A stretch of 64,000 nucleotides of DNA, taken from Medicago truncatula (taxonomy: Eukaryota; Streptophyta; Magnoliopsida; Fabales; Fabaceae). This document shows positions 1 through 64,000 of this stretch, in pieces. The stretch is from positions 51,113,762 through 51,177,761 of the forward strand of contig NC_053042.1 of assembly GCF_003473485.1 (NCBI RefSeq), given 5' to 3'. Position 1 is the first letter of the stretch. Every line of letters starts with the position of its first letter. Below the pieces are notes generated by a model. That model was not told the origin of the DNA. It did not search any database and saw only the letters and a program-made list of their open reading frames with translations. Position numbers and translations under genes: made by a program.

Positions 1-59
1 ATGTGGTGCACAAAATAATGACCACAAAAAAGTGACGAATTATAAAACAAACTTAATTA

Positions 60-343
60 GGGCCTGTTTGGATGGGTTTTTTTTTTTTGCAGCTTATAGC
101 ATAAGCACTTATCTTGTCATGAGAAGCTTACATAAGCTATTTTTATAGAAAAAGATAAAATAAAGTTAAATTGTTTTTGAATATGCTATAAGGTGTTTTA
201 TAAGTTATATTGAAGAATTTATGAAAATAAGCTGAAAAAAGCTTGTGAAAATTACCATAAGCTTATTTCACAAAAGTTCTCCATAAGGTCTCACAAACCT
301 TACGACACTAGATAAGATCAAATAAGCCAATCCAAACAGACTC
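60..343. mobile_element. Tourist/PIF-Harbinger-like MITE in RPS15A intron
   Basis: A ~280-bp element has imperfect terminal inverted repeats: it begins GGGCCTGTTTGGAT and ends ATCCAAACAGACTC. It is flanked by TTA on the left and TAA on the right, which resembles a degenerate 3-bp target duplication. The interior is AT-rich and non-coding, with 'cataagctta' type motifs. It lies in the last intron of the minus-strand ribosomal protein gene. Related decayed copies are seen at 48940-49290. The superfamily assignment rests only on TIR style. Confidence 0.55.
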
Positions 344-449
344 TAAGTCGTATTGTGCAGTAAAAACAATCATTTAAATTAAATTATCAAACTACTATCA
401 TGTTTATGGTCCTTTATAGCAGATTAATAGGATAAAACACGGCTTTTTA

Positions 450-1100
<651 letters not shown>

Positions 1101-1627
1101 TGAGTTTTTATTCGGTTTTACTCTTGGGCCTTCATGGGCTGTTTTTACAAGCATATCTTTATTAAATGCTAATTTTTTTCCACACCCCCATTCTTAATTC
1201 TCACCCTGCATATTATGAAAATTCTAATTTTATAATTCATTTATCACAAACTTAAATTAGTTGTTTGGAATAAAAAAAGAGATTAAGTTATATACATTAA
1301 TGGTGTAAATTTTTCCAGCAAATGCATTTGATTAATTTATGTCTAGATATTTGTACATATATAGGATATTTTATAAACTAATCTAAAAAAGTGGCATTTT
1401 AAAGTTATATAATTGGATACATATTTTTTTTTTTGGCAAAACATAACTGGATACCCGTGTAAACAAAAATATATTGTTGATGTATACAAATTAAATCTAT
1501 GAATAAATAAATGTTTAGAACAACTTTTCTGTTGAATTCAAATTCTAGGTTTGCTATTTTTCTTTAAAAACTTAGTTTCGATTAATAATTGTGATTGAAA
1601 TTTTTCCTTGATCAATAAGCTATATCT
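1101..1627. other. AT-rich intergenic stretch
   Basis: Promoter-side DNA of the ribosomal protein gene. I see no coding potential, RNA gene or clear repeat here. Confidence 0.5.
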
Positions 1628-1637
1628 ATAATAACAA

Positions 1638-2424
1638 GAGTAAATAGTCAATTTTTCCCTTGAAATTGTAAGTTTCATCAATTACTCTCCTGAAATTTCA
1701 CAACGTTAGTCAATTTACCCCCTCCGTCAAATTTTTCTGTTAGTGAACATGACGTTTTGCAAATATCCCCTGAAGTTTTGCACTTATGTGCAAAATGCCC
1801 CCAAACTTAAAAATTTATATTATTTTTTTCTTAAAAACAAACAATTAATAGTTAAATATTAAAACTAACTATTAATTTTGGAATTTGGGAAAACTACATG
1901 CATATATACATCAAAATAGGCTCCAAAATGCGGAAAAATATGTATTTTTTAAAGTGACAATAATGAGATGATTTGTGGATTAATATTGGGGGTTGTGTAG
2001 TTTAAATGGTTTGAGCAAATTGTTGAAGGAGTTGGAGAAGTTAAAAGACTAAGATGGTGAAGGAGAAAATATAAATTTAAATCTGATTATTAATTTGTTT
2101 ATAAACCTCTAAAAATAATAATTTTTCTATTAGAAATAACAATTATTGTCACTTTAAAAATACACATTTTTCCCTATTTTGATTTATATATGTATGTAGT
2201 TTTTCCAAACTCCAAAATTAATAGTTAGCTTTAATATTTAACTATTAGTTGTTTGTTTTTAAGAAAAAAATAATATAAATTTTTAAGTTTGGGGGGCATT
2301 TTGCACATAAGTGCAAAAGTTCAGGGGGGTATTTGCAAAACGTCATGTTCACTACCAGAAAATTAATTTCACGGGGATAATTGATGAAACTTACAATTTC
2401 ATGGGGAAAATTGACTATTTACTC
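1638..2424. mobile_element. Long-TIR Mutator-type MITE (family 1, copy a)
   Basis: The element starts GAGTAAATAGTCAA and ends with the exact inverse TTGACTATTTACTC. The inverted similarity continues inward for about 250-300 bp on each side, for example GAACATGACGTTTTGCAAAT and its complement. It is bounded by the direct repeat ATAATAACAA at 1628-1637 and 2425-2434. A 9-10 bp target duplication with long TIRs is the hallmark of Mutator-like foldback elements. The ~250-bp core has no ORF. The TIR is shared with the element at 13079-14005, but the core is different. Confidence 0.85.
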
Positions 2425-2434
2425 ATAATAACAA

Positions 2435-3042
2435 TATATAAATGGGTACACTTTTTAGGTTGGATTTTTACATTCTAATTTCACCCATTCATTTAAACTA
2501 TTTTAGCATTTTTATAAAGAAATAATAATTTGACAACCATTTTAGAACATCTTAATAGATAACCGTTTATACAAAATCATTTTAGTTTTTTTTTTTATAA
2601 ACAAATTGTTTGCATTGGTTTTCTTTGTCAATAATCATATTGTATATCTTTAATTGTCTAATAAATTGTCAAAATAACTATGATGAAATCTAGAATGATG
2701 TAAAAACAATAATTATAATTATAATGGAAAAATAAAGAAGGATAGCTAGAGAAAGAATGCATTTTCAAAAACAATAAAAATGATATTTATTTTTCTTCTT
2801 CAAAGCATGTTAATGTTAAATTTGTTTTAAAAATTTGTAAGACAAAAGTATTAAAAATTTCTGATGTATATTAAAATTTTGGCTTGAGACCTTAAAATGT
2901 GTTTATCACAAAGTCTCATGTTTGATTCTCCTTAATGCTAATTCCGGTGGATTAGTTTGACTTCTTAAAAAAGATGGATTGAAAATGATAAAAACACAAA
3001 TGAAAAGTAAACTGAAATTAAGAGAATTATATAAATATATAC
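2435..3042. other. AT-rich spacer downstream of the homeobox pseudogene
   Basis: No gene is seen. The segment 2880-2975 resembles 58893-58990 (a shared 'GAGACCTT...AAAGTCTCA...TTGATTC...TAGTTTGACTT' layout), so both are probably decayed copies of one short interspersed repeat. The similarity is too weak to define ends. Confidence 0.4.
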
Positions 3043-5423
3043 CACAATGGTCTTCTACAGGTATGTTGTTGGTCATTGAATAAGCAAGACGTTTACATTG
3101 TCTATCTAACGAGGTCACCCATCTCTTAGCTCCAAGGAAACATCAACAACCACTGCCCATATTCCATCTTGGTGTTTCTTACAATATCTAACGAAATAGT
3201 TTTCACGAGCAGGAACAAGTGGTGAAGGAACCTGAAAATCAGCTGACATCTGAAACAGGAAATTTTTATTAGATAAGTATAAGTTAATAGCATAAACGTT
3301 TGTTATATAAGTATTTATGTATAAGTTATTTTTATATCAAAATGTTACAAAGTCTGACATTGGTTGAGAGGTGGTCTAAACAAATGTTCAAAAGTGAGGG
3401 TCAATCATCTCCTCACTAAATTGTTTTTTAAAGTCGATTTTGGGGGCTATGTTAGATCAACCACAAATTCTTAAATGGTTTTAGATTCTCTTTCAAGATC
3501 GGTTGGGTTATTTGTTATCTGACTACCCGTCATCTATGTATATGCACCAAGTCAAATAGTGTTGGGAGATGGGGTTAAGAGATGGCATGAACAACCATTT
3601 TTATAAATGTGGAGCCATAGGTCTGTTCTGTGTGGTTGTGTTAGGCTCAACATAAAACTCTAAATATTTCAGCTTACATAACGACATAATCAATTGTGAA
3701 ACTATTTTAGATGACTTACAAAAACAAGTTATGATATGCTCATAAGTTTTTTACAACATGTTTTCAAAAGCTCTCTCTATATATATATAACATGAAGATT
3801 CAGATTTTAACCCCATGAGTTTCGGACTTATTCCATTGGGGAAAACCCTAACGTATTCAGCTTCATTTAGAATCTCAGTGTCATTGGTGGAAATCCATAA
3901 AGGGGATCCAGCAAGAGTTAAGATTGTGAGTTCCTCCATAGAAACCACAGCAAGTTCTACAATCGTTGCTTTGTCAACTTCATTAGGAATTGAGAGGGAC
4001 CCTAAGGGGTCATTACCACCATAACACAGTTCTTCTATCATGCTTGAAGATATGTCACTATTACTTCCTATTTCAAATGCAGGTGTAGGCATTTGACCAA
4101 TTTTAGAGGAGGAACCCACTACATCTACATCGTTTATTACCTTTCCTGTCAACATTTCAATCTAAGACACAAAAGAATTAACAAAATGCATAACCATTAG
4201 TTCAACCAATAGAAGAAAATGAGAAATAAAAGCAATTTTATATACACAGTGCAGTGGAGGTAAATTATATTATTAAAAAAATAAATTGTTTTATAGTAGA
4301 GACTATAAATAAGCAATTTAAAAGTATATATACCTCAACCTTTAATCTAGCATTCTCAATTCTAAGCTGATTGTCGTTAGATGACATTTCACCAATAGAA
4401 ATTGGACCAGTACAATTTGTACATAAAGTGTCTTTTAGTGCCCCCTTATAGATCTCATTTTCAGCACGAAGCTTATCATTCTCATCCCTCAAAAGATCAT
4501 TTTGGTGAAGTTCCTGTTGTGTCTGCATGCATACATGTGCTCAAAGAATCATCAAATTATAATGATACAATATATTTTTTATTTACATCAATCCAAAGTG
4601 TGCGTACTTCAATCTGTTTTTGTAACCAAAATGAAAATACATTAATGTTCTAACAATAAAATTTAAAGACGTAGTCCATCGGTCTCAGTTATAAGTAAAA
4701 GTTTACATTGTAGATTCATTCAATAACCAATGTATTTGGTCTGTATTACGACCTAATACATTAGTCATTGAATGAATTAAAAAATAAACTTTTGTTTATA
4801 ACCGAGACCAGAGGAAATACACATTTATTTTTAAGGGTTCACCGTGCATGTAAGATCTCAAATTTCAATAGGGTTTTCATAATCCTTTACCTTAATTTGG
4901 TTGCGCTTGTTTTGAAACTAGAACTTGATTTGCGCAGGTGTAAGGCCTAGCTCACAACTCAATTGTTTCCTTTGCTTGCCATTAGGGAGAGGGCATTGCT
5001 CGAAGAACCTGAAAACATCACAAATTGATGATGTTAAGTAAGAAAAATAACTAAACAACACAAGAAAATATGTTTAATTTATCTTAAAAAAAAGGAAGAG
5101 TATCAGAACGATTGATCCTACGATTCCATTTCTTGAATATGTTTTTGTGTGTGCCGAAAGTTGCTTCTTCTTTGTTGATGGTGGTTAGGATCTTGGTCTT
5201 GAAGGGAAGAAAGAGCTTCATTTCTAGAATTTTGGTTTTGATTACATCTTTCCAAATCACCGATTGAAGAAGTGATGTTGATTGGCATGTCTCGAAATTG
5301 TTGTTTTTGCACTGGTTGAGGATGATCAACCACATTTTGGTGTTTTGCACTAGTCTCGAAATTGTTGTGCTTGAAGTTGCGTGTAATAAAGATCAAAATT
5401 GCTTGGATCTTTTTCTTTTTCAA
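3043..5423 (-). pseudogene. Class IV HD-ZIP (homeobox-leucine zipper START) pseudogene
   Basis: A decayed relative of the GL2/ATML1/HDG transcription factors, which control epidermal cell fate. Exons on the minus strand, in order: 5122 upward (arm of the homeodomain, RHTQKHIQEMES), 5008-4891 (FFEQCPLPNGKQRKQLSCEL..., helix 3 FQNKRNQIK), 4522-4334 (zipper-loop-zipper: QQELHQNDLLRDENDKLRAEN, the CTNC motif, LRIENARLK), 4161-~3751 (start of the START domain, LELA/MDEL-like) and 3249-3043 (START end, [13 protein letters not shown]). The invariant homeodomain Trp of KFWFQN is a TAG codon (near 4909). The last exon joins VVDVSL to [13 protein letters not shown] out of frame, so the conserved stretch between them has been deleted. 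Much of the central START domain and the whole C-terminal region are absent. Intron positions are retained, so this is a decayed duplicate, not a retrocopy. The start codon is uncertain. Confidence 0.85.
4674..4817. mobile_element. Stowaway-like MITE in HD-ZIP pseudogene intron
   Basis: About 145 bp with inverted ends: TCCATCGGTCTCAGTTATAA on the left, and TTATAACCGAGACCAGAGGA on the right. A TA lies beside the left end. The inner part (AAGTTTA...TAAACTTT and TTCATTCAATAA...TTGAATGAA) also pairs, so the whole element folds into a hairpin. It is AT-rich and has no ORF. It sits between the homeodomain and zipper exons of the pseudogene. Confidence 0.6.
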
Positions 5424-7770
5424 GACCAGACATGCTTGTGTGATATATATTATTTTACGTCACTATGTTTCTTCAAACCTCACGGTGAATTTTATGATAT
5501 GTCAAAACTGAAGTTAAAAACAGTCTTTATGGATAAAAAAAAGTCAAACATTAGAAGGGTAGCAAAAATTTAAATAATTACAAAAAAAAATTGATACATC
5601 AATTTTATACCAATGTATTTCCCTATGTTTCTCAATTTCTTTTGAAAAATAGATAGGATCTCAATTAATTTGCATGATCAGTTTGCAAAGAGCCTATATT
5701 TTACACACCCATTTATTTCAACAACTAAGAAAGAAAAGCAAGAAGTTAAAGAAAGGAAAATAGATTTACCTAATTTTGGTCAAACGAACTCAAACAACAT
5801 CTTACAACACTCTTATTAAACAAATCATAGAGACTTCTTCTTCTTGCAGTGTTGTTTCACACCATTTTCCTCTCAATTTAAGTCTCTCGAGTTTTGAGCA
5901 TTACTTTAAATTGAACACTAAAATTATGCATATGATTCTCAATCGTTAAGATAGTTGAGGGTACAATTAACTTTTGAAGGATGGGTCCAACCTTAATGCT
6001 CTCACGCTTTATTTGACAAAAGGGAGAGGAGAATTCATAAAAGATAAAATAGAAAAGGGGTTTACAATTGGATAAAGATTGAGAATATGAACTAATCTAA
6101 GAGTATGTGTATGTCTAACTGAAGGACCTTGACTCGCATGACAGGATGAACTAAGGTTTGAATTTCGATTGACAAAGACCACATTTGGTGTTTGGCATAC
6201 ATGGAATATAGTTACCTTATAGCGAATATTTTCTCGTGATAAAAACAAATCAAGAGTCTATGAACATGGGTAACTAAAGTTTTTTTGACAAGAAAAAAAA
6301 CTTTGGTAACTCGTGTTCATACAATGTTGGTTATATTTTTCTTAAATGAATAATACATTTTAGTACATTTATACAAAAATTTAATTTTGGTCAATGAAAA
6401 ACATGGATTACTAAAGTTTTTTTAGTGGGTTACTAGCAAAGTTAATATTAGTCAAACAAAAACATGGATTAAAAAATAAAATTTAATATTATGAATGCAT
6501 TAAATGTAATTAGCAGAAAATTTAATTTATTTTAAATTATACTATAATTTATGACTTTAATTAATGAGATTTAAAATAAAATATTTTTACCTTTATATTT
6601 TATAAACAATTTGACCAATAAAGCGGATTTGAATCCTCTCATTTCCCTCTTTCTCCCTCCTTCAACATGCTGTGTATATCACTCTAAATTTCAAAGAGAA
6701 GATCATCGGAGCGAGAGAAAATAAAAAATAAGATCAATTAAATGTTAGTCTATTTCCAATGCCTATCAATAAATGTTATTAGAGTTATAATGCATTGTGT
6801 CATTTACGATGCATCAAATGAGATGTATTACATAAATAAATTTTCATTTTCAATGCAATTCATGAAGGAGTAACGTATGTCTCACCTCATAGTTATGATT
6901 TAACTTTCATTTCATCCCAATGTAATTTTTTTCATCTACGATGATATACGCTTATGTGAATGGTGAAAGGGGTTTTGGCGGGTTAGGGTTAAGATTGGGG
7001 TGGGTCCGGACATTTATGAGGGAATGGATTAAGGTTTGGGCAGGATAAGAGTTTTGATGGTCTACTTCGGAAAAAAAAAAAAAAAAGAGTTTTGATGGAG
7101 GCCTGGAGATTATCCAATCTTCTGAAATAAAGGATGTGGTACGTAACTCACAAATAAACCATTAAATAGAAAAATATTAAATTGTTTATGAGAAATGTGA
7201 GTTTGTAATTCAATAGATTAGGCTTTTTTTTTATCATGAATCCCAAACTTCGACCACTAAAGCTTAAAGTGCAAAAACATTCTTCCATTTAGACCTATGC
7301 TAAAAAGATCCAACATCCCTCCACTGATCTTTTTCATTTTTCAGAACCTACGAAAGTATCTTTAATGTGAATTGCTTATACGTTTTTTTAACAGTAAAAT
7401 ATGTGATTTTGGTTCCATAAATCTATTGAAGGTTCCGTATTCACGTGACTCCAAAAAAAAGCTTCATAAAATTAAAATATATTTTCATGCATTTGAAAGC
7501 GTAAAAGTGTGAGGGACACTGTGATATATTGAAAGAGGGAAGTGATATTTGATAGTTAACAAATTTCGCATATGTTTATTTTCTTGGTAGTAGTACACGT
7601 GTGATTGAAGCTACGATTCTCAACTTCTCTAAAATCACGACAATATATACATGGACACAATAGTTCTCCTACCACCTTCAAACCAAACAGGCCTATTACT
7701 GAGTAAATCTCTTGTTGAAGTAAAAATTGAATACTATCATACATTTGAGTTGAAATTTCCTTATCCACTA
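5424..7770. other. Long AT-rich intergenic stretch
   Basis: No gene recognised. There is a small palindrome around 6258-6318 (AACATGGGTAACTAAAGTTT against AAACTTTGGTAACTCGTGTT), with a nearby diverged copy at ~6401. ORF 7556-7768 (minus) has a CPCIYCRDF motif vaguely like the transposase-associated zinc domain of CACTA elements, but nothing else supports that reading. Confidence 0.4.
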
Positions 7771-7774
7771 AAAA

Positions 7775-7980
7775 AATATAGGTGTTGGTAACTTGTGCCT
7801 TTAAAGCATAAGATAAAAACTAAATATAAAAATTTGATTTTAAAAATTGTACATTCATAATCTTAAAAATTTAAAAATTTATCTTGTAACATTTATTTTT
7901 TAATTCTACTTTTAGGTCCTTATCTTGTACCCTTACGACACAACTTAGCATTTTCCAAAAATGTAAAGTGGGTTCCTTAA
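7775..7980. mobile_element. MITE of the 'GTTAACTTGTGCCC' family, copy a
   Basis: About 200 bp begins near GGTAACTTGTGCCTTTAAAG and ends near CCTTACGACACAACTTAGCA, in inverted orientation. The interior (ACTAAATATAAAAATTTGA, TTGTACATTCATAATCTTAA, ATTTATTTTTTAATTCTA) is shared with 14027-14185 and 17225-17400. Related but more diverged copies with a 'GTGTCCC' terminus lie at 41848-42040 and 36012-36160. The family is non-coding. I recognise it as a recurrent repeat but cannot name it. Confidence 0.6.
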
Positions 7981-9832
7981 GATTCTAACATTGAAGATGT
8001 TTTTATACAATCATCAAAGAAGACATTCTGCCACAATCACATATGGTTGGATCTTAAATTCGCATTAATTGTGGGTTGAATTGAAGTGCGAATTTATTTA
8101 TTGGTAGATTATATGCTAATTTCACCATAAATCACTCCATTGGAGTCGTTACTTTTTTTTTAAAACTCGACATATAATTCAAAAGCCGACTAATTTGAGA
8201 GAGTTAAATCTCTATTTAGTAGGGAATGAAAAAAAAAACATGGCTTCCTGATATGGTAATAAAGGAGAAAAAAAATAAAGGTCGGGCGGGACCTATAACG
8301 CATAGGAGAAGGTAGGAGATACATCAAGAAACAGGGATAAATATACTTTTGAAGGATATATATATATCTATTCAAATAAAAGTTAATTAAATCACATGCA
8401 TAATAAGTCACATATGTATCTTGATACAAGGTTGAAACTAAACCAAGTGATTGATCTCAACTAATTAATAAACTTCAGTTAAGAATGAATTGTTTGAGAG
8501 AATCTAAATCTAAATCATAGTTAAAATAATATTTAACGTTTTACTTACCTCTTGTTCAAACCGGAGATTATTAAAACCATTTTTCTCATATAACCGAAGA
8601 ATCAAGACAAAAAAGAATAAAGACACAACTATAAAACAATAATAAAATGATAAAAATCCTAAAATAAACATTTTTAAGACACGTTTGAATGGTTTGGAGT
8701 GGACTTCTAATCAATCTTAAGATAAAAATCATATTACAAAAATTCCTTCACAAATAATCAATCTTATATCAGTAGCCCATTACAGCTACTTATAGACCTT
8801 GATTTGCAATCTTCAAACTTTAGTAGTATGCTTTTAATTTTTATACTATTTTCAGTTTTCTTTTTTAAATTATGTTCATTTAAAATTGGTAAGAAGAAGA
8901 TGGAAAACTCATGTAATAAGCAATTGTAAACAGAGAGAGAACATGTAAAAAAAATGCTAAAAATAATATTGAATCTATATTATCATTTCCAATTCTTCCC
9001 TTTCTCAAGAATTATGTTGACAATGGGCGCATATGAATGCTAGAGGCACTTCCGTTTTTAAGATGTTCAAAATACACTTGCAATAAAAATAAATGTGTAG
9101 TATGATTCAACTTTAATCACTCGTATAACAATACAATATTTTACTTATATTGGTAACAAAATAATGACAAGCAAATTAGAATTGCCCATAAATTTGCCAC
9201 AATAAGAGCAGATTATGTGACTGTGAGGACTTGATCTTACCCTACTCGGAGTATCTATGAACAAACGAGAAAATCATCACAATATCTTTCAAAGACTCGA
9301 ATGGGAAAAATAGCAATACTTATCATTTAGTGTCACAACATATAATGCACAAATAAAATCTACAAGGTCCGTCTGAACGCTGCAAATACCATTTCCATAT
9401 TTTGAGCACCCCAGTGCATGCTCAAAATGGACTATTATAATTTATAAACAAGAAAAAACATGCCACTTGCCACAGAACGGACATTCAACTACTAAACACC
9501 ACCATGCCATTCCTTTAAATCTTCAAAATTGACGACACAGCTTGTAAGTTCAAGGTCAGCATATGATTTGGAGAAAACCAAACACTCATTACAAATTTCC
9601 TTCCCAGAATAAGTGAATAACCACGTTAGTTTTTTTTTATTTTTTTATTTATTCTGTCTGCAAACGAAAAATTTGGTTTTGCTCCCACTGGACTAGATTA
9701 TAATTTACCAACTAGAAGCCAGGAAAACTTTCACTGCCATATTTATTATCATTCTTTCCCTGGTTACTGGAAAGGAATACTTTGTTTCATATGGTGATGC
9801 CAAATATCGCTAATTTCCTAGTCTTGAATCTG
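7981..9832. other. Intergenic region and 3' side of the RIC gene
   Basis: No ORF or RNA gene recognised. The part nearest 9833 is probably the 3'UTR of the minus-strand RIC gene; several AATAAA-like strings are present but none is decisive. An A/T-rich microsatellite-like TATATATATCTA lies at ~8360. Confidence 0.4.
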
Positions 9833-11989
9833 CTACATCAGAGCAATTGGTATTGCTTCTCTCTCATTGAAGGTAGCCTTTGATTTTGATGCTCTTGATC
9901 GTCTTGATGAAGATGATGGTGACCGGGAAGAGGAAGCTGACTTAACCTTTTTCTGCTTGGGCTTCTCTGCAATATGAGGATCCCCTGCAGCAGATGAGAT
10001 GCCTTTGTAAATGTTTGATGATTGTTGATTTTCTGTGCACAAGAATAGGTATCATTAAGAATAGGAACTGGCATGGATCCAAATAACAAATAAGATCTGA
10101 TTTTCATTCAAACAATTCTACATGTAAAAATATATATGATGTGTCTTTGCTCATGATTCTCACCCTAGAAATGGAAGGATATATAATCACAATGCAACTG
10201 TTGGAAATAAATTAAATTTGTCCATAGTAGGGTGCAATGCATTTACGTTATAACGAGAATTTAATCAGTATTGTATGGTGACCACAGTCGAAGGTAACAT
10301 GCGGAAAATGCGTTGAGCCTTCAGAAAAGGATAATCATCATGAAGCTAAACAGTATATTTTCAAAACCTAAATTCTGTAGTTATTAAACACATATTTTAG
10401 CATATGGAACTGCTGTATCCATGCACAGTGCCGCTGCATCCATACACAGCGCCACCAGGGCCAACCCAATAATTTTCAATAGTCAATGAAGCCTGAAGTA
10501 AATTTTAAAATATGCGACCTTTGTGTCTGCATATGGGGCCTTTTTTCTTTATAAAAACGAAAGACAGATAAATTTTTGTTGGTGGACCTAAAGCTATGGC
10601 TTTAGTGGCCTTACCCTTAAGCCGGCCCTGAGTGCCACTGTTATCTTTCAAACAGAATATCACAACCTTGTTTCATGTTAACCTCTTAACTGTTATTTAG
10701 TCGGATACTCCAAATTTGGCACTAGACCCACCCTTGGAATATATAGATTGTTTTTTTATAGTAACACAGTACATCATAATCATATACTTTCCCCTTCAAG
10801 AAAGACAAAGTATCTCAGTCACAGTCATGGCTAATTCTTAAGGTGCAAAGCTGATTGTTTTTATTGGCTAGACTATCAATCACCTTTAAACATCTATCCA
10901 ATCATGACTACATAAATACAAGGCTAGTTGGAAGGTTGTGATTGCATTATTCACCAATTCATACTAGAACGTGACGGCAATGTCTACCAGTGATGGTTCC
11001 ATCTCAATCAAATTTTTAATAGAACTTTTTTAGATAAATAGTTGCAATTGCAATTTCTCTTCTTTTTTTAAGGTTTAACTTATCATATTGATAAAGCTTA
11101 TCACATGGAAAACCAAAGTACCAACAAAACATGTACTTAAAATTTAATACAACCAAACAACTCTGTTTATAAATTCTGGTGTGGACCACACTTAAAAAAA
11201 CAGTGTTAATTGTGTAAAGCAAAGAACCATAAGATTCTCTTTGTTGGAGATAAGTTTGCTCGTGACAGAACAGCCAAACTCTTTCTAAGGGAGCAAAGAA
11301 CATATATAGCTTTTAGAAAGCCTCACACTTTTATCAAGAACATATCCAAAACACACAACAATAATGAAACACACAACCCTTTTCTTAACTAATTGACCCG
11401 TAAAAGACGATACTTTTGTACAAGACGCAAAGCGTACCTATGGAGGACCATAATGAAGTGACAGCCATAGGATCGGAGTCTCTAATTTCATCCAAGTTAC
11501 CAATTGATGTTGAAAATTCAGGAACTTTTTTAAAATCATCCATCTGGATAGACAAAACAGCAAAAAAGAGTTAACAAAATAATATACAAAATGTCTGGAA
11601 TCACGGCTATTTCAACAAAATCACGATGACACTATGATTCTGCCAAACTCACCGTGAATCCAAACATGCACGCAACATAGAAAACAAAAAAAAAAAAAAA
11701 AAGAGATAAAATGCTTAATGTTATGAACCAATCTATATAAACACCATACCCAACTGGGTCCATTCCCAGAGGGACCATCCCATCCAACATGAGCCACATG
11801 CTTAACATCCGTCGGGTACCCAATTTCCATCTCTCTTTCCTTCACAACTGGAAAAAGACCCATTTCATATTTTAGCCCAAACAATAACAAAACACAGAAA
11901 TATTAATTGGTAAAGTTACAAAGATTATTACCAAACATCTGAGTAATGTACTTCAAACTCTTGCAAATTCCTTTAAACGTGGTTGCCAT
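9833..11989 (-). CDS. ROP-interactive CRIB motif-containing protein (RIC10/RIC11-like)
   Basis: A small effector of ROP (Rho of plants) GTPases, expected at the plasma membrane or cytosol, where it couples active ROP to the cytoskeleton, exocytosis or auxin-linked growth. Four exons (minus strand): 11989-11932, 11847-11750, 11543-11438 and 10032-9833. All have GT-AG borders and consistent phase, giving 153 residues. Residues 1-19 form the short basic/hydrophobic N terminus ([19 protein letters not shown]). The CRIB core is at ~28-45: [19 protein letters not shown], with the diagnostic I-x-x-P...H-x-x-H-x-G-W. The tail (~105-145) is Ser/Lys/Arg-rich ([20 protein letters not shown]) and likely phosphorylated or membrane-interacting. 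The protein looks complete. The large third intron holds a hAT MITE. Family assignment is strong; the number within the RIC family is a guess. Confidence 0.9.
10456..10630. mobile_element. hAT-type MITE in RIC intron 3
   Basis: A 175-bp element begins CAGGGCC and ends GGCCCTG. It is flanked by 8-bp direct repeats AGCGCCAC (10448-10455) and AGTGCCAC (10631-10638), which differ at one base. An 8-bp target duplication with CAGGG termini is typical of hAT elements. The interior has no ORF. The right TIR region (CTTACCCTTAAGCCGGCCCTG) is better preserved than the left. Confidence 0.75.
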
Positions 11990-12550
11990 GGTGAAGATCA
12001 CAATCCCAATAATAATGCCGTATAAAGTAAAGACACAAAATGAACTAAGCTTTGTTGTTATATATATAATACTCAATTCCAATAACGTTGTAGAGTATCA
12101 ACTAAGGTTTCATTGCATGTGATGTGATTCAGCAACCTCTTTTTGTTTTCCTGTGAGTAAAGATAAGCATCTGAATATACATTGAATACAAAGAATATGC
12201 TCAAAATTTAAAATGATAATTTGCAAATGCTATAGAATAAAGTAAAATACATTAGAGTAGAGTAGAGTATAATACCTGCAGGTTTTGAAATTCATGTTGA
12301 AACATGTAAAGGTAAGGAAAATCTATGGATATGAAATGGAAGAAAATATGAAATGGGTGTGTGAAAGTGAGATTTTGATTAGTGGGGGGTATGAAAGTGA
12401 AAGTAGGAGGTGGAAGAAGGATGAGGAAGGGTTTGACTCTAGAAGGAGGTTGAGAAGAGAAGGTGGGTAACCATGAATAGGAGTTTGCAATCTTGTGAAT
12501 AAATAGTGAGAGAGAGTGAGAAGAAAAGGACAGGTAAAAAAAGGACAAAA
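11990..12550 (-). promoter_or_regulatory. RIC gene 5' leader with UTR intron
   Basis: Upstream of the RIC start codon a UTR intron can be placed between the donor CCTGCAG/GTATTA (12276/12275) and an acceptor CTTAG at ~12045. The upstream leader exon (12276 to ~12550) is strongly CT-rich (CTCACTCTCTCTCAC and CCACCTCC runs). It has an open minus frame, but this lacks any recognisable protein, so I read it as leader, not coding. Confidence 0.5.
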
Positions 12551-12950
12551 ATTTAATAAAGAGGGTAAGAGATTTTTGTCAGCTTAATTAAAGGGAATAG
12601 GGTTCTCACTTTGAATCTAGATAAAAAAAATGCAGCCGTGTTAAATTTATTTTTTGAGAGGCGATGTGATATTTTTTTTTACCATATATGGTAAAAAATC
12701 TAAAATAAAATAGGACTCCATATAAGAAAGAAAATTTTGTTTTTAAATATATATACTAAAAAAGGCAAGTTAATGATTGTTTTAATGGGTATGTATATGT
12801 TTGTCTCGTGCGTGCATACGTATGTGATTGGTGTGCTAACCTCGTGCAATGTATGAGAAATATATTATGGTAAGATTGAATAATAAATGGGATGAATTTA
12901 AATTCTAATTTAGATAAATTTTTACCCATTGGATGTATAGGATAACCGAA
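12551..12950. other. AT-rich intergenic stretch
   Basis: Upstream flank of the RIC gene. Nothing recognisable beyond low-complexity A/T and a small TACCATATATGGTA palindrome near 12680. Confidence 0.4.
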
Positions 12951-12967
12951 TTAAAAAAAGTATTGCT

Positions 12968-13062
12968 TTTTTTTTTTTTTTTGTGACGGAGATTCGAACC
13001 CCGGATCTTGCATATTTTATATTTTATGCATTGTTCATACCAACTAAGTTAAGTTCACGAGG
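12968..13062 (-). mobile_element. tRNA-related SINE, copy a
   Basis: Read on the minus strand: CCTCGTGAACTTAACTTAGT (box A-like region), a short AT spacer, GGGGTTCGAATCTCC (box B), then a poly(A) tail (poly(T) on the plus strand from 12968). Flanking direct repeats AAAAAAAGTATTGC (ending ~12967) and AAAAAAGTATTAC (~14010-14020) enclose both this SINE and the adjacent MITE. Other copies are at 37102-37237 and 46902-47011. Confidence 0.75.
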
Positions 13063-13078
13063 AAAAAAAAAAAAAAAG

Positions 13079-14005
13079 GAGTAAATAGCCAAAAAACCCC
13101 CTGAAATTGTAGCTTTCGTCAAAACCCCCCCTGATTTTCAGGAAACTTCAAAAACCCCCATGAAATTGTCAAACGTTAGTCAATTACCCCCCTCCGTTTA
13201 TTTTGGCTGTTAAATGATTTTTTTTTTTTTTGCTTTTTTCATCTTCTTCCTTCCACTTTTTTCATCATCTTCATGAATATTTATAAAAAATCCAGAAAAA
13301 AATTAAGAAACAACAACCATTAACAACATCATCGTCATCTCATTACTAGCTTCTCTTGTTTGTTGCTCATTGTTGTTATTCAAAAGGGTCGTAGCAGAAA
13401 GATCAAGAGACAATTTATGATGATGATCATTGTTGTTGGTAATCTCATCGTTGCTCCAAAAAGGAAATCCATTTGAATGAGGGTTAAAAAGTGATTGATT
13501 CTGAAGAGGAGACATGAGTGGTGATGGAACAGTAACATCATGAGAATGAGAAGAACCGTTGCTGTTGATGTTGTTGTTCATGCTATTCATTATAAACCTT
13601 GTTCTTTTTCCAACAAGTTCATGATTTTTTCTGTTATTCATTCTGTTGTTGATGAATTCCAAAGGGTTGTTGTTGATTAATTCAAGAAGGTAACAAACAA
13701 GAGAGAGAGAATCATTAGAAAATGTGTGATGTTGATGATGATGTTGTTGTTAATGGTTGTTGTTTCTTAAATTTTTTCTGGATTTTTTTATGAATATTGA
13801 TGAAGATGATGAAAAAAGTGGAAGGAAGAAGATGAAGAAAGCAAAAAGAAATTAAAAAATAGTCATTTAACAACCAAAACAAATGGAGGGGGGTAATTGA
13901 CTAACGTTTGATAATTTCAGGGGTTTTTTTGAAGTTTCTTAAAAATCAGGGGGGATTTTTGATGAAAATTACAATTTCAGAGGGGGTTTTTGCCTATTCA
14001 CTCAA
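13079..14005. mobile_element. Long-TIR Mutator-type MITE (family 1, copy b) with an internal ORF
   Basis: Starts GAGTAAATAGCC and ends GGCTATTCACTC-like, the same terminal motif as 1638-2424. TIRs are ~255-270 bp and include the 'CCCCCTGAAATT' and 'CTAACGTT' blocks, and even the inner 'ACAACAACCATTAACAAC' tract. The direct repeats are a run of A on both sides, fitting a 9-bp duplication in an A-tract. The ~400-bp core carries an open minus frame, 13662-13303 (119 codons). It is Asn/Ser-rich (SPLMSPLQNQSLF, GFPFWSNDEI, KLSLDLSATTLL), resembles the low-complexity tail of a plant transcription factor, and reads further upstream without a start. The core is absent from copy a, so it is a candidate captured gene fragment. 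Confidence 0.8.
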
Positions 14006-14026
14006 AAAAAAAAAGTATTACTGATT

Positions 14027-14185
14027 TGTGTTTTAAGGGTACAAGATAAAAAAAACTAAATGTAGAAATTTAATTTTAAAAATTGTGCATTTATAATCTT
14101 AAAAGTTAAAAAATTTATCTTTTCAATACAATATTTATTATTTAATTCTATTTTTAGATCTTAAGACACAAATTAACATTTTCTT
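14027..14185. mobile_element. MITE of the 'GTTAACTTGTGCCC' family, copy b
   Basis: About 160 bp, TTAAGGGTACAAGATAA at the left and GATCTTAAGACACAAATTAAC at the right, with the interior ATTTAATTTTAAAAATTGTG shared with 7775-7980 and 17225-17400. Non-coding. The left end is less clear because the SINE/MITE nest abuts it. Confidence 0.5.
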
Positions 14186-14719
14186 AAAAATAATGATGCA
14201 TGGTGCGACTAAAGAGGGTGCGAAAATCGAGAAGGTATGTTGGCCATTGCTTTGGCCAAAATTCATACCTCACCATGGGTTTATTTATTATACAAAAGCC
14301 AAAAGTTATAGCCATCAAAACTTCAAACACCTCATCGTTCATTGGATTGAAAAACAGATAGCCTCGTACCACATATCAGTACTCTATACATAATGTACAT
14401 AGTCAAATAAGTCAGTCATGTTAGGATGGAGGGAGCAAGAAGTAAAAAGATTTTTTTTTTCAGGTTAAAGTAAATTGATTAAAATATAGAGTTTGCTAAC
14501 CACCAATATTAAGTGTTACATATGGAACAAACAAATATCGTTTCTTCTTAGTGGTGTTTTCTCGAGTTAATAATTATAATCACAATATTATATCTACTGG
14601 ATTTGTGTGAGAATTTTTTTGTCTTTGGATTTGTGTGATAATGATATGGGATTAACCCTTTCATTTTCAAGTTCTTGTCAAGCTTCATGTTCGATGTCAT
14701 CATCATTCGATGATAAATA

Positions 14720-14865
14720 CTCCATCCAGTCACTATTATAAACAAAAGTTAATTTTTTAGGTTAATTCTATAAATTATGTATGTGATCTACATATAGACT
14801 ACATACATCATTTATTGAATGAATTTAAAAAGTGAGTTTTTACTTATAATAGTGACCGGATGGAG
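14720..14865. mobile_element. Stowaway MITE
   Basis: A 146-bp element starts CTCCATCCAGTCACTATTAT and ends ATAATAGTGACCGGATGGAG, a near-perfect TIR with the canonical Stowaway CTCC(A/C)TCC terminus. It is flanked by TA on both sides (14718-14719, 14866-14867). The interior is also partly self-complementary (ATGTATGTGATC...). Insertion into only one arm of the surrounding palindrome shows it arrived after the inverted duplication. Confidence 0.85.
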
Positions 14866-15359
14866 TACAAGATAATGTTGTTGACATTGTCTTCTAAGGT
14901 CTAAAATGGACAACTGCATACTTGACGACTTTTGTTGTTGTTATGGAATTGGAGTATTGATTCATATAAGTACTATAAGACTTTGAATCAAATTGGATTT
15001 GCTGATTTTTGCATTGGTTGGTTGATGTAACATCATCTATATTATCACAAGTTTGCTCCAAATGACGGTTGATGCAACATGGTCGTCATTTTGAGCAACC
15101 TTATGATAATAGAGATCATGTTGCATCAGCCAGCCAACACGTGTAAGAATCAACAATTCACTCAGAGCACCTAAAAGAAGCAATACTCCAATTTCTTGAA
15201 AAGAAAAAGAAAAAATTCGCAAAGTCTGCATTTATCCGCTTCATATCTTTCTAAGAAGACAGTGTTCACAATACAATCTTGCACTTATAATTTGATGATG
15301 ACGGCGTGAAAAAGGTGGTTTTCAACAACTTGAAGATGAAAAGGGTCAATTTCATCCCA

Positions 15360-15545
15360 TTCTCACCCAAATCCAGTAAATATAAAACTGTGATTATGCT
15401 TAGTAACTCCAAAAAACACAACTAAGGGGCAATGATATTTGTTCGTTTCATATGTTACATCAAATATCAACACATCGTCATAAACTTTGTAATCCATTTG
15501 CCTTATACCATCGCACCAAAATAGGTGCTCAGCCTACCTTTTTCA
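15360..15545 (-). pseudogene. FAR1/FRS-like (MULE transposase domain) fragment
   Basis: On the minus strand, 62 codons read LFWCDGIRQMDYKVYDDVL / FDVTYETNKYHCPLVVFFGV / KHNHSFIFTGF. This matches the conserved central MULE domain of FAR1-related sequence proteins (family pattern LFWAD...Y..FGDVL.FDTTY.TN.Y..PLV.F.G...H...FG), including the first catalytic-type Asp of DVTY. It is followed by a stop and diverged sequence. FAR1/FRS proteins are domesticated Mutator transposases acting as transcription factors. Upstream zinc-finger and downstream SWIM parts are not recognisable, so this is a remnant. Confidence 0.65.
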
Positions 15546-15559
15546 TCAATGGTATGACA

Positions 15560-17220
15560 ATAAAATATAATCAAGTCAACTGATGTGGATCTTGCTTAGA
15601 AGGATCTTGCTTTTGCGGACAGCAAACCCATTCACTCTAAAGTTTCCTTACTTCATGGGGGCTTAACCACTTCAGATCCATACTAAGAATATCCTCCGCA
15701 CTCCGTACTATCAATAATTACAGTTTTGTAAGTACCTTCCCCAACCTTAACACTAATGGCATCATCGTTAGTGAACTCACAAGTTTTCAAGTCCCTGCCA
15801 CAACAAACATTGTTCCAATGTAAGTACCAATCAAATATATAGTACACAATACACATTAGTAATGGAATTAACAATTCTCACCTATACCTTTATAAATGCA
15901 ACAGATTCATCCATTTGCATTTGTCTTTCACCAAATTTCTCCTTCTACCTTCATAATTGTACAAAATTTCTTTTCTGCTGCCTGCACCAATTATGTTCAC
16001 ATCATTTTCAAAACAAAAATTTACAAATAAATATAACTTCTCAAAGAAAACAATGAAAAGAAAAAACAAAAGAGCATAAACACATTTCAACACTTCAAAC
16101 AATAATGACAGAAAGAAACCAAAAAACAACTAATTATACATGTAAATAAAGAAAAAGGTCCAATTTTTTTTTTTTTTTTTTGAGGAATAAAGAAAAAGGT
16201 CCAATTCTCATCACAAGGTCTACTAAATCAATAACTATATGATGTGATCAAGACTCACTCAGCCAACAAACGTACATATGTCAGTGAATCTGTATTCCCA
16301 TTAAAACGTTTGGCTTTTGGGGAACGAATCTGAGCCTCTTTTGTTAGTCTTTCTGTCACTTGCTCCAATTTGTCGATTAACTCGTATGACCATCAAGGAA
16401 CTTGTTTACTGATTTTGTTTATTCCACTACATTTCTTTCTATTAAAAATGGTTTGGTTGTTCCGATCAGTTCTAATTGCCTCGAATAAATTTTTTTTTTC
16501 TTTTTTTTCTTCAGAATATATTTTTACTTGTTCATGTGCTGGAAATAAATAAAGTCCGTCAAAATTAAAACTTGATGCGGATTTTTCCAAAAATTGACTG
16601 ATTAAGTTAAAAAAAAAAAACCAATTTCAGTTAATAAAAAATTTCCTATCAAATTGATCTATTTTCTGTTCAAATTCTGGATAATTACTATTAATAGAAA
16701 GAAGGAGACCATAAATCTTATTTATCAAAATGGAATTTGTTGTGGAAGTTTCATTTTAAATTGATGGTGAAAAGCTTTGTCCTTACAGTTTCACTCAGCA
16801 TGAAAAATAGAATTTCATATCATTCCTTAGTTCATGCTTCATGGTAAAGCATAACATTGGCTTTCAATTGCCCTATGTATTCATTCATTAATAATTTGTT
16901 TCTTCACAAGGCCTGGGAGATTAGTCCCTTGTTCTTATCAATTAAGGAATGAATTCATTTTGAGTATACACCTAGACAACAAGTAAAATGATACATGATA
17001 AGAGTGACATTTGGGTTTGACCAATAACCGAAAACTCATTTTATTTCCATACTGGACGAAGAGTTGAAGATGAATGCATCACAAACCACACTTACAACTA
17101 TAGGTTGAATTAATGATAAACCATATACGTAAAATTTTGAGTATACACCTAGACAACAAGTAAAAATGAGAAGAATTTCAATCAAAATACAAAAAATCAC
17201 AAAGTATTTTTAATGTTTTA
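15560..17220. other. AT-rich intergenic stretch
   Basis: No gene recognised. A minus-strand phrase at 16250-16370 (EQVTERLTKEAQIRSPKAKR) is open over ~40 codons but resembles nothing I can name. The short direct repeat around a 20-bp T-tract insertion at 16145-16206 is listed separately. The string TTGAGTATACACCTAGACAACAAG (quoted in part) occurs twice, near 16957 and 17137. Confidence 0.4.
16145..16206. repeat. 20-bp poly(T)-GAGG insertion inside a 21-bp direct repeat
   Basis: A perfect 21-bp direct repeat (AATAAAGAAAAAGG..., 16145-16165 and 16186-16206) brackets only 20 inserted bases: fifteen or more T followed by GAGG. A long target duplication with a homopolymer tail is the signature of target-primed reverse transcription, so this looks like a severely 5'-truncated SINE/LINE insertion on the minus strand. 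Confidence 0.7.
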
Positions 17221-17224
17221 GGGA

Positions 17225-17400
17225 AGAGTCTTGTTAACTTGTGCCCTAAGGGCATAAGAAAAGAAACTAAATAAAGAAATTTAACTTTGGAAATTGTGCA
17301 TTCAATATCTCAAAGCTATCTTTTCAATACAATATTTATTAGTTAATTCTATTTTAAGATTCTTATCTTGTGGCCTAAGGGCACAAGTTAATATTTCCCT
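17225..17400. mobile_element. MITE of the 'GTTAACTTGTGCCC' family, copy c (best preserved)
   Basis: Starts GTTAACTTGTGCCCTAAGGG and ends GGCCTAAGGGCACAAGTTAA, an almost perfect ~20-bp TIR. The ~135-bp interior (CTAAATAAAGAAATTTAAC, TTGTGCATTCAATATCT, ATACAATATTTATTAGTTAA) has no ORF. This copy defines the termini used for the family. Confidence 0.75.
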
Positions 17401-18061
17401 TTAGAGAATATTTCCCTTTAGGGAATGACAAAGAGTTTCATAAAGCATGTTTCAGGGCTAGAGACAATGCCAAATATACTATCAATCTAACGTTCAGTTC
17501 ATAAACTGATCGTAGCTATTGACACTCCTCGGTCTTCCTTATTCCTCTACTTGGCAAGCCACGTTCAGTTTAGTTAGAAATTTTCCTTCAACTAACGTGC
17601 ACGTGGAACATATACGAGAATGTTACAAATTACAATTGCAATGATGTTAGGCCTCACTAGTCACACTAGTAATATCTACAAGAATCTACTTGTCACCCCC
17701 TCATTTACACCCTCACCTCTTTCGACTAATTTGGATTTTATTTTTGTCATCGACTAAAATGACCCACACAAAAAGTGTGAAGGACCAAAATAGGTCTTCA
17801 CTCCAATAATAAGTAAAAGAAATACTAATAATTAAGCCAGAAAAAAAAAAAAAACGTTAGTCACAATCCAAAGGCAAATAAGACTTGTCTTGGGGATGTA
17901 CTTCCCTTCACCAACGTTTCCTATTGCTAGGGACATTTCATGTTTCCCCATGCTAAAAAAATCTAGGTTTCACGAACGATATTATCCTCTACCAGTAACG
18001 GTCCAATTAAAATCCATTCTTTCCATATTTTCCCCAAACACAAGAACAAGAGCACCCACCA
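17401..18061. other. Upstream flank of RBR copy A
   Basis: Contains the presumptive promoter of the first RBR copy. The block just before the ATG (TTCCATATTTTCCCCAAACAC...) is loosely similar to the leaders of copies B and D. No TATA box is convincing here. Nothing else is seen. Confidence 0.4.
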
Positions 18062-20328
18062 ATGGAGGAGGAGCAACAACAAGACATTGTTCCCGATATC
18101 TCTGACGATGATGATGACGACCACGACCTTGACGAATATGCTGAAGCTTTACAGGTCGAACAAACCCTTGCGGATTCACTCATCACTTCCAATTCCCATT
18201 CCCAAATTGACTCCTCCAATTCATCACTGTCACCTTCATTACTCTGCGAAGCATCTTCATCAAAAACTGTTTTGTTCTGAATGTATCATCAAACAAGTGG
18301 AAACAAAGATCAAAGAAAAAATAATAGTGTAATGTTTAAACTGCGTTAGTGTAATGTTGGAACACAACTATTAGTAGTGTTTAAACTGCGTTATTTAATT
18401 TTAAATACTTGATAATGATAAAAATAATAATTATTATTATTTTTATTCGAGAATATCACTTTCCATCAAAGAAGAGTTTTTTGAACTAAAATTTAGTTTC
18501 CGATAACTCAATGAAAAAATAATAATTATTGATGTGTTTTTCTTATATTTCCTTCATTCAAATCCAATAGTTTGTTTCCTCCACTTTCGTGGATTTGTTT
18601 CTTTTGATTCTATCCACAAGTGTTGTTGAACTGATTAATGGATAAACTCTATTTTAATCTTATCCATTAGAGTAACTGTTGTCACAATTTTTGCTAAAAC
18701 AGTTACAGAATCTCTATATAAATAGAGGACTCCACTCAGTTTAAAAAACACATCAAAGAGTTTCATTGAGTTATCGGGAACTCTTTCTCTCTTCTCCCTT
18801 TCTTGACTTGTGTTGACGAGTCTTTCTTCTCTTCATCACCTTTTTTATGTCCCTTCGGAATTAAGAGTGTTTTTAAGACCATAGTCCCTTTTCGGTTTAA
18901 TGCCCCTTCAAAATTAAGAATGGTCTTAAAAACATAGTCTCTTCGATAATATATGTCCCTTCGGAATAAAGAGTACTTTTAAGATCATAGTCCCTATTTG
19001 GAATAACAATGTCCCGTCGGAATTAAGAATGATCTTAATGGTATATAAATATTATTTTATAGTTTTCTAATTGAGGAGAAATGATGGTATCGCCATATTT
19101 GAGTGGTTGTAATATCATATTGATAGTTTGGAGAACTTAAAGTTAGAATGGAGTTAATATCATATTTGAGTGGTCTCAGCGTCATAACAGAGTGGTAACA
19201 ATACCATATTAAAGTGGTTTCAGTATTAAAGAGTGGTTTAGTACCATATTTGGAGGTGTAATTCTCGAACGGTTTTCTGCAGTACAGTAGTTAATCGAAC
19301 AGTTGTAGTTGAGCTTGTTTTATCTTGGAGGCGGCGTGGTTGATAGTCTGTCTTGCACAATTTTTGGCAGTGCCATGAAACGTCTTAAAGAGAGCGACCT
19401 GGTCGTGACTCAACCTAGTAATAATTTCGGTGGATAATAGAATTTGGAAATCCAAATACAACTGTTTGGAAATCCAAAAACAACAATTTTAAGACTGTGA
19501 GAGTTAACTTCAAATCAGATTTTGCAGAAATCGTGGCACGATGGCTGGGCAATGTGGCACGATTGGAGGTTTCAGTTTTGAGGCAAATATACATGAGATC
19601 GCATCGTGGCACGATGGTGCGCTGACAGCGAATAACAGAAACGTATTTTTTGGTGCAGATTTGTTCCAAATATTAAGCGATACTTTTACTATAAATATAG
19701 ACCTTGTATCAGAGTAAACTTTGAGATAGAGGGGGCTTAAACAAGGGTTTGGAATGGCAACAACAAAACTAGGGTTTGTATAGAGTTTGTCTCTTGGGAA
19801 CAAACACTAGGGTTTGAGGGTTGATTCACATTAGTGTTTAGGATTGAGTCTCTTGGTTACGGGAAGAGATTGGGGCTTTGGGTAAAATTAGGCGGGAAAC
19901 TTTTTCTTGTAACTCATTGACATCTCTTTTGTAACGTTACTCATCATATAGTGAAACGAATGACTGCTCTCTCCCCCATACTAGGTCAATTTGGACCGAA
20001 CTGGGTCAACCACTCTCTTCCTTTTCTCTCGTTGTTGCTTTCTACTTTTGGCTTGTGTTTATAATTGTTCCATACACTTTGTTTTGGTTGCTTGACTATC
20101 CCTTGCTCGACACATCAAATTTGTTATTGATGTGATTTTTCATTGAATTCACAACAAAGACGTTTCTATCTGATATGTCTACCGAAGAAGTTATTTATTG
20201 AGGTTCAATTATCTTTAAATACAATTAGGATAAATCAAGCAATACAAATACATCATTCGACTGAAACGATGAGGTGATTGTTGTTTCAAACAACAACACT
20301 AAAAATTCAAAATACCAGTATTTGATTG

Positions 20329-20511
20329 GAGTAATGATACATAGACACTCTTTATTCCCATACATCCTTGTACACCCCATGCAATAGGAAGAGAGAAGAG
20401 GAGAGAAAAGAGAAAGTGTGCTTGTGCGGGATCCACGTGACTACGTGTTAGATTTTTGTGTGGGTGTCAAAGGGTGTATTACCACCTAAGGGTGTCTATG
20501 TATCATTACTC
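20329..20511. mobile_element. 183-bp Mutator-type MITE inside the Copia fossil
   Basis: Starts GAGTAATGATACATAGACAC and ends GTGTCTATGTATCATTACTC, a perfect ~20-bp TIR. It is flanked by the 9-bp direct repeat ATTTGATTG (20320-20328 and 20512-20520). The size and the 9-bp duplication point to a Mutator-type MITE. The interior (GGGATCCACGTGACTACGTG) is GC-richer than the surroundings. It arrived after the Copia element. Confidence 0.88.
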
Positions 20512-22893
20512 ATTTGATTGAGACTATCATTGATAATGATAAATTGAACGAGTTTAGTTTGTTACAAAACATAAGAAAATGTTTGGAGATGAAAAGAAAA
20601 TAATGCGAGCTGTCACGTACTTTTGTTACAAAACAGTAACAAGAGAATAATTTGGTTTCGTTTGTTACTAAACAGTAACAAGAATTGATAATGATAAGTT
20701 TTTTTAAAAAAAACTTATTGTCATTTACGTGATAGTTTTTTGAAGAGGCATTTACGTGATAGTTAGTGTCTTTCGAACAGTAAAAAGAATTGCCATAGGA
20801 ATTTAGAATACTAAACCGTAAGAATTTATGGCATATTGGGTATACATAGTCCCAAGTTAGCATGCTCCAAGAATTTATTAGCATACTAAACAGAATTTAG
20901 AATTTCCATTTTTCCTTGATGTAGTGCGAAGGTTTGGACGTGATGCATGCTCCAAGATAAGAAAGAATTTGAATTTCGGATTTCTATTGAATAAGACTGA
21001 GCTCAGACTTAAAGAGAGAGTTATGTACCATGCATTTTTATGGAAGAGATTGCGCTTTAATGGTATGTTCAGAATTAAAATTCTCCTTCTATTTTATTAG
21101 TTGTGTGATTTTAATATTTGACTCGTGAATAAACGTTTAATTTTAAACTTGAATAACTTGGACTTGATTCCAAAGTTATATGATTAGATAATTTTATTTT
21201 TTGTAGACAAAATAAATGAACCAAAAGTTCATATAAATCATTGTTTAGAGAATTCGAATCTCTAAACTTAAAAATTAAGATACGTGGGAACTTGATGACA
21301 TATAAACTAGAAATGATAAAATAATATTTTATCATATTTATTGATGACTGTGAATTCTGAAAAATAAAATCGATATGCTTGATATATTCAATTTTTATAA
21401 CAAAAATTTAAATTGAATAGACTACCTAAGTCTAAGAACAAAAACTCTAATTAAGAAATTTTAAAAGAAAAAAAAAAAAAAAAAGACAACCTAACTTATC
21501 TTATTTTTGAACTTGAGATTATCTGAACTATATTTGAATTCTGAACCCAGGAGAGTTGAACTCACTAGTAGAGTCAATGAATGTGTATTCATTGGGTATG
21601 TTATAAATAAAAAATCATATAGGTTTTATGACCTAAATGTTAAAGTGATCATAGCATAAAACAATGTTGATTTCTATGTAAATATTTACCCCTTTAAATA
21701 AAGAATAGTGGGGGCGCTAGTGGGAGCGCGACATTAGTAGGGCAAAATAAATTACCTTTTTTAAAAAAAATTAAGAACTAGTGGAGGCATTATATCTTAT
21801 CACATTTCAGTAATCAAAAATAGTTATGAAAACATTGTACTAGATGTTATAGAACCTCGAGGAGGTAAGAAAGCTGGAATAGCTAAAGAGTATAAACTTG
21901 GTTTATACATTGGAAGAAGATCTATTAAGCCTTAAAAAGCTATATCCTTAATGGATGCTGAATTATGGCAAGAAACAATAAACGATGAAATGGATTCTCT
22001 AGAGTCTAACAAAACATGACACTTGGTTGACTTGTCTCATAGTTGCAAAATCAATTGGTTGTATTTGGATTTTAGTAAAAAAAGAACTAAAACCTGATGG
22101 TACGGTTGATGAATACAAGGCTCTCCTTGTAGTCAAAGGTTTTAGACAAAGAGAAAATATAGTTTCTTCGACACTTATTCACTAGTCACTAGAATCATAT
22201 CCATAAGAGTACTAGTCCCTTTAGTCGTTGTTCATAACTCGATAGTACTCCAAATGGATGTGAAAGTTGCCTTTTTTATCGTGAACTAGAAGAAGAAATC
22301 TATATGGAACAACCTGAAAAATTTTGCGATTCATGGACAAGAAAACAAGGTATGTAAGTTAGATAATTATTTGTGAGGTCTAAAATACTCTTAAGGAATG
22401 ACATGAAAAATTTGACATTCTAATGTTATCGAATGAGTATAAAGTGAATGAAAGTGACAAATAATATTTGCACGATCATATATCTCTATGAAGACAACTT
22501 GCTCATATTTGGTTTAAAAATTCATGTTATGAATTATGTGAAATCATTGTTTATCAACAACATTGATAAGAAAGACCTATACAAAGTTGAAGTAATTCTT
22601 GGTTTCAAGATTACTAGATTAGAAAAGCGAACTTTTCTAATGAATCTCACAAAGTTGAGAATTTCTTAAGGAAATGTAATTATTTGACTGTAAACTTGCA
22701 AGTGTAAAACTTTTCAAGAACACTTGAGTGTGAGCATCATTCAAGTCTTTAGATATGCCATGTATCTGACTCAACGTTGGCCACGTCGTGAGACTTTTGT
22801 TCAAGTTTATTAGTAGACGGATAAGAAGCATTGACATGCTATTGAAAGAGTCATGAGGTGCCTTAAGAAGATTATGACTCTAGGATTACATTA

Positions 22894-23021
22894 TGAAAAG
22901 TATCATATTGTACTTGAATAGTACAAGATACAAATGAGAAGTATTCTATCGTACTTGAATGGTACAAGATACAAATGAGAAGTATCATATTGTACATGAG
23001 TGGTACATGATACAAAATTGA
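22894..23021 (+). repeat. ~41-bp tandem repeat, about 3 units
   Basis: Three successive diverged units containing GAGAAGTATCATATTGTAC and GGTACAAGATACAAAT lie within the 3' part of the Copia fossil. Each unit is itself partly palindromic (GTAC...GTAC). Confidence 0.6.
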
Positions 23022-24236
23022 ACATCCTTCAGATGAGTCTTAAAGCGACCAGTGACTGCCCATTGAGCATCACTAGATGAGTTATTTGTTGAAACAAATG
23101 ATATTGACTCAGTCCACTATGGAATGAATCTGAGATGAAAACACTAGAGAAAACTAGTGAAGAAGAAAGTTAATAAGATACTTGCTAGCTGAGCACCCTT
23201 AGTGGGTGAAACCGTTGTCCGAAGTGTTAATTTATTGTGATAGTCTGCAACTATCACAAAATTGAGAATCATTACCACAATGGTGAGAAACGATAATTAA
23301 GGCACGAACACAGAATAATTAGAGAGCTCTAAAAGGAACGGTTAAAGTATATCGTGCACGTACTGATAAAGAATTATTCAATCCTTTGACGAAAGGAATT
23401 ACTAGAAAAAAAGTCATAAACACATCCAATAGGATGTGACTAATGCAGTAGTTAATCGAACAGTTGTAGCTAGGCTTGTTTTATCCTGGAGGCGGCGTGG
23501 TTGATAATCTGTCTTGCACAATTTTGGACATTGCCACGAAACGTCTTAAAGAGAGCGACCTGGTCGTGACTCAACCTAATAACAACTTCGGTGGATAATA
23601 GAATTTGGAAATCCAAATACAACTGTTTGGAAATCCAAAAACAACAGAACTTGAATCATGTATGCCATTGCTTCCTAAAGAATTGTTTGATAAGTGGAAT
23701 GATGCATTGTGTGAAGCTCTTTTTGTTACTGTTCCTAAATTCTACTGTCCATTTAAGGATTGTTCTGCTATGTTGTTGGATGAGAATGAAGGGGTGGAAG
23801 ATATTAGGGAATCTGAATGCCCTTTTTGTCATAGATTGTTTTGTGCAAGGTGTCATGTTCCTTGGCATCCCGGGATTGATTGTGAGGAGTATCAAACATT
23901 GAATGCTGATGAACGAGGGCGTGAAGATCTTCTTGTTAGAGAGCTTGCTAACGAGAAAAAATGGAGAAGGTGTCCCACTTGCAAGTTCTATGTTGAAAAA
24001 ACTGAAGGTTGTTTGCATATCACTTGCAGGTAAGTTAGTCTAAGTCAAATTTGCAACTCTTGTTTGTGATTATGCAGTTAAACATGATAATGTAGTTAAT
24101 CATTACGAGAGTTGTTTGTTTTTAGAATTGAATTAGTGAGTGCAGGGTGGTGTTTGTTTGCAGGTGCCGGTTTGAGTTTTGCTATGCTTGTGGAGAACAA
24201 TGGACTTCTACTCATGGTGGTTGCCAACCAAGTTAA

Positions 24237-24540
24237 ATAGATTTAAATAATTGTCAAGGACATTGCTGCTATTTGCATATTTCTACTTTTCATCAAATAG
24301 ATTATTTTTTGTTCAATTTGTTTGTGTTTAATCATAAGGGTAAATTTGTTAATGTTAAGAGAGAATAATATTAGAAAGTGAATGATGTCCATTGCATTCA
24401 ATAAAAAGTATGCAACTGAGTAGAGCCTAAGACTTAACCAGGTTTTTAGTTCTTCATGTTCACTTTAGACTTTGACTTGATCCCTCATGTATTAATCATT
24501 TCAATACAGTCCTTTGTCTTACATATATCGAGGCCAAATT
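24237..24540. other. 3' flank of RBR copy A
   Basis: AT-rich, with AATAAAAAGT at ~24398 as a possible polyadenylation signal. No gene is seen. Confidence 0.4.
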
Positions 24541-25690
24541 AGAATGTTAATAGATCCATCGAACCTGATGGATCTGTCGATAAGTACAAAAAGACGGGTG
24601 GAAAATGGGTTCTTAAAAGAGTTGGGTTTAGAGTTTAGACTACTCTAAGTATTTGCTCTTGTGTTCACAATTGAAACAATAAGGTTGGTGATTTCTTTGG
24701 CAAGTAGTTGATGTCAAATTTGTTTTCTTAAATAGGCCATTAGAAGGTGAATTTTATGAAGTGTGACCACCTTGATTTGAGGTCGATGGAAGCAAAGACA
24801 TGGTGTATAGGCTGAAGATAGCTTTATATGGGATAAAACAAGGACCAAAGACTTAAAAAACAAAATGATAGACTCTTTCTTGTTCCAGCAACGATTCTCC
24901 CATTCTGCAGTAGTTCATGTTGTTTATGTGAGGGTGCAGAACAAAGCTAAGATGTTGATGACCTGCTTGCTTGTACCTATAAATAATTTAGATGACATTG
25001 AGGAACTCAAGGTAACCATGAATTTATAATTCGGTATGACAGATTTGGGTATGCTCTCTACCATGCTTTTTGGGAATGAAAATTTGTTGTTACTAACAAG
25101 GGGGACAATACTGCATCAGAACAGGTATAATGCAGATGTATTGAGAAGGTTAAAAAGTTCAATTGTAATACTACTGGTGGAGGATTGTGAAAAAATTGTG
25201 TGATCCTTGAGATACCTATGCAATAGTAAACCACATATTACATTTGGTGTTGTGTTGATTACTATATCCATGGAGGTTCAGAGACAGTCACATATATATA
25301 GTAGGTCACTAAAAGGAAGAGTGGATTTTGGTGAATATATGATTTCTAAAATGGTTAGATCATACGAGCCTAGAATTAATTCGATACTCTGATTATGACT
25401 GATGTGATGATAAAGTTGAGTGGAAAAATGCTATTTGCTATATGTTTAAGCTTCTAAATGCCTCAGTCTCTTGGTTCTTGAAGAAGTAATTATTAGTGAT
25501 AGTCTTGTCTGAGCACATAGTAGTCTCTTATGTTGCTTGTCATGCATTATGTGGCTTGACAAAGAATCTAGTTTCATATGGTAGGAGTAAACGCAATTAG
25601 AGTCAATTCTGTTTTCTTTGCGACCAAGTGAATAAAGGTAGAATTGGCAGTGATGCTAAGTTTAGTGTCAATAAGTGATTTTGAATAATA
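24540..25690 (+). mobile_element. Second Ty1/Copia-type fossil fragment (RT-RNase H)
   Basis: Plus-strand, discontinuous matches to Copia polymerase occur in order: DGSVDKYK / GGKWVLK (24560-24620), LNGPLEGEFYEV and DMVYRLKIALYGIKQGP (24720-24860), VDDLLA and FGMTDLGML (24950-25050), then RNase H-like KLLNASVSWFLKK / VSYVACHALCG (25440-25560). No LTRs are recognisable. It is heavily broken and old, without a detectable target duplication. Confidence 0.7.
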
Positions 25691-25744
25691 AGGCCTAAGG
25701 GTGTGTTGAGCTTTGCTATAGTGTGCATAATCATTTGCGATTTC

Positions 25745-26160
25745 CATGGACTGTGATTTTTGCCTTAATACCGATGGTGCTTTGAAGCAAACGACTAGAT
25801 TGGCGGGTTGTGGTGGATTGATTCGAGATGATTGTGGAAGGTGGTGTGAAGGTCTTTGTTTAGCTTGCTTCCATGGTGGTGGTTAGAAGCTTGAATGATG
25901 GTAAAAGGAGAATTGAAGCTTGTTTGGATGGTGTCACACGAAAGATCAAACAAATTCTGGATTAAAGTTGGAATGATGATGGTAAAAGGGGAAGCTTGTC
26001 TGGATGGTGTATCATAAGGAATATCAAACAGATTTTAGATTAAAGTTGGAATGTTAAAATTATTCATGTGTGTCGAGAGATAGTTCAAGTTAAAATTATT
26101 CATGTGTATCAAACAAAAGATGTGCGGATATGCTAGTTAATATGAGTTGTGCTACTAGTA
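25745..26160 (+). mobile_element. LINE-type RNase H (RVT_3-like) fragment
   Basis: The reading CDFCLNTDGALKQTTRLAGC followed by GCGGLIRDDCGRWCEGLCLA matches the RNase H domain attached to plant non-LTR reverse transcriptases (pattern N-x-D-G-A...GCGG-hh-R-D..G.W..G). A second block, SNKRCADMLVNMSCA at ~26105-26155, matches its C-terminal end. Between them an ~80-bp segment is partly duplicated in tandem (AAGCTTG..TGGATGGTGT...AAAGTTGGAATG). It is frameshifted and truncated; no RT or endonuclease is visible. Confidence 0.65.
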
Positions 26161-26614
26161 TGAGAACTTCAGTTTATAATAAGCCCTTCAAGAGATAGTT
26201 CAAGTTCTAATTGATGAATTAGAGTGGTGTTTATTTTCCCGTTTAGTATATACTTGATTAATCACGTTCAAAATACGCTTGTTAATTTCATATGAACAAT
26301 AATTTTCAATGTGAACTAAATTAATAATACATGATTAAAAAGTTGGTGTCCATAAAACATTTTATCTTTCCCTAATTTCATATTTCTCTTTTTCCTACAA
26401 AAACTTCATACCATTGTCGCTTTAATATTATGGTAGAATGAATATTTTGTCGATTTTGTCATAAAATAGATTTAGGATGAGAGGAGGGAATGATGTTCCC
26501 AGCCCAAAGGAGCATTAGTGAATGGAGTATCTTCTTACCATTAAATTAAATATTGAGTTTTTGTTGAACTTTTTTTATTTTAACAAGATATTTGAAGAGG
26601 TGTGCTATTTAAAA

Positions 26615-27025
26615 AGGTAAATTCTATGATACATCCAATATTTTGAGTGTACCGGTACACCAAACATTAAATTAATAATTAAATTGATTGTATTTTGAAG
26701 AAAAAATAATTATTTTTTATCATTGACAATTATAATAATTAAATCTTATTTACCAAAAGCGTCGATGAAATAAAATTTACTTTTTTTGAATTTTTATTGC
26801 TCATAATGAAGAATATTGATTATTTTTTATGAGAAAATGTTAAAAATTTAATATAATTCATATAAACAATGAAATGATGTTTTTTTTTTTCTCATGAAAT
26901 GGTGTTTTCTAAAATATAAATAATGACAAATAACAACTTATTTCATAAAATGATTATTAATTTATAAATTTATGAAGCAGAGTATCGGTACACCTCAATT
27001 TGTGAGGTGTACCGTAGAAGCTCCC
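26615..27025. mobile_element. MITE-like inverted-repeat element
   Basis: The left end (TTCTATGATACATCCAATAT...GAGTGTACCGGTACACC) and right end (read in reverse, TTCTACGGTACACCTCACAA...GAGGTGTACCGATAC) form an imperfect ~45-bp TIR around a ~320-bp AT-rich core with no ORF. The boundaries are approximate and no clear target duplication was found. Confidence 0.5.
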
Positions 27026-27044
27026 ATTTAAAAAAAGAAAAATG

Positions 27045-27345
27045 TTAGAGAAATTGGTATGTGAACTCTTACTCAACACATCATTCTTACACCCAACCAA
27101 TTAAAATCTAACACCTCATTAAAATAATAAAAAAAATTATATTAGAATTTTTTCTCATTATTTTTAATATTTTTCACTCCTTTTTTCCATTTTCTTTAAC
27201 CGACAAGAACCACCATCATCATTTATGTTTCCATTTCCTTAATTAAAATCACTTTTTTTAAAGTTAATAACATGTGTCATTTTTTTATTGGTTGGATGTA
27301 AGAATAATGTGTTAGGTGAGAATTGATGTAAGAATATCTCAATGT
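27045..27345. mobile_element. MITE-like inverted-repeat element
   Basis: The left arm contains ACTCAACACATCATTCTTAC and ACCCAACCAATTAAAA. The right arm contains TTATTGGTTGGATGTAAGAA and TAATGTGTTAGGTGAG in inverted orientation, giving ~55 bp of paired ends and a ~180-bp AT-rich core. There is no ORF. It lies in the upstream flank of RBR copy B. Confidence 0.6.
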
Positions 27346-28209
27346 TAAATATTACTTTTAGATCACTTGTTAAAGAAACGAATTTAAAAATTACTTTGAA
27401 AAGTTCTGTTTTCAACTTTAATCAACTTTTTAAAAGTTTAAAATTTGTCATTTTCAACTCAAAATTTTCATTTTTTGCTTTCGAAATTTGTGTAATTAAA
27501 ACATTTGTAAGTATCACCAACCTTAAAAAATTATAACAAATCTCAAATCTCCTAAATTTTGTTAATTCACTGGATCAAGTGTTTCCCTTACAAACTCATC
27601 TCTTCTATCAATACTATTAATATTTACGATCAATATTCCTTACACATGAATAGGAGCCAAGCAGACAACAAGCTGCGCGCTAGACCTTTTTGAATGGCTA
27701 AATCAATTCTCGTAAACACAACATTTATAGACTTAGGAGACATAACATTGCTATGCATATTCCTTTGGACTCTATGTAGAAGGTCAACTGCCTCTGATAC
27801 TAGGAAGCCAAAAGTATCAAAAGCAAATGGTATAAAAACATGTTCACTATCAAAAGACGCTTTATCATATCTGTCCTACTGTACAACAAATTAATTTATA
27901 AAATTAAATATTCAAACAAAACGATACTCCAATTTGAAGGTGTATATTAATGTTGCCGATTCACGTTATGGCAAAACGGTATGGGTGTATCAACCAACGA
28001 GGAGTTAATAGATTTGGAAAATTGGAAGGCGTTGATAACTAAAGTTATCTCCTTGACTAAGAAGTTAATTACTATTCTCTATATGCGCCCCTTCAAATTA
28101 AAAACGGCATCTTCTCTTTCACGCATCTTCATCTTCTCTTTCACGCTCCACGTTACAAAATCGTTCGTTCCTTAAAAACAAGAAATGTGAAGCATAGACA
28201 CAAACAACA

Positions 28210-30030
28210 ATGGCACAACAACAATCATCCTCATTCCTTGGTCCTGACACCGTAGACGACTTTTACTTCTCTGTTGTCTCCGACGATGAAATTGACCCTA
28301 ACGTTCCTGTCTCCGATGACAAGTACGCTGAAGCATTACAGTTTCAAGAAACCTTATTGGCCTCTGTCATCACTTCTCACCAAAACCCTTCATCCTCTTC
28401 CTTCTTGGCACCACCACATTCATTACCATGCGTAGCATCTTCATCAAAAACGGTTTCTGAAGAGTTACAGTTTCACCAAACCCTTATGCAGTCACCACCG
28501 TTGCACTGTGTAGCATCTTCGTCAAAGTCTATTGAAGTTGGCATTGTCATCAAAGCAGATGAACCGTCTTCTCCAATCATCATTTGCGAGATTTGTGCCG
28601 AAACAAAAACGGCTGATGAAATGTTTAGGAATCAGATATTGTTACCATTCATTTTGTTCTGAATGTGTTGTCAAACAAGTGGCAACAAAAATCCAAGACA
28701 ACATAACAAATGTGTCTTGTCCTGGTTTGAACTGCAAAGGTGTGTTGGAGCTTGAGTCATGCAGGAAATTGCTTCCTAAAGAATTGATTGATAAGTGGAA
28801 TGATGCATTATGTGAGGCTTTTTTTCTTACTGTTCCTAAGTTCTATTGCCCCTTTAAGGATTGTTCTGCTATGTTGCTTGATGAGGATGAAGGAAGAGAA
28901 GATGTTAGGGAATCTGAGTGCGCTTCTTGTCATAGACTATTTTGTGCAAAGTGTCATGTTCCTTGGCATCCTGGGATTGGTTGTGAGGAGTATCAGAAAT
29001 TGAATGTGGATGAAAGAGGAAGGGAAGATCTTCTTGTTAGAGAGCTTGCTAATAAGAAGAAATGGAAAAGGTGTCCAAGATGCAGGTTCTATGTTGAGAA
29101 AAGGGATGGCTGTTTGCATATCACATGCAGGTAATTAAGTTCTAGAGACAATTTTCACTCTTTTCTTTATTTGGATATATAAGAAAAGCAAAAAAATAAA
29201 AAGGTGTACGCTTTTAAACATGATTGTGCAAGTTTCTCATCAAAAGGGTAATTTCACTAATTTGTTTATGGCTTAGTAATCTTTTTTTTCTCACTTAACT
29301 TATTTTTCAGGTTATCGACTTAATGTGGTCTCTTGATTTAAAAATGTGTCACTTCCATCCTTTAATTTTACTATGTTAATCCATAATAGTCATTTTCGTC
29401 ACATACGGGTAAAATAGCGGTTGACTTGATTGATACTTTGATATTTATTTGAATAGACGGTAGTGAAAGATATTTGACATTTGAAATTGTTTTCACCCTA
29501 AACTAGTTGTTGGAATACATTCATTGGGAAAACCCTAAACTAGTTGTCTTCCCCAAATTTGAGACATCACCCTTGCCCATAAAAAAATCATCATAGAGGT
29601 TTGTTGAAAAAAAATATGAGATGAGTGTTCGGATGTTCAATTGAAAGATGCTAATTGGATTGGTTTCTCTGCTTGAACAAGTGCTCCAAAGATCAATATC
29701 GTTCATTGCCTTAGTAGTTAAAAAAGTGATCAAGCGTGCATCAAGAAGAAGACCAGCTTGAAGGAGGTCATGGACAAGCCTTTGAGTTGGTTAATCTTCA
29801 ATGACACTACCATGCTATTAGCCTTTTATCACGCATATATGCTATATAAAAATGTCTTCATTGACTGCTAAGAAATGTGCAATATATTTGCAATAGAAAC
29901 AATTTAATTTGTATTAGTGAATAACGTAACTGAACAAGTGTCGGTGTTTGTTTGCAGGTGCAAGTTTGAGTTTTGCTATTCTTGCGGAGCACAATGGACA
30001 TCTTCTCATGGTGGTTGTCAAAGAAATTAG
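28210..30030 (+). pseudogene. RBR E3 ubiquitin ligase copy B, frameshifted in RING1
   Basis: An ARIADNE-like RING1-IBR-RING2 ligase. Exon 1 is 28210-29130 and the last exon 29958-30030 (splice CATGCAG/GTAATT and TTTGCAG/GTGCAAG, as in copies A and D). The N terminus (MAQQQSSSFLGPDTVDD, KYAEALQFQETLL, EELQFHQTLMQS) is followed by RING1 (CEICAETKT). At ~28632-28640 it reads AATCAGATATTG where copy D has AACCTGAGATG, a net +1 that puts the rest of RING1 (RYCYHSFCSECVVKQ), the IBR and RING2 in another frame. After the shift everything is intact: YCPFKDC, CHRLFCAKCHVPWHP, LLVRELANKKKWKRCP, GCLHITC/CKFEFCYSCGAQW, stop at 30028. ECASC replaces the ECPFC of the other copies. Either a young pseudogene or a sequencing error; it is the least damaged copy. 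Confidence 0.88.
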
Positions 30031-31130
30031 ATTTAAGAAAAGATGATGATTCATATAGATGGGTTGTGGTTGTGGTTATTTTGATATGGATATTGGATGG
30101 TTGTAAAAGTTTAGAAAGAAGACTATATAAGCAAGTCTAGGAAAACTAAGCCGGAAAATCTCAGCCTTTATTATTTAATAATTATTTTCAAAAAGTTATT
30201 CCTCATCTTCTTCTGCATTCTTTGGAAAACCTCTGATCTCAAAAAATGAAGGAAATATGATTAAAACATAGGTGAGATTTAGCATGGGAAAGTCTTGTGA
30301 CTTTCCTAGCGTGGATTTTGTTAAGGGCATTGATATTTAAAGGGAAAGAATTGTTCCTGAAAACTTCATGAAAGTTTTTTAGACAAATCATATCTTGTTA
30401 CTGTCCGGAATTTACGCAGGTTGTGGGGTTAATGTCTCAAAACATTCAACAAACATAGTGGAACTTTTGCTTGCGATGACACTCGTGAAATGGGTTTTCA
30501 TTGTGTTAAGCATTAGCCTTTTTTTAAATTGAAACATTAAAATAACTTGTTAAAAAGTAAAATAATTACAAAATACTTTTGAATTCAAATTTGCTTTTCT
30601 GCATTTTGTTAGTTTTTAATAAATATTTAAATGTTTTAATTCTATAATATCCACTCTGACAAAGTGATAAGGATGTCTTCATGTCAGGTAAGAAAGAATG
30701 GAAACCAAGAGCAAAATTGAAAGAAAATGAGAGGGATTGCAAAAAAATTAGGGAGTCCATAATTGCCAAACTGAGAAAGTTGAGGCGTGCAATTAACCAT
30801 AAAATTATAAAGGTTGTCAATAATAAATGTTTTTTAACAATATTTGAAGTAATAAAAATCATAAAATGTGATCCATTGCGTTATTTAATCTTTAAGTAGT
30901 GATATTTGAACAACTATTCTTGATAACCATCATGACAACTTCCTTTTTCCCTCTTTCTATTGGTCAAAAACAATAAAAAGAGAAAAGGAAGAGAGAGTAT
31001 GAAAGATAAAGTTTTTAAAAGGTTGTCATAAAATAAAATTGTTCTACAAATATCATTTATCTTAATCTTTAGCACAAGTGGTTCGAGATTAGTACATAAC
31101 AGCAACAATGTCGAATCTCTCATCATCATC
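30031..31130. other. Spacer between RBR copy B and the AC19-like pseudogene
   Basis: 3' flank of copy B, then AT-rich DNA with short chance ORFs only. No RNA gene or repeat is recognised. Confidence 0.4.
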
Positions 31131-31283
31131 CTAGTTGTATTGAAGAGAAACGCCGTGAACGCATCCGGAGTTTATGGTCGGACGCCAGAAACAGGTTTCC
31201 TTTTCTTTCTTTTTGATTATTATTATTTTGTGGATTTTAATCAGAGTTGTTGTTAATATTTAGTGGCAGGTTGATTATCAAGT

Positions 31284-32542
31284 ATGGAACACGGTTCATA
31301 CTCGGATTTGAGTAAATCAACGTTTTCTCTTATGGATCACACTTTTGCTAATTCTGTCAGATTCACCTTGAATCAAGAGTTAATCCCAATTCTTACTTTT
31401 GTTCTACTTCTACTTTCTTTCTTGTTTATATATATCCTTATGAAAGTAATTATTGTTGTTCTGCAGTCCAAGAGTGACATTTTGTGGTTACAGCATTCCT
31501 CATCCTTCAGAAAATCGTGTTAATGACAACTGGTATGTGCTAACATATAAGCCGTCTCACGGTAGATATTATGTGACTGTAATTGACAACTGGTAAATTG
31601 TTAAAACTAACTTCAGATGATGTTTGTTGAATACTATGATTTTTTTTTCTTCTTCATCTACTTGTGATGCGTTTAATTTTATTAATCTGCTAACACCATT
31701 ATACTTAATTTTGATGAATTAAACTAACTTGGTTGAGTGTTATACTTATATGTTTGTTTATACTTTATAGTATTATTCATGTAATTTGTCATACTGCTAT
31801 AAGCTATCCTCCTTCTATCCAATGTTTAGGGTTGGCCGGCAGCTGCTATTGACTACTATGCAAATTACTTTTTAATGAAAATGTTATAGGGCAATAGTAG
31901 AGCTTCCTCGACAACAAGTATGTGTTCCACGTTGTCAATTACATAGTGCTTGTAGATTTTTTTGCATATAAGTTTTTGTTGCACTTTCTTGTTATAAAAT
32001 TTGTCTCTTATGATTTGAATCTATTCATCGTAGATAAGTAGGACTAGCAATGAAGTCTAAAGAGAAAGTTGGAGTAGCTTCCAGTATAAAATCAGTATAT
32101 TCTCATATTTTTTTGGTTTAAACATGTGTGGACAAAGACCTAGTAAAGACCAGATAGTTTACAGTCAAATAGTTAATAAGAGGGAGATAGCAGTGAACAT
32201 AAGAGATCGAAATTTAAATTATCTATTAGTAAATATACTAATTCATCCTTGTTATTAACCTATTATGCTGTTGTTTGATCAATTTAATTGAACTCACATA
32301 GTTGGGAAAAGACTCTGGTTGTTGTTGTAGTTATGGTATGGTTTATATCTAATTAAATGTCAATGCATCAGTATTTTTTCTTGAATAGGTGATATCTCTG
32401 TATTGTAGGGGATCCAGCATCTGAGGTGTTAAAAGATGGCTGTCAGGATCTGATGCTTATGTGCCAGCATGTTAGGAGCACTTTTGAGAAGGCAGTTAAT
32501 GATTTTAAAACCAGCAAGACTGAGGATGATATGGATATATGA
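31284..32542 (+). pseudogene. RNA polymerase I/III subunit AC19 (RPAC2/RPC19-like) pseudogene
   Basis: AC19 pairs with AC40 to nucleate assembly of RNA polymerases I and III. Exons: 31284-31378 (MEHGSYSDLSKSTFSLMD, HTFANSVRFTLNQ), 31467-31532 (DPRVTFCGYSIPHPSENRVN) and 32409-32542 (GDPASEVLKDGCQDLMLMCQ, HVRSTFEKAV, ending DDMDI-stop). Introns are preserved, so it is a DNA duplicate. Two lesions are visible. The motif SLM(D/E)EDHTFAN lacks two residues before His. The end of exon 2 goes from RVN straight to ACAACTG, missing about 11 bases that should encode the start of IRVQTT, so exon 3 is read out of frame and stops early. A leader exon with its own intron can be placed at 31140-31269. The gene lies between RBR copies B and C, where no RBR exon 1 remains. 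Confidence 0.85.
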
Positions 32543-32639
32543 ACTAGTGTAGCAAGTTATAGTTTTGATTTTGTACTGGTTATGTTATTTGAACATTAAA
32601 ATATAGACATTATGTTAGTCTTTTTTTCATTAAATACAT

Positions 32640-33370
32640 GTAAACTAGCGGTTGGTATGCATGGTGAATTAGTTAGTGAATGCATTGTGAAAGTCTTCTT
32701 TTTCAAATTCTATGGTTTATGAAATCAGTCTCTTGTCCAAATTTGGGAACATTACTCTTCCATATAAGGGGTGGTGTTTGTTTGCAGGTGCAAATTTCAG
32801 TTTTGCTATGCTCGCGGAGCACAATCAACATCTTCTCACCGTGGTTGTCAAAGAAATTAATGAAAATAGATTTTTTGTGGTTGTTTTAATATGGACAGGA
32901 GAAGTTTGCTACAGTTTAGAGAGAGAGTATAAGCAAGTCTATTATTTGTAGACAGACAAAATATGTTGCATGATCCTTTCGAAAGTATACTTGCTAAGTT
33001 GTTATTACTTATCGTGAATCATGCACGTGTCTAGCTCTATCTTGCGTTTACCAAAAGCTTATGTGCTTTTACCCAAGAGACAAGAAATCAATAATTCCCT
33101 TTCTCAGACAAGCACCATGTACTTCATGTGATATGAAAATAGTGAGATGGGGAAAAAATCTCAGACAAGTACTGTGGCCGGTTATTGTGAGAGTGAACTA
33201 TTGGAGCTGCTCTCAGTCGAAACCTTTTGAAGGGAAACTATATGCACCGCTAAAACTCGAGCATTTTACATGCTACTAGTCTATTTTTGCTATGATTTTG
33301 TTCTACCAAAGGAAATATCACTTCTTGAAGGCATAAGTGAATTGCACCAAATATTAAACTCGTGAGGAAA
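32640..33370 (+). pseudogene. RBR copy C remnant: last exon plus flanks only
   Basis: A lone RBR terminal exon at 32788-32860 (73 bases, the same length as in A, B and D) encodes CKFQFCYARGAQSTSSHRGC, where the others have CK(F/Y)EFCY(A/S)CG(A/E)QW. One zinc-binding Cys of RING2 is Arg here and the Trp is Ser. The preceding intron end (GAAAGTCTTCTT..., CTTGTCCAAATTTGGGA) and ~500 bp of downstream DNA (to ~33370) are collinear with copy D (36330-37790). The upstream exon is absent. A non-functional leftover of the tandem duplication. Confidence 0.85.
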
Positions 33371-34816
33371 AGGCAAGACAAGAGAAAGCAAAAAAAAAAT
33401 TAAAAATTGTTACAAGACAAAAAAAAAAACAAAAAGAGAATTTTTTTTTTTAAGAAACTACAATCTCATGAAGAAGGTTGAAACATCGTCATCTAGATTG
33501 GAAGAAACACCGAGCTTAGTCATGAAGTATACTGTATACATAATGGTTACCTTTGCAAATAGTATGAAATAGTCTAAATTGGTTGTTATCGCGCAATAAA
33601 TCCTTAATGTTCTTGATCAACACATCATAATTATGGAACATATTAGAGGGAGCCTCAGCGAGAGTAGAACAAGATAAAAGTTTGAGTAGCAAACCGAATC
33701 AAGAAGACCCATGTTTTTGGCTAGAGATAAGTCGGGATATATGGCAAGCAGCTTAGCATGACGAATGTCCTCGTAATCTAAATTGAAGTCAGAAAAACTA
33801 GCAATTTGAATTGCGGATTAAACCACCAAATCTAACTCGAGTGGAGCCAATGCAACTATCATCAACATTAATGATTGTGCAAGAGAAGTTATGGGAATTT
33901 CATTTAACAAACCTATCTTCAATGGAGTAGTTATGAGTGTTGTTGACAGAGAACGGGCAACCAAGGACTAAGTCTGCCCCTTTGATACATTGTTAATAGA
34001 CAAATCCTTATTTACACTTAATAAAAAGGTGGGTAGAGTTATGAGTTGTCACATCAATCAAAATAATTTATTTGTTTTCCACTATTTTATAAGGTGGATA
34101 AATGTGTTCATGTTATTTTTTCTATTATACCTTTAATAATTACTATTTTTTCAATTCTTTAATTTATCTTTTTTATTTCATTTATTAAGATTTTTTTTTG
34201 TAAAACAACTGATAAAATTTATTTCTCATATAAAATTAATTACATTTTTTTAATACATGTAAAATAAAATTAATTACATTTTTTAAATATATGTAAAATG
34301 ACATTAACGACTTATAATTTAGGATCGAGGGAGTGCAATGTTTATCAACAAAAAGTTGATAAAGATATGCTAAAATCAATTAAAATTATTCATTTATTTT
34401 TTACACAATTTACGTTATAGAATAGGGTTATGCTAAGAAAACCAAAAGTAATAAATTTGATTAGATTGAACAATATTTTAATTTTTAAAAAGTTAAACTC
34501 ATCATTTTTTTTTTTTACCATTTTTCAATGCATGTTTATATTTTTTATCAAGGGCACTTTATAAAAATATTCAAGCAAACACATTTTCTGCCCCCATGTA
34601 CTATTTTTAGTTGAAATGGAAACAGAAATGGCATAAGTAACTAAGCCATTGAGGAATGAACTAATTCTCTGCGCCCTTTCCCATCAAAACGACAGCTTCT
34701 TTCCACTAAGCTTTCACCCTCACTCCACTTTTATAAACTCGTTCGTTCCTTCCCCCATTTCCCCAAAACCAAAACAAGAAAAATGGAGTGAGCCATAAAC
34801 ACACAAACTTACACCA
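33371..34816. other. Spacer upstream of RBR copy D
   Basis: No gene seen. A/T- and A-rich tracts; a Stowaway-like end (TTAGGATCGAGGGAGTGCAA) at ~34320-34340 with no convincing partner. The promoter of copy D probably lies in the last ~200 bp, with a TATA-like TTTTATAAACTC at ~34730. Confidence 0.45.
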
Positions 34817-36011
34817 ATGGCGCAACAAGCATCCTCCTCATTCATTGGCCTTGACACTGTAGACGACCTTTACTTCTCTATTGTCTTTGATCAAGAAACT
34901 GACCCTGTTTTTGTCTCCGATGACAAGTACGCTGAAGCATTACAGTTCCAAGAAACCTTAATGGCCTCTGCCATCACTTCTCACCAAAACCACTCGTCCT
35001 CTTTCTCCTCTTCACCACCACCATTTTTTCCGTGCGTAGCGTCTTCATCAAAAACTGTCGATGATGAGTTACTGTTCAACGAAACCCTTATGAAGTCACT
35101 CGTCATTTCCCAAAATGCATCCTCATCCACGTCACCTCCATTGCTCTGCGTAGCATCTTCATCAGAGGTAGTTGATGTTGCCGCTGTCGTTAAGACTGAA
35201 CAGGCAAAGGTCTTTACCCAAGAAACAGATGAACCCTCTTCAATCACTGTTTGTGAGATTTGTGCGGAAACAAAAACGACTGATGAAATGTTCAGAAACC
35301 TGAGATGTTATCATTCATTTTGTTCTGAATGTGTTGTCAAACAAGTGGCTACAAAAATCCAAGACAACATAACAAATGTGTCTTGTCCTGGTTTGAACTG
35401 CAAGGGTGTGTTAGAGCTTGAATCTTGCAGGTCATTGCTTCCAAAAGAGTTGATTGATAGGTGGAATGATGCATTGTGTGAGGCTTTTTTTCTTGCTGTT
35501 CCTAAGTTCTATTGTCCCTTTAAGGATTGCTCTGCTATGATGCTGGATGAAAATGAAGATGGACAAGATATTAGGGAATCTGAGTGACCCTTTTGTCATA
35601 GACTGTTTTGTGCAAGGTGTCATGTCACGTGGCATCCTAGGGTTGGTTGTGAGGAGTTTCAAACAATGAATGTGGATGAAAGAGGAAGGGAAGATCTCCT
35701 TGTGAGGGAGCTGGCTAATAAGAAAAAGTGGAAAAGGTGTCCAAGATGTAGATTCTATGTTGAAAAAAATGATGGATGTTTGCATATATCACGTGCAGGT
35801 CAGTTTGTTCTATTCACAAATTCAACTCTTTTCTATTTTAGGAAACAGATCGAACAAAAAATTGATTTTTTTTTTTTTACATTGTGTTTGTTTTTGGTAT
35901 TGTTATCATTTTTGGTGTCACTTTAGTCCTTTAGTTTAACTCTTTTGATTTTTTTTTAATTGAATGAATATTAATGGAAAATGTTAAAGAGTGTCGATAA
36001 AGTTGGTTAAG

Positions 36012-36160
36012 AGAAAAAAATAGAAATATTGTGTTAAAAATGAAAATTTATGAATTCAAGTGTTTGAAAGTTAAAAAATTGTAGTTTCTAAAGCAAAACT
36101 CTTATTTTTGCTTTCATTAACAAGTGCCACAATGACACTTGTTAGCAATACCCCATGTTA
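36012..36160. mobile_element. MITE-like element in the copy D intron
   Basis: The left end has ATGTTAAAGAGTGTC (slightly upstream, ~35978) and the right end GACACTTGTTAGCAA, inverted. The interior AAAGTTAAAAAATTGTAGTT and the TTTTGCTTTCATTAAC region are like those of 41848-42040. A diverged relative of the 'GTTAAC..GTG(C/T)CC' MITEs. The ends are approximate. Confidence 0.4.
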
Positions 36161-36336
36161 ATTGTTAGGTTAATAGTATTTATCTTTGTTAGAACTTAAA
36201 CTCCGAACCGAACCTCCAATTTCTTAACCCTTATCTCAAATTAGTTGAGTTATCAATCCCGTGCTCTTAATTCATATTAGTCTTTTTCGTCTATTACATG
36301 TAAACTTGCTGTCTGTGTGCATGGTGAATTAAACTA

Positions 36337-36399
36337 GCGAAAGTCTTCTTGTAATACATTGCGAAAGTCTTCTTGTAATACATTGCGAAAGTCTTCTTG
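36337..36399 (+). repeat. 24-bp tandem repeat, 2.6 units
   Basis: The unit GCGAAAGTCTTCTTGTAATA+CATT is repeated perfectly twice and then for 15 more bases, in the intron of RBR copy D. The corresponding intron in copy C has one unit only. Confidence 0.9.
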
Positions 36400-37101
36400 A
36401 ATCAAATTATAAGGTTTGTAAAATCATTCTCCTTGTCCAAATTTAGGACATCACCCCCCTTGCACATATACTATTATCGTAGTGGTTTGTGTCTCCAGTG
36501 TGGTGTTATAGAATTCCTTTTTGTTGTGGCATTGGAAGATAGGGTCTTGACATTCATTTGGCAAGAGCTATTTGGATTGGTTCCATTGCATGAACAAGTA
36601 ATCCAAAGATCAGTATCGTTCAACTTTATTAGTTAAAAAAGTCTAGCTTTAAATTATGGTAAGTGTGTTTAACTGTTTAACGTTTTGATTAAAAGGAAAG
36701 ACCATCATGAGTTTTTTAAAGTTAAAGAACCAAATTGACCCTTTTTAAAGTTTTTTTGTTTTGTTGGAGAAGACCCTTTTTAAAGTTAAGAACCAACTTG
36801 AACTTCAAAAATAAGGAGGTTAAAACACCAAAAAGATAATTAAGAAATTGTTTTTAGACTAGAATTAGTGAATAACTGAATAAGGGTGGTGTTTGTTTGC
36901 AGGTGCAAATTTGAGTTTTGCTATGCGTGTGGTGCAGGATGGACATCTTCTCATGGTGGTTGTCAAAGAAATTAGATAGATGCAAGAAGGATGAAAATAT
37001 ATTTCTTGTGGTTGTTTGATATGGATCGGGGAAGTTTGTTACTGTTTAAAGAGACAGATTACAGAATATAAGCAAGTCTGGCTGTCTAGGATCTCTAGTT
37101 T

Positions 37102-37237
37102 TTTTTGTTTGGTCTTGTAGCCTAGTGGTTAGAGCTCACACAATTAAATGTGGAGAAGTGGGGTGTCCGGGGTTCGAACCTCAGCCCCTGCATAAATTAT
37201 GCAATGTCCCTGCCAACTGAGCTAAGCTCACGGGGAC
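37102..37237 (-). mobile_element. tRNA-related SINE, copy b, with perfect target duplication
   Basis: Minus-strand reading: GTCCCCGTGAGCTTAGCTCA (tRNA-like box A), GTTGGCAGGGACATTGCAT, GGTTCGAACCCC (box B), a CCACTTCTCCACATT tail body and a terminal A-tract (T-tract at 37102). It is flanked by perfect 17-bp direct repeats TCTAGGATCTCTAGTTT at 37085-37101 and 37238-37254. The collinear DNA after copy C (around 32945) lacks both the SINE and the second repeat, so this element inserted after the tandem duplication. Confidence 0.92.
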
Positions 37238-37259
37238 TCTAGGATCTCTAGTTTAGTAA

Positions 37260-37790
37260 GATGTTTTGTAAGAAAAATATGTTGCGTGATCCTTTTGAAA
37301 GTGTACTTGCTAAGTTGCTATTGCTTATCGTGAATCATGCTCGTCTAGCTCTATCTTGTGTTTACCAAAATCTTATAATGTGCTTTTACTCAAGAGACAA
37401 GAAAGCAAGAATTCCCTTTTCTCAGACATGCACGATGTACGTCACTTTCTCGTTTACTTGACGGATTTTGTTGTTTACATGAGACTACCAAAAAATTAAC
37501 TCTTTTTGAAGTCTACAGTTGGATTATATGTTGAAAAAATCGGATATTCTCGAATCTTTATTTTGAGGGAGGGGGAGCTATCCACAAGTGTTGCCGGTTC
37601 TTGTGAGAGTGAACTATTGGAGCTGCTCTCAGTCAAAACCTTACGAAGGGAAACTATATGCACCACTAAACTCGAGCATTTTACATGCTACTTGCCTATT
37701 TGCAATGATATTGTTCTACCAAAGGAAATATCACTTCTTAAAGGCACAAGTGAATTGCACCAAATATTCAACTCGTGAGAAAAAGGCAAG
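37260..37790 (+). repeat. Segmental duplicate of the flank downstream of RBR copy C
   Basis: This stretch is collinear with ~32950-33390: both contain ATGTTGC(A/G)TGATCCTTT, TATCGTGAATCATGC, CAAGAGACAAGAAA, GTGAGAGTGAACTATTGG and TTCTACCAAAGGAAATATCA, in the same order. It contains open frames of 60-90 codons, but they are not conserved between the two copies, so I do not call a gene. It marks the unit of tandem duplication as larger than the RBR gene itself. Confidence 0.75.
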
Positions 37791-39045
37791 AGAAGAGAAA
37801 GCAATGAAATGAAAATAGAAGTTATAGATATTAGGGTGGAAGCAGAAGACGATCTAAGTGTGCTTAAACAAACCATTTAACAATAGGCAATTGAGAATAA
37901 ATTAAATAAACAATGAATTGCGTTACACGCTCCGTGGAAAAATAGTCGTGTCTTCTTGTGAAGGATATGCTATTGTCAGAAACATGTTTTGATCAAGATG
38001 ATAGTTAAGTTTACCAACTAAAGTCTAGAAACAACTGCCATGTTCTGCCAAGGGAATCTTATACAGACTTGTCAAATCTAACATGAAATCAAGTACGCCA
38101 AGCAATTAGAAGTGACATGCATATTCATACATTACCAGAAAAAAAGAATCAACAAATCCAGTAAAGCCAAAGCTTGAATTTGTATCTTTCAGATTTCCAT
38201 TTTCAGACCCAGCTAAAGTTCCCAAAACATGTTGAAAGTCGATACCCAACACTAACAACACGTTGACCATTTAACACCAAGATTCAATAGGTTTGTTTCA
38301 AAAGATTCAAGACCGAGTATATTTCCAAACCCACATATAGATTATGCATCAGAAATTACTTGTTCCTATGGCTTTTAAGTGTCTAATTGTATTAACAGTG
38401 GGATATCCCACCCACCGTGTGTTTCGCTACAGCTCCAAATTTTGGAGCTTCAAATTTTTCATGTTTCGCAAGCCTTAGGACGCGATTATTTATGCCACTG
38501 CCCAACCAAACATAGGCTGATTCTTGAGCAAGAGATCAAAATTGAGCTTGCGAATACCCCATTCCCACTAGAACTAACCACCAAAATGATGCTACCCACT
38601 TTTTTTCACTCACTGCCAACTCGTATGTGCAGATGCCTTTGTTATTAAAAGTTACCAGGTTGAGTGGGCTGAAAAAATTGAGAGTCTTCGAATGCATAAT
38701 CAAAATGATTTTACACCATGAGACAGCAGGAAAAGTAATATACTAGAAACTATTTTACCCCGGGTGATATAATTTGTTATTTTTCACCTTCCCATTTTCT
38801 ACCTACTCAACCAGACAGACAGACTAAAATTGTGAAAAAGGAGAACTTGGATAATCAAACCCATTGGCCCAAGTCTGAGAAGTGAGAACCAAACATTAAC
38901 TTTAAAAAACAGTCTAGCAGGGGAATGATTATAAATTCTATCCAACAACCAGCACAACCAGATTTAAAAGAAATTTCACAAAATAACAAGCAATGAGCAA
39001 AGTACAGTAAAGCAATTTTTGGACTAAAAATTAGTCAAGTGGATG
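37791..39045. other. Intergenic stretch
   Basis: No gene or clear repeat recognised between the RBR cluster and the tandem duplication upstream (in plus coordinates) of the OST3-like gene. Confidence 0.4.
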
Positions 39046-39047
39046 CA

Positions 39048-40095
39048 GGCATGCATGACCATGGAAATTAATATGATCCACTATACTAGGCCATATAAGT
39101 GGACAGGTACTTTGACTGTTGAACCAAAATTATAACAGATTTTCTTCAAAATAAAAATGTTTTGACTTGTGATTTCGGAGAAGTAGATTAACTAAAAGAA
39201 AATATATTTGTGACAAAATAAAGCATAAGGACTTTGATTTGATCATCGGTGAAAGAGCATATGAAATATTAACAACTTATAATGCACAGCGAATCACTGT
39301 GCATTATAAATGTTGTAATCCAAGGTAGGTCCAAACTATTTCCTAAATACCTGGTTCTGTCAACTTAATAGAGATCTATGGATGGACTTGTCAAAACCAA
39401 CTCCCTTGAGATTAATGGTTTTATCTCTCACGCACTTGCACAATAATATAAGTCTAGGCATATTCAGTTTTTGGTTTAAAATAAAGTCAAAGGCTTTTCT
39501 TCAACACAATGTATCCCATACCAACGCTATGCATGACCATGGAAGTTATCACAATCTGATATTCCAAGCCATAAAAGTGGACATGTACTTTGACTATCTG
39601 ATATTCAACAAAGTGTTTCCGAAAATAACCACTTTTTGACTGCTGACTTAGGAGAAGTGGATTAACTAAAAGAAAATATATCAATTTCATGATAAAGCAC
39701 AGGGACTTCGATTTGATCATCAGTGAAAGAGCATATCAAATATTTATTTAACAAATAATAATGCACCGTGATACTGCAAGAGACTGATGTCGTAAGCCAA
39801 GGTATGACCATACTATTACCTAAACTTCTAATTTTGTCAAATCTATATTAGAGAAAGCAAAATTAGGATATTCTAAAGTGCAAGTAGTAAACTCCGGTGT
39901 GCTAAGTGGATCAATTTTTTATCAGGATAAGCAAGTTGATAGAGATCTATGGATTTATCAAAACCAACTCCCCTGATTTTCTCATTCATAGCTACACCCT
40001 GCACTTCAAACAATCTGAATCCTAGAGATTAATGGTTGTATCTATATCTCACACACTTGCACAAAAAGACAAGTGTCGGAACGTTCAGTTTTAAG
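39048..40095 (+). repeat. Diverged tandem duplication of a ~500-bp non-coding unit
   Basis: Unit 1 (~39048-39480) and unit 2 (~39527-40095) share, in order: GCATGCATGACCATGGAA, AAGTGGACAGGTACTTTGAC (unit 2: AAGTGGACATGTACTTTGAC), GATTAACTAAAAGAAAATAT, GATTTGATCATC(G/A)GTGAAAGAGC, GATAGAGATCTATGGAT, CAAAACCAACTCCC, and ACTTGCACAA...TTCAGTTTT. The spacing differs by insertions. No ORF is conserved. It lies 3' of the minus-strand OST3-like gene. Confidence 0.8.
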
Positions 40096-40444
40096 GGCAC
40101 ATCTAAGACAGACATAACAATCAACTTAACAGGACAATTCAGACAAGTGAAACGCAAAATGTTCCAGTTACTACTAATCATAAAACATCCAAACAAAATG
40201 CACTCCCCAGATTATAAAACTTTTCCAATACTCAAATTCTAGCTCAAATTTGTGTCATTAACACAAAAGGGCAACGACAAGCTACATATAATCTCTGGCA
40301 AAGTTCTAGCATAACATAACATAAGCTACATATAATCTCTGGCAAAGTTGTTAAATTTAAGGAGGAATGCATAGTTTTACATACCCAAAAATTCTCAAGT
40401 TTCAGAGGAAAGGAAATCAAATAGACCGTGCTATGCCTCAGAAC

Positions 40445-41476
40445 TCAGTTCCAGCTAGAAGGCCAAAACCCATGAATCCCATAACCAGTCTTCCAATTAT
40501 CCAAAAACACAACCTGCTTGACAGCCAGAAAACAAACCAACAGCGCGAAAATCATAACCACCCTCTGCACGGTAACACTCTTGATCTTAACAAGACCATG
40601 AGTCATAAACGCCAAAAGCAAACCCACAAGTGTATACAAGAATCCAACAGTAAAACCCTCAGCACCAAGCTGCATTCCAGATCCCTGATAGAAAAACACA
40701 AGCTTCGAAGGATCGTTACGATCCTGAAGAAACATAGGCATTTTCCTTATAATGTTATGCATTGCACCAGAAACACTAAAAAAGTAAACAAAAACAGAAC
40801 CAGCCAACCAAACCCTAGGATCATGCAACAATGTTTTCCCAGTCAAAAGCTTCTTAACAAAAAACGACAACCAGATCAAAACCACAACAACAATGAGAAT
40901 AATTTTGTTTCTAGACAAAATCGGAGGACGATGAATTGGTCCCACAGAGAGTTTCGTTTTCACTTCCACGAATTCCGCCATAGATTCAGCAAGTCTAGAG
41001 AAATCCCCTTGATCCATATGTTCAGAATCCTTCAACCCATGATTAGGACCCACGAGACGAATATGAGGAAGAGCGTTAACACCGAATTGAGAGAAACTGA
41101 GCTGCGATTCTTTGAATTCGATTTCACAAAAGAAGAGTTTTGAAAGAGATGAAGAGTTAGCGTTGTTGGTAATGAATGAAGAAGCGACGATGGAGAATTC
41201 TTTGTGAAGTTCGGTGAGTTTGAGTTCAGATTTGTCATGAAGTTGAGTAGCGTCGAAGAAGATGAGAAGAGAATAGGGTCGTGGGGTTTTGATGGAAGTT
41301 AAGTAACGAGAGATGGATTGGTCGTTGAGATGGATTATTCCTGAATCGGATCTTGATGAAAGGGAAAGAAGCTCGCTTGTTCGTTCTTCGTTTGATGAAT
41401 TTGCGAAGCAGAGAGAGAAAATCACGATGATGAGAATGCCGAGTGAAATTGGTGAAATGTTGCGATGCGAAGCCAT
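40445..41476 (-). CDS. OST3B: Oligosaccharyltransferase subunit OST3/OST6 family
   Basis: A non-catalytic subunit of the ER oligosaccharyltransferase complex, which transfers the dolichol-linked glycan to Asn in nascent proteins. Intact single exon of 343 residues. A signal peptide is at ~1-26 (SLGILIIVIFSLCFA), a lumenal thioredoxin-like domain at ~30-180 (YSLLIFFDATQLHDKSEL, HKEFSIVASSF, FGVNALPHIRLVGP), then four membrane segments at ~191-210, 222-243, 274-295 and 304-324. The C terminus is GYGIHGFWPSSWN, typical of plant members. The redox CxxC of yeast Ost3/Ost6 is not present; the corresponding site reads DATQLHD. I chose the ATG at 41476, just before the signal peptide. An in-frame ATG at 41527 would add a 17-residue Ser-rich extension and spoil a classical signal peptide. 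Near-certain family assignment; the symbol (3A versus 3B) is less sure. Confidence 0.92.
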   Translation of the reverse strand: MASHRNISPISLGILIIVIFSLCFANSSNEERTSELLSLSSRSDSGIIHLNDQSISRYLTSIKTPRPYSLLIFFDATQLHDKSELKLTELHKEFSIVASSFITNNANSSSLSKLFFCEIEFKESQLSFSQFGVNALPHIRLVGPNHGLKDSEHMDQGDFSRLAESMAEFVEVKTKLSVGPIHRPPILSRNKIILIVVVVLIWLSFFVKKLLTGKTLLHDPRVWLAGSVFVYFFSVSGAMHNIIRKMPMFLQDRNDPSKLVFFYQGSGMQLGAEGFTVGFLYTLVGLLLAFMTHGLVKIKSVTVQRVVMIFALLVCFLAVKQVVFLDNWKTGYGIHGFWPSSWN

Positions 41477-41530
41477 GATTCGTGAAGGGTTTTGTGATTG
41501 GGATGAGGAAGAGAAGAAGGAAGACACAGA

Positions 41531-44500
41531 AATGAATGAGGGAGTGTGGAATTTGGAGAAGACTTTTAGTAAATTCCACTCCAGTCCTTCAAAAACACGT
41601 CATAATTCTCGTTTTACATTATTTTGTCAATTTATATTGAAAAATATTAACCAATGTATTAAAAACTTAAAATATATTATTTTTTATTTAAAAATTTCTC
41701 TTTTATCGTCATTAATCAATGTCTTGGAGTATTTTTTGTTTTTTATGTAAGGGTATCACTTTCATGTTACTTTTATTTTAAATCTTTTATATTTTTTAAT
41801 GTGTATTTTCTATTTACAATAATCATTTCTCCAAAATACATATATGAGAAATGTTAATCAGTGTCCCAGGGACATTAGTTAACGAATTATAAAGGAAAAT
41901 ATTTTTTTTTATTTTAAAGATACACTGTAATCTACTTTTTGAAAGTTAAAACAGTGTTTTTTCAATGCAAAACTTAATTTTTCTTTCTACTTTTAGTTCC
42001 TTAATTTGTGTCTTCGGGACAGTGGTTAACAAGATCCTATATGTATTAACGTGATATTGTCCACTTAATATCTCATTTGATGTTTTAATTGTTTCTAAAA
42101 AATTTATAAGCACATCTATAAACAAAATACAAAAAAGATTGATTGCACCTCAAGAGTTATTATTATTCCATTATATTCTAACATAAACCCTTAGTAAAAG
42201 TGAAATATTCATATGCATCTGTTGTTATTTCATTAATATTCATTATTATTAATATTTTAATTGACTTGTCATCATGATATTTCATAAAGTATATACCATT
42301 AAATTGAGTTTAACGTAAAAAAAAAAAAAAAAAAAAAAAATCATTTATTTCATAAGCTTCCATGTAAAAGAAATTGTACTAATAATGGTGCCATAGGATA
42401 TGACATTAGGAGCAAAACCATTTGAAAGTTCATTTGCATTTCACACAAATTCATTTTCACATAGACCCTTTAACACTATGTATAAATTACTAGTATGTAT
42501 CCCGTTTTGATTTACAATTATAACATATGTGCATCAACAATTATACCTCAATGTTTATATAACGCCTATCCCTCTATCAACCTCAACTCGATGATTATAC
42601 TTATCAACGCATTGGTGTTCATGTCATTTTTGATGTTGGTATCGATGAATACAAATAGTACATGGTTAAAACGGAAAGACGAAAATTGTGTAATAGACAA
42701 AGATTACTAACACCATAATACAGTTCTATAATGAGGTAGTACTTCTACCAGCAAAGGATTAAACTAAACCCAACAACTTTTTTTAATAAGAACTGCACCA
42801 AATATTAAGAAACTAAAAAAAAATCACTAAACCAGTAAACTATCTTAGATAGAGCAACCCGAACATAAAGAAAATATTGTGGCTCGGATGCATCAAAAAC
42901 TAACACATCACCAACAATCAAAGTGCTCTAACACAAAAACTTACACCATGCCAATCTCAAATATTTATCTTCACACTTGCCGTCAAGATATATTTCGTCA
43001 AGATATCTTCACACTTCACCTTCATTTTTTCATTATTTTGTAACCTTAATATACAGAAGCGCTCTCTCTACCTCTCTCTTTCCCAACCGTCGCCGCCAAC
43101 TGCCTCCCCCAACCACCGTCAAGCAAAATAAAGGTAATGTAAACTATTTTCACCTTACTTTTTTTTCTCTAGATCTTTTTGCATGTCTTACTCTAGTTCT
43201 TGATTTGTATCCTCCTGTGAAAGTGTTATAAATTCATTATCTTTTTTGTTAACTTTTTTGTTTATTATACTGTAGGTTTCAAAATTCAATCATTTACATT
43301 GTTTGTTGAATTTTTTTAATGATTTAGTTATCTTAAAATTATAGATTTGCAGTGATGAAAATGGACAAAGTGAGATTTGGCTAGCGCTATTAGAATTGTA
43401 TAAAATAGCCTTTTATGTCCTTGTTTTCATTGAAAAACTACAAATACGCTATATCACACTTTTTCAAGACAATTTCAGTAAATTTCACGTAGACTCCCAC
43501 TATATTATGTTTGTTCCACTCACTATTTTGAGGTTAAAATTAAAACACTAATGTTTGTTGAATTCTTTGTGATTGCTTAATCAATTGAAACTGTTGCAAG
43601 AACAATTTTTTGACTTATTAATTTTTTTTCTACTAATTGTTCCTTTTGGACCATTTTTGCACATACATGATTATAGTTGGCCATACCCTTTTTTTTACAA
43701 TATTCATTCATTATGCCGACAAATATTCAAAGGCTCCAATGACTATGCATGGACTAATGTCTCAACATGTCCAAGGTAATGAACATGTGCTTTAAATATT
43801 TCAATTAGGATTATTATATAAGTATAACCAACTAATTAGTATTTGTTTTGATTGAATGAGTGAGGTGATTGATTTTTTGTTTTGTTCCATCGAAAGTTCA
43901 TATGTGGATTTTAGAAATCCAATTAACCCCAAATGGTCCATAAAATTATGGTATATCAAAGTAATCCTTAAATTTTTTCAACTTAAAGGTAGTTAAGGAT
44001 TAATTAAGCATATACTCTATCTTAATGCAAACTCTATCTTAATGCAAAATTTGACACCATGCATTCTCTATTTCAAGTTCATTCCTAATCATTTTGTTCG
44101 CCGTCTTTTGTTGTAAGGATAGAAGTTTAAGAGCACTCCAAAAGGGATTTAATATATCTATTGTTGTGGGACAGGACCACATAGATAGATTACAATAAAA
44201 ATATAAATAATCACATTTACGCATTTCTCTCTATTTGAATTTCATTCTTAATCATTTTACTGGTTTTGTTAATTCAATTAAGTTTATTATGATTTGTTTG
44301 AAGACATATTCTTAAGAAATAAACATTTATTGTGACAAAATAATTATAACTAAATCTATAGTCAAGTTGAATGCCACACATCACCTAATGTTGGAATATG
44401 AATACGAGGCACTTACCCGCTTTGTTAGACTCTAAAGACATGATTTTAATGCAAACGTTGATATATACAACATAATATTTAGTTAAAAATGTGTATATAT

Positions 44501-45350
44501 ACCTATTAAAAATATATTTTTCAATTACGGGGAGCAGTGGCTGGCATAATTGGATCCTAGCTTGAACTAGCATCCCACATGATACAATCAAGCAATTGTA
44601 CCACGACACCAATTTACAATATCGTATAACTTTTTGATTGTTTTTTATATATATTCCACAAATATTTGACACCCCCAACAAAAAAACTCAAGATCCGCCA
44701 CTGACGGGGAGGCATTGCAACCCATGCACGCCCGACTCCGCCGCCTCTCCCCATTTCTAAGAAGGACGTGAAATTAAAAGGTAACCCAACTAAACCAACT
44801 ACACTAAAAACGATAGAGTGGGCATTGAGCTTTAGAAATGTTAAATCAACACAAAAACTGAAACACACGTGTGATTTGCCAACGTGTTAATATCATGGAA
44901 ATTTTCACAAACAGCTCAAGTGCGTTCTTTCACCATTGTAAGAGTAAATCTAGTGGTTTTGGCGGATCCCTGAAGAACACTATACTCGATGGAGGAATGA
45001 CATGCTCAAATTGTTGTGAACACATAATCCTTTGGGATGTGTGGCATTCAGCTTCCAAAAAATCCCTAAATTAGTGTCGTGAGGAAAGCACAACTTATAT
45101 TTAATTGAGGGAAGCACAATTATATTATATGCAGTACCTCTATTGGGAATTAAGTTCCTTTGAAGATGGTCAATGAGGGTTTCCAAATGTAGTCTAATAA
45201 TACATTGAACCAACCAAGACCTTATAAACAAGGTCAAGGTGAACATTACATAGACTGATGAGTATGAAATCATCGAGGCTCTTGAGGTTCATCAATGTTA
45301 AAGATAGGAATGATGAGGGTCTCATTAAGATCATTAGCAATAGGATCAAT
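41531..45350. other. Long AT-rich intergenic stretch
   Basis: Promoter side of the OST3-like gene, then about 3 kb without a recognisable gene. An A-tract of ~23 lies at 42317-42340. CT-rich DNA at 43050-43130 followed by AAATAAAG/GTAATG could be a leader exon. An open segment at 43640-43777 (HIHDYSWPYPF..., NDYAWTNVSTCPR then GTAATG) could be an exon of an unknown plus-strand gene, but no family is recognised. At 44520-44770 a CACTGACGGG / 'GATCCGCCACTGA' motif resembles a hAT end without a partner. Confidence 0.4.
41848..42040. mobile_element. MITE related to the 'GTTAAC..GTGCCC' family
   Basis: The left end GTTAATCAGTGTCCCAGGGA and right end TTCGGGACAGTGGTTAAC form an imperfect TIR. A ~150-bp AT-rich interior (TTGAAAGTTAAAACAGTG, TTTTAGTTCCTTAATT) is like the other family members listed. 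No ORF. Confidence 0.6.
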
Positions 45351-45360
45351 CTCCATTAGC

Positions 45361-46811
45361 GAATTTTATTTTTTTTTCGCCCTACTTTATGCCAAAAAAC
45401 ACAAAAATACCCCACTTTTTCGAAAAATTGCTGAAATGCCCTACTTTTTCAGGGGTCTCTGGTACCACTCCACTTGGAGTTGCGGGGTACCCTAAAAAGT
45501 GATGAAAATTTTATCTTTATTGTACCCCTCCACTTGGAGTTGCGGGGTATTTTTCATATTTTTTTTTCGATTTTTTTAAATACCCCTCTATCTTGACTTG
45601 CGGGGTATTTTGTGGTTTTTTTAAAAAAAAAAAATTAAATACCCCTCTACTTGAAGTAGAATGGTATAATAAGGACAAAAAAAAATTGAAGTATCATTTA
45701 CGTTAATTGCATGCATAAAAAATAATAATAATAATAACTTAATTTAAAAAACACCATAAAATCTACAATTATTATAAATACCCTGCTGTTCCGCACCTTC
45801 GTCTTTGACGATGTCTTCCGCGATTTACTTGAGGGTCATGTTGGTCTTCGTCATTGTTATCTGTAGTTGATTGTATTTGACTATCATAACCCAACGACAA
45901 CGACACATCGTGTTCCCTTGTTGGCCATCCCATATCCAGAAATTGTTCATTGGAGTCCAACGAAGCCGGAGAGAAGTGAGATAGTAGGTTTGTTGGTGTT
46001 GGTGGGTGGTTGTAGTTTTGGTTGGTGTACATTGGGTATTGTGGGTTGTTTTAGGGGGATAATTGGTGTTGGACGGTCCAGCTTGGTTTGGGTCATTATA
46101 GGAGAAGTAGTTGATGTTGGATGTGCTAGCTTGGTTTGGGTCATTGTAACCATAGTTTGGCATTGAATTTTGTTGGTAAGCAGACTGATAATGGGGCTCA
46201 TATGCATTTCTCAGAGATTTATTTGTAACCATACTTTTATAAATATTATGATTATTATTATAATAACTTTTTTATTAATGCCTAAATTAATATTGTTAAT
46301 ATAAGTTGAAATGGTGTGATAAATTGAAAAATGAAATGAAGTATTTATAGTAGATGAAATAATACATGTTTCATAATAATTGTAGATTTTATGGTGTTTT
46401 ATTTATTGTATAATTTTAATTAGTTTTTTTAAATTAAGTTATTATTATTATTTTTTATGCATGCAATTAAGTAAATGATGATTCAATTTTTTTTTGTCCT
46501 TATTATACCACTCTACTTCAAGTAGAGAGGTATTTAAAAATTAAAAAAAAAAAACCATAAAATACCCCGCAAGTCAAGATAGAGGGGTATTTAAACAAAT
46601 CGGAAAAAAAAAATAGGAAAAATACCCCGCAACTCCAAGTGGAGGGGTATAATAAAGACAAAATTTTCATCACTTTTTAGGGTACCCCGCAACTCCAAAT
46701 GGAGTGGTACCAGAGACCCCTAAAAAAGTAGGACATTTCTGCAATTTTTCGAAAAAGCGGGATATTTTTGTGTTTTTTGGCATAAAGTAGGGCACAAAAT
46801 TTTTTATTTTC
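45361..46811. mobile_element. Long-TIR Mutator-like element with PMD/MAIN-like coding remnant
   Basis: A 1.45-kb element flanked by the direct repeat CTCCATTAGC (45351-45360 and 46812-46821). TIRs of ~420-440 bp contain CGCCCTACTTTATGCC, CTCCACTTGGAGTTGCGGGG (twice per arm) and an AATAAT microsatellite. The ~590-bp core reads on the minus strand from a TATA-like CTATAAATACTTC at ~46345 into ORF 46232-45825 (NDPNQASTSN / NDPNQAGPSN repeats). A second frame to 45772 ends in a basic RGRHRQRRRCGTAGYL tail. Such Pro/Asn/Gln-rich tails ending in CGTGG-like motifs are, as I recall, typical of the plant-mobile-domain (MAIN-like) proteins in legume MULEs, so the core is probably the C-terminal end of such a gene. 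Non-autonomous. Confidence 0.82.
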
Positions 46812-46901
46812 CTCCATTAGCTGAAGGCCAGCTTACTCAATAAGATCTCCTAGTTTATTATTAATTAATTGTACCCCACCAATAATTGTAAAATATGAGG
46901 C

Positions 46902-47011
46902 TTTTTTTTTTTTTTTTAAGTAGTCTAGTGGCTAAAGCTCACTAGGGTTTGAACCCCGATCCCTACATATAATATGCAATATCCCTACCAACTGAGTTAA
47001 GCTCACGAGGA
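46902..47011 (-). mobile_element. tRNA-related SINE, copy c
   Basis: Minus-strand reading: CCTCGTGAGCTTAACTCAGT (box A), GGTAGGGATATTGCAT, GGGGTTCAAACCC (box B, one change from GGTTCGAACC), then CACTAGACTAC and a poly(A) tail (T-tract at ~46890-46908). Same family as 12968-13062 and 37102-37237. No clear target duplication was found. Confidence 0.75.
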
Positions 47012-48580
47012 TGACTTCTCTTCTATATGACGTATTTTATTAAGCATGCAAGAAATGTCCAAAAATATGGAGATAATTATTCAAGGAGGTAAGTGACAAA
47101 CAAGTACTATATCATTAATGTCATAGTTTATTACTTTATTTCCAGAATATTTGCTCCATTATGGACTGCTTTGTTGTTATCTATGGCATGATTTTACTTG
47201 GATATATGTTATGTTGATAGGTCACCGTCTCTCTTCTCCTAAATAATTTTATGGGTGCAATTATTTTAGCTTTAAAAAAAATAAATTTTCTCTTAGAAAA
47301 ATCTAGAGATTTTATTTTAGAGATTTTTAAAAAAAGTCCAAAGCTATTTGCGTTTGTCAACTACCCAAAAAATGTGATTTTGTTAAAAAAAATGATTTTT
47401 AACTAGTTCATTTGTTTTTTAAAAAATGGATTTTGAGGAAAACTAATCCTAATAATTTTTTATTTTAGAGTCAAAATATATTTTTTTGATAAAATGATTT
47501 TTCTAAAAATCCTAAGCAAACACTTAAAAATGAGAAGGGTGATTTTTTTTACAAAAAAAAAATAGATTTTTTTCTAAAAAACTCTTAAACAAACGCACCT
47601 TATAAATTCATTTTCATCTATTAAGGGTTCTTCCAAATTGTTTGTCTCAACACAGATGAAAATACAGTTATAGTCACCTCATACACTTCTAATATATTCC
47701 TGTTCTTAGCAATAGAATCAATCTTCATTACCTTCAAAAACATGATGCGGAGTACTTTCAAATTATTCATCTACTAGATTCTCACTCTTAGCAATATGAT
47801 CAATCTTTCATTATCACGCTTGCTCATCGAAGACGATAGCCTAGTTTATTAGTAAGTGTAGTGTACCTCACCGTGCAATTGTAAAATACTATATGGTTTG
47901 TCTTCTACATGACATGTTTTTTAGTAAGCAGGCAATATTTGTCCAAAAATATGGAGATATTTATTTAACGGGTTAAGTGACAAAACTAGGACTCCGTAAC
48001 CTTTTGTTCATTTCATATTTATTAAGAAAAATATATCAATAAACGAGAGAGAAAAATGGTTTTAAATACTTTTGTCAAGTATTAATGTATTTACCATTAT
48101 CATAAATGCAAAGTATGAAAGTAATATTAATTATAGTTATAATTAAAAAAAATAATTAATATTGCATTGAAAAGTAAGATAAATAAATTGTTTTAAGACA
48201 ATATTTTTTTACAAATAACTCAGTTATTATTATTATACGACGGATAGAGTACTTTATACCAATAATTTCATACTAGTTTATTTCCAAAACATTGCTCTTT
48301 TTTTGGACTGCGTAGTTGTTATCAATGCCTTTTTCTTTTTCGGACATTACTATGTTGATTGATTAACTCCATCATCTCTCTTCTTCTCTTGTCCTAAATA
48401 ATTCATACATTCAATTTCATCTACTAATTGTCCTTCCAATTTGTTTGACTAAACATAGATGAAAATACAGTCACCTCATTCACATTTTCTTTATTCATTA
48501 TTGAATCCAAACCACATGCAGGATCTAAAATTAAACTGTAGATCCAAACAACTAAAAACTAAATCCACTTAATTGTAAAC
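47012..48580. other. AT-rich intergenic stretch
   Basis: 3' flank of the THI1 gene. The block 47240-47605, rich in TTTTTAAAAAA strings and ending CTTAAACAAACGCACC, may be a decayed hAT-like MITE. A Stowaway-like end ACGACGGATAGAGTAC is at ~48236-48251. Segments at ~47040-47080 and ~47930-47965 (GTCCAAAAATATGGAGATA) are a short direct duplication. No gene. Confidence 0.4.
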
Positions 48581-50282
<1,702 letters not shown>

Positions 50283-50321
50283 TTAGTGAGAGTTGATATA
50301 TTTTGTGAGAGTGGGGTGGAA

Positions 50322-50336
50322 TGGGTTTTATAAAGG
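50322..50336 (-). promoter_or_regulatory. THI1 TATA box
   Basis: On the minus strand TCCTTTATAAAACCCATT lies ~70-80 bp upstream of the ATG, a well-formed TATA box at a suitable distance for a short leader. No other element is assigned. Confidence 0.6.
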
Positions 50337-50559
50337 AGATGATGAGGTGTGAGATATGTGAAATATTGTGTGACTAAAAAATCTATGAATGTGAAGTGTA
50401 TGCTTTTTGAGAAATGAAGATAGAATTTCAACGGTTCGTAGACATTTGTCATTTGATATCTGGGATATTTTTTATTTACCTTTTTCTCAACCAATGTAGT
50501 AATCCATATGTGCGCCACATACACATCACAAATAGTGACATCAATCAATTATTTATTAC

Positions 50560-51375
50560 ATTTTATACTCTTTCTGTTTCTTATTAATGTCATATATGGA
50601 ATTTAGGATTCTAGATTGTATGCTTAAAATGCATGTAGTCCTGCACTTAACACATTTTCATTTGTCCGATTGAGATCAGAATATCAGATGAATCCGATTT
50701 AAAGATCCTAATCTTTATCGAATGTTGATGGCATAATTGCTTGTAACTTGATTGCATGCAACATAGAGTCGGATGTTGGTAATCAACAAGTCTAACCAAA
50801 GAGTTATTTGTGAAGCAGATATTTTATAAGTTTTCGTCTTCTTCAAGATTCGGATCACTCTCATGGTATACGTTTCTTTGTTGTGAAGATTCTTTGATTA
50901 AAGGAGCATATTCCTAACATTGTTTTCCAATATGTACTTCAAGTGAGCAACTATTGCGCAAATTTTTTGGCCAAGCTCGGACGCTCTTTAAGCTTAGGTG
51001 TGATTTTTTGACAGACTCTCCTATTGGAGTTAAAGTCACTGTTGAGATTTGATGTCCGAAGTTAAGCCTTGTTTTTAGGATCTTTTTTTTTTTTTGTCAT
51101 TCTACAAAAAAAAACTACAAAAATCAACTTTCTTACCTGAACAAGTGACCCTAGTTTTTTCTCTATACGTTCTCTTTTTCATTTTTTTGTTGAGTTTCCG
51201 GATTTCAGTCAATTTTTTATTCAAAGTCATTCATTTGCATCTTTTCATCTCTGTTTAAATCTAAATTAGTGATTTTATAAATTTAGGTTTTTTTCTTCGT
51301 AATTTTGCCGTCTGAGTGTGGCGCTGTATTGTTCGTCGATTTGTTCGGCTTTGTTTGATTTTTTATTTTGTTGTG
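50560..51375. other. Intergenic stretch upstream of THI1
   Basis: A Stowaway-like end TACTCTTTCTGTTTCTTATTAA at ~50567 has no visible partner. No gene. Confidence 0.4.
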
Positions 51376-51580
51376 ATGTTCATATCCAGGGACGGACCCA
51401 GTGTTCCACTATGTGGGCCGTGGCCCTCACTTAGTTTAGAATTTTTTATTTTAAAATACTACATGTTTGGGGTGTGGTAGTGTTTGTGACTGTTGTAGCA
51501 GTGGTTTTAAAAGAATTATGCTCATTACCCAAACAATATCACTTATTCCCGAAGTAAATGTCCAAAATACCCTTGCGCAT

Positions 51581-53538
51581 TGTAACACCCCGTTACCCAA
51601 AAGTAATTAATAATAATTAAATACACAACATCAGAGTTCAACCCAAACGGGCATGTCACACTACTATATCAAAATTTCTTAAATAGAATATAAAAATCTA
51701 TTTATTAAACATCCATAGAAATCAACATTTAATCAGCAGCGGAATATTATCAGCAAACATCAACAAGTGTTTAAACCTCCAAAATAATATCTTGGCATAA
51801 AGCCTGAACAACATAAATCAACCAACATAGGGCCATAACATCAAGTTCCAAAATAAGATACATAAGGAATGAAATGCAAATAAGAAAACCCATCCCGAAT
51901 GTATCAGAGCCCTAGACACGACACTTGAGCCACCACCAACTACTCAGGATCACCTGCAAGTTACCCATAGGAAGGGCAACATTTTCAAGCAGAAGGGGTG
52001 AGATTCACAACAATAAAATATAGATATTAAAATCATCAAATGAATCTAACACCCTATAAACATCAATACATCATCTTGTAATTATAAATATATATTTCAC
52101 AAAGCAACAACATCATCTTCAATAAGGCAAATGCAACCAACAACAAGACTCATGCATGACATGACGACACCACTAAGACCCCTCAATAATGCAATTATGC
52201 ATGTGGTACCAAACAGGACCGAAGCTCTCACCGCTTTTGAATGGTTAAAGCATTCATCAGGACATAAGCCCTCACCGCTGTGAACAACTAGTGCTCCAGG
52301 ACATGAGTCCTCCCGCTGTTTATGCATATGCTATAGACCCACTAGTGTATATCTACATACAACTTGACCATGCATACATTTTCATATGACTCCGAATTTA
52401 TACAACATGTATGATTTAATAAATATAACATACATTACAGCCATCAACAACATCATCAAACAGTAATCCAAGTAATCCAGGAAGATGCACAATTAATCAC
52501 AATTATGCTCAAACATCAACATCAATCATCACCATTCATATAATACAAGCATCATACAAAAACTGGGCAACTCGCCTCGCGAGCACATCTGCTCGCTATG
52601 GCGAACTCACAAAATAGGTTGCTCGCCATGGCGAGTTCAAGGCGAACTCGAGGCGAGTGAAAATAAAGTGCTCTCGAGAGTTTTGACATTTTTCTCACTC
52701 AAACTTCAATTCTAAGCTCCCTATTCATCTTTTTAATCTAAAACTTGTTCCAGTCCTCTCTAAAATCATTTAGGTACATTAAACTAACCAATATACATCT
52801 TATAACAACAATTTGAAAATCATGTTTTAATCTGGGTTACTCGCCACGGCGATTTGGTCTGCTCGCGGGGCGACCCATGAAGTTGCTCACTCGCGTGGCG
52901 AGCACAAGCTACTCGCGAGGCGAGCGATGAACTTCTGTACGGGCAGAAAACAGGTTTTTCCTCCAAAATCCCATTTTTCTTCAATTCACTCCCCAAATTA
53001 GTTTACAGATGTGCATGAACTTGTTGTATGCACTCAGAACCTATTTCTAACATCAGAACAAAAATCTCTACCCCAAAATTATCCTTTCATCACAAAATTC
53101 GTAATCCCCAATACTCACCAAAAATCTGTTGAACTCAAAATCAGAAATTAACATCTATACTACTGAAGCAAACCTCACCCTTACCTTAAAATTGCATAAG
53201 AAATGCACAGCAAAATCAAATCTTGGCTCTGCTTGCTCTTCTCTCCCTTTCTCCCAAAACTGACAGTTTTCACGTAAACTGCTTTCTGACTCTTTTCTTA
53301 CTTTCTTAACTTCCTTCTCAACTTCCCATTATTTCACTTAACTCCCCATTAATTTTAATAAATTCTATTAACTCCCCAAACACCAAAATAATAATTGTTT
53401 CTCACCTAATCAAATTAATATTAAAACCAACCATATAATAAAATATATCACACCACATAAATCACCAATATTAATTAAAATCATATAATAGACTCTAAAT
53501 AAATTAAAATAAATAGATATATCGACTAGGGTGTTACA
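51581..53538. mobile_element. Solo LTR, probably Ty3/Gypsy
   Basis: A 1,958-bp segment begins TGTAACACCCCG and ends GGGTGTTACA (TG...CA with a short TIR). It is flanked by the perfect 5-bp target duplication CGCAT (51576-51580, 53539-53543). No coding sequence or second LTR is present, so it looks like a whole solo LTR left by LTR-LTR recombination. The middle has repeated GC-richer motifs (CTCGC(C/T)ATGGCGAG, ACTCGCGAGGCGAG) at 52560-52940. The exact target duplication and the restored CGCATGTTAACATGCG of the host repeat suggest a fairly young insertion. Gypsy assignment rests only on terminus style and length. Confidence 0.85.
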
Positions 53539-53639
53539 CGCATGTTAACATGCGCTCGTGTATTTTTTTTTACCTATGTAAGTCACACTACGCGACTTAA
53601 CATGCGCTAGTGTATTTTTTTTACCTAAGTTAAGTCACG

Positions 53640-55070
53640 TAGCGTGACTTAACTTGCGCTAGTGTATTCTGAGCGTGAGTTAACTCGCACCAGTTGGCCG
53701 GTGCAGAACTGAAGAACAACCGTTTTTTGGTATGTGGTCAGTTTTTCAACATTCAATCCACACGTTTTTAACACTATTTTACACTTTTTTTGACCACATT
53801 AATGGTGTTTACAACCTATACTACCATTCCCACCTATAAATACCCCTCCATACTTCCCTAATTCCTCACACCATATCACTTTCTCCCCCTCCTCACTCTC
53901 TCCCTCTATTTCTCTTCTTTCTTTCTTTTTCAATATTCTCTTTGGGGGCAAAAGTGCTCAATCTTCGTCGGGATAAAATAGTGAGAAGCCGACATGGGGA
54001 AGTGATCGACCCTTGGGATAATTAATTTTTTTTTTTTTACTCCATAAACTTTTTACCGTGGGTAAAAAGATTCTTCTTGGGGTATAAAAAATCAAATTTA
54101 AATTTTGCCCAAGGGTTGATGATGTATTTTTCCCATGAAGGCTGCTCACTATTTTACCCCGTGATGATTGTTTACTTTTTACCCCAAAGAAGGAGAAAAT
54201 AAGTAGTGAATTTGAATAAATTATTGTAAGAATTATTGTATTGTATGAATTATTAATAGAATGAGAAATTGTTATATGCCTCAATTTAGTTCATTCCTTT
54301 TTATTTTATATTTGTTTTTATATTCCAATTTTGTATTTAATGAATAAATATTAATTTAGTTCATTTACTTTTATTTATATTTGTATTTATTTAATGAATA
54401 ATATCGAATCAATATTTATTTTAAGTGCATAAATAAATTAGAATAAAGTAAATAAATTAATTTGAATATAGTAAATAAAATAATTTAGATTAATGTAAAC
54501 AAAATAATTTAGATTAATGTAAACAAAATAATATAGAATAAAGTAAATAAAATAATTTAGAATAAAGGACTAAATGTAACCAAAAAATAAGAATAAAGAC
54601 CTAATTGAAAATTATTTAGTGCATATGTTTCATATGCACTAAATGATCAGTCAAAAAATAGTAAAAAAAACGTGTAAAACTCAATAAAAGTGTTGAATAA
54701 TCGACTAAAGTTCATAAAACGTGTTGTTGATCACCGGCCAAACTGGCGTGAGTTAACTCACACTAGTGTTAACCTGGGTGTGAGTTAACTCGCTAGTGTT
54801 AATCCTGGCCTCAAGAACTCACGTTCTTTTGACTTTGTTCAATGCATTTTAATTGTTTTTACACGTTTTTGTTAGATATAACCTATGTTACAATCTCCCC
54901 CTATAAATACACCTCTAAACTTCTCCATTTTCTCACTCCAACTCACATTCTCACTCTCCTCCTGACTCTCTCCTCCTCACTCTCTCCCCCCATGAATCTT
55001 CCTCCTTTCCTTCTTTTTTCCCTTCTTTATTTTGGTGTAAAAAGAGAAAGAATGATAAATAGTGGGAATG
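53640..55070 (+). repeat. Two promoter-like blocks in direct orientation
   Basis: Block 1 (~53670-53960) and block 2 (~54760-55040) share: GAGTTAACTC, GGCCGGTG or ACCGGCC nearby, TTTTTACACGTTTTT-like tracts, CAACCTATACTACC or ATAACCTATGTTACAA, then CCTATAAATAC(C/A)CCTC (TATA box), and long CT-rich leaders (TCTCCCCCTCCTCACTCTCT against CTCTCCTCCTCACTCTCTCC). Each is followed by chance-like short ORFs only. They look like duplicated promoters plus leaders of a lost or captured gene. Confidence 0.6.
54439..54567 (+). repeat. 24-bp minisatellite, ~5.4 units
   Basis: Unit consensus TAGA(A/T)TAA(A/T)GTAAA(T/C)AAA+ATAATT, five nearly complete 23-24-base units, with two adjacent units (54486-54533) almost identical. 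It lies in the AT-rich part of the composite Mutator-like element. Confidence 0.85.
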
Positions 55071-55441
55071 TTGGGGAAAAGATAAGTAATGAGCAGCTTT
55101 CATGAAAAAAGAATCAGATTTCCTAAAACTAAATGTGCAGATTTAGTTTTACCCCAGAAAGCTAGGTTTTCTGGTGGTTTTCTTTTAGTTTTACCACAGG
55201 GAGGTCGGTTTTCTTTTAGTTTTACGCCCTGGAGATAGGTTTTCTGGTGATTTTTATTTTTTCGCAGATTTAGTTTTACCCCATTGTAAATGCAATAAGA
55301 ACTATATTAATAAAATGATATTTTATATCTATTATTTTTGTTTTTTTATTTTTGTTAATTGTTGCATTTATTTTATGATTGATTGCGTGCGTACTGAATT
55401 AAAAATTCGAGTAAAGTCAATAATTAAATTAGAATAAATTT

Positions 55442-55519
55442 AGCGTGAATTCGAATAAAAATTGGGACAGCGTGAATTCGAATAAAAATTGCGACGGCGT
55501 GAATTTGAATAAAAAGTCT
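55442..55519 (+). repeat. 27-bp tandem repeat, ~2.8 units
   Basis: The unit AGCGTGAATTCGAATAAAAA followed by TTG(G/C)GAC is repeated, with a third partial unit reading GGCGTGAATTTGAATAAAAA. It lies just upstream of the hairpin pair. Confidence 0.85.
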
Positions 55520-55542
55520 AATTAAGGTTTCGTTACATTACA

Positions 55543-55788
55543 TGCACCTTTCAACTACAACAATTGTCTTACCCGTGAATGGGGCAAATTTAAACTTGTT
55601 AAGAAGCAGGACTCCAATATTCCATCAGCATCTTGAATGACGGTATTCAAGTGTCAAAAGAATGAGGTGCATTCCTTGACACTTGAATACCAGCATTCAA
55701 GAGGCTTATCGAATATTGGAGTCATGCCGATTAACAAGTTTGAATTGCCCCATCCAGAGTAAGACAATTGTTGTAGTTGAAATGTGCA
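55543..55788. repeat. Long hairpin H1 (possible small-RNA precursor)
   Basis: A ~246-bp imperfect palindrome. The 5' arm starts TGCACCTTTCAACTACAACA, and the 3' arm ends TGTTGTAGTTGAAATGTGCA. Arms of ~113 bp pair with roughly 85-90% identity by eye, including ACTCCAATATTC with GAATATTGGAGT and GGTATTCAAGTGTCAA with TTGACACTTGAATACC, around a ~18-nt loop. The mismatches are scattered as in an ageing foldback. There is no convincing ORF. It could be a foldback insert, or a transcribed hairpin feeding siRNA or miRNA production; only the fold is seen. Confidence 0.85.
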
Positions 55789-56116
55789 TTCCAACTACAA
55801 CAATTGTCTTACCTTTGAATGGGGTAAATTCAAACTTGCCAAACAACAGGACTCAAGCATTTCGCCCCGCATTCATGTTTTTCCTTTGAAAAGAATAAAT
55901 TTTTGTTAAGCTTGCTTTAGATGATGGTATTCAAGTGCCAATGAAATGAGGTTCATTCCTTGACACTTAATACCCTCATCTAAACCAGCATAACAAGAAT
56001 TTAATCTTTTCAAAGGAAAAACATGAACGCTGGGCGAAATGCTTGAGTCATGGCCGTTTGGCAAGTTTGAATTACCCCATTTCAGAGGTAAGACAATTGT
56101 TGTAGTTGGAATGCAC
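55784..56116. repeat. Long hairpin H2, tandem paralogue of H1
   Basis: A ~330-bp imperfect palindrome starting TGCATTCCAACTACAACAAT and ending ATTGTTGTAGTTGGAATGCA, with arms of ~160 bp around a loop near AATGAAATGAGGTTCATTCC. It shares the outer stem (CAACTACAACAATTGTCTTA, TGAATGGGG, AAACTTG) and the loop-proximal GGTATTCAAGTG / TTGACACTT with H1. It differs through the middle of both arms, where it has AAGCATTTCGCC, TTCATGTTTTTCCTTTGAAA and their complements instead of the H1 middle. Confidence 0.85.
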
Positions 56117-56207
56117 CTTACCATAACTAATGACGATCTTCTGGCGAAATCAAGCTGTTGATGACATCTTCAGTTGATCTCAGCAACGTTACCCGCATAT
56201 CGATCTA

Positions 56208-56500
56208 CTAGAACATGTTGTGCTCCCAAAACATGCTCGTCACGTTTTCGTCGTTCTTTAACTCCACCCAAGTGAATGATATTCTCCCCTCGTCGAGCGT
56301 TGGACGTTTATACCGAACGTATTCCACCCTCCTTGCATCTCTGGGGTTGACTCCTTGATTGAATTCATTCAGTTGATCCTTGAGACCTCTTAACGTTACA
56401 TCAAGGCACCGAACCTTCAACCTCTGAGGTTCTCCGCCGTTGAATTTTGCATGAACGTCGATCCACCCGACCATTGTTTCAAATCTACACAATAAGAAAT
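56208..56500 (-). pseudogene. MuDR N-terminal-like domain of a MULE transposase, fragment
   Basis: Minus ORF 56546-56208. From ~56475 it reads VGWIDVHAKFNGGEPQRLKV, LDVTLRGLKDQLNEFNQGVN, VEYVRYKRPTLDEGR, FTWVELKNDENVTSMFWEH. This matches the N-terminal (ubiquitin-like) region of plant MULE transposases, whose pattern is a beta strand, a basic stretch, a 'L...L...' helix, R.V..V.YR.P.....G...F...EL.ND.DV..MF. The Met just before VGW may be the original start. The ORF ends at NMF plus a stop; the zinc-knuckle, catalytic DDE and SWIM parts are not found downstream, where the hairpins lie. A decayed remnant of the element's own gene. Confidence 0.65.
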
Positions 56501-56559
56501 TAAACACAATCAATGAAAAACTCATTCCAACATTTTTATCAAACACTTGGTAAATTATA

Positions 56560-56900
56560 CATAAACCCTACAACATAAACATGCAAACATCTAAATAATT
56601 AAGCAATATTACTCATTTGCATGTAACATTGGGTCATATCTTGCAAAAAAAAAATAAAAAATTTAAACAAACGCTAAATCTAAAAAAATCTAATCTAAGT
56701 GTAAAAAATCTAACATAGTATCTAAACATCATAACAATTAAGCACTATAAGTCATTTGCATGTAATATTCTATCATTTCTTGCAAAAAAAAAATTAAAAT
56801 TTTAACAAAACAATAAACCTAAAAAATTATAGATTAAGTGAAAAAATCTATCATACCAACATAATTTAAGTGAAAGCTTACTTGTTCTTATTGTTGGAGT
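56560..56900 (-). repeat. ~170-bp direct duplication
   Basis: Two adjacent diverged units: CATCTAAATAATTAAGCAAT...TCATTTGCATGTAACATT...TCTTGCAAAAAAAAA at ~56586-56660, and CATCATAACAATTAAGCACT...TCATTTGCATGTAATATT...TCTTGCAAAAAAAAA at ~56728-56800. Non-coding; just upstream of the MuDR-like ORF. Confidence 0.7.
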
Positions 56901-57905
56901 ATTATTTGATTTGAAGGAATTTTGGAGTTGGGTAATTTGAGAGAAAATTGAGATTTGTGTGTGTGTGTGTTGTGTTTGAAAATGATGCAGAATGAGGTTC
57001 TGACTGGGCTATAATAACAGCACGTAGCGTGACTTAAGTCACGTAGAGCAACTTAAGCCACGCTGTGTGACTTAAGTTGTATTCCTCTTATAACTAGCGC
57101 AACTTAAGTCACGTTACGCATGTTAACATGTGCAAGAGCATTTTAGACATTTATTTTAAAAATGAGCGATACTGTTTGGATAATGAAGAGAATTCGTTTT
57201 AAAATACTACCTAGTAGTTAGTACATTACAAAGCCTTCAATATAAAACAATTGTATTATCCAATTACTAATATGACGTAAGACAATTGGATTAAAGAATA
57301 TGTTGGCAAATAGCTCCAGGAAGTGAGCTTTAAGAAAAAACAAAAACATAGCCAATACTATCATAACTCATACATAGCCAAAGAACATGCGAGTGGAAAT
57401 AGAAAGCAAGAAATAACCCCATCTTTTTTTTATAAGAAGAGGAAAACAAGTCTATTTTTTAGAGCCTGAAAACTATTTTTTAGATGTATGCTCTAACCGT
57501 TAATTTTTAGAATCAGGGGGGTTGACGATCTTTTTATAAAGCTCATTGAGACAAAAAAATATACGGTGTTTCGCTAGAATATTTATTCATAGAGTTATCT
57601 CTGGTATTACTTTTGCGAAATGCAATAACGAAAAGACCATTCTTTGTTAGTATATTGTAAAAATGGAATGTGAAATTGCATGAGATGAATGGCCAAATTA
57701 CTGGTTTATATGTGGCCTACACTGTCGAAAATTTATGAGTCCGTCCATGTTCATATCTAAACTAATATTAATCGAACTAAAAAAAAAAATTAGAATAAAA
57801 CAAGAGATAAATATATTGATCTAAACCAAAACAATTGAGTTCAAATGGTTAATAACTTCCACCAAAGACGAATTGTTCAATACGGTTGTGATTGAGATGA
57901 ATATA

Positions 57906-58193
57906 CTCCTTTTGTCTTTTATTATAAGTCTCATTGATTAATTTCACACCTATTAAGAAAATTTAAACCTCTTTGATTAATTTCACACGTATTAAGAAAA
58001 GTTGTAAGTATATTTAATGTGTCTAGTTTATTTGTGAATCTTATTAAATTGTCATTGATTTGTATTTGTATTTAATTTAAATTTTCACATTTAAAGGCAA
58101 ATATTAGTATTAATTATTGACGTGTTTAATAAAAGATAATAATAATATACTCAGTAACTTGTATAAAGACTTATATTTAGAGGATAGATGGAG
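57906..58193. mobile_element. Stowaway-like MITE
   Basis: Starts CTCCTTTTGTCTTTTATTAT (with AAGTCTCA) and ends GACTTATATTTAGAGGATAG+ATGGAG. It has an imperfect ~25-bp TIR and TA on both sides (57904-57905, 58194-58195). Interior AT-rich, without an ORF. It contains an internal duplication of GATTAATTTCACAC(C/G)TATTA. Confidence 0.7.
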
Positions 58194-58360
58194 TAATATT
58201 CATTTCGATAATACAAAATTAAAACTATATTGGTGAAACAGGTAGTTATTGTTTATATAAATAAACAACAATCAAAGAGAATATTCCTTAAAAACAAAAA
58301 AAAGAATATTATACTAAACGAAAGAAAAGGAATGAGGCTACAAAAGAAATAATCAAAAGC

Positions 58361-58365
58361 AAAAA
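58361..58365 (-). terminator. Pol III terminator of tRNA-Leu
   Basis: A run of five T on the minus strand begins four bases after the tRNA 3' end, the usual RNA polymerase III stop. Confidence 0.75.

Positions 58366-58368
<3 letters not shown>

Positions 58369-58447
<79 letters not shown>
58369..58447 (-). tRNA. tRNA-Leu (anticodon UAG)
   Basis: Class II tRNA on the minus strand. Acceptor arm GACAGTT/AGCTGTC (with one G-T pair), D arm GGCCGAGTGGTCTAAGGC (box A), anticodon stem CCAGA/TCTGG with loop TTTAGGC (anticodon TAG, reads CUA-type Leu codons), a long variable arm TCCGAAAGGGC, and T arm GTGGGTTCAAATCCCAC (box B). CCA is not encoded and there is no intron. All stems pair, so it is very likely functional. 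Confidence 0.97.
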
Positions 58448-58449
<2 letters not shown>

Positions 58450-61400
58450 GTTGTTAATATGATTTCGACAATGAGTTATTTATAAGATAACAATATTGAT
58501 AAGTGTAATACAGAAAACTAAACAACGCCATAAAGTCATCGTCATTCATTCCATGCTTTCCCTTCAGATTAAAATTGTCCCAATGTAAAGGTTTAATCAA
58601 AAGACATGAGAACATTTATTTTTAGTGGACCAATTATTTCTGAAATAATTTATTTATTTTTTATAACGATATTGGTACGAAATTTTCACCGCCATTTAAC
58701 AATTATTAATCTCCTTCAGAAAACATGTGTGACACATCTCTACCAACGGAATATTTTCCATACACATGAGATATGAATTGAACCTATAACTACATACTTA
58801 AAAAACACAAGTACCTTACCACTTAGACCAATCCATTGTTAGTATTACTAAAACAATTCTAAAAGTAGGTTATTGAATGACTTTTTTAAAATGATGTTGG
58901 TTTGAGGCCTTGAAACGTGCCCTTCTCAAAGTCTCACATTCGGTTTTTTTAGTGTCAATTTTGGTTGGTTAGTTTGACTTCAATTTACTTTAAATAAATC
59001 AATTTGTGTATGCATTTTTTTGTAGATAAATAAAATGGCAAATAATCATTAAAATTTAAACTCACAAGTGGAGGTCGAATTTCAAGTCCCGATCATGATG
59101 ACTGACCTAACAATTTTGTTAGTTAAGTTAGAGCTTGTGCTGTGTATGAATTTTATAACGAATAATATATCAACTGCTAGTTTTTTTTATCCATGTTTTT
59201 TTTTATAATTTGACATTTCACATACAATTACCATTATATTACATTACATGAGGGGACATTTGAGATTGTGGATAATATATGGAGTTCTTTTTGAATAATT
59301 CACTTTAAAGTTTTTTCTAATATAAAAATAACCCTTATTTATTATTGAAGAAATTGCACTAACATCATCTCCCGGCCCGGAGTAGGCATGACTATAAATT
59401 TGCAAGGCTTTTTAGTGCTGGAATAAAATGGAGATTAGATGCTACTATCATTCAAGGAAAAAATTATTGCTCATCCAAGAATTTTTTTCACTTACTGAAT
59501 GATGTAACACATGTGAAGAAACTTTCAAATTTTTGTTTAGTATTAAGAGATTTACTCTGTGTTAGTTAGCTTCAAAGTTTTCAAAGTTAAAAAGACATAC
59601 TAGAGATGCCTTATAATGAATAACAAGGTGTTTGATAGGTCCACATGATGATGCTGGAACTGTCTTTTGCAACTACTCAATGCTTCGATGGTTTTTCAAG
59701 CTGATGATCAGATTTTAATGTTAGAAATTTTCTTTAATTTGAAGTGGATAGACAATAATGCTTATAATCCTCTTGGAATTATGCTTTGAATGCGTGTTTC
59801 CTTTAACGTCAAAAACTATATATAACATTATTTGACAATGGCTTAAAATTATGTTGTGATTAACATATTGATACTAACACTTGAAGTTGTTGACTTTTGT
59901 TGAAACAAGATGAAACTCACTATAGTTTTCTTGTTTACACTTAATCACTTCTGTATTTGGGTTGAAGAAGAAGATTAGAGATGATTGTTTATGAATGGAA
60001 ATCACATTTTCACTACTTTGTTTATTAATTTGTATTGCCTTATATATACACAATTGTTCACATACACACTGTGAATCATAACCACTCTAACTTCCATATA
60101 ATTGAAAAACTGAAAAATCCTAAAAGACATTGCTTGCACAACAGGCAAAGCTCACTAGTTGACTAGTTTTGTATCAACTCCTAATAAATGTGGTAAGATT
60201 ATAAGAGGTTAAACTTGTAACCACAAAATACAAAGTTTAAATTCTCTCAAAGACAATTGTAAATTAGTAATTAGTGCAACTTTAATTAATTAAAATGTTT
60301 TTCATTTCCCCTTAAAAAAAAAATTCTCCATCCCCAATTTAGAAAAATAATATCGAAACTTTTTTAAACTATGGCAATTCTAATCACCTTGATCTTTATC
60401 ATAAGTAATAAAGTTTGAATTCACTTACCCCAAAGGTTCATAGGTTGATTTTCCCTTGAAAGTTCCAATAAAGGAACTTCATGGAGAACTTGTTGAAAGA
60501 AGACCCGTTAACCGAGTATTGTGTGTCTCAACTGCTTCTTTTAATTTAACTTGCATTTTCTTTGACTTCTTTATTCGTTAAGTAGTAAAAGAAATATCGT
60601 CTGCGAGGTGTGGATCCCTCTACTGTCCAAGCCTTTTCAATTTTATAAATGTCATCAAGCACTACTTTTTTTTAAATAGGGTTGGACCGAATTTGGATGG
60701 AGGAGACATCCTAAAATATGATGTGCTCTCAAATAAGGTATGTTGTTCCATATGCCTATATATCTCCTTATCAATTGCTCAATAACGGGAGACCTATCAC
60801 GATGGAGTGGTCGATGTTCGAATTCCGATCACGACATTTGAACCCATATCAGAGACATTCAACCTAACAATTTTGGTATTTTTGCCGATTGTACTAGGAC
60901 TTATAGACAACATTTAATTATTTGATAATAATAATAGATAATTGGTTTAAATAGTAAATGTTAGTTTTTTTTTTTTGTTATTTTGCTAGTGAGGTAGCTG
61001 AACTCTTGACTTTTTTACCCTCCAATCTGTTCCTTCTAAAAACCACCAAGTCACCTTCTCACTTCACATAAAAAATGATATTAATTATCCTAGTTTTGCA
61101 TCTGTCGAGCATGAAAGCGAGAGGTTCATGAGTTTGCATTATTGGTAGACCAGCTCAGACCGATGGATCACGTTCTTACATGCATTAATCACTGAACCTT
61201 AACGCTACACCGTCTCTATTTTCATTCTTGTGCAATTATTTTTCTTAATAAAAATTCTTGTGCATTTTCTAGATTCTAGTCTTGTCAACCATTGCAATTT
61301 GCAAAATGCAGCCTGGCTAAGGTCCCACTCCCACATTTGTTTTTTACATTACCATTTGCATTATTGTCGTTCTTCATTCACCAATATACCCTTGTCTTGT

Positions 61401-62444
61401 ATATGCGTCACCTCCTATACTTGCTATGATCAATTTCACGACCCTCATTTATTTATTCTTACTAAAAATTACACTATGTAATTTTTTTTTTAAAATTTCT
61501 ATCATGTTGCGGTAAATGTGAGTTAGAAGTCCTACGTTAGATAGAAAAATGAGCGTTGAACAATACATGAGTAAAAAAACTCGTAAATCTAATATTTTAA
61601 TATTTTAGATTAAAATGTGGTTGCTCTTGGTCTTTTGCGGACAATCTTTTAGGTTATCTCATGATCTAAGAAATATATCAAAGTTGATTTTTTGACCGAC
61701 TCCTTGTAGCGGAAGTCAACAATGGTGGTCAGATGTCGTATCCTATTGACGATTCCTAAACTATGGTGAAAGTGGATGAAAAAGCGTATATCCATGAGAA
61801 TGGATGAACTCACACTTGAGGGAGAGATCGTTGTGTCAAATGTGAGTCATAAATCTTACATTGGATGTAAAAATGTCCGTTTAACAATATACAAGTAAGA
61901 TAATTCATTATAAACTCAATATCTTAAAATTTTGAGTTAAGATATTACGTCCAACTCACTTATATAATTGCTCTTTATCCGATATGAATCAACCTCATGA
62001 CCCAACAAGTTAATTTGTCGGCAAGTTGTTAGATAATATATTGTCTATATTAGTAAATGCAAATAGCAATACTTCCACGTAAGTTTAATAAAATCTACAT
62101 CAATTTCAACAAAAGAAAAAAATATCTATTTGTAGATAAATACTAGTAAAATCTATTTGAGATCTAGAGTGAGTGTCTCTAGCAATTTTCATTATTGTAT
62201 GTATACATGTAAGACTTTGGGGTGATGCTGTTATAAGTGAATGGACAAATTTGTACATTCGTCACATGCAAATTTATTAAACAACTAAACAAAGTGGAAC
62301 AATAGCATATGATGTTACAACTGTATGTGCAGAAATCATTTTCAAAGTTAACATTATTTATTGAACTTCCAAACCTCGGGTTCAGAGATCCAGAAGCAGA
62401 GAATCTCTCCATTCTCTTGAACCAAAATTCTCCTCCTACCCAAA
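58448..62444. other. Long AT-rich intergenic stretch
   Basis: About 4 kb with no recognisable gene. 58893-58990 resembles 2880-2975 (probably one decayed SINE-like family). 59060-59140 and 60790-60880 carry tRNA-like 'GTTCGAATTCC / GATCACGAC' and 'GTCGAATTTCAAGTCCC' boxes that may be old SINE pieces. Around 61520-61930 two diverged copies of a 'GTGAGT(T/C)A(G/T)AA(G/A)TC(C/T)TAC(G/A)TT' segment are in tandem. The promoter of the XTH gene should lie in the last few hundred bp; no TATA box is convincing. Confidence 0.4.
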
Positions 62445-64000
62445 ATGGATGGAGGGTCCTTTTCTTCATTTTCCATTCTTCTTTTCCTTGCAGCCATAGT
62501 AGCTGTTTATCATCATTCAGCAGAAGCAGCTATGTCTAAGGGATCATTTGAAGACAACTTCAGCATAATGTGGTCTGAAAACCATTTTACTACCTCTACA
62601 GATGGACAGATCTGGTATCTCTCCTTAGACAATGACACAGGTATCAAATCAAATGCATGAGCATTTTGTTGCACATACACTGTATTATTATGTTATGTTT
62701 TCATTTGATTATTTTATGTAATCTTAAGTATATTTAAAATAGTACAAAATACTCTAAGAGTTTGTTCGGTTCTGCTGTCATAAAAATTGTTTTTGATTGA
62801 AATCAAGTTGAATGTACAATGATTTATGTTTTTATACATTCATTAAAATATGATTTACATAAACTTACTTTTGGATAGTTTGGATCAAAGTTGCTTGTGT
62901 GTGTATGTATATATTAGCTTTTAGATAGAATTGATTTTGGGACTAGGATCAATTATTCTAAAGTTGAAAGTATAATTTATGGTTAAATCATGTTTGAGTA
63001 AGTTAAACATTATTCTGGAATGTTTTAATTGTTAGCATTAATTAATGTTGAGATTTGAGGCCATTTTTTTAAGTATTGAATGTTTGACAGGATGTGGGTT
63101 TCAAACAAAACAAAGATATAGATTTGGATGGTTCAGTATGAAGTTGAAACTAGTTGGAGGTGATTCTGCTGGTGTTGTGACAGCTTATTATGTAAGTAAA
63201 CAATTACATTAATATTGAATTTAGTACTAAATGTGCATTCTTTGTTGAATTCCTTTTTGTGTTTTTATGAATCCAATTGATGGAGTGTTAACAAGAATAG
63301 GGGATTGTTGCAGATGTGTACAGAAAATGGTGCAGGGCCAGAAAGAGATGAGCTTGATTTTGAGTTTTTGGGAAACAGAACAGGACAACCATACTTGATT
63401 CAAACAAATGTGTACAAGAATGGGACCGGTAATCGTGAGATGAGACATATGCTTTGGTTTGATCCCACTGAGGACTATCACACCTATTCTATTCTCTGGA
63501 ATAATCACCAAATAGTGTAAGTTCAATCATATATTACTCTTATTGGTGTTCTTAATCTTATAACCCAAGTCAAAAAATGACATCAAATATGGTAATTGAG
63601 CTAAGTTGGTCACTTCTTTATTATGCTTTTCTCAATTGTCAAAAAGTAGTTTAGGACTTTTTGTTTTTGGTGGAAAATAGTAGTGTAGGACAAGATTGTG
63701 AGGTTTAAAGAAACGAATCTAGTTCAGTAAAATGTACAATATGGTGGACCTAGTTTAATTATCATTGCTAGCTGCTCATATGAATATGATAGTATGTCAT
63801 ATGGACAGTAAAAAGGAAATAGTGTTTCTTTTAAAAAGACCTTAAATTTCAAGGGTTCAGATTATTTAAAATACCTCAATTCAAGATATTTATGATTTTT
63901 TTGTTTTTTTTTGTTTTTGTTAAACAGGTTTTTTGTGGATAGAGTTCCAATAAGGGTGTTCAAGAACAATGACAAACCAAACAATTTCTTCCCAAATGAG
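62445..64000 (+). CDS. Xyloglucan endotransglucosylase/hydrolase (XTH8-like), 5' part
   Basis: A secreted GH16 enzyme that cuts and rejoins xyloglucan in the cell wall. Exons 62445-62640, 63091-63191, 63314-63516 and 63928-beyond the right edge, all GT-AG and in phase. Residues 1-~28 form a signal peptide ([20 protein letters not shown]). Then [17 protein letters not shown], and [20 protein letters not shown] with [10 protein letters not shown] in exon 2. The catalytic motif [10 protein letters not shown] is at ~111-120: Glu112 nucleophile, Glu116 acid/base, and an N-glycosylation site N120-R-T. Exon 3 continues [36 protein letters not shown]; exon 4 [13 protein letters not shown]. The Leu in DELDFE instead of the commoner Ile, and the GNREMRH...DRVPIRV wording, resemble Arabidopsis XTH8. 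The C-terminal XET_C domain is outside the window. No damage seen. Confidence 0.94.

Follow-up and report, generated by a model that had tools for sequence, protein, structure and literature searches.

The window analysed here is a stretch of Medicago truncatula DNA 64,000 nucleotides long. Within it two adjacent foldbacks, H1 and H2, raise a simple question. The middle of the stem differs between the two hairpins, yet within each hairpin the two arms agree. How can neighbours come to differ from each other while each still matches itself?

Two tandem foldbacks

The hairpins and the reading frame beside them are as follows.

About 55549..55781: hairpin H1, with a short middle (arm comparison, RNA fold)
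About 55788..56111: hairpin H2, with a long middle (arm comparison, RNA fold; pairing on the minus strand extends to 56116)
55542..55550: left boundary sequence of the hairpin pair, ATGCACCTT, nine bases (from the sequence)
56111..56119: right boundary sequence of the pair, ATGCACCTT, a direct repeat of the left one (from the sequence)
55779..55790: H1/H2 junction, GAAATGTGCATT, near the reverse complement of the boundary sequence (likeness judged by eye)
55659..55674: loop of H1, AGAATGAGGTGCATTC, a small stem-loop in its own right (263 exact genome matches)
55945..55958: H2 loop, AATGAGGTTCATTC (from the sequence)
55870..55914: block in the 5' arm of H2 that has no counterpart in H1 (arm alignment)
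55986..56029: block in the 3' arm of H2, partner of 55870..55914, also without a counterpart in H1 (arm alignment)
56127..56474, minus strand: short ORF of 116 codons including the stop, with two in-frame stops in the window copy (ORF listing)

H1 and H2 are real tandem foldbacks. The initial annotation described two adjacent hairpins with a common outer stem and a common block near the loop, and this is borne out by the inverted arms, the direct-repeat likeness and the folds of both strands. Its coordinates are correct within a few bases. As direct repeats the two hairpins are 80% alike over 80 nt (from 55542 and 55782) and 88% alike over the 48 nt of the loop block. Folding of both RNA strands, which had been proposed as a check, gives -378.8 kcal/mol for the minus strand of the 574-nt pair (z -36.9) and -357.2 kcal/mol for the plus strand (z -29.6). 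For each strand 0 of 100 shuffles equal the value. The difference between the middles is also real, and it is chiefly a symmetric absence in H1.

The hairpins lie 3' of the short minus-strand ORF, after its stop codon, with 10 nt between that codon and the first paired base of H2 (56116). This ORF was originally called MuDR-like. The ORF itself is real. It is an open frame of 112-179 aa in 150 scored genome matches (of 796 candidates), and has a dN of 0.075 and a dS of 0.156, a ratio of 0.48 (35 copies, 595 pairs). The family searches do not bear the name out. The ORF matches no Pfam or NCBIfam family above the cut-off. A tblastn comparison for homology to the N-terminus of a MULE transposase gave nothing below E 3 in the 2 of 150 scored MULE-domain loci that were compared.

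Other subfamilies have a plus-strand ORF (MSQNQ...TCYFGPQP) that runs toward the hairpins, so the hairpins can lie between convergent ORFs. It was matched in 11 loci and not in the window. This conserved frame, which converges on the short ORF, is found at 1007-1219 (+) of L031 and in 10 other loci. A scan of one copy, that of L041, gave no Pfam or NCBIfam match. Elsewhere in the window, Pfam matches mark three IBR/RING-type gene pieces at 23605-35587 (+), probably tandem ubiquitin ligase genes, an OST3/OST6 family gene at 40445-41527 (-) and a Thi4 family gene at 49341-50255 (-).

The element around the hairpins

Longer matches to the hairpin flanks in the other copies reveal a larger element around the pair.

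51513..57195: non-autonomous Mutator-type (MULE) element carrying the hairpins, with inverted ends (GAATTATGCTCATTA... / ...GAATTC) (TSD, TIR)
51504..51512: left copy of the 9-bp target-site duplication (TSD), GTTTTAAAA (from the sequence)
57196..57204: right copy of the 9-bp TSD, GTTTTAAAA (from the sequence)
51581..53538: stretch of 1958 bp, TGTAAC...GTTACA, nested near the left end of the element, with CGCAT (5 bp) on both sides (from the sequence)

The TSD is perfect in the window. Across 21 loci (20 plus the window), with element ends allowed up to 4 mismatches to a 15-mer, 11 have a perfect TSD, 2 have one mismatch and 8 have none that was found. Terminal inverted repeats (TIRs) are present, as the right-end sequence is recovered inverted at left ends. 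A 9-nt duplication is typical of MULEs (PMC4486113). The TSD and the TIR are the basis for calling the superfamily Mutator-type. No transposase (PF10551 or mudrA-like) was found in the element, and no ORF of at least 120 aa is listed within 51513-57195. For this reason the element is called non-autonomous.

The element holds other features. The 51581..53538 stretch looks like a solo LTR and is a candidate for one. In L028 a relative of window positions 51574-53399 is inserted at the hairpin edge, at the equivalent of window position 56114-56119. A third hairpin of the element, at 53968..54162 (+), scores as the Rfam MIR2670 precursor with 173.8 bits (gathering score 117). The same hairpin is present in 5 of the 8 long copies scanned and in 2 of 18 shorter loci. 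This precursor lies inside a transposon family, and therefore at least these MIR2670 copies are transposon-borne. A TATA-like stretch, judged by eye, lies upstream of it.

The pair as a unit is repeated across the genome. Scoring of 40 candidates (433 in a first look) gave the window and 39 copies at 91-95% identity, full or near-full length. The initial annotation took many genome-wide copies as the mark of a simple foldback MITE inserted twice. The many copies exist, but they are copies of the whole pair and do not take the form of such a double insertion. The loci studied were L001-L008 (3.6 kb), 20 long loci (L009-L028), 18 medium loci (L029-L046), 11 short loci (L047-L055, L058, L059) and two MULE-domain loci (L056, L057). 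The first copy sets were found by hairpin sequence, so conservation figures drawn from them are biased.

The hairpins keep a fixed place beside the ORF. The loci L029-L046 were chosen on outer-stem patterns and nothing else. In all 18 the ORF stands next to the hairpin, although in L039 it is without the first ~50 bp next to the hairpin. In the opposite direction, we took 56 ORF loci on C1, C2 and C3 (below 48.3 Mb) and looked for the exact 16-nt loop or 22-nt outer stem. Within 750 bp of the ORF, 39/56 show such a mark to the 3' side and 0/56 to the 5' side. H2 is present in at least one (L031) of the 17 loci where no exact mark turned up. Another of the 17, the second copy of the ORF in L015, is flanked by no more than the end of a hairpin arm. 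Both of the two loci fetched by the ORF alone carry hairpins, with H1 cut short in L058. These two are 99.4% identical over 511 bp, which suggests recent movement. One exact-pattern search of the genome for a hairpin-free empty site had 0 matches. In the copies sampled, the hairpins adjoin the ORF, and their spread has gone along with that of the element. Among the matches listed, no published description of this hairpin family appears by title or abstract opening.

A proposed duplication and symmetric loss

For H1, the H2 subtypes and a single hairpin, H3, consensus arms were built and aligned, the 3' arms as reverse complements. H3 is known from L029, L040, L041, L047 and L055. Each consensus is drawn from 1-27 copies (one locus for H1D and for H2D, two for H2C), with 6 sequences of unrecognised loop left out. 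A block of ~45 bp is missing from both arms of H1 and of H1D. It is present in both arms of H2A, H2B, H2C, H2D and H3. The ORF beside H3 (L029, L040, L041) is 77-88% like that of the window, against 89-95% elsewhere. Because this ORF is more diverged, we take H3 as the outgroup. Since H3 has the long form as well as the more diverged ORF, it is simpler to suppose that H1 lost the block symmetrically.

H1 and H2 look like direct duplicates, and the arm alignment supports the earlier suggestion that the hairpin was duplicated. From the comparison of copies, an older single hairpin like H3 would have been duplicated in direct orientation to give H1 and H2. H1 would afterwards have lost the same ~45-bp block from both arms. 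The loss may have been one event in an extruded hairpin, or a loss from one arm that was then copied to the other. Two further arrangements were seen. On the 3' side of the ORF, L040 has a tandem pair of H3-type hairpins, which seems to come from another duplication, independent of the first. At 1320-1567 of L046 there is a hybrid hairpin in which the 5' arm of H1 is joined to the 3' arm of H2 by a deletion.

Probable copying between the arms

The agreement of the arms changes from one part of the stem to another. In the middle, the arms within a hairpin differ at 4/41 sites in H2A and 3/42 in H3, while a comparison of H2A with H3 by side gives 10/42 and 9/42 differences. Closer to the loop it is the 3' arms of H2A and H3 that are identical (0/30), and the arms within a hairpin differ at 4/30 (H2A) and 5/31 (H3). 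Between the inner 5' arms of these two there are differences at 6/32 sites, which counts against a copying reading. The outer arms differ at 2/81 sites in H2B versus 9/81 in H2A, and the inner arms of these two subtypes are identical by side (0/32, 0/30). H2D, from one locus, has a new version of part of the middle in both of its arms.

Site types are also clustered along the arms. Runs tests found them more clustered than in shuffled order in 5 of 8 comparisons (p 0.001-0.006), which share arms and hence are not independent. The other three are not significant (H2D/H3 p 0.33, H1/H1D p 1.0, H1/H2A p 1.0), and a ninth pair, H2B/H3, has p 0.0503. Three crossed sites in H2A/H3, where 5' is like 3', fit neither the within-hairpin nor the by-side pattern. 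On the trees, from which 3 H1 and 3 H2 sequences were left out, H1 has 11 same-branch double changes, 9 of them compensatory (200 shifted controls: mean 3.0, sd 1.9, maximum 8). For H2 the doubles likewise number 11, and 5 are compensatory, but this total stays inside the control range (mean 3.7, maximum 12) and is no clear excess.

Tract-like blocks of this kind argue for conversion or template switching, as base-by-base selection for pairing does not predict blocks. The agreement of the arms therefore points to patchy arm-to-arm copying by one of these routes. The initial annotation had offered conversion within each hairpin as one way to keep the arms matched, and the arm differences and the five runs tests do look like copying between arms. 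We propose that from time to time tracts of tens of bases in one arm are replaced by the sequence of the opposite arm, and that such occasional overwriting is the reason each hairpin matches itself better than its neighbour. The copying could be arm-to-arm gene conversion. It could also happen when a nascent strand snaps back at the loop palindrome and copies its own strand. A continuous homogenisation of the arms in every copy was rejected, because on the tree more single changes disrupt a pair than preserve one. Taken as a whole, it is fairly likely that H1 and H2 form a module inside a repeated, non-autonomous transposon of Mutator type, and that their arms were matched by patchy copying after a duplication and a loss.

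Both routes have known parallels. Template switching has been described as creating and maintaining RNA hairpins (PMC8794818), with multi-base compensatory changes, loop inversions and loop-primed copying of one half of a stem. Those cases concern short stems in rRNA gene histories, whereas here stems of more than 100 bp lie in a transposon and each arm has the symmetric ~45-bp loss. Gene conversion is likewise known to make the arms of palindromes alike. The works noted on this, several of them on sex chromosomes, concern large palindromes, whereas ours are hundreds of bases long, lie in a transposon and are only patchily alike.

Alternative explanations

Selection on a folded RNA, either a hairpin siRNA or a MIRNA precursor, would also keep arms paired by means of compensatory changes. 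We consider it unlikely as the explanation here. The excess of same-branch doubles in H1, 9/11 of them compensatory, speaks for it. Paired columns change less than unpaired ones (1.02 vs 1.61 per column in H1, 1.00 vs 1.66 in H2), a comparison that is partly circular. The minus-strand RNA folds better in 29/29 H1 and 33/37 H2 copies, and it has more G-U pairs (243 vs 91 and 282 vs 149). We withdrew the argument for strand selection from these raw G-U counts, because shared ancestral changes were counted many times. Counted as tree events, minus-strand wobbles are 14/20 internal and 39/83 terminal in H1 and 14/27 internal and 69/120 terminal in H2, and neither hairpin shows a significant bias (smallest p 0.115). 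Single changes that break pairs outnumber those that keep them by 111 to 54 in H1 and 181 to 69 in H2, a raw ratio that has no neutral benchmark. Mismatches in the inner stem that tell 3' from 5' arms have persisted from H3 to H2, which counts against this alternative. Another hairpin of the same element does score as MIR2670, but H1 and H2 themselves are below the Rfam gathering score. No Rfam 15 family reaches that score for them in the window or in the 18 further loci scanned, and sub-threshold scores to animal miRNAs were taken as chance.

Conservation gives this alternative some room. H2 is about as conserved as the ORF (pairwise differences in 26 common copies are 0.083 for H2, 0.104 for H1 and 0.079 for the ORF). 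It is the segment most like the window copy, at 95.1% with a gap fraction of 0.003 versus 93.4-94.1% for the ORF, in a sample that was chosen by similarity. Cells are paired slightly more often than when permuted, at 0.9401 vs 0.9340 (sd 0.0013) in H1 and 0.9420 vs 0.9398 (sd 0.0009) in H2, figures from which relatedness is not removed. The above-permuted pairing, the slower paired columns and the likeness of H2 are signs of constraint that a copying reading does not need. The data leave room for constraint on H2, in a conservation sample that is biased. Still, no small-RNA function is needed to explain the matching arms. The idea of a proto-MIRNA cluster is not supported, as the pair is a module of a repeated transposon with no Rfam family at the gathering score. 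Six 20-mers from stem and loop returned no published small RNAs in main texts. Any read-through transcript would be expected to fold into long duplexes, a possible substrate for Dicer enzymes, and the products could put the whole family under silencing in trans. Structures like miRNA precursors occur in maize TEs (PMC10760457), and the likeness is one of hairpins inside TEs as possible sources of small RNAs. That study is a genome survey in maize, and the text of it that we drew on holds no analysis of arm copying.

The pair was also compared in principle to Mu killer, a special inverted-repeat locus. A long foldback inside a Mutator-type element does recall the inverted duplication that silences a transposon in trans, and both are long inverted repeats connected with such elements. 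Mu killer of maize holds inverted mudrA and TIRA sequence (PMC3440606). When H1 and H2 were searched by BLAST against the remainder of the window, which contains the ORF and terminal repeats of the element, no match exceeded 20 nt and the best had E 0.25. Unlike Mu killer as that source describes it, these hairpins show no similarity to mudrA or TIR and recur over the genome, and a pair present in many copies is not one locus. We rejected this reading since the hairpins have no similarity to the ORF or the TIR, and consider it hardly credible. The other transposon scenario is that a stand-alone Mutator-type foldback MITE was inserted into the element, once or twice. The nine bases of ATGCACCTT flank the pair as a direct repeat, and a foldback MULE family, MuTAnT, is known in Medicago truncatula, with a type element of 292 bp, a 9-nt TSD and 218 elements (PMC4486113). 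It shares with the element here the Mutator type, the 9-nt TSD and the strong hairpin. However, the 218 related MuTAnT elements are hairpins in themselves, built of terminal repeats with the TIR mask GGGGTTTGCTAGAACA (PMC4486113), while the hairpins here are internal and follow an ORF, and the element termini are GAATTCTGCTCATTA-like. The ORF stands beside the hairpin in 18/18 loci chosen by stem pattern alone. A copy of the boundary sequence is inverted at the H1/H2 junction, as is the right copy in two H3 loci, L029 and L041. The boundary sequence therefore behaves as part of the hairpin ends, and its reading as an insertion scar is weakened. Insertion of such a MITE is very improbable as the origin of the pair, although the very first hairpin may have come from one.

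The loop

The loop deserves attention of its own. AGAATGAGGTGCATTC has 263 exact matches in the genome, and the reversed control has 0. Of nine loop loci away from the listed outer stems, 7 belong to this hairpin family. L050 (1-441) is a long hairpin with a different stem and the same AGAATGAGGTGCATTC loop, and L048 has the loop with no long hairpin there. In L029 and L041 a hairpin beside H3, which we call H0, has the stem of L050 as judged by eye. The loop, a small palindrome, could seed new hairpins; this is a lead and not a result. A stronger form of the idea is that the transposon depends on its array of hairpins and that the array mends itself. The conserved loop AGAATGAGGTGCATTC would prime the copying of one arm anew from its partner, the element would retain a long double-stranded 3' end over time despite replacement of the stem, the structure would serve the element, and the stem of L050 would be an independent product of the same seed. 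We think this quite unlikely. If it were true, the structure could end transcription between convergent genes, or limit its own expression via siRNAs. What can be said of the hairpin module is that it is an internal, evolving part of a Mutator-type transposon.

Implications

H1, H1D, H2A, H2B, H2C, H2D and H3 form a natural series of hairpins in which arm copying can be mapped and dated. Template switching versus selection for pairing becomes testable in one genome. The series also carries a warning: in a TE hairpin, arms that match and changes that compensate are not enough to show a working RNA. The choice between template switching and selection for pairing bears on how long inverted repeats persist and on how new MIRNA genes come about.
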